From: an uncultured Opitutales bacterium
Lineage (GTDB): Bacteria > Verrucomicrobiota > Verrucomicrobiia > Opitutales > Seribacteraceae
DNA length: 64,000 bases
Direction of reading: 5' to 3'
Assembly (NCBI GenBank): GCA_943789375.1
Contig: CALSTX010000006.1
Location: 111,022-175,021 of the forward strand
Part shown: piece after piece, positions 1-64,000 of the stretch
Position numbering within the stretch: position 1 is the first letter of the stretch
How the letters are laid out: each line of letters begins with the position of its first letter
Program-made: the position numbers and the translations under genes
Notes under the pieces: model-generated
Told to the model about the DNA's origin: nothing
What the model saw: only the letters and a program-made list of their open reading frames with translations
The model's database searches: none

Positions 1-1
1 T

Positions 2-715
2 CGTAAAGCAGGTATGGAGCGAGGAGACCTTCTTGGCATAAATGGTAAGATTTTTACAGGGCAAGGCCAAGCAATCCAAGCAAATGCAGCTTCGAATGCA
101 AGGGTGCTTGTTGTCGGCAACCCATGTAATACCAATTGTCTGATTGCGATGAATAATGCCCCAGATGTTCCCCGTGACCGCTGGTTTGCGATGACGCGTC
201 TAGATGAAAATCGAGCGGCGGCTCAACTAGCCGCGAAAGCGGATCGTCAGGTTTCAGAAGTTTCTAATGTTACCATTTGGGGGAATCATTCTGCCACACA
301 ATATCCGGATTACTACAATGCAAAAATTGGTGGGCAATCCGCTCCTGAAGTTATTTCTGATGACACTTGGGCTCATGTTAACTTTATCCCCACGGTTCAG
401 CAACGGGGTGCCGCAATTATTCAGGCAAGAGGTGCTTCCTCTGCCGCTTCGGCTGCCAATGCTGCCATTGATACTGTCAAATCGCTGACCAACCCTACTC
501 CTGAAGGCAATTGGAATAGTGTATGTGTTGCATCTGATGGAAGTTATGGCACCAAGGAGGGACTGATCACATCGTTCCCAATTCGTTCAGATGGAGAAAA
601 TTGGGAGATTGTTCAAAATTTAACAATTAATGACTTTAGCCGAGAAAAAATCGATGCTTCAGTAAATGAACTTGCTGAAGAGCGTGATATGGTCAGTGAC
701 TTATTGCCTAGTTAA
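2..715 (+). CDS. mdh: malate dehydrogenase, 5'-truncated by window edge
   Basis: Frame open from base 2; [36 protein letters not shown] and [12 protein letters not shown] are typical of NAD-dependent malate dehydrogenase. Confidence 0.93.
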
Positions 716-767
716 TTGTTGATAATTCCTTTCACTTTTCTTTTGGCATTTGGTCAAAAGAAAATCT

Positions 768-1280
768 TCAAGTTAGATGTTGCAGGCGGTGTTCGTACAT
801 TCGTACATCATGGTATTGACCAAACTTGAACCCACCCTCATGGAGTACACCTGCAACTTGAAAGCCTAATTTTTCATGCAATCTTACCGAACCAGGATTT
901 GGTAACACCACAAGGCCGTAGGCACGATGAACATCTTGGGTTAGCTTAAGGTTTTGGAGAAGGGCGGAATATACCTTCTCCCCAATCCCTTCCCCAGTAT
1001 GATCTGGATGTAAGTAAATACTTGTCATGACCGAGGGTGCGTAAGCAGGGCGTTGATGAAAACGCAAACTGGCGGCATAACCCACCACCTGACACTTTTT
1101 TTCTGCCACCATTAATTGGTAGCGTCCTCCGTTTGAAAATTGAGTAAACCATGTTTTGCGATTTTCAAGAGAGAGTTCGACCATTTCAAAGGTTACCACG
1201 GTCTTTAAGATGTAGTAATTTAAAATGTCCCGAAGGGCAGGTAAATCAGATTCTAATCCTCTGCGGATGGTAGTTTCCAT
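768..1280 (-). CDS. GNAT family N-acetyltransferase (phosphinothricin acetyltransferase-like)
   Basis: 170 aa; IYLHPDHTGEGIGEKVYSALL acetyl-CoA binding motif, NPGSVRLHEKLGFQVAGVLHEGGFKFGQYHDVRMYE. Confidence 0.85.
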   Translation of the reverse strand: METTIRRGLESDLPALRDILNYYILKTVVTFEMVELSLENRKTWFTQFSNGGRYQLMVAEKKCQVVGYAASLRFHQRPAYAPSVMTSIYLHPDHTGEGIGEKVYSALLQNLKLTQDVHRAYGLVVLPNPGSVRLHEKLGFQVAGVLHEGGFKFGQYHDVRMYEHRLQHLT

Positions 1281-1291
1281 AATAAAAGAGA

Positions 1292-1378
1292 TGGTACCCG
1301 GAGAGGGGGTCGAACCCTCACTCCCTCGCGGGAACCGGATTTTGAATCCGGCGCGTCTACCAATTCCGCCATCCGGGC
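1292..1378 (-). tRNA. tRNA-Leu (anticodon CAA), CCA encoded
   Basis: Reverse complement GCCCGGATGGCGGAATTGGTAGACGCGCCGGATTCAAAATCCGG...GGTTCGACCCCCTCTCCGGGTACCA; acceptor stem, long variable arm and TTCAAAA anticodon loop. Confidence 0.95.
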
Positions 1379-1586
1379 ACTTGATATAACTAATGGTAAA
1401 ATTTTATGTATTTGCAACCCTTGAGTTTTGGTAAACCAAACTGACTCATTTTAGCTGTGATCATACCTTGTATGCCTTCACAGACTCTTGAATTCTTCCA
1501 GCAAGCAAGGGGCTTAAGCGCCTAAGTCCACAAGAAATGCCGCTTTTAGCAAGATAGGCCTCGGATTTGGTCTGAGTGGATTGAAA

Positions 1587-1961
1587 CTAAAGGTCGCTTG
1601 GGGTTAGTTTTTCCGCGTCTTTCCAAAGGTGGTCCAATGCATAGTTTTCACGCTGTTCTTTTGAAAATAGGTGAACCACAAAGTCAATGGCATCTAGGAT
1701 AAGCCATCCACTTGGTTGAAACCGGTCTTTTGATAAGATTTCTATATTATTTTCTTTCAAGGTTTTTTCTACATTGTTGCGCAGAGCCTTGAGGTGAGGA
1801 TCGGAAGTCCCGGTTGCGATAATGAAGCAATCTGTAAGAGGAGACTTTTCCCCAAAATAGAGAAGTTGGAGATCTTCCGCTTTCTTATCAAGTAATGCTT
1901 CACAAGCAAGGGATAGGTTTTGCCTGAGTTCTTTTTTATTTTTAGGAATTGAAAAACTCAT
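1587..1961 (-). CDS. rsfS: ribosome silencing factor RsfS
   Basis: 124 aa; DCFIIATGTSDPHLKALRNNVE and GWLILDAIDFVVHLFSKEQRENYALDHLWKDAE. Confidence 0.92.
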   Translation of the reverse strand: MSFSIPKNKKELRQNLSLACEALLDKKAEDLQLLYFGEKSPLTDCFIIATGTSDPHLKALRNNVEKTLKENNIEILSKDRFQPSGWLILDAIDFVVHLFSKEQRENYALDHLWKDAEKLTPSDL

Positions 1962-1963
1962 AT

Positions 1964-2575
1964 TTAATTCGAGTAGGTTAATAAATGTTTGGTTTGGAGA
2001 TAGGTGTAAACATCGTCGGGAACCATGCCTTTGATGGAGTCGCCTCTATGGAGATGATCGCGAATAGATGTGGAAGAAGCTGAAAATAACGAGTTATTCA
2101 TTAAAGTAAAGCTAAGCTCAGGGAAGGAGGGATGGGAAGGATGAAGATGATCCCTTGCAAAAACAATAAAATGAACAGCTAGGGATAGTTCATTAAGAAA
2201 CTTCCATTTGGATAATCGAACGAACTGATCGTAGCCAATAAGTAGAAGGATCTCCGCATCTGGGTATAACTTTTTGACCTCTTGGATCGTTTGCCAGGTG
2301 TAAGAGGTTTGTTTTTGATTTATTTCAAAATCGAAAATACTTATTTTTGGGTTCTTTTTCGCTACCAGCCTAACCATCTCAAGCCTTTGCTCGGCCGTGA
2401 ATAAAGGTGGATGGTTTCGTAGTGGTGCCTGATAAGCTGGGCACAGAAGAAGTTGATCTAATTGAAATTCTTTGATCGCTTCTTCAGAAATGAATTTATG
2501 ACCATTGTGGATAGGGTCAAATGTTCCCCCTAAAAAACCAATTTTGCGCAGAGGTGGGCCAGATAAATTAGGCAT
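1964..2575 (-). CDS. nadD: nicotinate-nucleotide adenylyltransferase
   Basis: GFLGGTFDPIHNGH nucleotidyltransferase motif and SSTSIRDHLHRGDSIKGMVPDDVYTYL. Confidence 0.93.
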   Translation of the reverse strand: MPNLSGPPLRKIGFLGGTFDPIHNGHKFISEEAIKEFQLDQLLLCPAYQAPLRNHPPLFTAEQRLEMVRLVAKKNPKISIFDFEINQKQTSYTWQTIQEVKKLYPDAEILLLIGYDQFVRLSKWKFLNELSLAVHFIVFARDHLHPSHPSFPELSFTLMNNSLFSASSTSIRDHLHRGDSIKGMVPDDVYTYLQTKHLLTYSN

Positions 2576-2581
2576 GCAAAA

Positions 2582-3937
2582 TTACAGTGCCCGTCCTTCA
2601 GATTTTTCAAATAAGGTAAACATTCTACCTTTCCTGAAATAAGTGACCTGCCCAGAAGAAGAGACGACAAGAGCGAGAGAATCAGTGACAAATGTAATAG
2701 CTGCCGCTGCCGCGTGGCGGGTACCGAGACCTCCGGGTAAATCAATTTCATCTGCCTTAGCTTGGATTAAACATCCAGCTGATTCAACCACGCCATCTCC
2801 TCGCAAAATAAAGGCACCATCAATCAAGGCTAGTTCCTTAATGGTCTCATCCATAAAAGGGTTCAATATACTACGATCCTCAGCTCCGTATCCGTGGAAT
2901 GGGTTAAGTACCAATTGTTTAGATCTTTTAATCACTTCTTCGTGATCACCGAGCACGAACATAGCTCCGATTGACTGCCCCTCGCGTCCAGCGGTAGCCA
3001 GGTCGGTCGCGATAGCGGTAATTCTCTCTAAGGCTTCAGCCGAAACATCATTGGGTAACATCTCATCACCCTGTCCAATTACAGATTCAAACTCTTCATC
3101 TACATCAACGACCAGAACAGTATCAAATTGCCCACTTCCGGGTATCCCTCCAATACAGCAAACTCGATCTTGGAAACCGAAAATATCACGGGTTAAGCCA
3201 AGGAGGATGGCTGCTCGTAACTGTGACAACCGAGAACGGGATAATGTACGCACCGCAAGGGTAGCATCCGCACGATGATGTGCTTGATCTTCTTCTGACA
3301 CTCCTTCTCCCGCCAAAACAACCTTAAATGTAGGAAACGTCATTCTTGGAGCTAAGCTTGGAGGAAACACATCCGTAAAAACTAAAATAGTTGAGCATTC
3401 TGCAGCCTTAGCTATTTTTGCAGCTTCGTCTGTCAAGAGTTTGTTAAATTTGGTTCTCCTTCGGGCTGGGCGGTCATCAGTTCCAATAAAAGCACTTCTA
3501 ACTGCGGTCTTAAACTCAGCTTTTTCCCGTGCCATCCACAACTGATCCATGGTAGATTTGTCTTGGAATGTGCGGGCAAGGGAAGCAAGGAAGGAAAGGT
3601 AATTCTTCGCTTTTTTACTAGCCAGAAGAAGAAAAACAAATCGGATATCTTCGTAACTGTCTTTCCCTTCGAAAGTGAGCCCAGCAGGGCATCTGCCAAT
3701 AGCCAGGGCGTAAGGTCTTTTCATGTCAACCCGAGCATGGGGGAGGGCCACACCTTCCCCGATGTAGCTAGTCATTGAATGCTCGCGATCCACTAGCTCA
3801 TTGAGTACTTTTCTTCGTTTGGGGGCAGTTGGAAGTGCGGTTCCAAAGGTGTTTAATAGTTCAGAGTATGCAGATTTTAAATCTTTACTGGAAAGATCAA
3901 TAATTCGATTACTCGCAATGTATAAGTCAATTCTCAT
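2582..3937 (-). CDS. PTS EIIA-like domain fused to a diadenylate cyclase (DAC/DisA_N) domain
   Basis: N-terminus SYIGEGVALPHARVDMKRPYALAIG (EIIA type 2 active-His context); C-terminus IDGAFILRGDGVVESAG and LPGGLGTRHAAAAAITFVTDSLALVVSSSGQVTYFRKG (DAC DGA and GTRH motifs). Confidence 0.85.
   Translation of the reverse strand: MRIDLYIASNRIIDLSSKDLKSAYSELLNTFGTALPTAPKRRKVLNELVDREHSMTSYIGEGVALPHARVDMKRPYALAIGRCPAGLTFEGKDSYEDIRFVFLLLASKKAKNYLSFLASLARTFQDKSTMDQLWMAREKAEFKTAVRSAFIGTDDRPARRRTKFNKLLTDEAAKIAKAAECSTILVFTDVFPPSLAPRMTFPTFKVVLAGEGVSEEDQAHHRADATLAVRTLSRSRLSQLRAAILLGLTRDIFGFQDRVCCIGGIPGSGQFDTVLVVDVDEEFESVIGQGDEMLPNDVSAEALERITAIATDLATAGREGQSIGAMFVLGDHEEVIKRSKQLVLNPFHGYGAEDRSILNPFMDETIKELALIDGAFILRGDGVVESAGCLIQAKADEIDLPGGLGTRHAAAAAITFVTDSLALVVSSSGQVTYFRKGRMFTLFEKSEGRAL
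2603..3010 (-). other. predicted DAC (c-di-AMP synthase) domain within 2582..3937
   Basis: DGA motif at 2813..2821 and GTRH motif at 2714..2725 (minus strand); domain limits approximate. Confidence 0.75.
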
Positions 3938-3992
3938 CGCTCAAAGGCAGGCTAGCCGGCATACGGCATGCCGAAAAAAAAAAACGGGCAAT

Positions 3993-4460
3993 TTACTTTT
4001 CCCACTCGAGGGCACCGCTTTTTAATTCGTAAATTAAGCCCGCAACAAGCACGAATGTGAAGAAAAGCATTGGCCCTAAGATTGGAATCCCTGCCGCCAC
4101 AAAATCACGGTGCGTTAATACCCAAGGGATTAGGAAAACTACATCAATATCAAATAGGATAAAAAGCATAGCCGTAACATAAAACTTTACAGAATAACGA
4201 GTTTCTCCCTTTGTATCAGCAGCTAATCCACATTCATAGGGAGAATCCTTGATTTTACTCCGAGTAGCACGCTGACCGAAGATATGACTAGCAACAAGTA
4301 TTCCTACACCGATGCTGAGAGCAATGAATATTTGTATTAAAACGGGTAAATAATCGCTTAATGTCACGCCGCAATTTTTACTGGAATGTAAGTGCTGGGC
4401 AAGATTATTCGTTTTATTGAATACATTCCTTGCATTCTGAATGCTTGCCTTTCCTACCAA
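3993..4460 (-). CDS. nuoA: NADH-quinone oxidoreductase subunit A (true start probably downstream of the listed ORF start)
   Basis: SPYECGLAADTKGETRYSVKFYVTAMLFILFDIDVVFLIPW is the NuoA signature. Confidence 0.9.
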   Translation of the reverse strand: MVGKASIQNARNVFNKTNNLAQHLHSSKNCGVTLSDYLPVLIQIFIALSIGVGILVASHIFGQRATRSKIKDSPYECGLAADTKGETRYSVKFYVTAMLFILFDIDVVFLIPWVLTHRDFVAAGIPILGPMLFFTFVLVAGLIYELKSGALEWEK

Positions 4461-4521
4461 TAATACCTTTAAAAGGTGTATGAATTTAAATTACCGTTCT
4501 CTTAAGGATAAAAAAAATAAA

Positions 4522-4905
4522 ATGAAAAAAAAGGCTTTTACCTTAGTTGAGATTTTAATTGTACTTGCTCTGATTGGAATAATTGCAGGTTTATCCATGA
4601 GTAATATAGGTAGTATCTTTGGTGGTTCTAAAGTGAAAGCCGCTCAGCAGTGGGTAAATAGTACAGGAGAGGCTTATGTCACGAGTTATCTCACCTTGGT
4701 TGGGGAGTACCCAAATAGTTTAAGCGATTTACGAACTCCTCCAAGCGGTATCCCTCCCTTTGTCAAACGGGCATCTGACTTAAATGATCCCTGGAAGAAC
4801 CCATACCAATACCGTTATCCTGGTACAAATAACCCAAGCAGCTTTGATTTATTTACATCTGCTCCTGATGGAAAAGTAATTGGTAATTGGGATACCGGAA
4901 ATTGA
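4522..4905 (+). CDS. gspG: type II secretion major pseudopilin GspG-like
   Basis: MKKKAFTLVEILIVLALIGIIAGLS prepilin N-terminus; DPWKNPYQYRYPGTNNPSSFDLFTSAPDGK is the GspG calcium-binding-type C-terminus. Confidence 0.9.
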   Translation: MKKKAFTLVEILIVLALIGIIAGLSMSNIGSIFGGSKVKAAQQWVNSTGEAYVTSYLTLVGEYPNSLSDLRTPPSGIPPFVKRASDLNDPWKNPYQYRYPGTNNPSSFDLFTSAPDGKVIGNWDTGN

Positions 4906-5446
4906 GTTGACTTCGCTGAAGCGGGTAAAATCCATTCAAGCTTTTAGCTTGATCGAGATATTGCTCGTTCTTGCTTTACTTTCGGTTCTTGCCGGAGTAG
5001 TTGCTGGAAACTTAGGAGCTTTTATTAAGGGAGCGAACTATGAACCCCCCCAACGTGTTTTAAAGAAAGCAGTTTTGGATGCTGTTTATTTCAGCAGTGA
5101 ACGTAAGCGAGCAACTTTTCTTAGCTATGATGAAGAAAATGCTACCTTCTTGGTAAGCGATTCGATGGGTGGAACTTTGGCAGAGCACCGAGTGTATCAG
5201 GACTTAGGTGACGAAATTAAACAAGATGGGGCTAATATTCCCAAAGTGTCCTTTCTAGCAGTTGGGCCACTTTCTGGCGTTGATGGAGATGACTCCAAAT
5301 ATGATGAGGACGAGTTGTTACTTCAACGCATACCATTCCACTCTGGTAGCAGTATTCCATTTCAGGCAACTTTGGAATTTGGAGGTCAAGAAACTGAAAT
5401 GTATTTTGATCCATTTTCGGGCTATGTTCTAAAAGGTGAGGAATGA
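4880..5446 (+). CDS. gspH: type II secretion pseudopilin, GspH-like (start uncertain)
   Basis: QAFSLIEILLVLALLSVLAGVVAG prepilin N-terminus; position in gsp cluster. Confidence 0.75.
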   Translation: MVIGIPEIELTSLKRVKSIQAFSLIEILLVLALLSVLAGVVAGNLGAFIKGANYEPPQRVLKKAVLDAVYFSSERKRATFLSYDEENATFLVSDSMGGTLAEHRVYQDLGDEIKQDGANIPKVSFLAVGPLSGVDGDDSKYDEDELLLQRIPFHSGSSIPFQATLEFGGQETEMYFDPFSGYVLKGEE

Positions 5447-5943
5447 AATGTTTTCGGGTTAAAATACATTCTTCGACCCAAGGCTTTATGCTCATTGAGG
5501 TCTTGGTGGCTTTGGCATTATTTGGAATGGCTTCCGTTTTTTTAGTGGATGGAATTTCTGTGGCATCTCGTACAATGAGACTAATGAAGGATACCAGGGA
5601 AATGGAACAAGATCTTCTTTGGGCAAGGAGTCAGATCTTCAAAGAACATCGATACGAAGAGCTTGAAGATGGAGGAGAGATCGAAGCCTTGACCATTGGT
5701 GAGATTCTTTGGGAAACTGAAATTGAAATGACCAATGTACTGGATCTGTACAGGGTTAAATTATCCCTAGAATACGACGGGAATGATGAGCTGGGCATAG
5801 ATTCTGGTACTAGGGTTTCGACGATGTTGATTCTTCGTCCTGGTTGGGCAAATGGGTCAGATTTTTCCACTGAACGCACCCGATTGCTTGAGGATAAAAA
5901 GGATAAGATTCGAAATATGAGAGAGGAGAGGCAAAGGAAGTGA
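5443..5943 (+). CDS. gspI: type II secretion pseudopilin, GspI-like
   Basis: TQGFMLIEVLVALALFGMASVFLVDG; size and order; short overlaps with both neighbours. Confidence 0.75.
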   Translation: MKCFRVKIHSSTQGFMLIEVLVALALFGMASVFLVDGISVASRTMRLMKDTREMEQDLLWARSQIFKEHRYEELEDGGEIEALTIGEILWETEIEMTNVLDLYRVKLSLEYDGNDELGIDSGTRVSTMLILRPGWANGSDFSTERTRLLEDKKDKIRNMREERQRK

Positions 5944-6650
5944 GGAAAAGTGGATTTTCGATGATCGAGCTTTTGTTAGCTATGGCTATTGGTGGAATGC
6001 TTTTGCTTGCCGCGGTCTCCTTGCTCGTAACCGTTTCACAAGCATGGGCAAATCGGCCTGCAACTCGAGATGCATTTGATGCCCATGTTAACGGTGTGGC
6101 TAACTTCTTACATGCAACATTGGAGGAAGCTAGTTTACCCACTGCAAGGGGTAAGAATGATGCGATTGTAGACCTCCAACGTCCCGTAGGTTTTTCAGAT
6201 TCAGATGAGCCTCTTATTCACTTTTATCTTCGGGAAGCTCCTCCCTTGTTTGTTTGGCCAAAAGGTGTTGCAACCCGAGTGCATACCTATCTTCAAATTG
6301 ATGAAGGAGAGGGCTTATCTTTCCTGTGGTTTTCTGAATTGCAGGAATTGGAGAAAAACGAGAAAGGGAAACTAGAGCCAGAAGATGAAAGTGATCTGAT
6401 GAAGACGCCAATTAGTAAATTCTGCAGTGAAGTTTTCTACTGTTACTATGGAGATGAGGACGATAAAGAGGGCGATAGTAAGGAATGGGATATCAAGGAT
6501 GAGTTGGAAGAAAATATTCAAACTGGGAAATACCGAATTCCTGCCTTTATAAAATTAGTTTTTAGGTGGCCGGAAGAAGATCTAGAGCGTACGATTACCT
6601 TGGCTGTCGAATCTATTTCACCCAATGGGTTGCAGGAGGATCCTTTTTGA
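5940..6650 (+). CDS. gspJ: type II secretion pseudopilin, GspJ-like (GTG start)
   Basis: KSGFSMIELLLAMAIGGMLLLAA prepilin N-terminus; order. Confidence 0.72.
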   Translation: MRKSGFSMIELLLAMAIGGMLLLAAVSLLVTVSQAWANRPATRDAFDAHVNGVANFLHATLEEASLPTARGKNDAIVDLQRPVGFSDSDEPLIHFYLREAPPLFVWPKGVATRVHTYLQIDEGEGLSFLWFSELQELEKNEKGKLEPEDESDLMKTPISKFCSEVFYCYYGDEDDKEGDSKEWDIKDELEENIQTGKYRIPAFIKLVFRWPEEDLERTITLAVESISPNGLQEDPF

Positions 6651-7729
6651 AAAGAAAAAACAATAAGCAAACGGGGTCTATTTTGATTTTTGTGCTTGTG
6701 TTGATTGTCCTGCTTTCCGTGATTGCGACCAGACTTATGCAGGAGACAATTCAAGAGATGCGTTATGTGAGCCAGCAGCATTTTCGAGATAATCTCAGGA
6801 CACATGCCTATTCCGTTTTAGACCTAAGTATTGGTGTACTTAATGAATTCAGGATGATCGAAAGAAACTTGCATGCTCCCTCTCAAGGTTGGGGTGACCC
6901 CCTTGGATACGCGGATATCGAGCCATTAGAGAGCAATGTGAAGTGGAATGTTAGGATCATTGATGAGTCAGGCAAAGTACCCTTCTCATCTGCCCGCGAA
7001 AAAGACATGGTCTACCTGTTTGCGACTATGGTTTCTGATGACTCTCTTGTAGATGAAGATGATGGCCAGCCTTTTTATGACGCCTTAATGGACTGGCAGG
7101 ATGCGGATGATAATGATCGTGATGAAGGTGCAGAGGATGACTACTATGAGGATTTATCTCCTCCTTACTTTACTCCTGGCCAGAAAATTGAGAATTTTGA
7201 AGAATTTAGAATGATTAAGGGCTTTGCATATGATTTTGATGACCCTGAAAACTCCGGTATTTTTTATGGAGAAGATGGACGGGAAAATCAAAATTTTAAA
7301 AACTTTCGGAATTCCTTTTCTTTTTTTCACGACGGTTCGATTAACATCAATGGTGCTCCAGAATTTTTACTTCGCTTCTTATGTGGAGAGAATGAAGGGC
7401 TCTACGAAGATTTAAAAGCCGGTCCCAGTTCTTACTCGAAAGAATCTAGTTTTTTTACATCTATGAACGATCCGGTACTTTCCCGAGTTTCTAAAAAAAG
7501 TGGGATAAGGTTGGGGACGAATGCAAGTATGTTTCGCTTGGTCATTACAGTGTCCAAGGGGAAGGCGAACTTTAAACTGCACGCAGTTGTCGGGGTTGAT
7601 GGAGTAGGAAATCGATCAACACCTACTAAAAGGAAGAAAAAAATTAAGCCAAGAAGTCAGCAGAATCAAAAAATTAAATACCCTTTTCGGGTTCTTTCCT
7701 TGAGGGAAAACGAGAATTTGATCGACTGA
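6647..7729 (+). CDS. gspK: type II secretion protein GspK-like (TTG start, overlaps gspJ)
   Basis: TGSILIFVLVLIVLLSVIATRL prepilin-like N-terminus without Glu5 (typical of GspK), WNVRIIDESGKVPFSS, ALMDWQDADDN. Confidence 0.8.
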   Translation: MKRKNNKQTGSILIFVLVLIVLLSVIATRLMQETIQEMRYVSQQHFRDNLRTHAYSVLDLSIGVLNEFRMIERNLHAPSQGWGDPLGYADIEPLESNVKWNVRIIDESGKVPFSSAREKDMVYLFATMVSDDSLVDEDDGQPFYDALMDWQDADDNDRDEGAEDDYYEDLSPPYFTPGQKIENFEEFRMIKGFAYDFDDPENSGIFYGEDGRENQNFKNFRNSFSFFHDGSININGAPEFLLRFLCGENEGLYEDLKAGPSSYSKESSFFTSMNDPVLSRVSKKSGIRLGTNASMFRLVITVSKGKANFKLHAVVGVDGVGNRSTPTKRKKKIKPRSQQNQKIKYPFRVLSLRENENLID

Positions 7730-7760
7730 AACCCTGAATTTAAATAAAAATTAATGCTGA

Positions 7761-9014
7761 ATGGAGGAAAATCCTGACAATGGCACCAGCCTACATTTCG
7801 GAGAATTACGCGAAATATCCCTTCTGATTCCAGGGGAGCACTTTTTTTGCGAAAATATCCCTTTACCCGACGGTACAAATGATAAAGATTTGGAAGTTCT
7901 TGCCACGCTTGCTTTAGAAGACGAATCTTTTTCTCCTTATCCGATCGAACAACTTGCATGGGGTTTCTTCGGCTCGGTCGAATATAGCCATATGATTGTA
8001 TTTGCCACCCCTTTTACAAAGTTACGAAGTCTAGGTTGGCAGAATTTAGAGTACTTTCGCAGAGTCTTCCCTTCATTTGTATCACTCCTGGGTGTAAAGT
8101 TTGATAAGCCGACCATTAGATTTTTATTATCGGAAGAAACATTGTCGGCTGCCGCTTATGAGGCAGGATGCATTGCTCCTCTGAACATCTTCTCCTTACC
8201 AACGGATAAAGAAGACCCAGAGTCCATTCAAGATGTTCGTGCAAAACTTCTCTCCTTGCTCGATTTAGAACAATTTGAATTAGAGCCAGATATCTTGGTT
8301 CTCGATGAGTTTTCCCGGACCAAGGACGGTTTTTTTAAGTTTGAACATACTTGGTTGGATGGGAATGACCCATCTTTAGAACTTCAGCAAGATGTTATGC
8401 TTGAGGCAGACGAACTTTGGAAAGTAGACCTTCGTCCTCCTTTATTCAAAGGATCGGAGCAAAAAAGAAGAAGGCTTTCCCGGATAAAATGGAATGCCAT
8501 GATAAGCTGGACTGTCGGTATGGCCGCGATTTTACTTATGCTTGCCGGAGTGAACTACCTTCGAGTTGTTTCTACAGGTAAAGCTTTAGAGTCCCAACAA
8601 ATGTTTTCTGAAGTGCCAAAGGTCCGGGAAGACCAAAAACTTCTAGAAAAACTGAGACAAAATAAGCTAGGGGGAATTGATGTTTTTGGTGCACTCGGTC
8701 GATTGGGAGCCCATCGAGGGATTGGTTCTGATGGTCCTGATCTTTGGTTTTCAGAGGCTCATTTTGAAAGCCGAAATGAGGTCAAGCTCGAAGGGCAGGG
8801 TAAAAACGTTGAAGCAATTAATAATTTCATCGAGCAATTGGAGCTAAAGAATGTTGCATTTATCAATAAAAACAGATCTGGAGATGAGATTAGAGAAATT
8901 GAAAGCGATGGGGGTAAGACTACTTTTAAAATCGAGTTCAAACTGATGGAGGAAAAGCAAGTCGAGGTAAGCGATGAGGCTGCATCCAATGAGGTGGGGC
9001 AGAAAGAAGGATGA
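7761..9014 (+). CDS. gspL: GspL/PilM-like type II secretion assembly protein
   Basis: 417 aa; single TM after a cytoplasmic domain (WNAMISWTVGMAAILLMLAGVNYL); between GspK and GspM. Confidence 0.6.
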   Translation: MEENPDNGTSLHFGELREISLLIPGEHFFCENIPLPDGTNDKDLEVLATLALEDESFSPYPIEQLAWGFFGSVEYSHMIVFATPFTKLRSLGWQNLEYFRRVFPSFVSLLGVKFDKPTIRFLLSEETLSAAAYEAGCIAPLNIFSLPTDKEDPESIQDVRAKLLSLLDLEQFELEPDILVLDEFSRTKDGFFKFEHTWLDGNDPSLELQQDVMLEADELWKVDLRPPLFKGSEQKRRRLSRIKWNAMISWTVGMAAILLMLAGVNYLRVVSTGKALESQQMFSEVPKVREDQKLLEKLRQNKLGGIDVFGALGRLGAHRGIGSDGPDLWFSEAHFESRNEVKLEGQGKNVEAINNFIEQLELKNVAFINKNRSGDEIREIESDGGKTTFKIEFKLMEEKQVEVSDEAASNEVGQKEG

Positions 9015-9562
9015 AGTCTTTAGAAAAATTATTTTTTCGCCTTTCTGACCGAGAGCAAAACTTATTAGTTATTACTCTGTGGCTCCTTTTAGTTGTTGTT
9101 TTTTATAAGATGGTATTTCAAGAAGGTATTCGAGAATACTCCACCCTAGAGGATGCGGAACATAACATTACCGTGTATAGTGAATTTATAAAATTAAAAC
9201 CATCCATCCGAATGGCACTAGAGCAACAAAAGCTAGAGCAGAAAAATAAAAGCTATGACAAAAAGAATTTAAGCAACCGTGCATCCACGCTTGCCGATAT
9301 GGTATTCCCCCAACGAGATTATCGGGAGTTGGACACGATCGAGCGAGAGCGCTATGCTCAACATCGTGTTAAAATTACCTTTGAAAGAGCAAGCTACCCG
9401 CAAGTTGAGGAGTATGCCAGTTTGATTCGCCAAGAAAGGCCTTACATGTTTTTGAGCGAAGTTAAGATTGAACCCAATTATCCGCCCAAGTCTAGACCCT
9501 ACGATCCAACTACTTACGATGCTGTCTTCGAGGTTAGCTCTGTTGAATTTATCAACCAATGA
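9011..9562 (+). CDS. gspM: GspM-like type II secretion protein
   Basis: N-terminal LSDREQNLLVITLWLLLVVVFYKMVF (GspM-like DRE + TM), order. Confidence 0.6.
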   Translation: MKSLEKLFFRLSDREQNLLVITLWLLLVVVFYKMVFQEGIREYSTLEDAEHNITVYSEFIKLKPSIRMALEQQKLEQKNKSYDKKNLSNRASTLADMVFPQRDYRELDTIERERYAQHRVKITFERASYPQVEEYASLIRQERPYMFLSEVKIEPNYPPKSRPYDPTTYDAVFEVSSVEFINQ

Positions 9563-11874
9563 AATTACCACACTTTATTTTTCTTTCTCTAAGCATTTTG
9601 CTTAGCAGTCTTTTTTCCCAAGTTCCTGTAGGTGATGAGGATTCTCCTCCCCTTGTAATTCCCGCTGTTGACCCTTCGGACGACACCGAGTTTCCTTTTG
9701 GTGCCTTAACTGACCCTGATGAGCTATCCACGATTTCAGGTTTGGATGATCCGATGGAGCGCTTACGCCTTCGAGATCATGATACCAACATGATTTTAGA
9801 TATGATCCAAATGATTACCGATCGTTATATCCTACGCCCGCAAAATTTACCGGCGGTAAAGATTACTTTTGATAGCATGAATGTCCTTACCAAGCGTGAA
9901 ACCTTGCGGGCACTTGAAAGTCTTCTTGCCATGAATGGAATAGGTATTACCAAAATGGACGATTTGTTTTTTAAAGCGGTTCCAGCTTCAGGCATTAATG
10001 TTCATGTACCCATTTGGTTGGATGGGCCAGCATCGGGTTTGAGACCGAGTCAGCGGATTTATGTAAAAATGTTTCACCTTGAATATGCACCTGCCTTAGA
10101 AGTCCGCGACCAACTCAATCCATTTGCTACACCCAATGTTGGCTCTTTACTTGTTTTCGAAAAAGCAAATAGCATCTTGATCACCGATTCTTTATTGAAT
10201 TTGCAAAGGATGGAGAAACTCCTTCTTTCGATTGATAAGCCGATCAGTAAGGAGGATATTGGCATGGAATGGATTGTCTGGCCAGTCAAGCACGCAGGTG
10301 CGCGTGAGCTGGAAAGTAAACTGAAAGCAATGATTGAAGGGAGTTTTAAACCTTTTCTGGGTGGCACCACCAAAGTAGATTCAGACGACAGGACAGGGAA
10401 ACTCATCATTGTTACACGACGAGAGAATAAGGAGACCTTGACCTTTATTTTGGAGACTTATGACTCTCCAATAAAGATGAAAACGACAAGTAAGCTATTC
10501 AAACTTCAGCATGCTGAGTCCAAAGATATACAATCGATTTTGGACGAAGTGATTAAGAACCAACAACGTATTAAGCAGCAGATACAAGGTAACCAGTCCA
10601 ATGCCAGGGCTTCATCGAGCAAAAAGCCTCCATCACCCGCAGGTTCAAACACCCCAGCGCAAACTGCATCTGATTCAGGAGGGTCGGATGGTGCCCATGA
10701 GTTTAGTGATTTTATAACCATCTCATCTGATGAAAGAAGTAATGCTATTTTAGTTTATGGTACCAAGGAAGATATCATTGAAATAGGGCGTATGATTGAC
10801 TCTCTTGACGAACCATTACCTCTTGCCCGCATCGATACCATTTTTGTAATGGTTGATTTAACGGAGCAAAATCAGCGCGGTATTGATTCTCTTTTTGGAG
10901 GATTGGAATGGTCCAAATATGCTCGAGGTCCGAGAGCAGATGGATTATTTGGTGAACCAGTTTCAGCCGAGACAAAAGGTGATAGTTCATTGACTAGCTC
11001 GGGAGATGTTACGGTTACTCAAGTTCAGAATGAAACTTTACAGGGAGTCCTCGGAGTTCCTGGCTTAAATACATCGATTCCTTTCCAGATGCAGGATTGG
11101 GAACTCACGGGGATTCGTTGGGAGCAAATCTTTGCTTTGTCCTCCGAGAGAAATGATGTCCGTATATTCTCTACTCCATCGCTTATGGTGTCTCATAATG
11201 CGCCCGAGGTTCATATTCTGATTGAAGATGAAAGAAATATTGTTGTTCCCACTTACTATGGAAATGTATCCACCACGGAAGGCTCAAATACAGGCCAGCG
11301 TGATCAAATCACTGCTAAGACTGAGTTACAGATAAAAAAGCCAAAAATTGGCCTGCCCCAGATGGATGAGAATGGAACGCTTATCTCTCACGGATCAATT
11401 TTTATGGAGGTTGAGGTGAAAGCCGAAAAATTTGACGAAACCCAAAGCAATACTTATCAGGGGCAATCTTTACCAGGTAAAAAAGTACGCGAAGCGAAGT
11501 CCATGGTAACGATTCGAGATGGAGAGATTATCGTCCTTGGCGGTCTTCAAGAAGTGCAAGTTGATTCTACTGAATCTAAATATAATTTACTCAGTGATAT
11601 TCCTTATTTTGGGGAAAAATTCTTTCGGCCTAAGACAGTAAAGTATACCCCAACTGAATTATTGATTTTTCTGAAACCTACAATCATCACACCAAATTAT
11701 AACGAGACTGCAGCTAATGTAGAATCCATCGATAGTAGAATTGAGGGAACTTATGCTCCTAAATTTGTTTCTCCATCTGGAAAGATCTTAGGCATGCCTG
11801 ATATTGATGGAAAGATACAACCAAACCACAACCCCATGGACAGCCCGGCGAGTGTTCCAACCCTATCAAGATGA
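9559..11874 (+). CDS. gspD: type II secretion secretin GspD
   Basis: Signal peptide; N-domain repeats (KLFKLQHAESKDIQSILDEV, SDERSNAILVYGTKEDIIEIGRMIDSLDEP); secretin C-terminus (VREAKSMVTIRDGEIIVLGGLQEV, LLSDIPYFGEKFF, ELLIFLKPTII). Confidence 0.92.
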   Translation: MKLPHFIFLSLSILLSSLFSQVPVGDEDSPPLVIPAVDPSDDTEFPFGALTDPDELSTISGLDDPMERLRLRDHDTNMILDMIQMITDRYILRPQNLPAVKITFDSMNVLTKRETLRALESLLAMNGIGITKMDDLFFKAVPASGINVHVPIWLDGPASGLRPSQRIYVKMFHLEYAPALEVRDQLNPFATPNVGSLLVFEKANSILITDSLLNLQRMEKLLLSIDKPISKEDIGMEWIVWPVKHAGARELESKLKAMIEGSFKPFLGGTTKVDSDDRTGKLIIVTRRENKETLTFILETYDSPIKMKTTSKLFKLQHAESKDIQSILDEVIKNQQRIKQQIQGNQSNARASSSKKPPSPAGSNTPAQTASDSGGSDGAHEFSDFITISSDERSNAILVYGTKEDIIEIGRMIDSLDEPLPLARIDTIFVMVDLTEQNQRGIDSLFGGLEWSKYARGPRADGLFGEPVSAETKGDSSLTSSGDVTVTQVQNETLQGVLGVPGLNTSIPFQMQDWELTGIRWEQIFALSSERNDVRIFSTPSLMVSHNAPEVHILIEDERNIVVPTYYGNVSTTEGSNTGQRDQITAKTELQIKKPKIGLPQMDENGTLISHGSIFMEVEVKAEKFDETQSNTYQGQSLPGKKVREAKSMVTIRDGEIIVLGGLQEVQVDSTESKYNLLSDIPYFGEKFFRPKTVKYTPTELLIFLKPTIITPNYNETAANVESIDSRIEGTYAPKFVSPSGKILGMPDIDGKIQPNHNPMDSPASVPTLSR

Positions 11875-12392
11875 GTAGGCTTTCTTGGTATAGGTGTTTT
11901 TTTGCCTCAGTTTTCTGTTGTGTTCCGTATATCTACAGCTTGGGTGCACAGGCCAATCCGTTCCTGCGTCCTGGGGATTTGGGTAGAAAGCCGCCCCCCA
12001 CCGTAAGGCCGGCACCTCCGCCCCCAGCTCCAAAACCCATTAATTCAAATTTGGAATTGAGAGGTTTTTTTAAATTTCAGGAAATCTGGCATTTTGCTAT
12101 ATTTGACAAAGTTAAAAATAGAGGTTTTTGGTTAAAAAAAGGAGAAAGTTTTGATGATGGGAAAGTACAAATTGAAAGTTTTAATCTTGATACTGAATCT
12201 ATTAAAATGAAGGGAGGGCAAAGCCTAACGCTTAAGTCATCTCAGCATCGAGTGATGCCAGTTCCCAGTGCCCAACCTGTTAAAAAGAAAACCCCTTCCA
12301 TCCCTGCTAAATCTCCCATCCGACTTCCGAAAGCAGGTTTGCCTCGCGTAAAAATTCCAGCTCGCTCCCCAACTGGTACTCCTCGCCCTTGA
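11871..12392 (+). CDS. small proline-rich GspC-like (HR domain-like) protein
   Basis: LELRGFFKFQEIWHFAIFDKVKNRGFWLKKGESFDDGKVQIESFNLDTESIKMKGGQSLTLK resembles a GspC HR-type domain; between gspD and gspE. Confidence 0.5.
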   Translation: MSRLSWYRCFFASVFCCVPYIYSLGAQANPFLRPGDLGRKPPPTVRPAPPPPAPKPINSNLELRGFFKFQEIWHFAIFDKVKNRGFWLKKGESFDDGKVQIESFNLDTESIKMKGGQSLTLKSSQHRVMPVPSAQPVKKKTPSIPAKSPIRLPKAGLPRVKIPARSPTGTPRP

Positions 12393-12406
12393 ATTTTGAG
12401 TAAGCT

Positions 12407-14632
12407 ATGAAGGAAGAAGAGAAGCTAGATGCAGAGGATTCAGAAACCACCAATGATTCTGTCCCAGAGCTTTCTATAGATTCCCAGGATCATATGACCT
12501 GGTGGCCTGAGTTATCTGATTTAGACCGGCTCAATGTACTTGGTGCTCATAGAGAGGATCGAGCCCGCCTATTAGCTTCTAAAGATTCAAGGTCAGTAGA
12601 AGTGACTATGAAAGAAATTGCCCGAAAGTCAGGTTATTCTTTTGTGGAGGAGTTTAACTTATCCAAAAACCCTACGAAACTTCTGCCTCTAAGGCTAATT
12701 CACTCCTTTTCTTGTTTGCCGGTTGTGCCTGCGATTGAAGGGTCCAAAGAAAAACCTAAGGTTTTGTGTGTGGATGATGAAAAAGCTATTCTTCAGGGTT
12801 TCAAACTTCACTTGAGGAACGATTTTGAAGTACATGTGGCTTCGTGCGGAGATGAGGGGATAGAAATATTTAAAAAAGAAGGTGATTTCTCCATAGTTTT
12901 ATCGGATATGAGAATGCCTGGGATGAGTGGTTCAAGTATGTTAACTGAAATTAGAAAGATAGACCCTCAGATTGTAAGTGTTTTAATTACTGGTCATTCA
13001 GATTTTGAGATTGCCAAAGATGCGATTAATTCAGGAAACGTTTTCAAAATTTTAACCAAGCCCTGCCCAGCTGAAAAATTAATTGAAGTGCTGAAAGATG
13101 GCGTGAAGCAATTTGACCAAAATGTTGGTAACAAGCTTCTATTGAAACCTGATGGTGGCAATATACACCTTTTAACATTATGGCCGCCAACTGAAAGAAT
13201 GAGCCGTTGGGTATTTGCGGTATCTGGCCGTAAACCTATCTGGTTTCTGGGGCTTCCTGAGAAGGTAACCAGTGCAATTACTGAAAACTTTGGTATCGGA
13301 GCTGATAGCCTAGATGATTCTGATCTGGATATTGACGGGGAGGAAGAACAGCAGGACGATTTAGAGGATCAAAATGCCGCTATTATTCGTTTTGTAAACG
13401 AGGTCATTCAAAAAGCGATAGTAGATCGGGCTACTGATATTCACTTTGAACCTCACAAAGAAACCCTACAGATTAGATATAGAATTGATGGGCAACTGGT
13501 ACCTGTACGGGTTCCAGATAATCTTCGAAGTTTTCAAGATGCGATCATTTCCCGGATAAAAATAATGGGGGGGATTAATATATCTGAAAAGAGAAGGCCT
13601 CAAGGTGGGCGGATTACCTTTAACCATGGTCAAAGTGATCTTGATATCCGGGTCTCCACCTTGCCCACATTGTATGGAGAAAGTATCAGCCTGCGCCTGC
13701 TCAATGAAAAGTCTCAACCCCTCTCCATGCAGGAACTCGGGCTTCTTGGGCAGGATGAAAAAAACATTGTCAATGTCTTAGAAAAACCACACGGCATTGT
13801 GTTGGTTACCGGACCCACAGGTTCAGGTAAATCGACTTCATTAACCGCATTCATTCGAAGGATTCATAAGCCGGAAAGAAGGATAATGACAGTTGAAGAT
13901 CCAGTGGAATATGAAGTTGCTGGAATTAACCAAACGCAGGTTAATGCAGAGATAGGATTTACTTTTGCGAGTGCACTTAGAGAGATTTTGCGACAAGACC
14001 CCGATGTTATCATGGTCGGAGAAATTAGGGACCGAGAAACGGCAGATATTGCCATTCGAGCATCCCTAACTGGCCACCTTGTTTTAAGTACTCTTCATAC
14101 CAATGATGCACCAGGTGCGATTACTCGATTAGTTGATATGGAAATCGAGCCTTTCTTGATTGCATCCTCCGTGGAGATGGTCATTGCCCAGCGGTTAGTT
14201 CGTAGGCTTTGCCCAAAATGTGCAACGCCAGCCAAAATGAAGGATTCTGAGCTACTTGCTTCTCTTGCTTTATTAGGGGTTGATGCAGAGGAAAGTAAAG
14301 ATGGTAAATCAGTGCTTAATGCGGTTGGTTGTCCAAATTGCCAAAACTTAGGCTACCGCGGCCGTGTTGGTATTTTTGAATTGATGAAAATGAGTGACGC
14401 CATTCACAGTATGGTGATTAAAAATGCTTCAGCTCCTGACATAAGAGAAATTGCATTGGAGGAAGGAATGAGCACACTACAGGAGACTGGTTGGGCCCAG
14501 ATTAAGCGGGGATTCACCACTTTTGAGGAAGTCATCCGCTATTCGGATGGTATGATGGAAGAAGATGGTGAAATCACTGAGATTGATGCACCTGAAGGGT
14601 CTTTACCTCCTGTAACAGAATTTAAGAATTAG
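12407..14632 (+). CDS. gspE: type II secretion ATPase GspE with an internal response-regulator receiver domain
   Basis: GspE core: [82 protein letters not shown]; receiver domain inside the N-terminal region. Confidence 0.93.
12755..13126 (+). other. receiver (REC) domain inserted in the GspE N-terminal domain
   Basis: [28 protein letters not shown] (phospho-acceptor Asp167, codon 12905..12907), [25 protein letters not shown]: acidic pair, Asp, Thr and Lys all present. Confidence 0.93.
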
Positions 14633-14637
14633 TTGCC

Positions 14638-15909
14638 ATGCCAGAATTTAATTACTTGGCAGTTAATTCAAAAGGGAAAACTATCCAAGGGAATTTAGAG
14701 GCGGATAATCTCAAGGATGCCCGAAGTACTCTCCGTGATGAAGGGTTAACCCCATTGAAACTCCAAGTTTCTGACCTTGCTGTTGCAAGTAGCAAGGCCT
14801 CCAAAAAAAGTAATGCTAAGCAGAGCAAAGAAACAAAACCTTCCTTAGTTAAGTCCTTCAGTAAGGGAAGTTCTAAGGGAGAGAAAGTGGGGTTGGAATT
14901 TCTAAAGAGATTGGTTGAGCTTCACGCAAGTGGCATGCCAGTCGCAGATGCAGTCAAACTTCTCAATCATCGATTATCTGACCCAGTGCAAAAAGAGATT
15001 GCTGGATTTCTATGGAAAGAATTAGCGGAAGGGCGGACCTTGTCTCGGGCAATGAGGCAATTACCCCAGTTTTTCAGTGAATCTTCTTCTTTTGTTATTG
15101 AAGCAGGTGAGGCAACCGGAAATGTGTCTCCCATCCTTAAGAAAATTATCTCCTATCTGGAAGAAAAAAGGGAAATTCGTTCCAAAGTTACCAGTAGTAT
15201 GAGCTATCCTATCTTTGTTTGCTTAATGGCTTTTGGTGTTGTTTTGTTCTTTCTATTCTTTCTTCTCGAAAAAATTGAAGATATGCTCGATTCCCTCGGT
15301 GGTGAACTTAATTTAATGTCCAAGATATTAATAAATGGATCGGAGGCACTTTTAACAATTGGACCTTTTGTGGTTGTGGTTTTAATCATTATCTTCGGTC
15401 TTCTTATGCAATGGAAGAAGACCGAGAAAGGTGGAGTTTCCCTGGATCGTTCTTTGTTGAAGACTCCCATGTTCGGTAAAATATTGTATATGTCTGAACT
15501 TTTTCAGTTATCCAACCTCTTGTCTGCTTTGATGTGGAGTGGGATTGGGTTAACTGAGAATTTGAGACTTTGTGAACGGACTATTAAAAATAAACATATG
15601 CGCCTTCAGTTCCGCTCGGCCCGGGCATTAGTTAATGAAGGTAAATCCTTGCCTGATGCCTTGCGTAAGTTTAAGTTTATGCCACTTATGCAGCTTGATA
15701 TCATTGAGGTAGGGGAGAAGACTGGAAATTTAGGAAACAGTATGGAGGATGCAAGCAAAGCGTTTAGGGAAGACCTTACCAAAAGGATCAAATCTATGAC
15801 GACCCTTGTATCAGGTGCAGCGTTAGGGTTTGCCTTCTCGTTGGTTGCATTGGTAGCAATATCAATAGTCACAAGTATTTTTCAGGTTAGCAAAACTATG
15901 ACCTTTTAA
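14638..15909 (+). CDS. gspF: type II secretion inner-membrane protein GspF
   Basis: MPEFNYLAVNSKGKTIQGNLEADNLKDARSTLRDEGL, LKRLVELHASGMPVADAV, FVIEAGEATGNVSPIL, MQLDIIEVGEKTGNL. Confidence 0.9.
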   Translation: MPEFNYLAVNSKGKTIQGNLEADNLKDARSTLRDEGLTPLKLQVSDLAVASSKASKKSNAKQSKETKPSLVKSFSKGSSKGEKVGLEFLKRLVELHASGMPVADAVKLLNHRLSDPVQKEIAGFLWKELAEGRTLSRAMRQLPQFFSESSSFVIEAGEATGNVSPILKKIISYLEEKREIRSKVTSSMSYPIFVCLMAFGVVLFFLFFLLEKIEDMLDSLGGELNLMSKILINGSEALLTIGPFVVVVLIIIFGLLMQWKKTEKGGVSLDRSLLKTPMFGKILYMSELFQLSNLLSALMWSGIGLTENLRLCERTIKNKHMRLQFRSARALVNEGKSLPDALRKFKFMPLMQLDIIEVGEKTGNLGNSMEDASKAFREDLTKRIKSMTTLVSGAALGFAFSLVALVAISIVTSIFQVSKTMTF

Positions 15910-15925
15910 CTCTCTATTTACCAAG

Positions 15926-16879
15926 ATGAGGTTGTTACTTTTTGTTGTATTTTTTTTGGCTGGTTGTGACCAAGAAGCTGAAGAAGGTAAAAAAATTACT
16001 TCTGCCAATTCAGAAGCCAATCTCTTGCAGCGGGCAGCAGCTGAAGGGAAAAGTATTTTAGACGACGGTTCGAAGTATGAAGGTGAAATGGTTCGTGGTA
16101 TGCCCCATGGGTTTGGAAAAAGGAAATTTACGAATGAAGATTTTTTCGAGGGCCAATTTCTCAATGGCGACGCCCATGGTCATGGAACATTGAGGTATAA
16201 GTCTGATGGAAACCTTGAGAAGTATGTGGGTATGTGGGCAAACGGTCTACGTGAAGGCTATGGTACTTTGTATTTCACAGATACATCCCGTATGGTTGGC
16301 CATTGGGCTAACGATTCCCTTCTTTATGGTGAATTTCAAAGGTCAGATGGCGTTAGGATTTCAGGGAAATGGAACCAGCAAACTCTTTCTGAAGGAACCT
16401 TGGACGATGGGTCTGGTAATAAATTTTCTGGTGTGTTCAGTGAATACGGTGGATATAAGGAGGGCACCCTCGAAAGTGACAATGGAAATAAGTACACCGG
16501 AGGCTTTAAGGATAATAGATATCATGGTAAGGGAGTACTGGCCCGCCAAGATGGCTCAATTTATGTGGGTCAATTTTTTGAGGATGAATTTTCGGGCATT
16601 GGTATTTTACTTTTAGGGAATGGAACGAAATATTCTGGTGAATTCGACAAGAATCAACCCTACGGATACGGAGTCCAAACAAATAAGGACGGCATTACTT
16701 ACGCTGGCCTTTGGGAGAATGGAGAGAAAAGTGGAACAGGCACTTTGGACTTTGGGGACGGAACAAGTTTTGTGGGCGAATTTAGGAATGGCTTGGCATA
16801 TGACGGGTTGTACGATTGGGGTGATGGAAGGGTAACTGAATCCTTTCAGAATGAAGATGGAGATTGGGTCGACCGCTAA
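15926..16879 (+). CDS. MORN-repeat lipoprotein
   Basis: Lipobox FFLAGC; about 11 MORN-type repeats such as KYEGEMVRGMPHGFGKRKF, YTGGFKDNRYHGKGVLAR, YAGLWENGEKSGTGTLDF. Confidence 0.8.
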   Translation: MRLLLFVVFFLAGCDQEAEEGKKITSANSEANLLQRAAAEGKSILDDGSKYEGEMVRGMPHGFGKRKFTNEDFFEGQFLNGDAHGHGTLRYKSDGNLEKYVGMWANGLREGYGTLYFTDTSRMVGHWANDSLLYGEFQRSDGVRISGKWNQQTLSEGTLDDGSGNKFSGVFSEYGGYKEGTLESDNGNKYTGGFKDNRYHGKGVLARQDGSIYVGQFFEDEFSGIGILLLGNGTKYSGEFDKNQPYGYGVQTNKDGITYAGLWENGEKSGTGTLDFGDGTSFVGEFRNGLAYDGLYDWGDGRVTESFQNEDGDWVDR

Positions 16880-16945
16880 ACAGAGCGAGCTTGGTTTTTG
16901 GGGGTTGCCATCTTAAGTATAAACGCAAAATATAAAAACTTCATT

Positions 16946-17791
16946 ATGACAGATCCTTATACGCTTCGACTAAAATTCTGGGGTACACGAGGAAGTATTC
17001 CTTGTCCCGGACCTGATACGGTTAAATATGGTGGAAATACGACTTGTTTTGAGGTTAATTTCGGGGATGAAAGACTGATTATTGATGCAGGAACTGGCAT
17101 TCGTTTATTGGGCAAAAAAATCCTTACAGAAGAGAAAAACTTACTGACCGCTAAGTTATTTTTTACTCATACTCACATGGATCATATTCAGGGGCTGCCT
17201 TTCTTTGCTCCGTTGTATAATCCCAACAGCAATGTGAACCTCTACGCTGGTCACCTGGACGGAGATAACTACAACTTACAGGGAATTATTGGAACTATGC
17301 TTATGAAAGACCCAGTCTTTCCTGTGCCAAGCGCTTTGATTGAACAAGCCTGCACATTTAACGATTATAGTGTAGGCAAAGTTTTTGAACTCGGAAATGA
17401 TCTTGTAATCAAAACTGGGAAATTAAATCATCCAAATGGAGCCTGTGGTTATCGATTGGAGTGTGGCGGGAAAATAATCGCTATATGTACAGACACAGAA
17501 CACTATGAGGGCAAATTAGACGAAAATGTTTTAGCCTTAGCCGAAAATGCGGATGTCATGGTTTATGACTCCGCGTACACTGATGAGGAATATCCTAACT
17601 TTAAAGGTTGGGGGCACTCGACTTGGCAGGAAGCAATCAAAATTGCTGAGGCTGCTAATGTGAAACAGACTTTTCTCTTTCATCACGACCCATCCCATAA
17701 TGATAAAAAAATGGATGAAATTGCTGAAGCGGCCAAAGCGATCCGGTCAAGTGTACGACCTGCAGTCGAGGGAGAAGAGATTTTTCTTTAA
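16946..17791 (+). CDS. MBL-fold metallo-hydrolase
   Basis: LRFWGTRGSIP-type start (LKFWGTRGSIPCPGPDTVKYGGNTTC), FFTHTHMDHIQGLPFF, GWGHSTWQEA, FLFHHDPSHND; ATG chosen downstream of the listed ORF start. Confidence 0.85.
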   Translation: MTDPYTLRLKFWGTRGSIPCPGPDTVKYGGNTTCFEVNFGDERLIIDAGTGIRLLGKKILTEEKNLLTAKLFFTHTHMDHIQGLPFFAPLYNPNSNVNLYAGHLDGDNYNLQGIIGTMLMKDPVFPVPSALIEQACTFNDYSVGKVFELGNDLVIKTGKLNHPNGACGYRLECGGKIIAICTDTEHYEGKLDENVLALAENADVMVYDSAYTDEEYPNFKGWGHSTWQEAIKIAEAANVKQTFLFHHDPSHNDKKMDEIAEAAKAIRSSVRPAVEGEEIFL

Positions 17792-17796
17792 ATTCT

Positions 17797-18573
17797 TTAC
17801 TCTGCTACATGTTCTGCTTTCTCATTGGTATCAAAGAGATTTTTAATTTGGCCTGAAGCTTTTACTTCAATCACAGAATTTTTTGGATTTTGATGTAGAA
17901 AAATATCTCCCGAAGATAGAAGTCTGGCGTCTAGCCATTGGTGAGGGTTAATTTGTATCTCCTTATTTCCTCTGTGGACTACTTTGGCTGTGGTGACTTC
18001 TAACTCTCCTGCATCAAGGATACCATCGCCATGCACTTCGATACTTAAACTTGAGGTTCGATCCCCCTTAAGGGTAAGTATTCCATTTCCCAGATGTTGT
18101 ACTTCTATCTCGGGTGCATCCATTGCTTCCAGGTGCACATTTCCAGTGCTTGAGTGAAAAACTTTTAAGTGGGTGGACCTTATCTCGGAGCAGGTAAGGT
18201 TGGATGCTTCCAATACCCTCAGTTCAGAGATTTCTTCCACTGAAACCATGATTTCAACTGGAAATTTACGAGTGGCATTTACCTTTACAAATGGAATTCT
18301 TCTTTTGAATTCATAGGAGTTGTTCGCATCGAGAAAAAGAGTCTTCTGCCTCACTTTTGCGGTTACTGAATCAATAATTTCGCCATCAGCATAGATTGAT
18401 ATCTTTCCCCGCTTTTGGCCTTTTTTTACAAATACATCAAGGTCTCCCTTTACTTCAATCTTATCAAAAAAAAACAGAAGCTGATTTCGCGTTTCGAGGG
18501 CAGGAAATAATCGGTTCATGCCCATACATGCTAGCAAAAGAATAAACAGAAAAAACTTATTTCCGTTTTCCAT
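17797..18573 (-). CDS. DUF2807-like (GIN domain) secreted protein
   Basis: Signal peptide; KIEVKGDLDVFVKKGQK, ISELRVLEASNL, LGNGILTLKGDRTSSLSIEVHGDGILDAGEL repetitive beta-rich pattern. Confidence 0.6.
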   Translation of the reverse strand: MENGNKFFLFILLLACMGMNRLFPALETRNQLLFFFDKIEVKGDLDVFVKKGQKRGKISIYADGEIIDSVTAKVRQKTLFLDANNSYEFKRRIPFVKVNATRKFPVEIMVSVEEISELRVLEASNLTCSEIRSTHLKVFHSSTGNVHLEAMDAPEIEVQHLGNGILTLKGDRTSSLSIEVHGDGILDAGELEVTTAKVVHRGNKEIQINPHQWLDARLLSSGDIFLHQNPKNSVIEVKASGQIKNLFDTNEKAEHVAE

Positions 18574-20578
18574 ATTTTCTTCTTTTTGAAGAGTACCCCC
18601 CTTTATTTGCTTTCTGAATACTATTGCCTCCACCTTGTAAAAAACTCATTTGGTCCCGTAATAATGCAGCTTTTTCAAACTCTAGTTTTCTTACAGCCTC
18701 AAGCATTTCCTTTTCAAGTTGCTTGAGTAATTTTTTGATATCTTTTTTGGAGACATCTTCAGAAACAGCGAGTAAGTCCTCCTCCTCTTTTTTCTTCACT
18801 AGACTTTCCTGAATCGGACGGTTTACCCCTTTGGGGATAATTCCGTGTTTTTCATTGTAAGCCATTTGTTTTTCCCTGCGATATTGGCAAACATTCCATG
18901 CTTTGGTTAAGGATTTGGTCATTACATCCGCATAAAAAATAACTCTTCCATCGACATGCCTGGCCGCACGACCTGCTGTCTGAATAAGGCTTGTCTCGCT
19001 TCTTAAAAAACCTTCTTTGTCAGCATCTAACACAATCACCAATGCAACTTCAGGAAGGTCCAAGCCTTCTCTTAATAGATTAACTCCAACCAGTACATCA
19101 AAAGACCCTGACCGCAGGTTCCGTAGGATTTCCACTCGTTCAATCGCATCAATATCTGAGTGTAAGTATTCTACTTTAATTTGGTGGTCACGAAGAAAAT
19201 CGGTCAAGTCTTCCGACATTCTTTTGGTGAGCGTTGTGACTAAAATACGGTCTCCCTTCTGGGCTACTTTTTTGATCTCGTTTATACAATCCTCTACCTG
19301 ACCTTTGATCGGTCGTCTTTCCATTTCTGGATCAAGTAGCCCTGTTGGTCGAATTAACTGCTCTGCGATACAGCTTGATCGTTCCAACTCCAATGGTGCT
19401 GGGGTTGCGGATACATAAACGGTTTGCTTGGTTACTTGATTAAACTCATCAGGTTTTAACGGGCGGTTATCCAAAGCGGAAGGTAATCTGAAGCCAAAGT
19501 CTACTAGTTTTTTCTTCCGTGATAAATCTCCATGAAACATGCCACCAACTTGAGGGAGCGTGACATGGCTTTCATCGACGAACACAAGAAAATCATCGGG
19601 AAAGAAATCTATTAAGCACCAGGGCCGCTGTCCTGGCTTGCGACCTGATAGGTGCCTCGAATAATTTTCGATACCGTTACAAAACCCGATTTCCTTGAGC
19701 ATTTCTAGATCGTACTCAGTGCGCATACGGATTCTTTGAGCTTCTAGAAGGAGGTCATTTTTCTCATACCAGGCAACACGTTCTTCTAACTCTTTCTCAA
19801 TGGCTTTACAGGCAACTTCTCTTTTGTCTTTTGTGGTAACATACTGGTTTGCTGGGTAAACCCGGTAATTTTCAAGCTCGCGCAGTGTCTCTCCAGTCAT
19901 GAGGTCAAACTCCCGAATTGATTCTACTTCCTCTCCCCAAAATTCAACTCGTATTGGATTGTTTGCGTAAGCTGGGAAAAGATCGACAACATCTCCCCTT
20001 ACACTAAATTTTCCCGCTTTAAGCTCTACATCATTCCGGTTGTACAAGGCTTCCACGAGGTTTTCTAAAAGCAAATCTCTTCCGGATTCTTTCCCTTTGC
20101 AGATTTCATAGGAGAGAGACTTGAAGTCTTCTGGCGAACCCAGTCCATAAATACAGGAAACACTTGCGATTACTAAGACATCACGCCGGCTAATCAATGA
20201 GCCGGTGGCGGCCAGCCTTAAGCGTTCAATTTCTTCATTGATTGAGGAGTCTTTCTCAATGAATGTGTCAGAAGAGGGTACATAGGCTTCGGGCTGATAG
20301 TAGTCATAATAGCTGACAAAATATTCCACTGCATTATCTGGAAAAAAAGACTTAAACTCGGAGTATAGCTGTGCCGCGAGTGTTTTGTTATGCGAAATAA
20401 TCAGAGCAGGTCGTTGTAATTTTTCTATTACATTGGCCATAGAAAAAGTCTTACCTGAGCCAGTCACGCCAAGCAAAGTTTGAGCTTGGTGTCCGGCTTC
20501 AATGGAGGAGACTAGGCTGGAAATTGCCTGTGGTTGATCTCCTTGTGGTTTGTAATCCGAGCAAAGTCGAAACTTCAT
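18557..20578 (-). CDS. uvrB: excinuclease ABC subunit B
   Basis: LLGVTGSGKTFSMANVI, YFVSYYDYYQPEAYVPSSDTFIEKD, DFLVFVDESHVTLPQ, GVNLLREGLDLPEVALV, C-terminal UVR motif. Confidence 0.98.
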   Translation of the reverse strand: MKFRLCSDYKPQGDQPQAISSLVSSIEAGHQAQTLLGVTGSGKTFSMANVIEKLQRPALIISHNKTLAAQLYSEFKSFFPDNAVEYFVSYYDYYQPEAYVPSSDTFIEKDSSINEEIERLRLAATGSLISRRDVLVIASVSCIYGLGSPEDFKSLSYEICKGKESGRDLLLENLVEALYNRNDVELKAGKFSVRGDVVDLFPAYANNPIRVEFWGEEVESIREFDLMTGETLRELENYRVYPANQYVTTKDKREVACKAIEKELEERVAWYEKNDLLLEAQRIRMRTEYDLEMLKEIGFCNGIENYSRHLSGRKPGQRPWCLIDFFPDDFLVFVDESHVTLPQVGGMFHGDLSRKKKLVDFGFRLPSALDNRPLKPDEFNQVTKQTVYVSATPAPLELERSSCIAEQLIRPTGLLDPEMERRPIKGQVEDCINEIKKVAQKGDRILVTTLTKRMSEDLTDFLRDHQIKVEYLHSDIDAIERVEILRNLRSGSFDVLVGVNLLREGLDLPEVALVIVLDADKEGFLRSETSLIQTAGRAARHVDGRVIFYADVMTKSLTKAWNVCQYRREKQMAYNEKHGIIPKGVNRPIQESLVKKKEEEDLLAVSEDVSKKDIKKLLKQLEKEMLEAVRKLEFEKAALLRDQMSFLQGGGNSIQKANKGGYSSKRRKYGKRK

Positions 20579-20599
20579 AATGTATCTATACGGATATCC

Positions 20600-21913
20600 C
20601 TATACTTTGGTAGCGTAATAGTCATGCTCACCTTCTGATTTCCCAATCACGGCAGCAGCACAACTGTCCCCAAATACATTAACGGCTGTTCTTGCCATGT
20701 CTAAAATTCTATCAACTACGTAGACAATACCAACTCCAATGCCAATGGTTTCTTCTGGGAAACCAACGGCTTGAAGTATTACAATGATAGCGACGAGGCT
20801 AGCTGAGGGAATACCCGCGACCCCTACTGAGGTCAATAATGCCATCACTACGACTGAGAATTGAACGGACCAGCTCATATCAATTCCAAACAATTGGGCT
20901 AAGAAGACCACGACAACGCATTCAAAAAGAGCAGTACCATCCATATTCATGGTTGCTCCAAGAGGTAATGTAAAGCTTCCAACTTTTTGAGATACTCCAA
21001 CTCTTTGGGTGACACACTTCATGGTAAGAGGAAGGGTCGCTGATGAAGAAGCGGTAGAGAAAGCGGTCAGCAGTGCCGGAAACATAGCTTGGAGGTGGTT
21101 GATGAAATTGATCTTCCCAAGAACCCTCAACAATAATGGTAAAATAATTAGACTATGAATCAAAAGCCCGCATAGAACCGTTAAGGCAAACCCTCCCATA
21201 ACCGAAAGAGTATCGACGCCAACCGTCATTAAAGTAGGGGTAACGAGACCAAAGATACCATAGGGTGCAAATGAGATAATAAAGTTGGTAAGACTTAAAA
21301 TAACCGAATTTAAACTTTCCCAAAACTCGGTCTGATTTTGCTTTCCCTTCTGCGGCAAACGGGAAATGAAGAATCCAAAGAGTAAGCTAAAAAAGATTAA
21401 GCCTAAAAGTTGACCTTCCACCCCAGCCTTAAATAAGTTGGTCGGAATCATTCTGTGAAAGATTTCTAGTAAGTTGACCCAGCCATTGTCAGCTCGGTCC
21501 ATGGCAGAATTAAGCTTTTCCGTATCAAATGCCTGATGGCTTTGTAGCATTTTATCCCGAATATCTTCATCCACGATTCCCGGTTGAAAGATATTTACGC
21601 AAAGCAAGCCAACCGTAACTGCGAGAACTCCAGAAAGGGTATAGAATCCAAAGGTTTTCAGACCAAGCCTTTTGAAGTTTGATTCTCCTCCAATTTTGGC
21701 AATACCACATATAATCGAAGTCATGATTAAGGGAACCACCACCATTTTTAATGCATTCAGAAAGAGTGTTCCAATGAATTGGCAGCTTGTTACTAGGTAA
21801 TGGAACCAATCAGGCTTCGCTTCCAATTCCTTGGTTTCAAAGTTTGCCAGCAAGCCTAGGGTAAAAGAAAGGATAAGGGAAAGAAGTATTTTGTGGTGCA
21901 GGGCAGTTTTCAT
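20600..21913 (-). CDS. dicarboxylate/amino acid:cation symporter (DAACS family)
   Basis: ALLTAFSTASSSATLPLTMKC and FTLPLGATMNMDGTALFECV signatures. Confidence 0.9.
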   Translation of the reverse strand: MKTALHHKILLSLILSFTLGLLANFETKELEAKPDWFHYLVTSCQFIGTLFLNALKMVVVPLIMTSIICGIAKIGGESNFKRLGLKTFGFYTLSGVLAVTVGLLCVNIFQPGIVDEDIRDKMLQSHQAFDTEKLNSAMDRADNGWVNLLEIFHRMIPTNLFKAGVEGQLLGLIFFSLLFGFFISRLPQKGKQNQTEFWESLNSVILSLTNFIISFAPYGIFGLVTPTLMTVGVDTLSVMGGFALTVLCGLLIHSLIILPLLLRVLGKINFINHLQAMFPALLTAFSTASSSATLPLTMKCVTQRVGVSQKVGSFTLPLGATMNMDGTALFECVVVVFLAQLFGIDMSWSVQFSVVVMALLTSVGVAGIPSASLVAIIVILQAVGFPEETIGIGVGIVYVVDRILDMARTAVNVFGDSCAAAVIGKSEGEHDYYATKV

Positions 21914-21947
21914 AGATTCAAGAGTAAGGGCAAAGAAGAGAACTCAT

Positions 21948-22613
21948 TTACATTAGTTCTACAATCGAGCGAATGGTCAATTCCTTTGGTGAGTCAAAAA
22001 GAATATGAGCTCCTGCTCGGGTTAAGTCAGCCGCGGTTTGAGATGTCTTGATGGCCACAGCCTTCATGCCACCGATTCGGGCAGCTTTTATCCCGTGAGT
22101 GCTGTCTTCAAATACCACGCACTGAGCGGGTGGATAGTGTAGCAGTTCTGCTCCTTTAAGAAAAACTTCAGGGTCGGGTTTTCCCCGAGTCACATTTTCG
22201 GCACAAATTGCACCCTGAAAAAAGGATTCAATCCCAAGTTGCTGGAATGCGAGTTCAATATTTTCCCTTGCTGTTGATGTTCCAATAACGGCAGGTATCT
22301 GATGCATTTGCATTTCCTCTAAAAACCCCCTCATCCCATCAAGGACCTGAATCCCGCTAGATTTTACAAATTGCCTGTAGAGTTTTTCTTTCCTGTCTCC
22401 CCATACTTTTATTTTTTCTGGGTCACTGGACCACCTTAGGACTTCTGGGATAATGACTTCATTTCGCTTGCCAAAGCCTTGCTTGAAATGATTTTTGGGC
22501 AAGGGTAGGGCTACTTCCTCTGCCAAGGCTTCCCAGCTTTTTTCATGCAAAGTTGAAGAGTCAACAATTACGCCATCCCAATCAAATATAAACCCTAGTT
22601 CGGGCATGCTCAA
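21948..22613 (-). CDS. HAD family phosphatase (beta-phosphoglucomutase-like)
   Basis: FIFDWDGVIVDSS, VIGTSTARENIELAF, KPDPEVFLKGAELL, VVFEDSTHGIKAAR; TTG start overlaps the upstream stop (ATG at 22607 is the alternative). Confidence 0.87.
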   Translation of the reverse strand: MSMPELGFIFDWDGVIVDSSTLHEKSWEALAEEVALPLPKNHFKQGFGKRNEVIIPEVLRWSSDPEKIKVWGDRKEKLYRQFVKSSGIQVLDGMRGFLEEMQMHQIPAVIGTSTARENIELAFQQLGIESFFQGAICAENVTRGKPDPEVFLKGAELLHYPPAQCVVFEDSTHGIKAARIGGMKAVAIKTSQTAADLTRAGAHILFDSPKELTIRSIVELM

Positions 22614-24922
22614 TCAATGCTGTACTTTGGTGCAACTGTGATATTTTGGTCTTGCTCATCAGCTAAACTTTTAAGGAATTCCGATTGTAATGCTTCCGGC
22701 GTGGTGGAAGTATTGGAATCAGCCAAAGAGTCGGTTGAGACTGAGTTGTTTGATTCATTCTTGTCATAAACTTCAAGAAAGGTGGGTAGAGGAGGACCAA
22801 TGAGAGGTTCTCTAACTGTGGGTGTGTCATCAGGTTCCTCAAGCACTTTTGTAGTTACCCGTTCGCTGAGGATTTTATTAAGCAAGTCCCGGGTCTCGGT
22901 TGCCTCTGCATTATCAAACCCGAGAAGTTTTTCTTGCTTGGCTAAGGTGTCTCCCAGCGCTTCCATGGCTGCATCCTTTCGGTTGGCTAGGTAGTGGAGT
23001 TTTCCAATTCGAAACATGGTCTGCAAGGTCATGGGGTCCTGTTCTCCCAATATAGCCAATTCAATATCTAAGGTTCTTTCACTCAAGGCATAAGCATCTT
23101 CTTCTTTGCCTAGATCTAAGAAAACATCTGCAAGTTCATTCATCGCACGCAGTGTTTCAGGGTGTTCCAGCCCATATTTTTTTTCCAGCCTCTGTTTGAC
23201 GGCAGTTTGTACCTTTTCCGCTTCACTTAATTTGTCCTGTAAACGATAAATTCGTGCGATCGCTTTGAGGGTGAAAAGAGTCTCTGGGTGCATGTCACCA
23301 AGAGCTTTTTCCTTGGCAGCCTCAATGCGGAGGTAAAGATCAAGGGCCCGGTCCAAGTCTTTTCTGCCTGCCACTATTTCTGCGAGTGAATCCATTGCGC
23401 CAAGAGTGTCCGGGTGAGTCTCGCCAAGAATGGTGGTGAGCTTGCTGACTAATTCTTTAGAGAGTTTTTCTGCATCATCTAGTTTATCTGATTTGCGCAG
23501 TGCTTCCACCAGAACTTGTCCTCTTCGAAGACTCAGAACATGGTTTTCTCCGAGGTGTAATCGAGAACGTTCAAAAACATTTCGGATTAAGCTTTCAGCT
23601 TGGGATATTTTTTCACGAGCAATGAAAATTTTTGAAAGTTCTGTTTTACACTTTAACATTAACGGGTCTTCCTGTGTACGGTTTTGATCGGTGAGGAAGG
23701 ATAAGGTTTCAGTGCATCGGTCTTCGGCTTGCTCTAATTTACCGATTCGACGAAATACCGTTGCTAAATCAATTTGAGCATCGATTACTTCAATGTGCTC
23801 AGTTCCTAATTCATGGGTTCTCTGTGCGAGCATTTGAACGAGCATCGGTTCCGCTTCAAGGTAATTACCTAAAGCTTCGTGGACCATAGCAATTTCATTC
23901 ATCGCTTTGAGCCGGGTCGGTAATTCTTTTCCAATCTTTTCAGCAAACAAGATCAAAACTCTTTCAAGCTCAGCCTCTGCTTTTTCATAGGAACGAATTG
24001 ATCGATAGGTTTTACCTAGGCAATACCTAATCTCGGCTTCCACTTCTGGTTCTACAGATAACTCGGCCGCTCTTTTGGAGCCTTGGTCCAACATGGCTTT
24101 TAGAAGTTCGGTATCCATGCCAGCCGTATTTTGTGGGTCAAGAGATACAAAAAGTTCCTGTACGAAATTGGTAATGGTTTGGGTTTTGGCAAGTTCTTCT
24201 TCCGCAGCCTGTCTCTCGGCAACGGCACTTGCCCGAGCTAGGGTGGCTTCCTGTTGTTGGTAGAAGGCATAAATGGCCAAGCCAATAGCAGAGAGAGCAA
24301 GGACCGTGGATGCGGTTGCTATCCAGGCAAGACGACGTTGCCGGGCAAGCATATCTCTTTGCTTTAATTCATCGAGCCCGACACCTAAGAGCCCAGCCAT
24401 GACCTTGAGCAGGGCATCTTTTTCTCCGTCTGCGTATTCCCGAAGATCAGCAGCACCTGGCTCATGGATTTGTTCAGTGATTTCACCTGACTGATCGATT
24501 CTTCTACGAGCAGCTAGAGGCAAGCACTCTTTATCGGGGTCGTTTTTTACATCAGCCGCCATCGGTTCTCCATCGACAACCAGGCAAAGGACGCGATCTG
24601 CTTTCCCCATCGCTTTGAACATCCTGATTTCTTCATTTACCCAACGAGATTTTACAGCATGGGGAGAGCATAGGACTATCAGGTGTGAAGAATCATGAAG
24701 GGCTTGCTCAATGAGCGGTCCTAACTGAGCAGCTCCCGCAAGTTCATCCCGGTCGCGGAAAATTGGATAAAGGCGGGAAGGGACAGGGCCAAACTGGCTA
24801 TTTTTACCGATTAAGTGCTTGGGTACACGGAAGTTTTCCAGCTTTTTGCGAAGCCAGCGAGCCCGTTCTTCATCCCTGTGTGCATAGGTTATGAAGGCTT
24901 TGTACTTATATTGGCTATTCAT
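22610..24922 (-). CDS. TIR domain - transmembrane - TPR protein
   Basis: N-terminal YKAFITYAHRDEERARWLRKKLE...LYPIFRDRDELAG...SRWVNEEIRMF (TIR); TM LAWIATASTVLALSAIGLAIYAFY; kinesin-light-chain-type TPRs (LGEQDPMTLQTMFRIGKLHY etc.). Confidence 0.85.
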   Translation of the reverse strand: MNSQYKYKAFITYAHRDEERARWLRKKLENFRVPKHLIGKNSQFGPVPSRLYPIFRDRDELAGAAQLGPLIEQALHDSSHLIVLCSPHAVKSRWVNEEIRMFKAMGKADRVLCLVVDGEPMAADVKNDPDKECLPLAARRRIDQSGEITEQIHEPGAADLREYADGEKDALLKVMAGLLGVGLDELKQRDMLARQRRLAWIATASTVLALSAIGLAIYAFYQQQEATLARASAVAERQAAEEELAKTQTITNFVQELFVSLDPQNTAGMDTELLKAMLDQGSKRAAELSVEPEVEAEIRYCLGKTYRSIRSYEKAEAELERVLILFAEKIGKELPTRLKAMNEIAMVHEALGNYLEAEPMLVQMLAQRTHELGTEHIEVIDAQIDLATVFRRIGKLEQAEDRCTETLSFLTDQNRTQEDPLMLKCKTELSKIFIAREKISQAESLIRNVFERSRLHLGENHVLSLRRGQVLVEALRKSDKLDDAEKLSKELVSKLTTILGETHPDTLGAMDSLAEIVAGRKDLDRALDLYLRIEAAKEKALGDMHPETLFTLKAIARIYRLQDKLSEAEKVQTAVKQRLEKKYGLEHPETLRAMNELADVFLDLGKEEDAYALSERTLDIELAILGEQDPMTLQTMFRIGKLHYLANRKDAAMEALGDTLAKQEKLLGFDNAEATETRDLLNKILSERVTTKVLEEPDDTPTVREPLIGPPLPTFLEVYDKNESNNSVSTDSLADSNTSTTPEALQSEFLKSLADEQDQNITVAPKYSID

Positions 24923-25044
24923 TACATACTGTATATGACTTACATAATCGTGAGCACTGTATCTGGCAAGGTAATCAAATTTGTAATTACAAGTTATCTT
25001 TAATATTCTTCGACACCATCTTCAAAACCGACAGAGATTCGATT

Positions 25045-25809
25045 TTATTTCTCAGCTTTTTCTTTTACCGTCCAAAGTCTAACTTTATTCTTTGGGCTGA
25101 CTTGGCCAACAAAGGCTTCATATTTTTTCTTCATTCTAATGGATTGTACTTGAGCAGCACTAATCAACCGAGATTTCGAGCGTAAGGGTGTTGGGAAATT
25201 ATTGAGAAGGCGACAACTTGAAAGCAAAAGAGGAAGCTCAATCTTTATATTTTGACTAATAAGCCCTTTTTCCCCTGAAACAATAGCCAAATCTCCAGCA
25301 TTTAACACCCCATCAACTTTCTCATTTCCCGCTTTAAACTCTCCTTCCAAAACAATTATCTTAAAGCCTTGATGGTCTGTTTTTTGGATTAACCAAGTTC
25401 CTATCCCATGGATTTTTGTTTCACAAGATGCAGTACTTAGGGTGAAGTGTATATTTTGTCGGTGTGAGAATAGCGCGGAACCTTGAAAGAAAAAGAAATC
25501 ATTCGGATTCCTTATTTCAATAGCTGTGGACTGTCCTAACCTTAATACGAGGACAAAAGATCTCTTTTGCTCTAACTCAAGATAGGAAGATTTTGCAGAC
25601 ACAAGAGCAAAGGGGAAGGGGGACTCAATACTTGCTTCAGTTTCAAGTTTTTTTGTATTTTCAATGTTGTGTATCTTGGGTTGGAGATAAGTGTTACCTG
25701 TTGCGTACTTTACAGCCCAGTTCGATGCATCTGCCTTTCCCCAAAAAAAGAAAGCAGAAATAGTATAAAATATTGAGCAGCTTTGGAATATTAGCCGCAT
25801 AAAGAGCAT
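25045..25809 (-). CDS. small FecR-like secreted protein
   Basis: Signal peptide; FFQGSALFSHRQNIHFTLSTASCETKIHGIGTWLIQKTDHQGFKIIVLEGEFKA...LNAGDLAIVSGEKG resembles FecR domain. Confidence 0.5.
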   Translation of the reverse strand: MLFMRLIFQSCSIFYTISAFFFWGKADASNWAVKYATGNTYLQPKIHNIENTKKLETEASIESPFPFALVSAKSSYLELEQKRSFVLVLRLGQSTAIEIRNPNDFFFFQGSALFSHRQNIHFTLSTASCETKIHGIGTWLIQKTDHQGFKIIVLEGEFKAGNEKVDGVLNAGDLAIVSGEKGLISQNIKIELPLLLSSCRLLNNFPTPLRSKSRLISAAQVQSIRMKKKYEAFVGQVSPKNKVRLWTVKEKAEK

Positions 25810-25825
25810 TCGCTGAGGTTAGCTT

Positions 25826-26866
25826 TTAAAATTTAGCGTCCAATGCTACCCCAAAGCCCGGGTCGATTCGAGTGAAATCCTTACCAGATATATTTGAGTT
25901 TCGAGTAGTTAAATTGAGATGACTTTTAAGGCTCAACCATTCGCTGAAGTAATATTTTAGTTGTAACCCTAGGTTCATCATGAAATCAGTTTGCTCCTTG
26001 TTGTAACTAGTATCCTCGTTTGAGTACCTAGATAAAGCAAACCGAAGAAAGGGACTAAGTTCGATCTTACCAAGGGGCATGTTCAACCCAAATAAAAGAG
26101 CAGTTTCGAAGCGGTCCATTATGTCCTCTATTGGTTGAGCTTTACTATTAGTATAGTGGTAGGCTACAGACCATTCAATAAAAGCTTGTACATTGCCAAT
26201 CTGAAGCCCTTTCCCCAAAGCTATCGTTGGAGATGTTTCCCGGTATGTTTGGTGCATCCCTGAGTTTGGATCGAATTGAAAAGAAGAAGCCAAACTCCCC
26301 CGCAGAGACCAACCCCCGCTGAATTGGAAAATACCAGCAAAGCTGATGCTGAGTGAATCAGAATCGAGGATATCTAAATCGTCATGACCAAAGTGATTAA
26401 CTCTTGTGAAGTTAATACTCGCTAGGGGTGAAAAGGATGCACCACCAAGGTCAAATGCTCCTAGTAAGAAATTATTTCGTAAGGAGTTTTCCCAAACACC
26501 GGCTGAGTCAAATGTATCAGAAGTGGACTCCATTGAGGCTGGGTTGTTACTGTAACCGAGCTTAGTTTCAAAACCTAAATGGTAGCCAAAACCAGTTTTC
26601 TTTTCTTCTACTGGGCGTTGAATACCAAGGTCAGATTCAGCGATTTCCCCGCTAATCGAAGATGGTGCTTTTTCTCGATTAAGCAAAGATTGCCTCGCTC
26701 GGTAGTCATCAATTTGGTTCGTCGGCAAGTCATATTGACGAGTTGGTTGACGGGTTTGTGCATCGACTACTAAGGGTAACGACGGGATGAGCAAAATCAA
26801 TGAAATGGCAGAAAGGTGCTGTGCGAAAAGAGGAATATGCTTCATAGCTTTTGAGTAAAGAGTCAC
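25826..26866 (-). CDS. putative outer-membrane beta-barrel protein
   Basis: Signal peptide; alternating amphipathic strands (GFGYHLGFETKLGYSNNPAS, SWSLRGSLASSFQF-type), C-terminal aromatic ...FGVALDAKF. Confidence 0.6.
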   Translation of the reverse strand: MTLYSKAMKHIPLFAQHLSAISLILLIPSLPLVVDAQTRQPTRQYDLPTNQIDDYRARQSLLNREKAPSSISGEIAESDLGIQRPVEEKKTGFGYHLGFETKLGYSNNPASMESTSDTFDSAGVWENSLRNNFLLGAFDLGGASFSPLASINFTRVNHFGHDDLDILDSDSLSISFAGIFQFSGGWSLRGSLASSFQFDPNSGMHQTYRETSPTIALGKGLQIGNVQAFIEWSVAYHYTNSKAQPIEDIMDRFETALLFGLNMPLGKIELSPFLRFALSRYSNEDTSYNKEQTDFMMNLGLQLKYYFSEWLSLKSHLNLTTRNSNISGKDFTRIDPGFGVALDAKF

Positions 26867-26896
26867 GAATAATTTGAATCCAGTAAGAATAAATGA

Positions 26897-29311
26897 TTAC
26901 TTCGGGAAAGCTCGAATTTTAACTGCGGCAGAGCCAGTAGGAGCACTCAAAGTAGAATCATATTTACCTTCGATACCATTAAAATGAGATCGTTGTAATA
27001 CCTCACTGCCGTATTTAACATTAGTAAGATTAACTGCTCCCGGTTGATAACTATCGAAATTATCGAAATAAAGAGATCCATCTCGACTTCGTAATATTAC
27101 CTCCGATGTGTTCGGAAAAGTGACATCTTTTAAGTTTAAGGTGATGGCCTCCGCATAGATATGGCGGGTTCTGCTATTAAACCCAAGACCATCAATTTGC
27201 ATTATTTTATCTGCATACAAGTAAACATTGTCGGTGTCGGAGTATTGTCCTACAGAAAATATTGATGGGCTGCTGGGGTCTGTGCTTTTAATGTTTAGGT
27301 CTTGTAATGATCCAATTGCTAAATTCCCCCCAACATCAATATCCACATCCGTTAAGGTGAGAGAACTGTATGAACCCATTCCCAGATTTGAACCCTTGTA
27401 TTTAATGGAAGAACCAGGAGTAACCTCAATATGATCAGCTGCACCCAATGCTAAAGCATGATCCTCAGTATGGTTGCTGTTGTCAAAAATTACATCGCCC
27501 TGGATATGAAGATCCTTAGCTGCCGCAATGGCGAATATCTTCTCTCCGCTAGGTGTCGAAGTTTTCTTTTGTAAATAAGGAGAGACATCCAATTTTGAAT
27601 TAGCCGATATTTTGATATCACCACCGACAACTCCATTCACATTTCTTGTCGAGATTTTGAGCAAATCAGCATCTTTTGAGGAAATTGTAGCTGAGCGGGT
27701 TCCTAATAAATCACCGTTAACGGATCTACCATTGTAAGCGTCCCCTGGTTGGATGGTCTTGTCCAAGAGAGATGCAAGGTAATTGGCATCACCTAATTTT
27801 TCTTGTCCTAGTAAATCAAGGATCGCATCACCTGCACCACGAGAACCTCCAGAAATCGACCCTGAGCCATTAGCGCCCCCAATGGCTCCATATCGTACTA
27901 GCAATTTGCCGAATTCATGAGCATAAGGATTTTGGGTAAATTCGGTAACTAATCGATCTGCATTGAAAACATTACCTGTGGGTATTGAGTTGGATAAAGT
28001 AACATCTGCAAGAAAGATTCTTCCAAATTCAATAGCACTTTGAATGGCGACATTAAAGTTTTGGTATTTGGTGGGGTTTTGTGTTAATTCTTCCATGAAA
28101 ACTAAGATAGCTAATGCATCTATTGTTTTGTCTTCGGAAGTAGTCCATCCGATAAGAGACTCAAGAATCTCGTTATAGGTGTTGTCAGGACTTATCAATC
28201 TTGTGTCAACAATAGCTCTACTTTCATTTAAAAAATGAATAGTTATACCAGTATCAGAATCCCAGCTGTACGAGACTTCTGTAGCAATAAGATGAGGGGG
28301 TATTCCAGGTTCGTAGCCGGGGTCAGAACCAGGATTTACATTTGGAGGATTCAGGAGTTCATTTATTTTATTAAGATAATCAAAAGATGATTTAGCTATT
28401 TCTGCTGCGGAAATAGTGCTTGGAACTATCGCAGATTGATTAATTGCCCGTTCACGCGCATCAACCTCTTCTCCATCAGCATCACCAGATTCTTCATTGT
28501 TTTGCTCTTCAGATTCCTCGCTGGATTCCTGCTCGCTGGAACCTGATTCGCTCAAAACGGCAATCGCCGCCGCTTTTTCTTTCGCCTGCTTAACTGTGGA
28601 CATCGGTATTTGTCCAGCAATGTTGGAAGCAAATGCATTTTTGGTGCTGATATTCACGGAAACAGCTGGATTGATAGGGCGTTGGTTTACAACTCCTGCT
28701 CCAGAAATATCAACCCCCTTTCCCTGGGTTACAAGAACGGGTACACCGTTTCCTGGTGTGAAAGATACACTTGAGGAGGCAACATCTAGCTTAGTCTCTC
28801 CCGTTGAGGAAACCCCAAGCTGAAATTCTGTACCACGGATACCAGCGGTGCCATTGGGAGTGTTGATTGTGAAGTTGGAGGCACGATCCAGCTTTTTAGT
28901 CTGCACAACAAGAGATCCGGTATCAATATCGAGAGAGATTTGACTACTGCTTGGCTCGGTTTGGATGTCAGCAAGTTTTTGGTTGCCTGCTTGAAAAGAT
29001 TTTTGCAAAAAAGTTGAGACCTTAACTTGAGAGCGTGGCTCAACCGTTGCAACTGAGCCATTTGAGAAAAGCATGGCAGCTTCTCCGCCAAAACCAGTTT
29101 TGAGAGAATAACCTTCAGCTAAAACAGCTCCAGGTTTCAATGTGCCCGCGACTACATTACCAACTGGGTCAATGGCCTGAACCAGCCCTTTGGCTGATAA
29201 CACAATGATCGCACCAGGCTTAGGGTCTCCGTTATCCTGCCCAGACACCGTAATAGATAGGCATAGAATTAAGGACCAAAGACCTGAGATTCTTTTACTG
29301 GCTCTTTTCAT
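26897..29311 (-). CDS. large FecR-domain protein with beta-helix-like C-terminus
   Basis: Start MKRASKRISGLWSL (signal peptide); GYSLKTGFGGEAAMLFSNGSVATVEPRSQVKV, DIDTGSLVVQTKKLDRASNFTINTPNGTAGIRGTEFQLGV is a FecR domain. Confidence 0.75.
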   Translation of the reverse strand: MKRASKRISGLWSLILCLSITVSGQDNGDPKPGAIIVLSAKGLVQAIDPVGNVVAGTLKPGAVLAEGYSLKTGFGGEAAMLFSNGSVATVEPRSQVKVSTFLQKSFQAGNQKLADIQTEPSSSQISLDIDTGSLVVQTKKLDRASNFTINTPNGTAGIRGTEFQLGVSSTGETKLDVASSSVSFTPGNGVPVLVTQGKGVDISGAGVVNQRPINPAVSVNISTKNAFASNIAGQIPMSTVKQAKEKAAAIAVLSESGSSEQESSEESEEQNNEESGDADGEEVDARERAINQSAIVPSTISAAEIAKSSFDYLNKINELLNPPNVNPGSDPGYEPGIPPHLIATEVSYSWDSDTGITIHFLNESRAIVDTRLISPDNTYNEILESLIGWTTSEDKTIDALAILVFMEELTQNPTKYQNFNVAIQSAIEFGRIFLADVTLSNSIPTGNVFNADRLVTEFTQNPYAHEFGKLLVRYGAIGGANGSGSISGGSRGAGDAILDLLGQEKLGDANYLASLLDKTIQPGDAYNGRSVNGDLLGTRSATISSKDADLLKISTRNVNGVVGGDIKISANSKLDVSPYLQKKTSTPSGEKIFAIAAAKDLHIQGDVIFDNSNHTEDHALALGAADHIEVTPGSSIKYKGSNLGMGSYSSLTLTDVDIDVGGNLAIGSLQDLNIKSTDPSSPSIFSVGQYSDTDNVYLYADKIMQIDGLGFNSRTRHIYAEAITLNLKDVTFPNTSEVILRSRDGSLYFDNFDSYQPGAVNLTNVKYGSEVLQRSHFNGIEGKYDSTLSAPTGSAAVKIRAFPK

Positions 29312-29334
29312 AATTAATGATTGAGGTGAGGTAA

Positions 29335-29952
29335 TTACACAAACAATGAACCCGCCCGGTCCCAATCTACAATGTTCCAAAAGGCAGAGACATAGTCGGG
29401 GCGGCGATTTTGGTAGTTTAAGTAATATGCGTGTTCCCAAACATCGAGGCCGAGTATAGGAGTGCCACAATCATCTGCAACACCATCCATCAGCGGGTTG
29501 TCCTGATTGGGGCATGATGTAACTGCGAGAGATCCGTCTTCTTTTTTAATCAACCACGCCCAGCCTGAGCCAAAACGAGTGAGGGCGGCTTGGGCAAATT
29601 CATTTTTTAAGGCATCCAAATTCCCAAAGGATGAAGTAATCGCCTCGGCAAGAGCACCTGAGGGGAGACCACCACCGGATGGTGATATACATTTCCAAAA
29701 GAAGGTGTGATTAAAATGACCACCACCGTTATTACGAACCGCTCCTCTCACAGCGTCGGGGATAGCAGACAAGTCCCTGATGAGATCTTCAATAGAAAGA
29801 TCGCTCAAGGCCGGATGATCTGACAGGGCACCGTTTAGTTTGTCAATGTAAGTTTGGTGATGCTTGCCATGATGGATCTCCATGGTGCGTGCATCAATGT
29901 GCGGTTCAAGAGCGTCAGCAGAAAATTCCAAGGATGGTAGAGAATAAGGCAT
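29335..29952 (-). CDS. sodB: superoxide dismutase (Fe/Mn)
   Basis: [73 protein letters not shown]. Confidence 0.96.
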
Positions 29953-30025
29953 AATTGTGTAGGATTTAGTAAAAGCTATATTGAACAGACTTTCGGAGTG
30001 CAGGTCAAGCTTGAGAAGGTCAGGC

Positions 30026-30526
30026 TTATTTCCTTTGGGATTGAAAGAAAGCTTGGACTAGAATTTTTGATTCCTCTTCCATGATGCCTTTAGTAATCGT
30101 CGGCTTGTGATTTGACATTTCCAGGTCGTGCAGAGAAGTGGCACCACCAAGACCGCCCATCTTAGGGTCGTTAAAAGAATAGTGAACAATTCTCATTCTG
30201 GACATTATGGTGGCACCCGCACACATGGGGCAGGGCTCTTTGGTCACATAAAGTTGGCACTCATTGAGCCTCCAGTCGCCGATGTGTTTGGCTGCGATGG
30301 TGATTGCAATCATCTCAGCATGGGCAGTCGGATCTTTTTGGCTTCGGGTTTGATTATGGGCGGTTGCGATGATTTGATCTTCAAAACGGATTACCGCTCC
30401 AACCGGTACCTCATCTGTATTCCATGCATTAATGGCTTCGTTATATGCATGTTGCATAAAAAAGAGGTCATCTTTTTCCAGTTGGGATGGAAATATTTTG
30501 GGAAACGGGCATGTTGATATGTTCAT
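30026..30526 (-). CDS. tadA: tRNA-specific adenosine deaminase / nucleoside deaminase
   Basis: [32 protein letters not shown] zinc deaminase motifs. Confidence 0.87.
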
Positions 30527-30613
30527 TATTAAGTGTATCGAAAAAAAATGTTTGAAGGAGAACCTTGACTTGAACCATGAAGATGGTGTGATGCAAAACT
30601 TAAATATAAAATT

Positions 30614-30892
30614 ATGCCTGAAGAAGATATTGTAGAAGTAGAAGGAAAAATTACCGCAGTTTTACCAAGTACCATGTTTCGCGCTGAGCTCTCGAATGGA
30701 CATAAAGTCCTTGCTCATATTTCTGGGAAACTCCGTAAACACTTTATAAAAATAACCGTTGGGGACATTGTGAAAATGGAAATGAGTCCAAGGGATCTTG
30801 AAAAAGCCCGGATTGTGTACCGCCTTAAAAATGCTGAGGTCAATCGAAATGCTCCCATCAGGAGCTTTGGTCCCAGGGGTAAAAGAAGATAG
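30614..30892 (+). CDS. infA: translation initiation factor IF-1 with C-terminal basic extension
   Basis: [64 protein letters not shown]. Confidence 0.95.
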
Positions 30893-30907
30893 AACACCTT
30901 TTTTATT

Positions 30908-31879
30908 ATGAATATTATTGAATCCATAGGGAAGACACCACTCGTAGAATTGCAGAAAGTAACAACCGGCTGCAAAGCCCGTATATTTTTAAAGTCGGAG
31001 TTTTTTAATCCGCTTGCAAGCGTCAAAGACCGAATTGGTGCAGCCATGATCGAGGCAGCCGAAAAAGATGGTCTGCTAACCCCAGATAGTGTGGTTATTG
31101 AGCCAACATCTGGGAACACAGGCATCGCCCTTGCTTTTGTCTGTGCGGCTAAGGGCTACAAATGTATCCTGACAATGCCAGAGACCATGTCGAAAGAAAG
31201 AAGGGTCCTTCTTCGCTTACTTGGTGCTGATATTGTGCTCACACCAGGCCCCAAGGGAATGGGTGGTGCAATTGCCAAGGCTACTCAGTTAATGGAAGAA
31301 CACGGAAGTGCTGCTTTTATGCCTCAACAATTTAATAACCCGGCAAACCCAGCGATTCACCGTAAGACCACAGCCGAAGAAATTTGGTCTGGTATGGATG
31401 GAGAAGTTGACTGCTTCGTTGCAGGAGTAGGCACTGGGGGTACCATCACTGGTGTCTCTGAAGTCATTAAAGAGAGAAATCCTCAAATGTTATCCGTAGC
31501 GGTAGAGCCAGTAGAAAGTCCGGTTATTACTCAAACTCGTAACGGGGAGGAAGTGAAGCCTGGTCCCCACAAAATCCAAGGCATCGGGGCAGGCTTTGTT
31601 CCCAAAAATTTGAACATCGATATTTTAGATGAGGTGCAACTGGTCAGTAGTGATGAGTCTTTTGATATGGCTCGTGAGGTCACCCTGAAGGAGGGAGTCC
31701 TTGCTGGAATTTCTACTGGAGCTACCGTGACGGCGGCTATTAGGATTGCAAAAAGACCCGAGATGGAAGGAAAGAATATCGTTGTGCTTGGTGCAAGTTG
31801 TGGAGAGCGTTACCTTTCTACACCTCTTGCCGCAAAAGCTGCCTCCGAAGTGATGGATGCAGTGGCTGAGCCTATGTAA
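30908..31879 (+). CDS. cysK: cysteine synthase A
   Basis: [60 protein letters not shown]. Confidence 0.95.
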
Positions 31880-31970
31880 TCATCGTCAATATGTCATTAT
31901 AATTCTCCCTTCATTTCTTTAAGACTGAGGTGCCAGAGGTATCCCTCTAAAAGCACACCTTATTTATAAT

Positions 31971-32423
31971 ATGAGATGCCTGCTGAGAAGAGTTTCAGAG
32001 GCAAAAGTGGTGGTAGAGGCATCAGTAGTAGGACAAATTAGCACAGGTCTGCTCATCTACCTTGGCATCCAGCAGACTGATTCCACTGAAGATCTTAACT
32101 GGATAACCAAAAAAATATTGGGCATTCGGATTTTTGAGAATGAAACCGGGAAAATGAATTCTTCAATTAGTGAAAAAGAGGGGATTTTAGTTGTCAGCCA
32201 ATTTACATTATTTGGGAATCTTAAAAAAGGATTTCGCCCATCTTTTCATCGAGCAGCACCTCCCCAAGATGCCGAAAGAATCTATGAGGATTTTCTGCGT
32301 AAACTTAAGCATCAACACCTGGGGCCTGTGCAGAGCGGGATTTTTGGGACCGATATGTCTGTGCTTGCCTTAGACGATGGGCCCGTCACCATTTGGTTGG
32401 ATTCTAGGAATAAAAACTATTAG
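31971..32423 (+). CDS. dtd: D-aminoacyl-tRNA deacylase
   Basis: MRCLLRRVSEAKVVVEA, LLVVSQFTLFGNLKKGFRPSFHRAAPP, GIFGTDMSVLALDDGPVTIWLDS. Confidence 0.95.
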   Translation: MRCLLRRVSEAKVVVEASVVGQISTGLLIYLGIQQTDSTEDLNWITKKILGIRIFENETGKMNSSISEKEGILVVSQFTLFGNLKKGFRPSFHRAAPPQDAERIYEDFLRKLKHQHLGPVQSGIFGTDMSVLALDDGPVTIWLDSRNKNY

Positions 32424-32551
32424 AAGAAATAAATGAAAAATGGAATGGGGCGAAGTCGGAACCCAAAAGCAATGTTTTACTCCCCTCACTTTCTTTACTA
32501 ATAAAAATATTTTGGCTTTGATGTTACCTGATTGTTAATTATGTTTGTAAT

Positions 32552-33130
32552 ATGATTCGCGTGCTTATTTGTAGCTTTTTCCTTAGCGGATTATTCTTGG
32601 TGTCCAGTTGTCAGCATCCACAAAATTCCCAATTAAAGGTTAAGAGCCCATCCATTTACAAGGCCTGGGATGCTAGGTATCACTACGATTCTGCGAATCG
32701 TATGATGATTCCTAAGTATGATAACTATCAAGTTGGTTTGGCATGGGGCAGAGACGAGCAGGGGAGAATGAATTATGCCCAATACTACAATGGTCAGGGA
32801 AAGCCCCAGGATGATCTTCTTGTTCTTCATAAAGATAAGTTGGATCAAGAAAGGGGACAACGGTGGGATGAGCTAAATCGTGCCCGTATTGAGACCCTGA
32901 CTGAGCGATTGCTTAATATGCAGACAGAACCTGAAGAGAATGAGGGTGCCGATGATGCTGTAGAGGATGATGGTATGGATTTTCTACCCACGCCTTTTAT
33001 TCCTGCTGGTTTGGATATGGACATCGGGAGTGATAGTAGTGAGGTAGATAGTCCCTTTAGTCCAATTCCTGATAGCTCTGATATGGGAGATGGTGGAGAG
33101 CCCTCTCCATTTCTTCCTTTAACGCCCTAA
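32552..33130 (+). CDS. hypothetical lipoprotein, related to 37852..38454
   Basis: Lipobox FLVSSC; AWDARYHYDSANRMMIPKY; Pro-rich C-terminus. Confidence 0.7.
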   Translation: MIRVLICSFFLSGLFLVSSCQHPQNSQLKVKSPSIYKAWDARYHYDSANRMMIPKYDNYQVGLAWGRDEQGRMNYAQYYNGQGKPQDDLLVLHKDKLDQERGQRWDELNRARIETLTERLLNMQTEPEENEGADDAVEDDGMDFLPTPFIPAGLDMDIGSDSSEVDSPFSPIPDSSDMGDGGEPSPFLPLTP

Positions 33131-33137
33131 TTTTTTT

Positions 33138-33983
33138 GTGAAACATCTGCCACTTATTATTTCTGCCCTTACTTTTGTATTTTCCTGTGCGGGAGTGTGG
33201 AAAATTAACGATATTGTTGGGCTTTATAATGCTAATCGTGCTTCAATTGCTAGAAGTGAAAGCAATGCAGATGAAACTCGAGTGAAAATCGATGACTTTG
33301 CCAAAGAACATGCGGCGAGGTTTTCTCGGGAGAGGCGAAAAAATCAAGAACTCGAAGAACAGGTACTCGATCTTTCAACAGAAAAAGTCAAGATTGAGAC
33401 AACTTTTTCATCCCAAAATTCTGAAATTGAAAGTTTAAAAAAAGAAATCGAAGAGAAGACCGAGGATATTATCACACTCAAAGTAGAACTTGCTGGGTTT
33501 GATAAAAAAATTGAAGCCATGAATCAAAAAGCTACTCTCACCAGACAAGATATACCCTTACTTCAAGCAAAATTACAGGATATCGAAATGCAGGCGCAGA
33601 GAGAAAAGGAAAGGAGTCAACGAATCTCTAATGACTTGTCGAATTATGCCGAGATTACTCAGATATTAAAGGGTCATTTTGATCGCACGATTGATGCGTT
33701 GTATACTGAAAAATATGATCGTCCTTGGATTGAAAAGGGCGAGATGATCACATTAAGTCTTTTCAGCCTAAATTTAGAAAAAGGACTTCTTGCTTTACCT
33801 GTTGGAAAAGAAATTGGATTGGAACCGGGTGCTTTTTTCTCAATAGCCTCACTGGGGGAAACCATTTGCAAAATAAAGATTATGGAGTCGAGCCAAAACA
33901 AATCAGTTGGACTGATCATGCCTTTATTTGGGCAACCAGAAAAATTACTTAGCATCAGAAGTTTTGACCTTACACATCTTTAG
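33138..33983 (+). CDS. membrane-anchored coiled-coil protein with small C-terminal beta domain (GTG start)
   Basis: N-terminal hydrophobic segment; heptad-rich helix; C-terminal EKGLLALPVGKEIGLEPGAFFSI. Confidence 0.65.
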   Translation: MKHLPLIISALTFVFSCAGVWKINDIVGLYNANRASIARSESNADETRVKIDDFAKEHAARFSRERRKNQELEEQVLDLSTEKVKIETTFSSQNSEIESLKKEIEEKTEDIITLKVELAGFDKKIEAMNQKATLTRQDIPLLQAKLQDIEMQAQREKERSQRISNDLSNYAEITQILKGHFDRTIDALYTEKYDRPWIEKGEMITLSLFSLNLEKGLLALPVGKEIGLEPGAFFSIASLGETICKIKIMESSQNKSVGLIMPLFGQPEKLLSIRSFDLTHL

Positions 33984-34839
33984 GATTTTAGCGATTTTAG
34001 GCCTGATTACTTTGGCCATTATGTATTTTATGAACATGAAATACTTTCATTCCCTGGACCAAGAAGTGAGCGAAGCAATCTTGGTGGAACAAAATGCCTC
34101 TCTTTCTTTCGAGCTTGATCAAAATAAATCAGAAAAACTGATCACTGCTTTATACCGAGAAAGAAGTAAGATGAGGCAGCAAATCGAGGAATTGCAAGGG
34201 GCTAAAGAAAAGTATGAAGATGACAATGAACTCTTGGTCCCTCTTTTGGAGAAAATAAAAAAAGAAAAAGCCTCGGTGGAGAAAGAATTAATAGCAATAC
34301 AATCGCAGGTCAAAGATGCAGAATTGCCATACATGGCGTTAGAGGAAGAAAATAAGCCACTTTTTGAGGAATACCTAAATTATCAAAGGGAGCAGAAAGT
34401 GGAGGAGGAAAAGCTCGCTGTTTTGGAAAAAGAAGCAAATGCATTGGGCGGGGATCTTACCGCACTTGAGAAAGAGCGAGAAATTGCTCGTTCAAATTAC
34501 ACATCTAAGCGAGAAGAAATACTTTCAGAGGTGCGGCATCCCGGCTATCTTTATTTTGGAGATAAAACTGAAGTTTCTGTGTCCAGTAAAGCTCCATCTG
34601 GGAAAGGATTTTTTATTGACCAAGGGCGTGAATCAGGAATTCGTGATGAAATGCTATTTTTAGTCCAAAAAGCAGATGTTTTTAATGAAATCCCACTTTT
34701 TTTGAAATCTACGATCGTCGAAAACAAATTTTCCTTCCTAGAGATACACACAATAGGAAATTCTGAAAAAGTACTCAATGTAAGCGATGGTGAAAAACTT
34801 TTCTTGATTAGAACTGGGGATTCAAATACAAGTGAATAA
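33964..34839 (+). CDS. membrane-anchored coiled-coil protein, tandem relative of previous gene (TTG start proposed)
   Basis: TM IFRILAILGLITLAIMYF; long coiled coil; C-terminal SGKGFFIDQGRESGIRDEMLFLV; overlaps previous gene. Confidence 0.65.
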   Translation: MTLHIFRILAILGLITLAIMYFMNMKYFHSLDQEVSEAILVEQNASLSFELDQNKSEKLITALYRERSKMRQQIEELQGAKEKYEDDNELLVPLLEKIKKEKASVEKELIAIQSQVKDAELPYMALEEENKPLFEEYLNYQREQKVEEEKLAVLEKEANALGGDLTALEKEREIARSNYTSKREEILSEVRHPGYLYFGDKTEVSVSSKAPSGKGFFIDQGRESGIRDEMLFLVQKADVFNEIPLFLKSTIVENKFSFLEIHTIGNSEKVLNVSDGEKLFLIRTGDSNTSE

Positions 34840-34916
34840 TTCAATTTAGTTTCTCTCTTTAATTTACCCCATTTTAAAGTTTTCTTAGAATAACTTTTTT
34901 TAAATATTATTGCTCC

Positions 34917-35546
34917 ATGACAATTCCTGAGGAAAATCCTACGGACGACGAGCTCGCTAGCTTGATGAATGACAGTGAAAACTTAAATGCATCGGAAGAA
35001 GGGACCGCTGGTGTAGAGGCTGGAATACCTCCTGAAGTAGTGAGCAAAGATGGTGCTGCTTCTGATGAAGAAACTTTCAGTATGGACGATTTTGATGAAG
35101 AGATGACAACTGCTCCATCAGAAGGTAATAACGAACCGGAAACTGTGCTGCCAGTTGGAAATCAAGTGGAGACGGTTGCAGATGGTCCTCCCCCGGGAAT
35201 CTCTAGTAGTGTTGATAAACCAGAAGAATCTCCTCCTGCATCATCTCCTTCTCCCTCAATTGTCCAAAATGGATCAGGGGATGTTTCTGAATTTCGAAAA
35301 AGCCTGTCGAATTTATCCAGGCAGCTTGAGATTGATAAACTTGCATTCTTACATAAATCTTTGGCTAACAAAGGAGAGAATCTTCCTAGTCTAGATCAGA
35401 TTGCTGATGATATCCATGGGAACTCATCTCTTTATCCTGATGGTGACCTGGATACTTATTCCCACAGACCTTCTGCCCGACTCGAAGGATGGATTTCTGG
35501 CCTCTCATTTGGTTCAAATCGGAGAGCAAAAAAATTCTCCAAATAA
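34917..35546 (+). CDS. hypothetical acidic low-complexity protein
   Basis: 209 aa; Asp/Glu/Pro/Ser-rich N-terminal two thirds, basic C-terminal tail NRRAKKFSK; follows the coiled-coil pair. Confidence 0.55.
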   Translation: MTIPEENPTDDELASLMNDSENLNASEEGTAGVEAGIPPEVVSKDGAASDEETFSMDDFDEEMTTAPSEGNNEPETVLPVGNQVETVADGPPPGISSSVDKPEESPPASSPSPSIVQNGSGDVSEFRKSLSNLSRQLEIDKLAFLHKSLANKGENLPSLDQIADDIHGNSSLYPDGDLDTYSHRPSARLEGWISGLSFGSNRRAKKFSK

Positions 35547-35564
35547 AAAAGGTAGTTTGTTCCA

Positions 35565-36326
35565 GTGAATGAAGTTGTGGATGGAAAAAATCCGACAACA
35601 TTGCACTTCTCCGTCGTCATCCCTGCGTACAATGAAGAAGAGTACTTACCAAATACATTAAAGTATTTAAACAATACCATCAGTCAGCTTGATGGAATTC
35701 ATGGAGAAGTGATAGTGGTTAATAATGGATCTACCGATCAAACTGCGAACATTGCCCAAAAGTATGGAGCCACAGTAATCGAAGAAAAAAAACGAGGAAT
35801 CGGGCGGGCTAGGAATACAGGAGCAGGACTTGCGAAAGGTAAAATACTGGTTTTTCTAGACGCTGACTCATGGTTAAGCTTACCAACTCTTGAAATTGCA
35901 CTTGAGCAAATGTCAAGTGGCCGAAGTGGTGGTGGTGGCGCTCTTGTTGTGTTTGATCAAAATCACGGTCGATTTATTTCTGGAGTCTTGTTACCCAGAC
36001 TGTGGAATTTGATTTCAAGAATATTCAAGCTTGCAGCAGGTAGCTTTATTTATTGCAGGAGAAAGGATTTTTTTAAAATAGGAGGCTTTTCAGAAAAGCT
36101 TTATGCGGGGGAGGAAATCGATTTTTGTATAACTCTGAAAAGGCTTTTACGGAAGACTGGCTTGGCCTTTACTATTATCAGCAAAGCGCCGGTGGTTACA
36201 TCTTCTCGTAAGCTTCTATGGTATAAGGATCATAAGATTTTCTTCGTGTTACTTTCCTTACTTATTTTTCCCTTTGCGGTAAGATCAAGGAGGCTTTGCA
36301 GTTTTTGGTACCACAGACCTACTTAA
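35565..36326 (+). CDS. glycosyltransferase family 2 (GTG start)
   Basis: FSVVIPAYNEEEYLPNTLKYL, VVNNGSTDQTANIAQKYGA, GIGRARNTGAGLAKGKILVFLDADSWL. Confidence 0.9.
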   Translation: MNEVVDGKNPTTLHFSVVIPAYNEEEYLPNTLKYLNNTISQLDGIHGEVIVVNNGSTDQTANIAQKYGATVIEEKKRGIGRARNTGAGLAKGKILVFLDADSWLSLPTLEIALEQMSSGRSGGGGALVVFDQNHGRFISGVLLPRLWNLISRIFKLAAGSFIYCRRKDFFKIGGFSEKLYAGEEIDFCITLKRLLRKTGLAFTIISKAPVVTSSRKLLWYKDHKIFFVLLSLLIFPFAVRSRRLCSFWYHRPT

Positions 36327-36338
36327 TGGTCATCAAAT

Positions 36339-37330
36339 TTATTTTTCGAATGGGTACTTTAACCCCCAAGTCTCTCGCATTTGATCCATCGTTTTGAGTA
36401 TCGATAGAGTTTCTTTTATGGGCATAATTTGTGAATCTTTTTTTCCTTCCAGGATAAGGTCCCCAAAATGCTCGGCTTCATAATTAAATCCATTTCCAAT
36501 AAATGGCATTTCAATCTCTTCCTTTCGTGGGGAATTGTGCCATTGAATTGTTATCTTTTGAGGCTTCCAGCATTGTTTGTGAATATAAAGGCTTCCTTTC
36601 GTGCCGGTAATGTAAGCATCCTGTCCAGTTTCACATCGAATTGAGGAGTGGAGCATGGCATGGGCTCCATTTTGGTATTTCAGGATACATGAAGCCTGTT
36701 CATCGACATTTGTCTCGCCTAAGTTTGCCATGGAAATGAAGTCAGTTGGGGTACCCATAATCATGGATGCAAAAGAGAGGGGATAAATACCAACATCAAG
36801 AAAAGAGCCCCCAGCTAGATCTGGATTGAAAAGTCTTCCATCGGGATCCTTGTCTGTGGTTAAAAGTCAAAGTCGGCACGAAGCAAAGAAATTTTACCCA
36901 GGGCTTGAGAGTTTATTATTTCTCTTACTTTTCCCATAAGAGGAGGGAATCGCGACCACATTCCCTCCATTAGAAGTACATTTTCTTTTTTGGCTGTTCG
37001 GGCCATCGAATCAACTTGTGAAGCATTTACGGCTAGAGGTTTTTCGCAAAGGACATTTTTTTTGTTTTGGAGGCAAAGGATGGTTGCGTCATGATGCTCA
37101 GAATGCGGGGTGGCTATATAAATTGCATCAATATTGGAGCATTCAGCTAATTTTTGATAAGAATCGCAGACGGTGGGGACTTCCCATTCCTCGGCGAAAT
37201 CTCGGGCTCTCTGCGGGGACCTTGAGGCAATAGCCATAAGTCTTCCATTTTTTGCATACTTCAGTCCCTCAGCAAAGGCACGGGCTATTCTTCCCGGACC
37301 TAAAATTCCCCAGTTAATTTTATCGTTCAT
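36339..37330 (-). pseudogene. Gfo/Idh/MocA oxidoreductase interrupted by a single -1 frameshift
   Basis: N-terminal ORF 36860..37330 (INWGILGPGRIARAFAEGLK, ATPHSEHHDATILCLQNKKNVLCEKPLAVN) and C-terminal ORF 36339..36764; the C-terminal frame reads through the gap as LTTDKDPDGRLFNPDLAGGSFLDVGIYPLSFASMIMGTP. Confidence 0.85.
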
Positions 37331-37407
37331 TCAAAACTATATTCTCAAATTCATTACTATTACGCACAAGGGTTGACGAAATAACCAAGATATCTGAATG
37401 TCAAAAT

Positions 37408-37842
37408 ATGAATATAAATGCAATTTATTCTGGTAGCTTGAAATTAAACTGTTGGTTTTTTGGCCTTCTTTTTTCATCATGGATGATAGGTTGTTCGATC
37501 GAAGATTTTCCTTCAATGAGTGGGAGTAGGACCGATGAGAATTCTACCTTGAGCGTTGCGGAATCAGAAAAAAACAATCTGGGAGAAGGGGGAGAAAACT
37601 CTTTACTCAAACTATCCAAAGATATTAAAGTTGAGCTAGTTAACCAAAATTTGGCGCTACTGAAGAATATGGAGAATTCGTTTAAACATACATTAGAATC
37701 TGCTGTGAACAAACAAGTGAAATTCCAGTTTTTATGCGATGGTAATGAAAAGTGGATTTACCGATGTAATCTGATGACTGGAGAGATTGAATGCTTCAGT
37801 ATGTCTTCAAACAAATTGCGCCTGTTATCCAGTATAAAGTAA
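37408..37842 (+). CDS. hypothetical small lipoprotein
   Basis: 144 aa; lipobox-like WMIGCS after hydrophobic N-terminus; no recognised family. Confidence 0.45.
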   Translation: MNINAIYSGSLKLNCWFFGLLFSSWMIGCSIEDFPSMSGSRTDENSTLSVAESEKNNLGEGGENSLLKLSKDIKVELVNQNLALLKNMENSFKHTLESAVNKQVKFQFLCDGNEKWIYRCNLMTGEIECFSMSSNKLRLLSSIK

Positions 37843-37851
37843 CCTTATTGT

Positions 37852-38454
37852 ATGAATCATAAACGATCCTTGTTATTCAGTGCGATTTCTTTGCTCGCTG
37901 GCTTAATCTTTGGCAGTTGCTCCCAGCAGGAAAAATATAGTCAGAAGCCCAAAAGAGAATCTCAACTGAGAAGGCCACCTGCTGCCGTGGAAAGAGCGTG
38001 GCTTGCAAGGCATCAATATGACCCTGAGAGAAGAATTGTTGTACCCAAGTATAAGGGGGCCCGATGGGGTTCTGTTTTGGAGTATACTGAAAAAGAAAAT
38101 TTAGTGTACCGAGACTGGTGGGTCCGGGATGTGAAAATGCAAGACTTAAACCCTGTGCCATCCACCCAATTAACTCCTTTTTCCCAGATTCAAGATAGTG
38201 GCGATGCAGAAACTGTTACTCAGGAGGACATTAACAGTCCTGTAATGCCTGAAGATAGTACAGTCTCAGTTAAAGACAGTTTTAGTGGCGATGACGAGAT
38301 TCCTGTCTTGGATAGTTCAGATCCTGTGGCACCGGATCAGGCACCAATGGATGTAGACCCATTTGCACCAATCGAGGCTACACCCAGTGCAGATCCATTT
38401 TCTCCGGTTCCGGCACCACCTGAATCTGATCCTTTTGCTCCGCTTCCTTTGTGA
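37852..38454 (+). CDS. hypothetical lipoprotein, related to 32552..33130
   Basis: Lipobox IFGSC; AWLARHQYDPERRIVVPKY; C-terminal repeats DPFAPIEA / DPFSPVPA / DPFAPLPL. Confidence 0.7.
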   Translation: MNHKRSLLFSAISLLAGLIFGSCSQQEKYSQKPKRESQLRRPPAAVERAWLARHQYDPERRIVVPKYKGARWGSVLEYTEKENLVYRDWWVRDVKMQDLNPVPSTQLTPFSQIQDSGDAETVTQEDINSPVMPEDSTVSVKDSFSGDDEIPVLDSSDPVAPDQAPMDVDPFAPIEATPSADPFSPVPAPPESDPFAPLPL

Positions 38455-38456
38455 TT

Positions 38457-40025
38457 TTACTTTGTTCCGAATCGGTCGCTGAGAGAATCTGGGCCATCCG
38501 TCCTGTAAAATTCACTGGATCGATTAACCGTTAAGCTTTCCAATATTTTAAATACCCAGTTTTCTTTGTCGGGTTTTCCTATACTTGAAGCTATTTCTGT
38601 TGCCGTATGAGCTGTCTCGGTGTTGGCCAGCAAAAATTTCTCGACGGACTGGCGGACAGCAAGGATAGATGCAGCCGCTTTTTTCCCCGCCTCAACACCA
38701 GGCTGGTGGTAGGCGTTAATATTTACAAGAGAGGCATATAGTCCAACCGCTCTCTCGAAAAGAGCGATGAGCCGACCTACAGCCGCAGGAGTAATTTCGA
38801 GAATCGTAAGGGTGATCGATTTACGATCTTTTTCATAGAGGGCATCACGAGTACCGAGAAAAAAACCGTGTAAGTAGTCTCCCGAATTCATGCCATCCTC
38901 ATCCACCGTAATCGAAGGCTTATTCCGGTGCCGTAGAACTTCAACGAAAGTGGCAAAAAAATTAGGAACTCCTTCGCGCAATTGTTGAACATACGCATGT
39001 TGATCGGTCGAACCTTTATTTCCATAAACAGAAATACCTTGGTGGACAATTTCTCCCTTCATATCTTTCTCTTTCCCAAGAGATTCCATGATTAATTGTT
39101 GGAGGTATTTTGCAAAAAGATCTAAGCGATCTTTGTACGGAAGAATGACCATATCCTTGGACCCTTTACCTTCCGTGAGAAAGTGCCAAGAAAGGGCGAG
39201 CATAGAAGCTGGATTTTTTTGTGGATCGGTCTCACGAGTCAATTCATCCATTTCGCAGGCTCCCTGGAGAAAGGTATCGATGTTTATTCCTTGAAGGGCG
39301 GCAGGCAGTAGACCAACTGCTGCAGTTTCACTAGTCCTTCCACCAACCCAATCCCACATAGGAAGGAAGTCGAGCCAGTTATTTTCTTGAGCGTAAAGGT
39401 GAAGCTTACTGCCATCTCCTGTAATCGCGATAGCATGCTTGGAAAAATTCAATCCCTGTGAACGAAAAGCATTTTCGGCTTCCAGCATCCCGTTACGGGT
39501 TTCTGGTGTCCCTCCAGACTTAGATATTACGAGAACAAGGGTTGTGGATAGAGCGGGGCCAATTTCCTGCAAAGTTAGATCGATTCCGTCTGGATCCGTA
39601 TTGTCAAAGAAATGAACCTTAAGTTTGTCATCCGCGGGAGAACCAAGTGCCTTGCCCACAAATTGAGGGCCAAGCGCAGAGCCGCCAATCCCAATAACTA
39701 AGAGGTGAGTGAAGGCACCAGCTTCCGTGCAAAGTTCGCCGGAGTGAACGGAGTTGGTAATTCGTTTAACTTTTTCAAGGGTTTCTTGAATGGCTTTAGC
39801 CAGTTCTGGTTTGGGTGCCAGGCTTGGGTTACGCAGCCAATAATGGCCAACCATTCGATTCTCATCAGGATTTGCAATGGAACCATTTTCTAAGTCCTGC
39901 ATGGCACTAAGGGCATGAGCCATGGGTTCGGTCATGGAATCTAAGTATCCGTTATCAAAATCTACAAAGGAGAAATCTGCCCAAAAGTCGACAGCTTTGT
40001 GTGAAAGGTATAATTCTTTGTTCAT
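38457..40025 (-). CDS. pgi: glucose-6-phosphate isomerase
   Basis: LLVIGIGGSALGPQFVGKAL, VISKSGGTPETRNGML, KGSTDQHAYVQQLREG, YHQPGVEAGKKAA. Confidence 0.95.
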   Translation of the reverse strand: MNKELYLSHKAVDFWADFSFVDFDNGYLDSMTEPMAHALSAMQDLENGSIANPDENRMVGHYWLRNPSLAPKPELAKAIQETLEKVKRITNSVHSGELCTEAGAFTHLLVIGIGGSALGPQFVGKALGSPADDKLKVHFFDNTDPDGIDLTLQEIGPALSTTLVLVISKSGGTPETRNGMLEAENAFRSQGLNFSKHAIAITGDGSKLHLYAQENNWLDFLPMWDWVGGRTSETAAVGLLPAALQGINIDTFLQGACEMDELTRETDPQKNPASMLALSWHFLTEGKGSKDMVILPYKDRLDLFAKYLQQLIMESLGKEKDMKGEIVHQGISVYGNKGSTDQHAYVQQLREGVPNFFATFVEVLRHRNKPSITVDEDGMNSGDYLHGFFLGTRDALYEKDRKSITLTILEITPAAVGRLIALFERAVGLYASLVNINAYHQPGVEAGKKAAASILAVRQSVEKFLLANTETAHTATEIASSIGKPDKENWVFKILESLTVNRSSEFYRTDGPDSLSDRFGTK

Positions 40026-40030
40026 AGTGT

Positions 40031-41722
40031 TTAAAATCCGTCTGTTATGGCTCCAAGGGAAGCAGAGCTTACAAGCTTGGCATATTTTGCCAAGACCCCT
40101 CGGTTTTCTTTCGGTTCAGGTTTATTCCAGGCTGCTTTTCTTTTGTTAATTTCCTCATCGGGGAGGTTCAGAATGAGCTCATTATTCTCTGCATCAATCG
40201 TTATTTGATCATCTTTTTCAATTAATCCGATGAGGCCACCCACTGCAGCTTCCGGAGTGACATGACCGACAACAAAACCATGACTTCCCCCGGAAAAACG
40301 TCCGTCCGTGATGAGGGCGACTTCTTTCCCCAGACCTTTACCCATGATAGCTGAGGTAGGGGATAGCATCTCTCTCATACCTGGCCCGCCAACAGGCCCT
40401 TCGTTACGAATGACGATCACATGCCCAGCTTGGACCTCCCCATCTAAAATCCCTCGAAGAGAAGCTTCCTCTGATTCGTAAACAATGGCCTTACCCGAAA
40501 ACTTCAGTCCTTCCTTACCAGTTATTTTCGCCACGGCACCATCGGATGCCAAATTACCATAAAGAATGCGAAGGTGACTGTCTGCCTTAATGGGATCATT
40601 GAAGGGACGTACCAAGTCTTGGCCTTTAGGGTAGGGGGCATAGGGAGCCGCATCTTTTACATTTTCTGCTAAAGTGTTTCCGGTTACCGTCATGCAGTCA
40701 CCATGAAGCAGGCCTTCATCAAGGAGAGTTTTAAGCAAGGGACTGAGTCCACCAATCCGTACAAAGTGAGACATATTGTATTTGCCGCTTGGCTTGAGGT
40801 CGCACAAGACAGGAACCCGCTTCCCTATTTCGGTGAAGTCGTCCAAGCTTAAAGGTACATTTGCTGTATGAGCCATGGCGATTAGGTGGAGTACGGCATT
40901 GGTGGATCCTCCAAGGGTAATGACCACAGTGATCGCATTTTCAAATGCTTCCCGAGTCATAATATCTCTAGGCTTAATATCTTTATCGATTAAATTTACC
41001 ACAGCTGCACCAGCATCTCGTGCATCGATTTTCTTTTCGTCTGAAACGGCAAGCTGTGCAGAACTGTCTGGTAGGCTCATGCCAAGAGCTTCGATCGCAG
41101 AAGACATGGTGTTGGCGGTATACATGCCGCCACAGGACCCAGGGCCAGGAATTGCCTTCTTTTCGATTTCAGTTAACTCCTCTTGGTCAATCTTTCCGGA
41201 AGCATGGGATCCTACGGCTTCAAAGACCGAAACAATATCCAGGTTTTTTTCTTTGTGAAGGCCGGGAAGGATTGTGCCTCCATATACAAAAATGCCGGGG
41301 CGGTTCATTCTCGCAAGTGCCATAACGCAGGCGGGCATATTTTTATCACACCCACCAATGGCAACAAGACCATCCATTCCTTCCGCTCCGACTACTGTTT
41401 CAATGGAGTCGGCAATCACTTCCCTAGATACCAGGGAATAGCGCATACCAGGGGTTCCCATACTGATCCCATCTGAAACTGTGATTGTTCCAAAGGGTAC
41501 GGCTTTGCCTCCAGCTTGATCAACTCCCTCCACTGAAGCTTTTCCAAGTTCGTCGAGATGAGAGTTGCAGGGCGTTACCATACTCCAGGCTGAGCAAACT
41601 GCAATTTGAGGTTTTTCAAAATCATCATCATCAAAGCCAACGGCACGAAGCATGGAGCGATTCGGGGCTCGATCATTACCATCGACCACAATGGAGGAGA
41701 AATTTCGGTTACAACTGCTCAT
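40031..41722 (-). CDS. ilvD: dihydroxy-acid dehydratase
   Basis: [79 protein letters not shown]. Confidence 0.97.
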
Positions 41723-41816
41723 GATTTTTATTAATTACTTTTAGTGATGGGTATTTTCTGTTTGTATAAAGACTTGCGAACACAATCTTTATTGGATTGA
41801 TTCGCAATCTTCTTTT

Positions 41817-42899
41817 TTGAAAAATCCAAACTTAGAGTCTTTACGGGACGAAATCGATAAGATTGATACGCAAGTTGTTGACTTGCTCAATAGGCGTGTG
41901 CGCACAGCTGCAGAAATAGGAAAGATCAAGAATTCAATCGGGGTAGATCCTTATGATCCCGCAAGAGAGGAGCAAGTCTTTGCCAAGATTAAGAATTTAA
42001 GTAAAGGTCCCATGCGTGAAGATTCGCTCAAGACCATTTACAGAGAAGTTATTTCTGCTTCTATTGCTTTAGAAAAAGAAATGGTGATTGGCTATCTCGG
42101 ACCAGAGGCAACCTACACGCACCAAGCTGCAGTTAAAAATTTTGGTTCTACTTTGGACTACCGATCACTCTCTGACATACCTGATGTGTTTAATGCAGTA
42201 GAGTCAGGAGAGTGCGACTACGGTGTGGTTCCAATTGAGAATTCAACGGAAGGTGCTGTAAACCGCTCCCTGGACTTACTTGTGGAATCAGAGCTTTCAA
42301 TTATTGCCCAAGTGTATCTACAGGTTGAGCATTGTTTATTCAGCCGAGATAAGCGTACTGAGATCAAAGAAATTCGGTCAAAAGATCAAGCTTTGGCTCA
42401 ATGTGGAGAGTGGGTGAGGAGGAATTTTCCGCATGCGTCACTCATTCCAGTCACGAGTACAGCTGAAGGCGTTAAAAATTGTAAAGTTGGGAATGGAGTA
42501 GCTGCGATTGCAGGAGAATTAGCTGGACGCATCCATGATGTACCTATGCTTGATCAGGGTATACAGGATAAAAAAAATAATGTGACCCGTTTTTTGGTCG
42601 TAGCCCGTAATTCCCTTTCACATTCTCAAAATGTAATGTTCCGGACCAGTTTGGTGGTTACCTTGTCGGATCAGGTTGGGGCATTGCAGTCTGCTTTGAG
42701 TCCTTTTTCATCCAGGGATATCAACCTTTGCAAAATTGAATCCCGTCCAAGTCGTAAAAAGTCATGGGACTACTACTTTTTTATCGATTTTATTGGGCAC
42801 AGTGAAGAAGAAGAAGTTAAAGACGCGTTGAATGAGTTAGAGGCAAACTGCTCTTTTTACAAAATTCTTGGTAGCTACCCAGAGAATTCACCGGAATAG
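41817..42899 (+). CDS. pheA: bifunctional chorismate mutase / prephenate dehydratase (TTG start)
   Basis: LRDEIDKIDTQVVDLLNRRVRTAAEIG; YLGPEATYTHQAA, YGVVPIENSTEGAVNRSLDLL; ACT domain ESRPSRKKSWDYYFFIDFIGH. Confidence 0.95.
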   Translation: MKNPNLESLRDEIDKIDTQVVDLLNRRVRTAAEIGKIKNSIGVDPYDPAREEQVFAKIKNLSKGPMREDSLKTIYREVISASIALEKEMVIGYLGPEATYTHQAAVKNFGSTLDYRSLSDIPDVFNAVESGECDYGVVPIENSTEGAVNRSLDLLVESELSIIAQVYLQVEHCLFSRDKRTEIKEIRSKDQALAQCGEWVRRNFPHASLIPVTSTAEGVKNCKVGNGVAAIAGELAGRIHDVPMLDQGIQDKKNNVTRFLVVARNSLSHSQNVMFRTSLVVTLSDQVGALQSALSPFSSRDINLCKIESRPSRKKSWDYYFFIDFIGHSEEEEVKDALNELEANCSFYKILGSYPENSPE

Positions 42900-42911
42900 T
42901 TTTTTTTTCGT

Positions 42912-43394
42912 TTAGAAAAAGAGCACTGACAGATTTTGATCTTCGCGTGCATATTTCATGACAAGTTCTTCAATGAAACAGCGTAGGTCAAGGTATGACT
43001 TTTCTTTTTTCGGGGTCCATCGCTTTCCTGCTTTTAAAGACTCCCGTAAACCTGAGACTAAGAGCATCCCCTTCATGGCACCTTTGAAAGATTGAACAAA
43101 TTCTAGAATAGAGGCTCTTACCCAGAGAGGATCGATGGAGTGTCTTTTCGCATTCCAATGGGTAAAGTTCAAATTCCGGTCATTTGGAAAATGAAAACGA
43201 ACAACCTGTTCAATGCAATGATCGAACGATTTTAGCGACATTTCTGTACCCCCATCATTTTCCCGCATAAAGGTCAGTGTCCTTTGCAGTTGAAGGGTTT
43301 CTTCACGAGTTGAAGCACTCCCAATTACAGAAAAGAGAGCGTTCAAGTTTTGAAGTCTAGTATAGTCGTCTCTTTTAGTTACCGCCTTTGACAC
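42912..43394 (-). CDS. hypothetical helical protein (GTG start overlapping nrdR)
   Basis: VSKAVTKRDDYTRLQNLNALFSVIG...; predicted helical; about 20 nt overlap with the end of nrdR. Confidence 0.5.
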   Translation of the reverse strand: MSKAVTKRDDYTRLQNLNALFSVIGSASTREETLQLQRTLTFMRENDGGTEMSLKSFDHCIEQVVRFHFPNDRNLNFTHWNAKRHSIDPLWVRASILEFVQSFKGAMKGMLLVSGLRESLKAGKRWTPKKEKSYLDLRCFIEELVMKYAREDQNLSVLFF

Positions 43395-43848
43395 CCTTTC
43401 CCCCGCCACCAAGGTTAACAATTTCCACCGCAAATCGGGATAAGTCCCGAAAGTCTTCGTAAAAGCTAGCATAGCGTAACCACGCAATTCCATCCACTTT
43501 GCGTAATCTTTGCATGATGGCTTCTGCAATCACACGGCTTGGTACTTCGCTATCGAATTCGTTTTCTATTCGACGTAGCGTTTCTGATAACAAGCCATTT
43601 ATTTGCTCCGCATCGATGGGGCGTTTGGCTATGGATCTCCGAAGTCCCATAGCCAACTTGGTACGATCGAAGCTTTCTCTTCTGCCATCTCGTTTTACCA
43701 CGACGAGGTCTTCACGGAGAACTTCTTCAATTGTCGAAAAACGATGATTGCAGGATAAGCATTCACGCCTTCTTCGGGTTGAAGCAACTTTGCCTGCTCG
43801 AGTCTCGAGAACTTTAAGTTCGTCTGAAGAACACTTAGGACAAAGCAT
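43375..43848 (-). CDS. nrdR: transcriptional repressor NrdR
   Basis: MLCPKCSSDELKVLETR, STRRRRECLSCNHRFSTIEEV, ATP-cone region VVVKRDGRRESFDRTKLAMGLRRS. Confidence 0.93.
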   Translation of the reverse strand: MLCPKCSSDELKVLETRAGKVASTRRRRECLSCNHRFSTIEEVLREDLVVVKRDGRRESFDRTKLAMGLRRSIAKRPIDAEQINGLLSETLRRIENEFDSEVPSRVIAEAIMQRLRKVDGIAWLRYASFYEDFRDLSRFAVEIVNLGGGGKGVKGGN

Positions 43849-43885
43849 AAGCTGTATTAGATTCCATAAACACCACAGGTATGTT

Positions 43886-44455
43886 CTAGCAGAGTTTTAA
43901 GAAATTCTTCAAGATCATAATTCCATTTTCTGTAGCAAGTGACTCAGGATGGAATTGAACACCCCATATTGGAAGCTCTTTGTGCTTTATACCCATAATT
44001 TCTCCTTCTTGAGTCTGAGCCGTTATTTCCAGTACTTCTGGCAGACTTTCAGGTGCAAGCAATAAGGAATGATAACGGGTTGCTTGAAAAGGGTTTTGCA
44101 TATCGGCAAATAAATCTGCCCCATCATGTTTCATGGGGGAAGTTTTGCCATGCATGAGGCGATCGGCTCTTACAACCTTACCGCCAAAATATTCGCCAAT
44201 ACATTGGTGCCCCAGGCATATGCCGAGAATGGGCAATGTTCCCTCAGCTTTCTTGATAGCCTGCAAGCTTATGCCTGCTTTGCTGGGATCGCAGGGACCT
44301 GGTGAAATAACCAGGGCATCAAATCGGGAGAAGTCCAATGAAGTAGCGGGCATGTCATCGTTGCGAATAATTTCAACTTCTGCTCCGAGTTCACCAAAAT
44401 ATTGAACCACATTGTAAGTGAAGGAGTCGTAGTTGTCTATTACCAGCAACCGCAT
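43886..44455 (-). CDS. trpG/pabA: anthranilate/aminodeoxychorismate synthase glutamine amidotransferase component
   Basis: VIDNYDSFTYNVVQYFGELGAEVEIIRND, ISPGPCDPSKAG, LGICLGHQCIGEYFGG, GVQFHPESLATENG. Confidence 0.92.
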   Translation of the reverse strand: MRLLVIDNYDSFTYNVVQYFGELGAEVEIIRNDDMPATSLDFSRFDALVISPGPCDPSKAGISLQAIKKAEGTLPILGICLGHQCIGEYFGGKVVRADRLMHGKTSPMKHDGADLFADMQNPFQATRYHSLLLAPESLPEVLEITAQTQEGEIMGIKHKELPIWGVQFHPESLATENGIMILKNFLKLC

Positions 44456-44461
44456 AGCAAA

Positions 44462-45685
44462 TTAAACCTTGAACCCTTGCTTCCTTGCCCGCTCTTTGAG
44501 CCGTAGCCCATTGAGGCGGATGAATCCACCAGCATCTTCAGGTTTGTAGTCACTTTCGTCATCATCCATGGATGCAATCTCCATGTCATATAGAGATTGA
44601 TCTGATTTACGACCGACAGTGGTAATATTGCCCTTGTAAAGCTTTAAGCGGACGATGCCAGTAACCGTTTTTTGACTCTCATCAATCAGTGCCTGAAGGG
44701 CTTCTCTTTCAGGCGCGTACCAAAACCCGTAATAAATGAGTTCGGCATAGCGAGGTATCAGTGAGTCCCGTAGGTGCATTAAGTCTCGATCCATTGTCAG
44801 AGTCTCAAGTTGCCGGTGGGCATGAAGGAGGATCGTTCCGCCTGGAGTTTCGTAAACGCCTCGGCTTTTCATGCCAACAAAGCGGTTCTCTACAAGATCT
44901 ACTCTGCCAATGCCATGTTTTCCTGCGGTTTGATTGAGTTCTTTTACGATAGCGGAAGGAGTGAAACGGTCGCCGTCAATGGCAACACAATTGCCTTTTT
45001 CAAACTCCAACTCAATGTACTGGGGGGTATCAGGTGCAAGTTCGGGATCAACAGTTAACTTATACATCCCTCGGTTGTCTGGAGTAGTTGGGTCAAACCA
45101 TGGATCCTCGAGGATGCCCGCTTCGTAGGAAATATGCCATAAATTGCGGTCCATCGAGTAGGGTTTGGAAGCACTAGCTTCCACATCAATTCCATGATGC
45201 TGACAGTATTCAATCATTTGCTTACGGCCGGGGAAAGTCTTTCGGAATTCAGCATCCCTCCACGGTGCCAGTATCTCAAGGTCAGGGGCCAAGGCGGAGA
45301 AGGTAAGTTCAAACCTGCATTGATCATTTCCTTTGCCCGTGGCTCCATGGGCTACGGCAGTCGCACCAAATTCTCTCGCAATATCTACCTGTGCTTTTGC
45401 AATTAAGGGGCGTGCGATAGATGTCCCGAGGAGATACTGAGACTCATAAATCGCATTCCCTCGGACCATGGGAAAGATGAAGTCATTGGCAAATTCATCA
45501 ACTAAGTTGAGGGTGCGATGAGCAGAAGCACCGGTGGCGAGTGCTTTTTCTTCTAACCCATCAAGTTCTTCTTCCTGTCCAACATCTCCACAGTAAGTTA
45601 TGACTTCAACATTTTTTGATTGGGCGTACCAATGAACAAGGACAGAAGTGTCAAGGCCTCCAGAATAAGCGAGTATTATTTTCAT
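44462..45685 (-). CDS. argG: argininosuccinate synthase
   Basis: [62 protein letters not shown]. Confidence 0.97.
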
Positions 45686-45710
45686 GCTAGGATTTTCGTA
45701 AAAGTAAGAA

Positions 45711-46646
45711 TTAGTGTTGATTCAATTGTTGAAGAATAGCCTTTTGCATATGGAGGCGATTTTCAGCTTGGTCAAAAAGAATAGATTGAGAAGAGGAGAG
45801 AACAGCTTCTGTCACTTCTTCCCCAGGATGAGTTGGCATGCAATGCATGAAGAGAGCCTCAGGTTTAGCCAAGCTCAAGAGTCGCTCATTTACCTGATAG
45901 GGTGCCATGATCTGTTTTCTTTGCTTTTCTTCCTCCTCGCATCCCATGCTTACCCAAACATCAGTGTACAAGTAATCTGAGCCTTGTGCTGCTATTTCTG
46001 GATCAGGTTCGTGCACCCATGTGCTTTCCAAGTTGTGCTTTACCAAATAGGCTTTGATTTCCTCGGAAGGAGCAAATGCTGGGGGGCCTGACAAGCAAAT
46101 TTGCAGGCCAAATAATGATCCCGCTAAAATCCAAGAATTAGCCATATTGCACTGAGTATCTCCGAAAAAAGTTACTTTCTTTCCCTGCAGTTCACTGAAT
46201 GGATTTTGTGAAGAGCAAGAGGTTTCAAGAATACTCATGCAGTCAGCAAAGATTTGGCAGGGATGAAGGAAATCAGTCAAGGCATTAACTACAGGAATCG
46301 TACTATGAGTTGCAAATTCCTCAATTATCTCATGGCCATGGGTTCGAATAATTAAGCCATCTAAGAACCGAGAAAGGACTTTTATCGTATCAGAAATACT
46401 CTCACCGCGCCCGATTTGAGTCGAAGCTTGGTCTAAAATGAGGGGGTTACCTCCCAGCTCATTGATCCCGACTTCAAAAGATACACGGGTTCTAGTACTT
46501 TTTTTATGAAAAAGCATCCCCCAAGTTTGACCGCGCAAATCATTTGTGGGTCTTTGGTTACGGTTTGCTTTGTAATCAAAAGCTTGGGTAAAAATTTCTT
46601 TAATTTCCTCTGAAGAGAAATCATTTTCTTGAAGAAAGTGTTTCAT
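45711..46646 (-). CDS. argF: ornithine carbamoyltransferase
   Basis: [49 protein letters not shown]. Confidence 0.95.
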
Positions 46647-46647
46647 T

Positions 46648-47844
46648 TTAATCTGAACTTACTTGGTGAGATGATAAAACTTGATCGAAGAGTGCAAGGG
46701 CAAGATCTATTTCTTCTTTCGAAACGGTTAACGGTGGAAGGAAGCGTATTGCATTGCCCCCAGCACCAACTAACAGAAGACCAAGTTCGCGTAGATCTTT
46801 AAGCATGGGACCGGGATCTTGGTGGCAGGCAAGTGCAAGCATAAGGCCTCTACCTCTTACTTCGGTAAAGAGGGAAGGGAAAGCTTGTTGCCTTTGCTTA
46901 AGTTGATTCTTGAAATATGACCCTTGTTTTTTTGCCGCTTGGATGAGATCTTCTTTTTCCAGGACATCAAGTACGGCGTGAGCAGCTGAGCAGGCTAGAG
47001 GTGACCCGCCGAATGTCGTGCCATGACTGCCTGGGCCAAAGGTATCACAGTAGCGTTGATCAATCCAAATGGCACCAATGGGGAACCCTCCACCTAGCCC
47101 TTTGGCCATGGCTACCGCATTGGGGGTTATTTCTGCTTTCTGATAACCAAGAAAGTCTCCAGTTCTTCCAATCCCAGCCTGCACTTCATCGAGCAGAAGA
47201 AGAACGCCTTTTTGGGAACAGAGAGCAGAGATTTTTTGGAGAAAGATACTTTCGGCTTCATATATACCACCTTCCCCTTGTATCGACTCAATGAGAACGG
47301 CTATTGTGTCGTCATCAATTGCCTGTGAAAACGCCTCAAAGTCATTAAGCGGGGCAAAAGTAAAGGGTTCAAGTAAGGGTTCAAATCCTTTTCGATATTT
47401 CGGTGATTGGGTAGCGGAAAGGGCTCCTAATGTGCGACCGTGAAACCCATTCTCTGCAACCACCACCTTATTTTTATTTGATTTGTCTCCTTTGTTCCCT
47501 ACATAGCGGGCTAATTTGAGTAAAGCCTCGTTGGCTTCAGCACCACTATTGCAAAACAGCACTTTCCCCGGGCCAATCTTTCCCACTAAGCGCTTGGCTA
47601 ACCTTACTTGCTCCGGTATCGAGAATAAGTTTGAGCAATGAACAAGTTGAGATGCCTGTTTGGTAACGGCCTGAGTCCACTGAGGATGGCCATGCCCAAG
47701 GTTTGTAACCGCAATTCCCGATGTGAAATCTAAATATTCTTTCCCGTCGGAATCCCATAGCTTTGATCCTTCGCCGTGGGTTATCTCAATTGCAGGATGG
47801 GCATAATTACCCACCAGAAATTTAGCATGTTCAGGAGAAATCAT
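46648..47844 (-). CDS. argD: acetylornithine aminotransferase
   Basis: DFTSGIAVTNLGHGHPQ, LFCNSGAEANEALLKLAR, LLLDEVQAGIGRTGDFLGYQ, GSHGTTFGGSPLACSAA. Confidence 0.95.
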   Translation of the reverse strand: MISPEHAKFLVGNYAHPAIEITHGEGSKLWDSDGKEYLDFTSGIAVTNLGHGHPQWTQAVTKQASQLVHCSNLFSIPEQVRLAKRLVGKIGPGKVLFCNSGAEANEALLKLARYVGNKGDKSNKNKVVVAENGFHGRTLGALSATQSPKYRKGFEPLLEPFTFAPLNDFEAFSQAIDDDTIAVLIESIQGEGGIYEAESIFLQKISALCSQKGVLLLLDEVQAGIGRTGDFLGYQKAEITPNAVAMAKGLGGGFPIGAIWIDQRYCDTFGPGSHGTTFGGSPLACSAAHAVLDVLEKEDLIQAAKKQGSYFKNQLKQRQQAFPSLFTEVRGRGLMLALACHQDPGPMLKDLRELGLLLVGAGGNAIRFLPPLTVSKEEIDLALALFDQVLSSHQVSSD

Positions 47845-48719
47845 TGTAAGGTGCTATGAATAATTTCAGTTCCTATGCCCTCATCAGTAAAAATTTCAAG
47901 AAGTATACTGTGCGGTAGCCTTCCATCTATAAAGTGTACTCGATTGACCGCAGAGGCCAGGGCCTTTGCGGCACTGTTTACTTTCGGTAACATTCCTTGG
48001 GCGATTACCCCTTCTTTTTTTAGTTTGTCCACTTGATCAATGGCTAGGCTGGAAAGCAAACTCGTTGGGTCTTTCGGGTCACTTAAAAGTCCCGGGACAT
48101 CAGAAAGGTAAACCAGCCTTCTAGCTTCTAAAGCGATGGCAATTTCAGCGGCAACTGTATCGGCATTAACATTCAAGCATTGCCCTTCAGCATTCGAGCC
48201 AGTCGATGAAATGATGGGCATTCTTCCAGATTCAAGAGCGCCTGAGATTGGACTCGTATTTACTTTTTGGATTAAACCGACATGGCCAAGGTCCGGCTCT
48301 TGTATGAGTTTTTTGCAAGTAAGTAAGTCTTTGCCCGCAAGGCGTTGGACATCGCAGTCAAACGAGCTTACAAAACCGGCAACTTCTTCGTTTACCTGAC
48401 CATTTAGAATGTCATCGACTACTTCTATGGTTTGGTCATCGGTAACCCTTAGTCCTTCAATAAATTGTGCTTTGAGCCCTCGATTTTCTAGTTCTTTGGT
48501 CACTGCTTTTCCACCACCATGAACCACGACCACCTTAATACCCACAAAATGAAGAAAAACGAGATCCTGAGCGACTTGGGATCTTACTTTTGGGTCTGGT
48601 GAATCCATGAAACTCCCTCCATACTTGACTACAAAAACTGACCCGCGAAAACGTCTGACATATGGGAGTGCTTCCATAAGAATACTGGCTTTGTGCTGAC
48701 TTTCTTCGTATTCTATCAT
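47841..48719 (-). CDS. argB: acetylglutamate kinase
   Basis: VFVVKYGGSFMDSP, VVVVHGGGKAVTKELENRGLKAQFIEGLRVTD, NVNADTVAAEIAIAL. Confidence 0.95.
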   Translation of the reverse strand: MIEYEESQHKASILMEALPYVRRFRGSVFVVKYGGSFMDSPDPKVRSQVAQDLVFLHFVGIKVVVVHGGGKAVTKELENRGLKAQFIEGLRVTDDQTIEVVDDILNGQVNEEVAGFVSSFDCDVQRLAGKDLLTCKKLIQEPDLGHVGLIQKVNTSPISGALESGRMPIISSTGSNAEGQCLNVNADTVAAEIAIALEARRLVYLSDVPGLLSDPKDPTSLLSSLAIDQVDKLKKEGVIAQGMLPKVNSAAKALASAVNRVHFIDGRLPHSILLEIFTDEGIGTEIIHSTLQ

Positions 48720-48726
48720 GGGTTAT

Positions 48727-49947
48727 TTATTCACTTTTATTGAAGTTAACATATTCCTCACTCAAGTCATTACTCCATATTTCAGACTCCCCAGATCCTT
48801 GATTAAGATCCAGTTTGATAGTGAAGGCCCGCTGAGAAACAATTGACTTCCATTGTGACTTATTTCTCTCAATCGGTTCCCCTTTTTGGAGGGCAGGTAT
48901 CTCATTGTAAAACATATCAATTTTTTCGAACTCAAGCCCTACCTTTGCATAACCTGCTGCATCAACAATTCTACCCCAATTTGGGTCCGACCCATACCAC
49001 GAACTTTTCACAAGAAGTGAATTAGAGATGCATCGACCCACTTTTTCAGCATCTTTGTTTGATTTAGCTCCCTGAATTTGAATACTGACAAATTTAGTAA
49101 CCTTCTCGCCGTCGGTGACACACTTTTTAGCGAGACATTGACAAACCGCTTCCACAGCTTCTTGGAATGCTTGATCCAAGCTTTCATCTTCGGTTGAAAC
49201 TTCAATCCCTGTATTTGCATTGGCAAGCATGATGACAGAGTCGTTCGTGCTCATATCCCCATCAATGGTAATTCGGTTAAAGGACTTATCCACCGCCTTT
49301 CGAAGAACCGTTTGCAAGTATGTATTACTTGCTCCAGCATCGGTTGTAAGGAAGGCAAGCATGGTGGCCATGTTAGGTTCAATCATCCCCGCACCTTTTA
49401 CCACTCCTCCAATACAAATTTCTCCATATCGAGTCGTGATGATAGCTGAGCATGATTTGGTGCATGTATCCGAAGTAAGTATTGCTTGCTGGAAAGCTTT
49501 GGCACCATCAAACCCCTCAAGAACATCTTCACATGCATCCCGAATTCCAGCAGTAATCTTACTCATCGGTAGGGTCACGCCAATTCTGCCCGTGGAGCAC
49601 ACAAACACTTCTTGAGGCTGAGCTTTAAGGTGCCTGGCAGTTTCTTTACCCATTTTTATTGTATCTAGCTTTCCTTGCTTACCTGTACAGGCATTTGCAT
49701 TTCCACTATTCGCAACAACTGCATGAAATGTTGCTTCTGGATCAAGAATCAAACTTTGGGAGTAGAGTACAGGCGCCGCTTTAATATCATTGGTGGTAAA
49801 TACCGCCGCTGCATGGCAAGGCTTGGATGAATAAATAATGCCCAGGTCAAGCTTTCCATCTCTTTTGCCCTTAACATCACAATGAATCCCAGAACAGAAA
49901 AAACCACGCGGTTCGGTTAAACCATCTCCGTTTTCGTAGAATTTCAT
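48727..49947 (-). CDS. argJ: glutamate N-acetyltransferase / amino-acid acetyltransferase
   Basis: GGVVKGAGMIEPNMATMLAFLTTDA autoprocessing ATML motif, SFNRITIDGDMSTNDSVIMLANA. Confidence 0.96.
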   Translation of the reverse strand: MKFYENGDGLTEPRGFFCSGIHCDVKGKRDGKLDLGIIYSSKPCHAAAVFTTNDIKAAPVLYSQSLILDPEATFHAVVANSGNANACTGKQGKLDTIKMGKETARHLKAQPQEVFVCSTGRIGVTLPMSKITAGIRDACEDVLEGFDGAKAFQQAILTSDTCTKSCSAIITTRYGEICIGGVVKGAGMIEPNMATMLAFLTTDAGASNTYLQTVLRKAVDKSFNRITIDGDMSTNDSVIMLANANTGIEVSTEDESLDQAFQEAVEAVCQCLAKKCVTDGEKVTKFVSIQIQGAKSNKDAEKVGRCISNSLLVKSSWYGSDPNWGRIVDAAGYAKVGLEFEKIDMFYNEIPALQKGEPIERNKSQWKSIVSQRAFTIKLDLNQGSGESEIWSNDLSEEYVNFNKSE

Positions 49948-50972
49948 TTTAGTCCAGCACTTTCATTATATCCCTGGCAGACATTCATCGCCTGAATAGC
50001 TTGACCTCCTGCCCCTTTAATCAAGTTGTCTTCGGTAGAGCAAAGCGTAAACCTCTCGGTTCTCGGATCAATATGTGCAGCTATGTCAATACTATTGGTG
50101 CCGACGACATGCTTTATTTCAGGGAAAATTCCATGATCTAGAATTCGAACAAAAGGGCGGTCTTTGTAATAGGTATGCCAGCAGTCTACTATTTCTTCAA
50201 TGGAAGAGGTGCCAGACGATTTTGCGGAGATAGTCGTGCATATCCCTCGATTAATTGGAGCGAGGTGGGGGTGGAAAGATAAGAGGATAGGATGCCCGTT
50301 AAATGAACTGAGTTGTTCCTCGATTTCAGACAAATGCCGATGCTTAGGTAAACCGTATGCACATGCATTTTCGTTACGTTCGCAAAAGAGTAAGTTCTCG
50401 GAAGGAGTTCTACCTGCTCCACTTATACCACTCATAGAATTAACCACGATATCTTCTGGTTCTATTAATTTTTCCTTCAGAAGCGGGGCAAGGGGAAGGA
50501 TAATGCTTGTAGGGTAGCATCCAGGTGCAGCCAAAAGAGATGAACGGGTCCAGGATAAAGAATGGAGTTCGGGCAGGGCATATTGAGCACAGTCTAGCAA
50601 TTCAGGAGCAGGGTGGGGGGCACCATAGAATTCTTCATAAATTTCGGTGGAGCCGAGGCGAAAATCTGCCGATAAATCAATTACTTTTTTACCAGACTCA
50701 ATCAAGGGCTTGGCAAAAGTAGCAGAAGTACCGTGAGGTAATGCCAGGAAAAATAAATTTATCTCATCCTGTTTACATAAATTTTCAATACTTGGATTTG
50801 AGAAAACAAGTGCAGCCCCGCTACCTCTGAGATGAGGGAGCTGTGAATGTAAACTTTTACCCTCGAGAGCTCTGGATGTAATCGCAGCGAGTTCAATGTG
50901 AGGATGCTCAAGCAGGAGAGACACAAGTTCTCTTCCTGTATATCCTGATGCGCCTATAATGCATGCTTTCAT
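49944..50972 (-). CDS. argC: N-acetyl-gamma-glutamyl-phosphate reductase
   Basis: IIGASGYTGRELVSLLLEHP, AAPGCYPTSIILPLAPL, SMSGISGAGRTP, NLIKGAGGQAIQAMN. Confidence 0.96.
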   Translation of the reverse strand: MKACIIGASGYTGRELVSLLLEHPHIELAAITSRALEGKSLHSQLPHLRGSGAALVFSNPSIENLCKQDEINLFFLALPHGTSATFAKPLIESGKKVIDLSADFRLGSTEIYEEFYGAPHPAPELLDCAQYALPELHSLSWTRSSLLAAPGCYPTSIILPLAPLLKEKLIEPEDIVVNSMSGISGAGRTPSENLLFCERNENACAYGLPKHRHLSEIEEQLSSFNGHPILLSFHPHLAPINRGICTTISAKSSGTSSIEEIVDCWHTYYKDRPFVRILDHGIFPEIKHVVGTNSIDIAAHIDPRTERFTLCSTEDNLIKGAGGQAIQAMNVCQGYNESAGLK

Positions 50973-51002
50973 GTCAAAATTTACTATGTAATTTAAAAAA
51001 AC

Positions 51003-51033
51003 AAACCCCTCGGTTGGTGTTCCGAGGGGTTTT
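51003..51033 (-). terminator. intrinsic terminator after rplM-rpsI (sequence near-symmetric, possibly bidirectional)
   Basis: AAACCCCTCGG - TTGGTGTT - CCGAGGGGTTTT perfect inverted repeat flanked by A/T runs. Confidence 0.85.
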
Positions 51034-51057
51034 GAATAAAGATTGTTTTTGGTGAGA

Positions 51058-51462
51058 TTATCTTTTCGAGAATTGGAACCTTTTTCGTGCCCCCGGTTGT
51101 CCGGTTTTTTTCCTTTCGATTTTTCGTGGATCTCGTCGGAGATGTCCTGCCTTTTTGAGTGGGGATCTCAGCTCACCGTCCATTTTTTCTAAAGCTCGTG
51201 AAAGTCCATGACGAATAGCACCAGCTTGGCCAGTTCCTCCGCCTCCGTTAACATTCACGGATACATCAACATCTTTTGCCATATCAACAGTGGTAAGCGG
51301 ACCGATGGCCATTTTCTTTTGTTGCTCGGTCTTGCAGTAGTCGGCAAGCTCACGCTTGTTGATGGTGAAGATACCAGTACCCTCAGTGATTCTTACACGA
51401 GCTGTACTAGTCTTTCTGCGGCCAGTGGCGAAAAATTCTTTGGTGTTTGATTTAGCACTCAT
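51058..51462 (-). CDS. rpsI: 30S ribosomal protein S9
   Basis: ATGRRKTSTARVRITEGTG, VNVNGGGGTGQAGAIRHGLSRAL, LRRDPRKIERKKTGQPGARKRFQFSKR. Confidence 0.97.
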   Translation of the reverse strand: MSAKSNTKEFFATGRRKTSTARVRITEGTGIFTINKRELADYCKTEQQKKMAIGPLTTVDMAKDVDVSVNVNGGGGTGQAGAIRHGLSRALEKMDGELRSPLKKAGHLRRDPRKIERKKTGQPGARKRFQFSKR

Positions 51463-51483
51463 AATATAAAAATGTGTCTCAAG

Positions 51484-51912
51484 TTAGGATAGAAGTGGCG
51501 CGGGTTGTTGGGCATCGTGGGGATGCTCAGATCCTCTGTAAACTTTTAGCTTCTTTAGCATTTGGCTAGCTAGCTTGTTTTTAGGGAGCATACCTTTGAC
51601 AGCATTTTGAATGATAAATTCAGGTCGCTTTTCCCGAAAGTCGGCAACGGAACGATACTTTTCATTCCCCATGTAACCACTGTAAAACATGTATTTCTTT
51701 TGTTCTTCCTTAGCCCCAGTTAGTTTGATTTTGTCAGCATTGGTAACAATGACATAATCGCCCGTGTCTACATGAGGGGTGTAGGTTGGCTTGTTTCTGC
51801 CCCGCAAGGCATTTGCAATCTCAACGGCAAGACGACCCAAAATTTGGTCGGTTGCATCGACAATTTTCCAATCGTGCGTTGTTGTTTCGGGTTTTGCTAA
51901 GGTAGTCTTCAT
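51484..51912 (-). CDS. rplM: 50S ribosomal protein L13
   Basis: [52 protein letters not shown]. Confidence 0.97.
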
Positions 51913-51993
51913 TGAAATTCAGAGAAAAGATAGAAAATGAAGAAATTTTTTACTTTCGTCAACCGAACATTTAAAAGAAATAATTTTTAAATA

Positions 51994-52389
51994 CTAAAAC
52001 TGACCGGTGCCCAGATCCGAAAGTGTTTGGTCATAAAACTTTTGACCATAGCCCATTACCCGGTCGGTGTTGTCGAAAACTACCGGCATGTAATTGTCTT
52101 CCACTTCTTTGTTCGCTAGCGATCCTGCTTTGCCACCTTTTTTAATCTTGTATCTCCAAACACTTCCCCAATCGTAGCCTTCCATGTAGTTGGCGACTCC
52201 AACAAGTTCGTAAACCTGTCCCTTTGTCATGCCAACTGAAAGACCCATCAAGTTGGCAATGTTATCATCCACTTGTTCGTCACTCTTAGAAAAAGGATTT
52301 ACACCTTTAGATCCACAACTTACGGCGACAAAAGGCAATAAGACAGCGACCATTAAGTGACGCAGGGTACATAGTTTGCTAACTTTCAT
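51994..52389 (-). CDS. small SmpA/BamE-like lipoprotein
   Basis: Lipobox FVAVSC; LSVGMTKGQVYELVGVANYMEGYDWGSVWRYKI resembles the SmpA/OmlA fold. Confidence 0.5.
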   Translation of the reverse strand: MKVSKLCTLRHLMVAVLLPFVAVSCGSKGVNPFSKSDEQVDDNIANLMGLSVGMTKGQVYELVGVANYMEGYDWGSVWRYKIKKGGKAGSLANKEVEDNYMPVVFDNTDRVMGYGQKFYDQTLSDLGTGQF

Positions 52390-52473
52390 AACTTATTCTT
52401 TATCCTCACTCACCAAGGTTGTGCAATATCTTTTTTTGAAACACGCTTAATAACTGGTTGGCAAGAAAAGCTT

Positions 52474-54330
52474 TTAAGATGCAGTGATTTTTTCTAAAGC
52501 TTGATAACTCCTCGCAATCATTTCCTTGGGGTCATCTAAGAGATTCGCAGAAGCCAGTGCATTATCAAGAAGTTGGTTGGCTACTAATAGTGCAGTGGGT
52601 TCGTCTTTACTTTTGAGGTCAGACAGCCCACGGATGATGGGGTTTTTTGGATTTACCTGGAGTTTCATGGAGGGTGCAGGCATACCCCCTTCTGGTCCTT
52701 GCATCATTTTCATAACTCTTCTTGCAGAGGCACCGCCCATGCCGTCGGCGCCGACGATACAAACGGGACTGTCAATTAGGCGGTCTCCAGTTTCCACATC
52801 CGAAATTTTTTCCTTCAATGATTCTTTAAGCCACTTGCACAAGGATTTTATTTCTTTTTTTCCAAGTGTCTCTTTTTCATCATCTTGGTCGATTTTATCT
52901 AGTTTCACCTCATCTGAATCGGCGGAAATAATTTTCTTCTCTTTATATTCCCTGATAGTCTGCATTACATACTCATCCACTTGTTCAGTACATAGAAGAA
53001 CCTCTATACCGCGGGCCTTCATGGCTTCTAAATAAGGACCAGCTTCAATAGATTCACGGCTTTTACCGAATAAAAAGAGAATCTCATCTTGATCACTAGC
53101 CATTCGGTCCATGTAGTCATCCAGACCGGTAAGTTTCCCTGCATCAAGGGCTGTTGATTCAAAGCGAAGGAGCTTGGCTAAATCGTCTTTGTAGGTGAAG
53201 TCTGTGGCCGCACCTTCTTTAATGAGCATTCCAAATTCACCCCAAAACTCCAAATAAGTCTCCTCTTCTTTTCGAGATTGTTCGTTGAGGAAGCGTAAGA
53301 ATCGCTTGGTAAGCACCTGATTAAGTTTTCTTAACAATTCGCTATCCTGCATCGTTTCACGCGATACATTGAGTGGAATGTCAGAGCTGTCCACTACGCC
53401 GCGTAGAAACCTTAGCCATTCCGGGAAAAGTCCTTTTGGCTCCGCTTCAATCAAAACTTTTCTACAATGGAGTGAAACTTTATTCTCGTTTCGGAAGAGG
53501 CCCATTTTCTCCATATTTCGCTTAGGAACAAAGAGGATGGAATTAATTTCTAAAGGAGCATCTGCACTGAAGTGCATCCGCATAAGAGGGGCTTCATATT
53601 CATTGGACTGAAATTTGTAAAACTCTTCGTACTCTTCATCTGTAATATCCTTTTTTGATCTCATCCAGATCGCATCCACGGTGTTTACTTTTTCTCCATT
53701 TAGAGAGATCGGGAACTGGACAAAAGCCGAGTATTTTTTGATAATTTCCTTAATTCTGTCTTCCTTTGCAAACTCTGAGAAGTCTTCTTTTAATTTGATG
53801 ACAATTTTCGCGCCTCGACGCTGTCCGTCCACTTCATCAATTTTATAAGTTCCGCTGCCGTCACTTTCCCAACAGTGATTTTTCCCTTCTTTTTTCCAAT
53901 TCCGGGTAAACACTTGAACGTGGTCTGCGACCATAAAAACACTATAGAAACCAACTCCAAATTTTCCGATTAAAGCTTCATTTTTTTCTCCATCTGACTT
54001 TAACGCTTCCATGAAATCTTTTGAGCCCGAGTGGGCAATGGTGCCAAGGTTTTGAACGAGTTCCTCTTTGTCCATTCCAATACCAAAGTCTTGGATAGTA
54101 AGAGTGTTACCAGAATCGTCAGTGGAAACTGTAATTTCTAAATCTAAGTTGTCGTCGCATACATCTTTTTCTGTGAGTTGTAGCCGGCGGAATTTTTCCA
54201 ATGCATCCGAGGCATTAGAGATGAGTTCTCTGACAAAGATTTCCTTATCTTTGTAAAGCGAGTTTACTACAATATCGAGAACCTGTTTGGTCTCAGCTTG
54301 GAATTCATGTGAAGAAGGTTTTGTACTCAT
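52474..54330 (-). CDS. htpG: molecular chaperone HtpG (Hsp90)
   Basis: FQAETKQVLDIVVNSLYKDKEIFVRELISNASDALEK, IQDFGIGMDKEELVQNLGTIAHSGSKDF, IGKFGVGFYSVFMVAD. Confidence 0.97.
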   Translation of the reverse strand: MSTKPSSHEFQAETKQVLDIVVNSLYKDKEIFVRELISNASDALEKFRRLQLTEKDVCDDNLDLEITVSTDDSGNTLTIQDFGIGMDKEELVQNLGTIAHSGSKDFMEALKSDGEKNEALIGKFGVGFYSVFMVADHVQVFTRNWKKEGKNHCWESDGSGTYKIDEVDGQRRGAKIVIKLKEDFSEFAKEDRIKEIIKKYSAFVQFPISLNGEKVNTVDAIWMRSKKDITDEEYEEFYKFQSNEYEAPLMRMHFSADAPLEINSILFVPKRNMEKMGLFRNENKVSLHCRKVLIEAEPKGLFPEWLRFLRGVVDSSDIPLNVSRETMQDSELLRKLNQVLTKRFLRFLNEQSRKEEETYLEFWGEFGMLIKEGAATDFTYKDDLAKLLRFESTALDAGKLTGLDDYMDRMASDQDEILFLFGKSRESIEAGPYLEAMKARGIEVLLCTEQVDEYVMQTIREYKEKKIISADSDEVKLDKIDQDDEKETLGKKEIKSLCKWLKESLKEKISDVETGDRLIDSPVCIVGADGMGGASARRVMKMMQGPEGGMPAPSMKLQVNPKNPIIRGLSDLKSKDEPTALLVANQLLDNALASANLLDDPKEMIARSYQALEKITAS

Positions 54331-54416
54331 AATAAGATAAAAAAGCTTCGTATGATAATAAGATGCTACTTCTCATCAAGCACCAACTTGGAGATGTGGT
54401 GCGAAGTATGGCAGAA

Positions 54417-55055
54417 TTATTTCAATGATTTAAATTTCTTTCTGAAATATTCGTAAGCTTCGTTTATTTCTTTCGCTTTTTTTTCAGCAATTTCCCTGAT
54501 TTCCGGCCCCATCGCGCTGACTCGGTCTGGGTGGTATTGTGCGATCTTTTGCCGGTAACTGGATTTAATTTCTGTCATATTTGATGTATCTTCCATTTCC
54601 AATATTTTTGCGAAATGAAGATCTTGTAAGGTTTGTTTGTCACCTTTATCTTCTTTTGTTTTGGTGTTTTCTTTCCTGTCGCATGCACTTTCTTTCTGCT
54701 TGGGGGAATCTACCTTTGCTGTGTTTCTTGAAGAGTTTTGGCCAGGAGACGGCTTTGGGGGTTCATCTTTAAGATCGGGGGCAGGGTTTTGTTTCGGTGG
54801 CGGTGGCTTGGATAAAAAAAAGTCTAGTTTCCAAATCATCCACCAACTTGTCAGGCATACAATGGCCCACGAAAATTTTAAAAGTATGTCAGAGATATAA
54901 TTTGGGGAAATCCCGAATGTATCCCTTATTAAGTAAGAATTATGATACAAGTTGAAAAGTGAAATGCTGGTGTATTCGGCCAAGGTTACGGAGAGCAGGA
55001 TTCCGAGCAGTCCGCCGTATAAAAGTCTATGCAAAGGGGGGATGGATCGAGACAC
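54417..55055 (-). CDS. membrane-anchored J-domain protein
   Basis: C-terminal J domain DLHFAKILEMEDTSNMTEIKSSYRQKIAQYHPDRV (HPD motif); N-terminal hydrophobic helices. Confidence 0.8.
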   Translation of the reverse strand: MSRSIPPLHRLLYGGLLGILLSVTLAEYTSISLFNLYHNSYLIRDTFGISPNYISDILLKFSWAIVCLTSWWMIWKLDFFLSKPPPPKQNPAPDLKDEPPKPSPGQNSSRNTAKVDSPKQKESACDRKENTKTKEDKGDKQTLQDLHFAKILEMEDTSNMTEIKSSYRQKIAQYHPDRVSAMGPEIREIAEKKAKEINEAYEYFRKKFKSLK

Positions 55056-55227
55056 TTTTTAAAACCTTCCTGAACAAAGTTGGAAAAGAAATAGCATTAT
55101 GCCTCCCAAAACAATCACTACCCATCGCTTAGCCCGATTCATTTTTTATAATGTAATCTTAATTATTCCAACTTACAGGAAATGGGCTCGCGTCTCAACG
55201 GAAAGGGAATGGTCATCATTTTGAAAC

Positions 55228-55314
55228 TGGTGGTAGGGGTCGGATTCGAACCGACGAACGCACGAAGCGGGCGGATTTACAGTCCGCATCCTTTAGCCAC
55301 TTGGATACCCTACC
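55228..55314 (-). tRNA. tRNA-Tyr (anticodon GTA), CCA encoded
   Basis: Reverse complement GGTAGGGTATCCAAGTGGCTAAAGGATGCGGACTGTAAATCCGC...GGTTCGAATCCGACCCCTACCACCA. Confidence 0.94.
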
Positions 55315-55428
55315 AGCCAAAAGAAATCTTTAAAAACAATTTAGGTAAAGGTGGCAAGACGATACTCTTTTTTTTGATTTCTTCTTTCAAGACTTGATCT
55401 GAAAGAAAAAAACAGAACAATTGAAGAA

Positions 55429-56016
55429 ATGGATTTATATCCCAATAAAGTCGTAGTTGGCTTAACCGGGGGTATCGCGTCAGGAAAAACTACTGTGTCA
55501 GGTCTTTTTGAAGAACAGGGATGGAATGCGATATCTACCGACAAACTAGTTTCTGACATTCTCAAGAATGATGAGTTTGTGATCGATGCGGTAAAAAATC
55601 GTTGGGAATTCAAGCAAGGAAATATTGACAAGCAGAAGATAGCTCAGATAGTATTTAACAACCCAGCGGAACGATCTTGGCTTGAAGATATGCTTCATCC
55701 TATCGTTCGTAAAAAATGGGTTTCCCTCATTCAGCAATCTTCAGTCCACTACCATGTGGTTGAACTCCCGCTGTTATTTGAAAAAAAACTAAGCTCTTAT
55801 TTCTCCAAAACATTATCTGTTTTTGCTCCAGTGAAAAATCAAATTTCTCGTTTAACCAATCGTGGACTCTCGGTTGCCGATGCTTCTTCTAGATTGTCAT
55901 CTCAAATCCCCAACCAAGAAAAAGCAAATCTTGCAGATTTTGTAATATTGGGAAACGGGTCCAAAGAATTCCTTGAAATACAGGTGTTATCGTTTATTCA
56001 AAAATTTAAATCTTAA
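55429..56016 (+). CDS. coaE: dephospho-CoA kinase
   Basis: VGLTGGIASGKTTVSGLFEEQGWNAISTDKLV, VELPLLFEKKL. Confidence 0.92.
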   Translation: MDLYPNKVVVGLTGGIASGKTTVSGLFEEQGWNAISTDKLVSDILKNDEFVIDAVKNRWEFKQGNIDKQKIAQIVFNNPAERSWLEDMLHPIVRKKWVSLIQQSSVHYHVVELPLLFEKKLSSYFSKTLSVFAPVKNQISRLTNRGLSVADASSRLSSQIPNQEKANLADFVILGNGSKEFLEIQVLSFIQKFKS

Positions 56017-56043
56017 CTTTTACTCTTTTAACCTTCTTTTACT

Positions 56044-57864
56044 ATGCCAACTAAAAAAAGTTCACCGAATTCAGAACCTTCTGACGACATGTCCAAACTC
56101 ACCAGTGAAAATCCCCAACCTGCTACGGATAAAACCAAAAAGTCTGAAGCAGGAAAAAAAGAAACGACTTCTGGAGCGGAGGATGGGCAGCTTTTTTTCA
56201 GTACGGACGGTGATGAGAATCCTACTCCCAAAGAAAATCCTTACCTTGAGGAATCTGCCCCAGAGCAAGAAAGAGGGGGGGAGCAAAAGCCAAGTAACCC
56301 CAATCAAAAAATGGCTGGGGATAATCGAAAGAAAAGTCACGGGCAAGGAGGAGGGCCAAACCACGGGGGGCATCAGAATCAAGCAGGAAAAGGAAGCAGG
56401 AAACCAAATTGGCAGGACAAAAAGAGGCCTAAGAATCGCCCTCGCCCCAAATTTAAAAAACCCAGAAAACTACCTTTCGAGGAAACTGAAGTTCGGCCTC
56501 TAGAAATTGGCTTACTCTTTGAGAATGAAAATATTAAGACGGATGAAGGGTTGGCATTACTGGCAGAGGAATTTGCGGGTAGTGGTGATGCACCCATCAT
56601 GCTTGACGACCTATTGGTACAAAATTTATTAGATCTTAAAGAAAAAGTCTCAAGTCTTCCTTTGGAGATCACTTTACCTTCGGCTCCTTTACGGGAAGAA
56701 ATTATTGATTTACTCCTCGATCGGTGCCTTGAGGACAAGCGCCCGGTTCAGGTTTCAGGGATTATTCAAGTGATGGAGGACGGGCATGGGTTTTTACTCA
56801 AGGAAAAAGAAAATTACCGCTTGAAGTCGCAATCTCCTTTTGTGCCTGCTCCACTTATCAAGAAATATGGATTAAAAACTGGACAATGTGTACAGGGTTT
56901 TCTTCGGGCTAAAATGGATGAGGCCACTTGTCCGATAATCTTGCAAGTTGATCAAGTCATGGGTGGAGATCCAGAAGCGGCAACCCGTGTGACCCCCTTT
57001 ACTGAGTTAGTTCCTTATTATCCTTTGGAGCGAATTTTCTTGGAAACGGACGAAAAAGCAGAATGGGATAATGTCTCGATGCGTGTGGTCGATTTAGTTT
57101 CTCCTATTGGCTTTGGTCAAAGGGGATTAATTGTGGCCCCGCCTCGAACTGGTAAAACTGTCCTGCAGCAAGGAATTGCCCGTGCCTTGCGGGTAAACAA
57201 CCCCAAAGCCCATTTGATTGTGTTACTTGTGGATGAGCGACCCGAGGAGGTCACTGACTTCAGGCGCCAGGTTCCAGATGCCGAGGTTATTGCTTCAACT
57301 TTTGATGAGAGTGCGGAAAGCCATGTACATGCCGCAGAGATTGTAATCGAGAAAGCACGTCGAATGGTGGAGCATGAGCAGGATGTGGTTATCCTGCTCG
57401 ATTCTATCACTCGACTGGCTCGTGCTTACAATGCGACTATGCCAAATAGTGGGAAGATTTTAAGTGGTGGGGTGGAAGCCACCGCTTTGCAACGCCCCAA
57501 ACGCTTTTTTGGTTCAGCCCGAAACATTGAAGGTGGAGGGAGTCTGACTATTTTAGGCACGGCTCTTGTTGAAACTGGCAGCAAAATGGATGAAGTGATT
57601 TTTGAAGAGTTTAAGGGAACAGGTAACATGGAACTTCATCTCGACCGAGAGCTGTCGAATAAACGAATTTTTCCCGCCCTCGATTTTGAAAAAAGCGGTA
57701 CCCGAAAAGAGGAGCTTCTTTATCACCCTGATGAGCTTACTAAAATTTACTCCTTACGAAGATCCCTTAAGGGCGTTCCGCCTGCAGAAGCGATGGAAAT
57801 GTTCATTCAGCGCGTCCGTAAAACCAAAAATAATCCAGAATTTTTAGTAGGATTGGGGAGATGA
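56044..57864 (+). CDS. rho: transcription termination factor Rho with long low-complexity N-terminal extension
   Basis: [83 protein letters not shown]. Confidence 0.97.
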
Positions 57865-57917
57865 GCTTGTAACTCTTCGCTAAACTCTTCAACTTAGGGT
57901 TCTAATTTGCCTGTTTT

Positions 57918-59636
57918 ATGAACTCCACTGATGAATTCTTAATCGACGCCTTCAAGCAACAAGGTTTGATTACTGATGATATTATTTCAGAGGTGGAGGA
58001 AGGATTGTCTGCCCAGGCAGATGGGCAATTAACTGATCAAGACCAGATGCTCATGGAAGCCCTGCTTTCTCGTATCGGATTGCCCCACCAAGATGTGGTT
58101 GATTTCTTGGCCGCTGAGTTAAACATGGAGGCGGTCGATATGTCACAAATTGACCCACCAGCTGAAATTATATCTTTACTACAAGCTACTTGGGCTAGGC
58201 AGTATGAAGCTTTTCCGATTGCAGCAAGCACCACGGAGGTCGAAATCGTTTTTGGCAATCCGCTTAACGAAGACGGGTTGGAAAACCTGACACATCTATT
58301 GGGTAAAGCTATCTACCCCAAAATTGCTTACAGAGGTGATGTGCTTAAGGCAATTGATACGGCATATGGATCAGCTGAAGAACGGAAAATGGATGAGTTT
58401 TTCGAGGGCGTAGAGAGTGAAAATATTGAAATTGGGGACGGGGTCAGACCGGAAGATGTCAGCGAAGAAGACGCCCCTATCATCAAGTATGTTCATTCGG
58501 TGATTAAAGATGCATTGGAGATGCGGGCTTCAGATATTCATATGGAGCCGTTGGAGAAAAAATTTAGAATTCGTTTCCGTGTGGACGGTAGGTTGCAGGA
58601 GCAGCCTGACCCGCCTAAGCGGCTCCAACCTGCTATTATTTCAAGGACTAAGCTCATGGCGAATGTGAGTTTGGCTGAGAAAAGAGTTCCTTTAGATGGG
58701 CGTATCAATGTGAAGGTCGGAGATAAAGTAATTGATCTGCGTGTTTCTACCCTGCCTACCGTGCATGGCGAAAGCATTGTTATGCGTATATTGGATAAGG
58801 AGAGTCTTAGTTTAGGCCTTCCCCAGTTGGGTTTTTTCTCCGATGATCAAACTGTTTTTGAAAAAGTAATTAATATGCCTGACGGTATATTTTTAGTTAC
58901 GGGGCCGACAGGTTCTGGTAAATCTACGACTTTATATTCTGCGTTAAATGTAATTAACCAGTCTGATCGTAAGATTATCACAGTTGAAGATCCAGTGGAG
59001 TATGAAGTGTCTGGTATCAATCAGGTTCAGGTGAGGTCTGAGGTCGGAATGACCTTCTCTGCTGCCCTGCGTGCCATGCTCCGGCAGGCTCCAAACATTG
59101 TGATGGTCGGTGAGATTCGAGACCTGGAGACTGCGGAAATTGCGATTAATGCATCCCTTACCGGGCATATGGTTTTCAGTACCTTGCATACCAATGATGC
59201 ACCAAGTGCGGTATCTCGCTTAGTTGATATGGGGGTGAAACCCTTTTTGGTTTCTGCATCATTACGAGCTGCGCTTGCCCAAAGACTGGTACGGTCAATT
59301 TGTCAGAATTGTAAGCAACCCTATGAACCGCAAGCTAGTGAGTTATCAGTTTTGGGTATAAATGCTGAACAAGCAGCCAATGCCAGTTTCATGGAAGGGG
59401 CGGGGTGCGACAAGTGTGGAGGTAATGGATTTAGAGGTCGTAAGGGTGTGTTTGAAATTTTTACGGTCAACCAAGAGTTGGAAGAAATGATTTACCACAA
59501 TGTAAGCATTGTGGATCTGCGAAAGAAAGCCAGGGAAATGGGTATGCGCACCATGAGAGAAGATGGCTTTCGTAAGGTACTTGCCGGGGTGACTACCTTG
59601 AGCGAAGTTATGCTTGTAACCACGGAAGAGGAGTAA
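57918..59636 (+). CDS. PilB/GspE family secretion ATPase (copy 1)
   Basis: [84 protein letters not shown]. Confidence 0.92.
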   Translation: MNSTDEFLIDAFKQQGLITDDIISEVEEGLSAQADGQLTDQDQMLMEALLSRIGLPHQDVVDFLAAELNMEAVDMSQIDPPAEIISLLQATWARQYEAFPIAASTTEVEIVFGNPLNEDGLENLTHLLGKAIYPKIAYRGDVLKAIDTAYGSAEERKMDEFFEGVESENIEIGDGVRPEDVSEEDAPIIKYVHSVIKDALEMRASDIHMEPLEKKFRIRFRVDGRLQEQPDPPKRLQPAIISRTKLMANVSLAEKRVPLDGRINVKVGDKVIDLRVSTLPTVHGESIVMRILDKESLSLGLPQLGFFSDDQTVFEKVINMPDGIFLVTGPTGSGKSTTLYSALNVINQSDRKIITVEDPVEYEVSGINQVQVRSEVGMTFSAALRAMLRQAPNIVMVGEIRDLETAEIAINASLTGHMVFSTLHTNDAPSAVSRLVDMGVKPFLVSASLRAALAQRLVRSICQNCKQPYEPQASELSVLGINAEQAANASFMEGAGCDKCGGNGFRGRKGVFEIFTVNQELEEMIYHNVSIVDLRKKAREMGMRTMREDGFRKVLAGVTTLSEVMLVTTEEE

Positions 59637-59642
59637 TTGATT

Positions 59643-61337
59643 ATGTTGTATATCGATTATAATTCTACTCTTCGTGACATTTTTAATCAGGTTGAAGGTA
59701 TCTCGCAGCATGGTCTTGATGAATTATACAACCAGGAGGTTAAAGAGGGTAAAAGATCTTTTGCCGAATCTATTATTAGTTCGGGACTGGCCTCAAAGGA
59801 AGACATTTTCAGTCTTGTTTCAGAATACCTTGGTTGTGAATTGCAGGTTGGAGATGTTGGTGAAATCGATCCTGATACTTTACGGGTGATAGAGCCAGAT
59901 ATCGCAAGGCAGTATGGGATTGTACCTCTGTACTTATCGGAAGGTGGTGTCCACTTTCTTGCGTCAGACCCATTTAATTCATCGATTATTGATGATCTTA
60001 CTTTTGCATTGGATTTAGAAATTTTCCTGGTTGTTTGTGACCCGGACCATCTTAGTACACTGCTAGATCACTATTATCCTTCCGAGGAGAACTCCATTCA
60101 GGATTTACTGGGAGATGAAGGATTTGATGAATTTGAAAATTTAGACGATACCAAGGAATCTGATTTAACTCAGGCGGCTAATGAGACACCCATTATTCGG
60201 TTCGTTAATTTAGTCATACAGCAAGCCATCCGAGCCCAGGCCTCTGACATTCATTTCGAACCTTTTGAGCAAGAGTTCAGGATTCGTTATCGCGTGGATG
60301 GAGCCTTATATGAAATGTCTCCCCCTCCCAAAAGCTTGGCTTTGCCGGTTATTTCAAGAATTAAAGTAATTGCGGAGCTTAACATTGCCGAGCATCGGAT
60401 TCCTCAGGATGGAAGAATTAAGATGACCATCGAGGGCAGGGCGGTTGACTTGCGTGTTTCTACTTTGCCCACCCAGTTTGGGGAAAGTGTTGTGCTTCGG
60501 GTACTTGATAAATCTGCAGTTAATTTGGACCTGGATAGCCTGGGGTTACCGGAAAATGTAAAGACCGGCATCCGCGATGCCGTTCGCCGACCCAATGGCA
60601 TCTTCATTGTTACGGGGCCAACGGGTTCAGGGAAAACCACAACCCTCTACAGCGCGCTTAAAGAAGTAAACCAAATGCATACAAAATTACTCACGGCGGA
60701 AGATCCTGTGGAGTATGAAATTGAAGGTATAATGCAGGTTCCCGTTAACCACCAAGTAGGCCTGGACTTTTCTCGGGCACTTCGGGCATTTTTACGGCAA
60801 GATCCGGACAAAATTATGGTTGGTGAGATTCGTGACATTGAAACGGCGAGGATTGCAGTTCAGGCATCTCTTACAGGGCATGTTGTGTTGAGTACCTTAC
60901 ACACAAACGATGCCCCAGGTGCGGTTACCCGACTGGTTGATATGGGGCTACAACCTTTCTTGCTATCTGCATCCTTGGAGTTTGTTCTTGCCCAGCGTTT
61001 GGTCCGTAAAATTTGTTCAGATTGCAGGCAGGAGTTTACGCCTAAGAAAGACTTAATTGAAAACCTTGGACTTAATCCCAACGAGCTCGGAGAAAGAAAG
61101 TTTTTCTTTGGTGGTGGTTGCGATACTTGTAATCAATCTGGATACCGGGGGCGAACCGGTTTATTTGAAATGATCAAGGTAACCGACACCTTTAGGGAGA
61201 TGATCAACTCAGGAGCGGCTACCATGGTTCTTCGACAATGTGCGATCGAGCAGGGGATGAGAACCCTCCGGGAAGATGGCTTGCGTTCAGTTTTTGACGG
61301 TGAAAGTACCGTTGAGGAAGTTTTGAAATATACTTAG
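59643..61337 (+). CDS. PilB/GspE family secretion ATPase (copy 2)
   Basis: [85 protein letters not shown]. Confidence 0.92.
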
Positions 61338-61357
61338 AATTCAACAGGATTATAGAC

Positions 61358-62674
61358 ATGCCAATTTTTCAATATGTTGCGACAGACCAAACGGGAGCCC
61401 AAAGTCAGGGTAACTATGAAGCCGAAAATGAAGAGCAGGCCAATGCTCAACTCGCGCAATATGGACTTACCGTGACCCAACTAGTGCCTTACCAGGCTGC
61501 TCCAGAAGTCCCAAGTCCAGTGCAGCCCAAAAAGAAAGCAAAAAAGAAAAAAGAAAAGGCTCCCAAGCAAGTCAGTCCCTCCAAAAAGAAGAAGAAGGGT
61601 GGCTTGCTTGCCATGGAAATTGGGGGAGGACCCACAAGTGAAGACATTTCTATTTTTACCCGCCAAATGTCAACTCTGGTCCATGCGGGGCTACCTTTAC
61701 TTCGAAGCCTCGAGGTGATGATTAAGCAGCAGGAGAAAAAGCCAAAGTTTAAAGCTATGCTGGAAGCTATTTCTGAAAAAGTTTCTTCGGGAGGAAACCT
61801 TTCCGATGGGTTGGCGATGTATCCCAAGACCTTTGATAATCTTTATGTAAATATGGTAAAGGCAGGGGAAGCGGGGGGAGTGCTGGAGCTTGTTCTCGAC
61901 CGCCTTGCCCAGTTTCAGGAGAAATCAATACGGACGATAAAAAAGGTAAAGTCTGCCATGATTTATCCCAGTGTAATTATGTTTGTTGCCGTTGGTATCG
62001 TTACCTTGCTTATGATGGTGGTGGTTCCTCAATTCCAAACTATTTTTGAACAAATGTTGCGCGGTGCACCTTTGCCGGGTCCAACTCAAATTGTGATTGG
62101 CATTAGTGAATTATTTTCAACTCACCCCATCTTGGTGCTCGGTGGTATGGGTGGCACTGTGGGCGGGTTATTGCTGTTTAAGAAAACTAAAATGGGGGCA
62201 AAGGCATTTGACTGGCTTGGGTTAAATGTACCTGCGGTCCGTGACGTTGTGGGCAAATCCAATATTTCTCGTATTACCCGAACCTTTGGAACTTTAATGA
62301 GCAGCGGAGTTCCCATATTGCAGGCCCTTCAAATTACCCGAGATACTCTTTCCAATACCTTTTTTATCAATGCCATGGGCAATGTGCATGATTCTGTGCG
62401 CGATGGGGAAGCGATGGCTGTACAAATGGGGAGAGAAACCGTTTTTCCAACGATGGTTACCAGCATGGTTGAAATCGGGGAAGAGACCGGTGAACTGCCA
62501 GATATGTTAACCCGTATTGCAGATAATTATGACGAAGATGTGGATAATGCGGTGGCAGGTATGACTTCACTAATCGAGCCGGTAATGATCGTCTTTCTCG
62601 CAGTTGCGGTTGGCTTCATTGTGATCGCTTTGTTTTTACCCATTGTCGCAATTATTGAAACAATCGGTAAATAA
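61358..62674 (+). CDS. PilC/GspF family inner-membrane platform protein
   Basis: MPIFQYVATDQTGAQSQGNYEAENEEQANAQLAQYGL, DISIFTRQMSTLVHAGLPLLRSLEV, VTSMVEIGEETGELPDMLTRIADNYDEDVD. Confidence 0.92.
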   Translation: MPIFQYVATDQTGAQSQGNYEAENEEQANAQLAQYGLTVTQLVPYQAAPEVPSPVQPKKKAKKKKEKAPKQVSPSKKKKKGGLLAMEIGGGPTSEDISIFTRQMSTLVHAGLPLLRSLEVMIKQQEKKPKFKAMLEAISEKVSSGGNLSDGLAMYPKTFDNLYVNMVKAGEAGGVLELVLDRLAQFQEKSIRTIKKVKSAMIYPSVIMFVAVGIVTLLMMVVVPQFQTIFEQMLRGAPLPGPTQIVIGISELFSTHPILVLGGMGGTVGGLLLFKKTKMGAKAFDWLGLNVPAVRDVVGKSNISRITRTFGTLMSSGVPILQALQITRDTLSNTFFINAMGNVHDSVRDGEAMAVQMGRETVFPTMVTSMVEIGEETGELPDMLTRIADNYDEDVDNAVAGMTSLIEPVMIVFLAVAVGFIVIALFLPIVAIIETIGK

Positions 62675-62690
62675 ATTATCTTCCCGGTTC

Positions 62691-63950
62691 CTACGGGTCG
62701 ATTTGATTTTCCTGTTGCCAAGCATCTGATCCATCCGGATCAACCTGTTGCCAAGTTTGAAGTACTTGTTTAATCGCTTTTTTGCGTGCTCCCGGTTCCA
62801 CGATCGATAAAGCCCATCCCGCGGCTCCTTCTGGGTCACGTCCACTTATTCGGTTTACAAATTCACCAACAACAGGGTCTAAGGAAGAGGAGGGGGGGAA
62901 ACTGTTCAACCATTTAGCAGTGGAAACCGGGTCTACTAATGCCCACTTGGAGGTCAGTTGTTTCATCGCGTAGCTCTGCTTTTCTTGGTCATTTATGTCA
63001 GATACCCAGCTAGAAGCGTCCTCCGGTGACTGTGATACCCATTGGGTGAGTAGATTATCCATAACCCTTTGATTGGCGGGATCTGAGGGCATAGATTCAA
63101 CCCACTGAGCAGTTCCAGTTAAATCATTACGGGCAATCCGAGCACCTACTTGACCCAGGATTGTTTCTCGCAGTCTCGGGTCACTATCGGGGAATTGATT
63201 TGCCCATTCAATGGCTTCAGCTGTGCTTTTTTTTGAATATTCTTGTGCCAAAAAAGTGGAGCTTTGCCATAAGGCGTTACCGGTAGGCAAGTCCCAGAGC
63301 ATAAGGTTCGCAGCATGCAGGTCTTTTTCTGCGACTCCTTTAATGATGCCAATAAGGTAAGGGTTGTCCTTTGGGCTTTGGGCTGGATTGTTTGCCTTAG
63401 CCCAGGCTAGGGCAGCATCGCTGTCTTGAGTTGCCCATCCTGCTAAGGCTTCAGATATACCAAACCTCCTTTCACTTTTTTCATCGAGGTTATCCTGTGC
63501 ATAACGAAGAGCTGCCTCTGGGTCGATGGCCGACCAACTCCTCATGAGTAATTTCATTTCCAAATGTCTTCCGTAGCCAGCTGGGAGTGCCTCAAATGCA
63601 CCGACGACATCTGCAATATTTGTTTGATCCATAGACCGCAAAGCATCTAGGTAAGAACCCATTCGCTCTAAAATACCTGCTCCTTTCATTATTCGGATGA
63701 GGTTTGGTGGAAGAGCAGGAGAGGTAACCTTCTTGGTTTCTGCCAGTCCATTCTGTCCCTGTTTTGAAGTGGACTTATTCGAGTTAGAAGCTGGGGCGGA
63801 GGATATTGGCCTTGGAATGTTCTTACTTAAGCCATCATACTTTTCATCAAAATGTGAATTACTGATATCCTTGCCGGTATGTATACCAAGGTAAAAAACC
63901 AACCCCAAAGACAAAGCCCAAGGTAATCCGATTTTAAAAAATACATTCAT
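62691..63950 (-). CDS. alpha-helical repeat protein with N-terminal membrane anchor
   Basis: N-terminal TM; recurring W..x..DPxxAxxWA units (WSAIDPEAALRYA, WATQDSDAALAWAKANNP, WVSQSPEDASSWV, WALVDPVSTAKWLNSFP, DPEGAAGWA). Confidence 0.65.
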   Translation of the reverse strand: MNVFFKIGLPWALSLGLVFYLGIHTGKDISNSHFDEKYDGLSKNIPRPISSAPASNSNKSTSKQGQNGLAETKKVTSPALPPNLIRIMKGAGILERMGSYLDALRSMDQTNIADVVGAFEALPAGYGRHLEMKLLMRSWSAIDPEAALRYAQDNLDEKSERRFGISEALAGWATQDSDAALAWAKANNPAQSPKDNPYLIGIIKGVAEKDLHAANLMLWDLPTGNALWQSSTFLAQEYSKKSTAEAIEWANQFPDSDPRLRETILGQVGARIARNDLTGTAQWVESMPSDPANQRVMDNLLTQWVSQSPEDASSWVSDINDQEKQSYAMKQLTSKWALVDPVSTAKWLNSFPPSSSLDPVVGEFVNRISGRDPEGAAGWALSIVEPGARKKAIKQVLQTWQQVDPDGSDAWQQENQIDP

Positions 63951-64000
63951 GATGATGAATTACGATACTTGCCTGTATGAAAAAGAGCAAGATCGATACA

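Follow-up and report, generated by a model that had tools for sequence, protein, structure and literature searches.

Background

Can the synthesis of c-di-AMP be placed directly under the control of a phosphorelay? The question is raised by a single reading frame in the genome of an uncultured Opitutales bacterium (GCA_943789375.1, about 92% complete), which encodes a PTS EIIA domain, the receiver of a phosphate relay that ordinarily serves the uptake of sugars, and a diadenylate cyclase (DAC) domain in one polypeptide. We know of no characterised diadenylate cyclase that receives a direct phosphorylation input. What such enzymes sense is poorly known, and the clearest cases involve protein partners, such as GlmM (PMC8573169).

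We report a computational analysis of this gene, its homologues and the genomes that carry it. All coordinates refer to the window, the whole 64,000-nt stretch of contig CALSTX010000006.1 that was analysed. The reading that we consider rather probable is that of a relay-controlled c-di-AMP synthase, in which the transfer of phosphate from PEP through EI and HPr to His67 of the EIIA domain would set c-di-AMP synthesis.

Domain organisation and conservation of the fusion

Three Pfam profiles match the protein above their cut-offs: PTS_EIIA_2 at residues 42-143 (E 9.2e-19; 68.3 bits, cut-off 27), DacZ_P (PF21755) at residues 167-282 (E 1.4e-11; 44.6 bits, cut-off 27.4) and DAC (PF02457) at residues 314-438 (E 2.3e-20; 72.8 bits, cut-off 27). 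The best NCBIfam cyclase model is that of DacZ (E 2.6e-28), with CdaA, TIGR00159, well behind (E 4e-6). The fusion lies below the cut-offs of both relevant equivalogs, scoring 99.1 bits against 430 for DacZ (NF041371) and 43.3 bits (E 3.2e-11) against 138.7 for PtsN (TIGR01419). An AlphaFold2 model built from 48 sequences has a mean pLDDT of 82.8 and a pTM of 0.60, and is to be read without its inter-domain distances; Foldseek searches with this model recovered PtsN (3urr, E 8e-8, TM-score by target length 0.79) and CdaA structures including 6hvm and 8s45 (E ~3e-7).

The initial annotation had placed a type-2 EIIA at the N-terminus and a DAC domain at the C-terminus, a view that hung on a DAC profile match, and had guessed at a CdaZ-type domain between them. 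The two outer assignments are borne out by the Pfam profiles, that of DAC included, and by the fold, and the guess is supported by the DacZ_P profile. Its coordinates for the reading frame, the His67 codon and the DGA and GTRH motifs proved exact by codon arithmetic (Table 1).

Table 1. Coordinates of the fusion gene, its domains and motifs, and the adjacent genes in the window
Feature	Coordinates	Strand	Basis
EIIA-DacZ_P-DAC fusion protein, 451 aa, probable c-di-AMP synthase	2582..3937	-	ORF, ATG start, Pfam, homologues
PTS EIIA type-2 (PtsN-like) domain, residues 1-150	3488..3937	-	Pfam PF00359, Foldseek PtsN folds
His67, predicted phosphorylation site, in GEGVALPHAR	3737..3739	-	His in 95/96 aligned relatives
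DacZ_P alpha/beta domain, probable sensor, residues 167-282	3092..3439	-	Pfam PF21755, 48/48 homologues
Diadenylate cyclase (DAC) domain, residues 314-438	2624..2998	-	Pfam PF02457, NCBIfam DacZ model, CdaA folds
DGA motif, residues 373-375, Asp373	2813..2821	-	D373 and G374 in 96/96 relatives
GTRH motif, residues 405-408	2714..2725	-	R407 and H408 in 96/96
Ser426, counterpart of ATP-contacting CdaA Ser122	2660..2662	-	96/96; residue role from PMC7288161
NadD-like nucleotidyltransferase gene, downstream, 6-bp gap	1964..2575	-	Pfam CTP_transf_like, E 1e-22
rsfS-like ribosome silencing factor gene, downstream	1587..1961	-	Pfam RsfS, E 6.8e-26
nuoA-like gene, upstream of the fusion	3993..4460	-	Pfam Oxidored_q4, E 6.3e-28

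A whole-genome search matched the fusion in 48 of 57 relatives at E <= 0.001, the match in one of them (G054) being to the EIIA part only. The full-length protein is kept across the Opitutales at 39-98% identity and all three domains were detected in every one of the 48 aligned Opitutales homologues, which excludes both chance and faulty assembly as the source of the fusion. In GTDB genomes, a scan yielded 456 loci encoding relatives of the fusion; the best 80 of these are assigned to Opitutales, Opitutia, Puniceicoccaceae, Coraliomargarita, Cerasicoccus and unnamed Verrucomicrobiota, with one labelled as a Pseudomonadales MAG. No full-length fusion was found in the plasmid and phage collections searched.

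The residues D373, G374, R407, H408 and S426 are invariant among the 96 aligned sequences, and D373 is likewise present in all 20 members of a non-redundant set (70% identity filter). The single aligned sequence that departs from His67 has Tyr in its place (locus L056, from genome G038).

A proposed phosphorelay and the role of the EIIA domain

The host genome encodes EI (591 aa, active-site GGMTSHAVIMAR intact), HPr (99 aa, GVHARPA and KSIMGL intact), the gene of which adjoins that of EI in convergent orientation, and an HPr kinase with an intact P-loop (GESGAGKS). The link from the PTS to c-di-AMP that the initial annotation had drawn depended on the presence of EI and HPr, and both are found. 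Family searches of the host genome, which covered EIIA of type 2, mannose type and glucose type and the PTS_EIIC family of permeases, recovered one type-2 EIIA, the fusion itself, no mannose-type or glucose-type EIIA and no PTS_EIIC. With no second EIIA of these three types to receive phosphate and no PTS_EIIC, this permease-less relay apparently ends, within those types, on the cyclase, to judge from gene content.

Across the 57 relatives, PTS_EIIC was found in one genome, mannose-type EIIA in one (G003) and glucose-type EIIA in none, and most fusion-bearing genomes retain EI and HPr although a second EIIA of the types searched is lacking. On contig C131 of G003 (3394-5613) an extra EI and HPr lie beside this mannose-type EIIA, the only one among the relatives; the segment is possibly contamination or otherwise foreign.

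While the sole EIIA of the searched types and the lack of PTS_EIIC thus favour the earlier link, two relatives tell against it. In G038, Tyr occupies the His67 site in the presence of EI and HPr, and in G041, a reduced genome of 0.9 Mb (93% complete), the fusion and its His are kept with no EI, HPr or HPr kinase detected. The simple rule that loss of EI and HPr brings loss of His67 therefore had a mixed outcome, the relay being lost and the His kept in the one genome and the reverse holding in the other.

Both genomes, and the replacement of R51 in 3 of the 20 non-redundant sequences, would be accommodated if the synthase were active and its EIIA domain were mainly a structural or docking module, the phosphorylation of which is irrelevant to cyclase activity. 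We consider this unlikely, since His67 ranks 12th of the 150 EIIA positions in conservation (column entropy) and is kept in 19 of the 20 non-redundant sequences, and since most of the genomes with the fusion have held on to EI and HPr even though these have no second EIIA, within the types searched, to serve. In addition, 95 of the 96 aligned sequences keep His67, whereas overall identity of the EIIA domain to the consensus falls to 35-66% in distant members of the order.

Somewhat less likely again is a phosphorylated EIIA that acts in trans, on K+ transport or on metabolic enzymes, and is fused to the cyclase for co-expression or localisation only. Free PtsN does work by protein binding, as in E. 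coli, where the unphosphorylated form controls K+/H+ antiport, YcgO (PMC11808508), and in Caulobacter, where EIIANtr~P controls SpoT (PMC4848567); moreover, in G054, which is without DAC, the gene of a P-type cation ATPase is immediately followed by that of a free EIIA. Against this stands the single covalent architecture seen across the order, with DacZ_P interposed between EIIA and DAC, and co-expression alone needs no fusion in every lineage.

The cyclase active site

The DAC domain of the relay-controlled synthase that we favour departs from the canonical GxRHRxA motif, and its counterpart of (V/I)SEE reads VSSSGQ. The initial annotation had noted that Ala replaces the second Arg of RHR and had doubted catalysis on that ground. 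The doubt does not hold, because Ala, Ser or Val is the local norm at this position across the order (RHA in 15, RHS in 4 and RHV in 1 of the 20 non-redundant sequences) and because two haloarchaeal Haladaptatus proteins annotated as DacZ carry GLGTRHHAAAAIT (RHH), with SESD replacing SEE. On the same comparison with members of the order and with the Haladaptatus proteins, we rejected the idea that RHA denotes a dead enzyme.

The ATP pocket of CdaA is made up of Leu31, Asp71, Thr102, Arg103, His104, Ser122 and Glu124 together with three main-chain contacts, and the second Arg of RHR is absent from these ten residues (PMC7288161); Glu124 is without a counterpart in the fusion. The DacZ of Haloferax volcanii is an active, Mn-dependent cyclase (PMC6741144). 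Since the second Arg thus lies outside the CdaA pocket, annotated haloarchaeal DacZ proteins also depart from RHR and the H. volcanii enzyme is active, the DAC domain of the fusion looks catalytically competent despite its RHA, as far as can be read from its residues.

RHA in place of RHR and VSSSGQ in place of (V/I)SEE might instead mark a DAC domain that is inactive or that binds c-di-AMP as a sensor, the protein being a PTS regulator read out by c-di-AMP. This we regard as very improbable in view of the invariance of D373, R407, H408 and S426, the composition of the CdaA pocket (PMC7288161), and the RHH and SESD of annotated haloarchaeal DacZ alongside the activity of the H. volcanii enzyme (PMC6741144). 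Furthermore, the fusion is the sole match to the DAC family in the host genome (a control search of E. coli gave none), so that no other DAC is there to supply c-di-AMP, and yet a PgpH homologue is present. That the fusion is spurious or an annotation artefact has no evidence in its favour and next to no probability, and is already refuted by a full-length frame that stays open in dozens of independent genomes.

Predicted removal and output of c-di-AMP

A c-di-AMP phosphodiesterase, which the initial annotation had named among the partners to look for, is predicted in the host genome: a PgpH homologue of 834 aa (7TMR-HDED, 7TM and HD), encoded after a PhoH-like gene. Of the 28 relatives with a completeness of 90% or more, only G053 and G054 lack PgpH, and the same two genomes alone lack the fusion cyclase; for G053, a genome outside the DAC family search, the lack of DAC is that seen in the protein search alone. 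A hypergeometric estimate puts this co-absence at 1/378, a figure that ignores relatedness and is drawn from two genomes. The joint absence fits a pair of proteins that make and break c-di-AMP. The free type-2 EIIA of G054, a genome with neither DAC nor PgpH, lies with the P-type cation ATPase gene that it directly follows at L067:324-3521 on the forward strand.

The search for c-di-AMP riboswitches (RF00379) gave one match in 57 genomes, and riboswitches were accordingly rejected as the main output of c-di-AMP. The match (64.7 bits) is in G052, an Opitutales genome about 50% complete, at L183:1501-1670 on the reverse strand, upstream of a gene for a KimA-like K+ transporter that matches PDB 6s3k (E 1.2e-47); as a single case, it points to control of K+.

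Proposed mechanism

In the relay-controlled synthase, phosphate would pass from PEP to EI, to HPr and then to His67 of the fused EIIA, the predicted terminal acceptor of a regulatory PTS, and HPr kinase could hold back the relay at the level of HPr. Whether EIIA is phosphorylated would be signalled through DacZ_P and would change how the DAC domains pair or how active they are, by what we infer to be allosteric control, and c-di-AMP synthesis would in this way track the PEP/pyruvate state, that is, the carbon and energy state of the cell. The c-di-AMP so formed would be removed by the PgpH-type phosphodiesterase and would exert at least some of its effects on K+ and on osmotic balance. The control of SpoT in Caulobacter (PMC4848567) and of YcgO in E. 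coli (PMC11808508) offers precedents for an EIIA that governs a second messenger or the flow of K+. As to the sign of control, we lean weakly towards higher cyclase activity in the form with unphosphorylated EIIA, on the model of E. coli, in which it is unphosphorylated PtsN that acts on K+ transport.

A wider proposal, which we put forward only tentatively, is that in the Opitutales, with a PTS that would have no sugar transporter, the whole PEP phosphorelay may be a dedicated line, with the c-di-AMP synthase as its one acceptor as searched, that runs from carbon and energy state through c-di-AMP to K+ and osmotic control.

The fusion suggests a direct dependence of the c-di-AMP level on energy status. 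If this is true, the cyclase would carry its own input as a covalent part with a defined chemistry, a PTS without a permease would gain a function throughout an entire order, and the control of K+ by PtsN, as in proteobacteria, and by c-di-AMP, as in Gram-positives, would be joined in one molecule.

Neighbouring genes and other genes of the window

The fusion gene and the NadD-like gene downstream are probably co-transcribed. The nadD-rsfS neighbourhood is confined to the close vicinity of the window, and nuoA is the wider neighbour of the fusion; a nuoA-like gene lies upstream in most of the loci of the order that were examined, a possible link to respiration.

Elsewhere in the window, a GspE-type secretion ATPase of 741 aa (12407-14632, forward strand) carries, N-terminal to its ATPase domain, the receiver domain of a response regulator (PF00072, E 1.4e-20, residues 119-229), an arrangement through which a two-component system may act directly on the motor of a type II secretion system or pilus. 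Two more GspE/PilB-like ATPases are encoded next to each other, with a GspF/PilC-like protein after them (57918-61337, forward strand; read by eye), which brings the ATPases of this kind in the window to three. A TIR-like domain (ThsB_TIR, E 2.3e-11; TIR_2, E 1.6e-10) is fused to many TPR repeats at 22610-24922 on the reverse strand, and a putative lipoprotein made of MORN repeats is encoded at 15926-16879 on the forward strand.

Comparison with known systems

The architecture of the fusion is probably that of a named class, DacD, which would have been catalogued in outline in 2013; PMC6741144 attributes the class to Corrigan & Gruendling 2013. The identification comes from the taxa that PMC6741144 lists as DacD, namely Lacunisphaera limnophila, Coraliomargarita sp., Puniceicoccaceae, Opitutae and Verrucomicrobia bacteria, which are fusion-bearing taxa; Coraliomargarita and Puniceicoccaceae recur among the best 80 of our 456 loci. 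Our literature search found, as far as it reached, no biochemistry of DacD-class proteins, no analysis of a partner PTS and no paper in which a diadenylate cyclase is connected with an EIIA of the PTS. What appears to be new is the view of the system, with its sole detected EIIA, its lack of a detected permease, the co-absence of cyclase and phosphodiesterase, and a DacZ-like, seemingly competent active site.

The archaeal cyclases DacZ/CdaZ (DacY), of which H. volcanii DacZ is an example, share with the fusion the best-matching DacZ model, RH-x in place of RHR and a similar 'GLGTRH.AAAAIT' region, and in the fusion DacZ_P stands directly before DAC. The fusion differs in its additional EIIA domain, in an identity of about 35% over the DAC part and in a score far below the equivalog cut-off; the Haladaptatus DacZ proteins carry Pfam DACZ_N, whereas the fusion carries DacZ_P.

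With the nitrogen PTS of PtsN/EIIANtr the fusion has in common a type-2 EIIA with a conserved His, the presence of EI and HPr and the lack of PTS_EIIC, and a regulatory role for the EIIA of the fusion and its PTS is probable. Unlike PtsN, the fusion joins EIIA to an enzyme, HPr kinase is also encoded in the genome, and the score lies under the PtsN equivalog cut-off. Finally, the membrane cyclase CdaA/DacA, which was compared through alignments with its PDB entries, shares the DAC catalytic core and fold, and cyclases of the CdaA type occur elsewhere in the phylum, to go by E-values and lengths. Membrane helices at the N-terminus and an RHR motif set CdaA apart from the fusion, which is apparently soluble and carries EIIA and DacZ_P.
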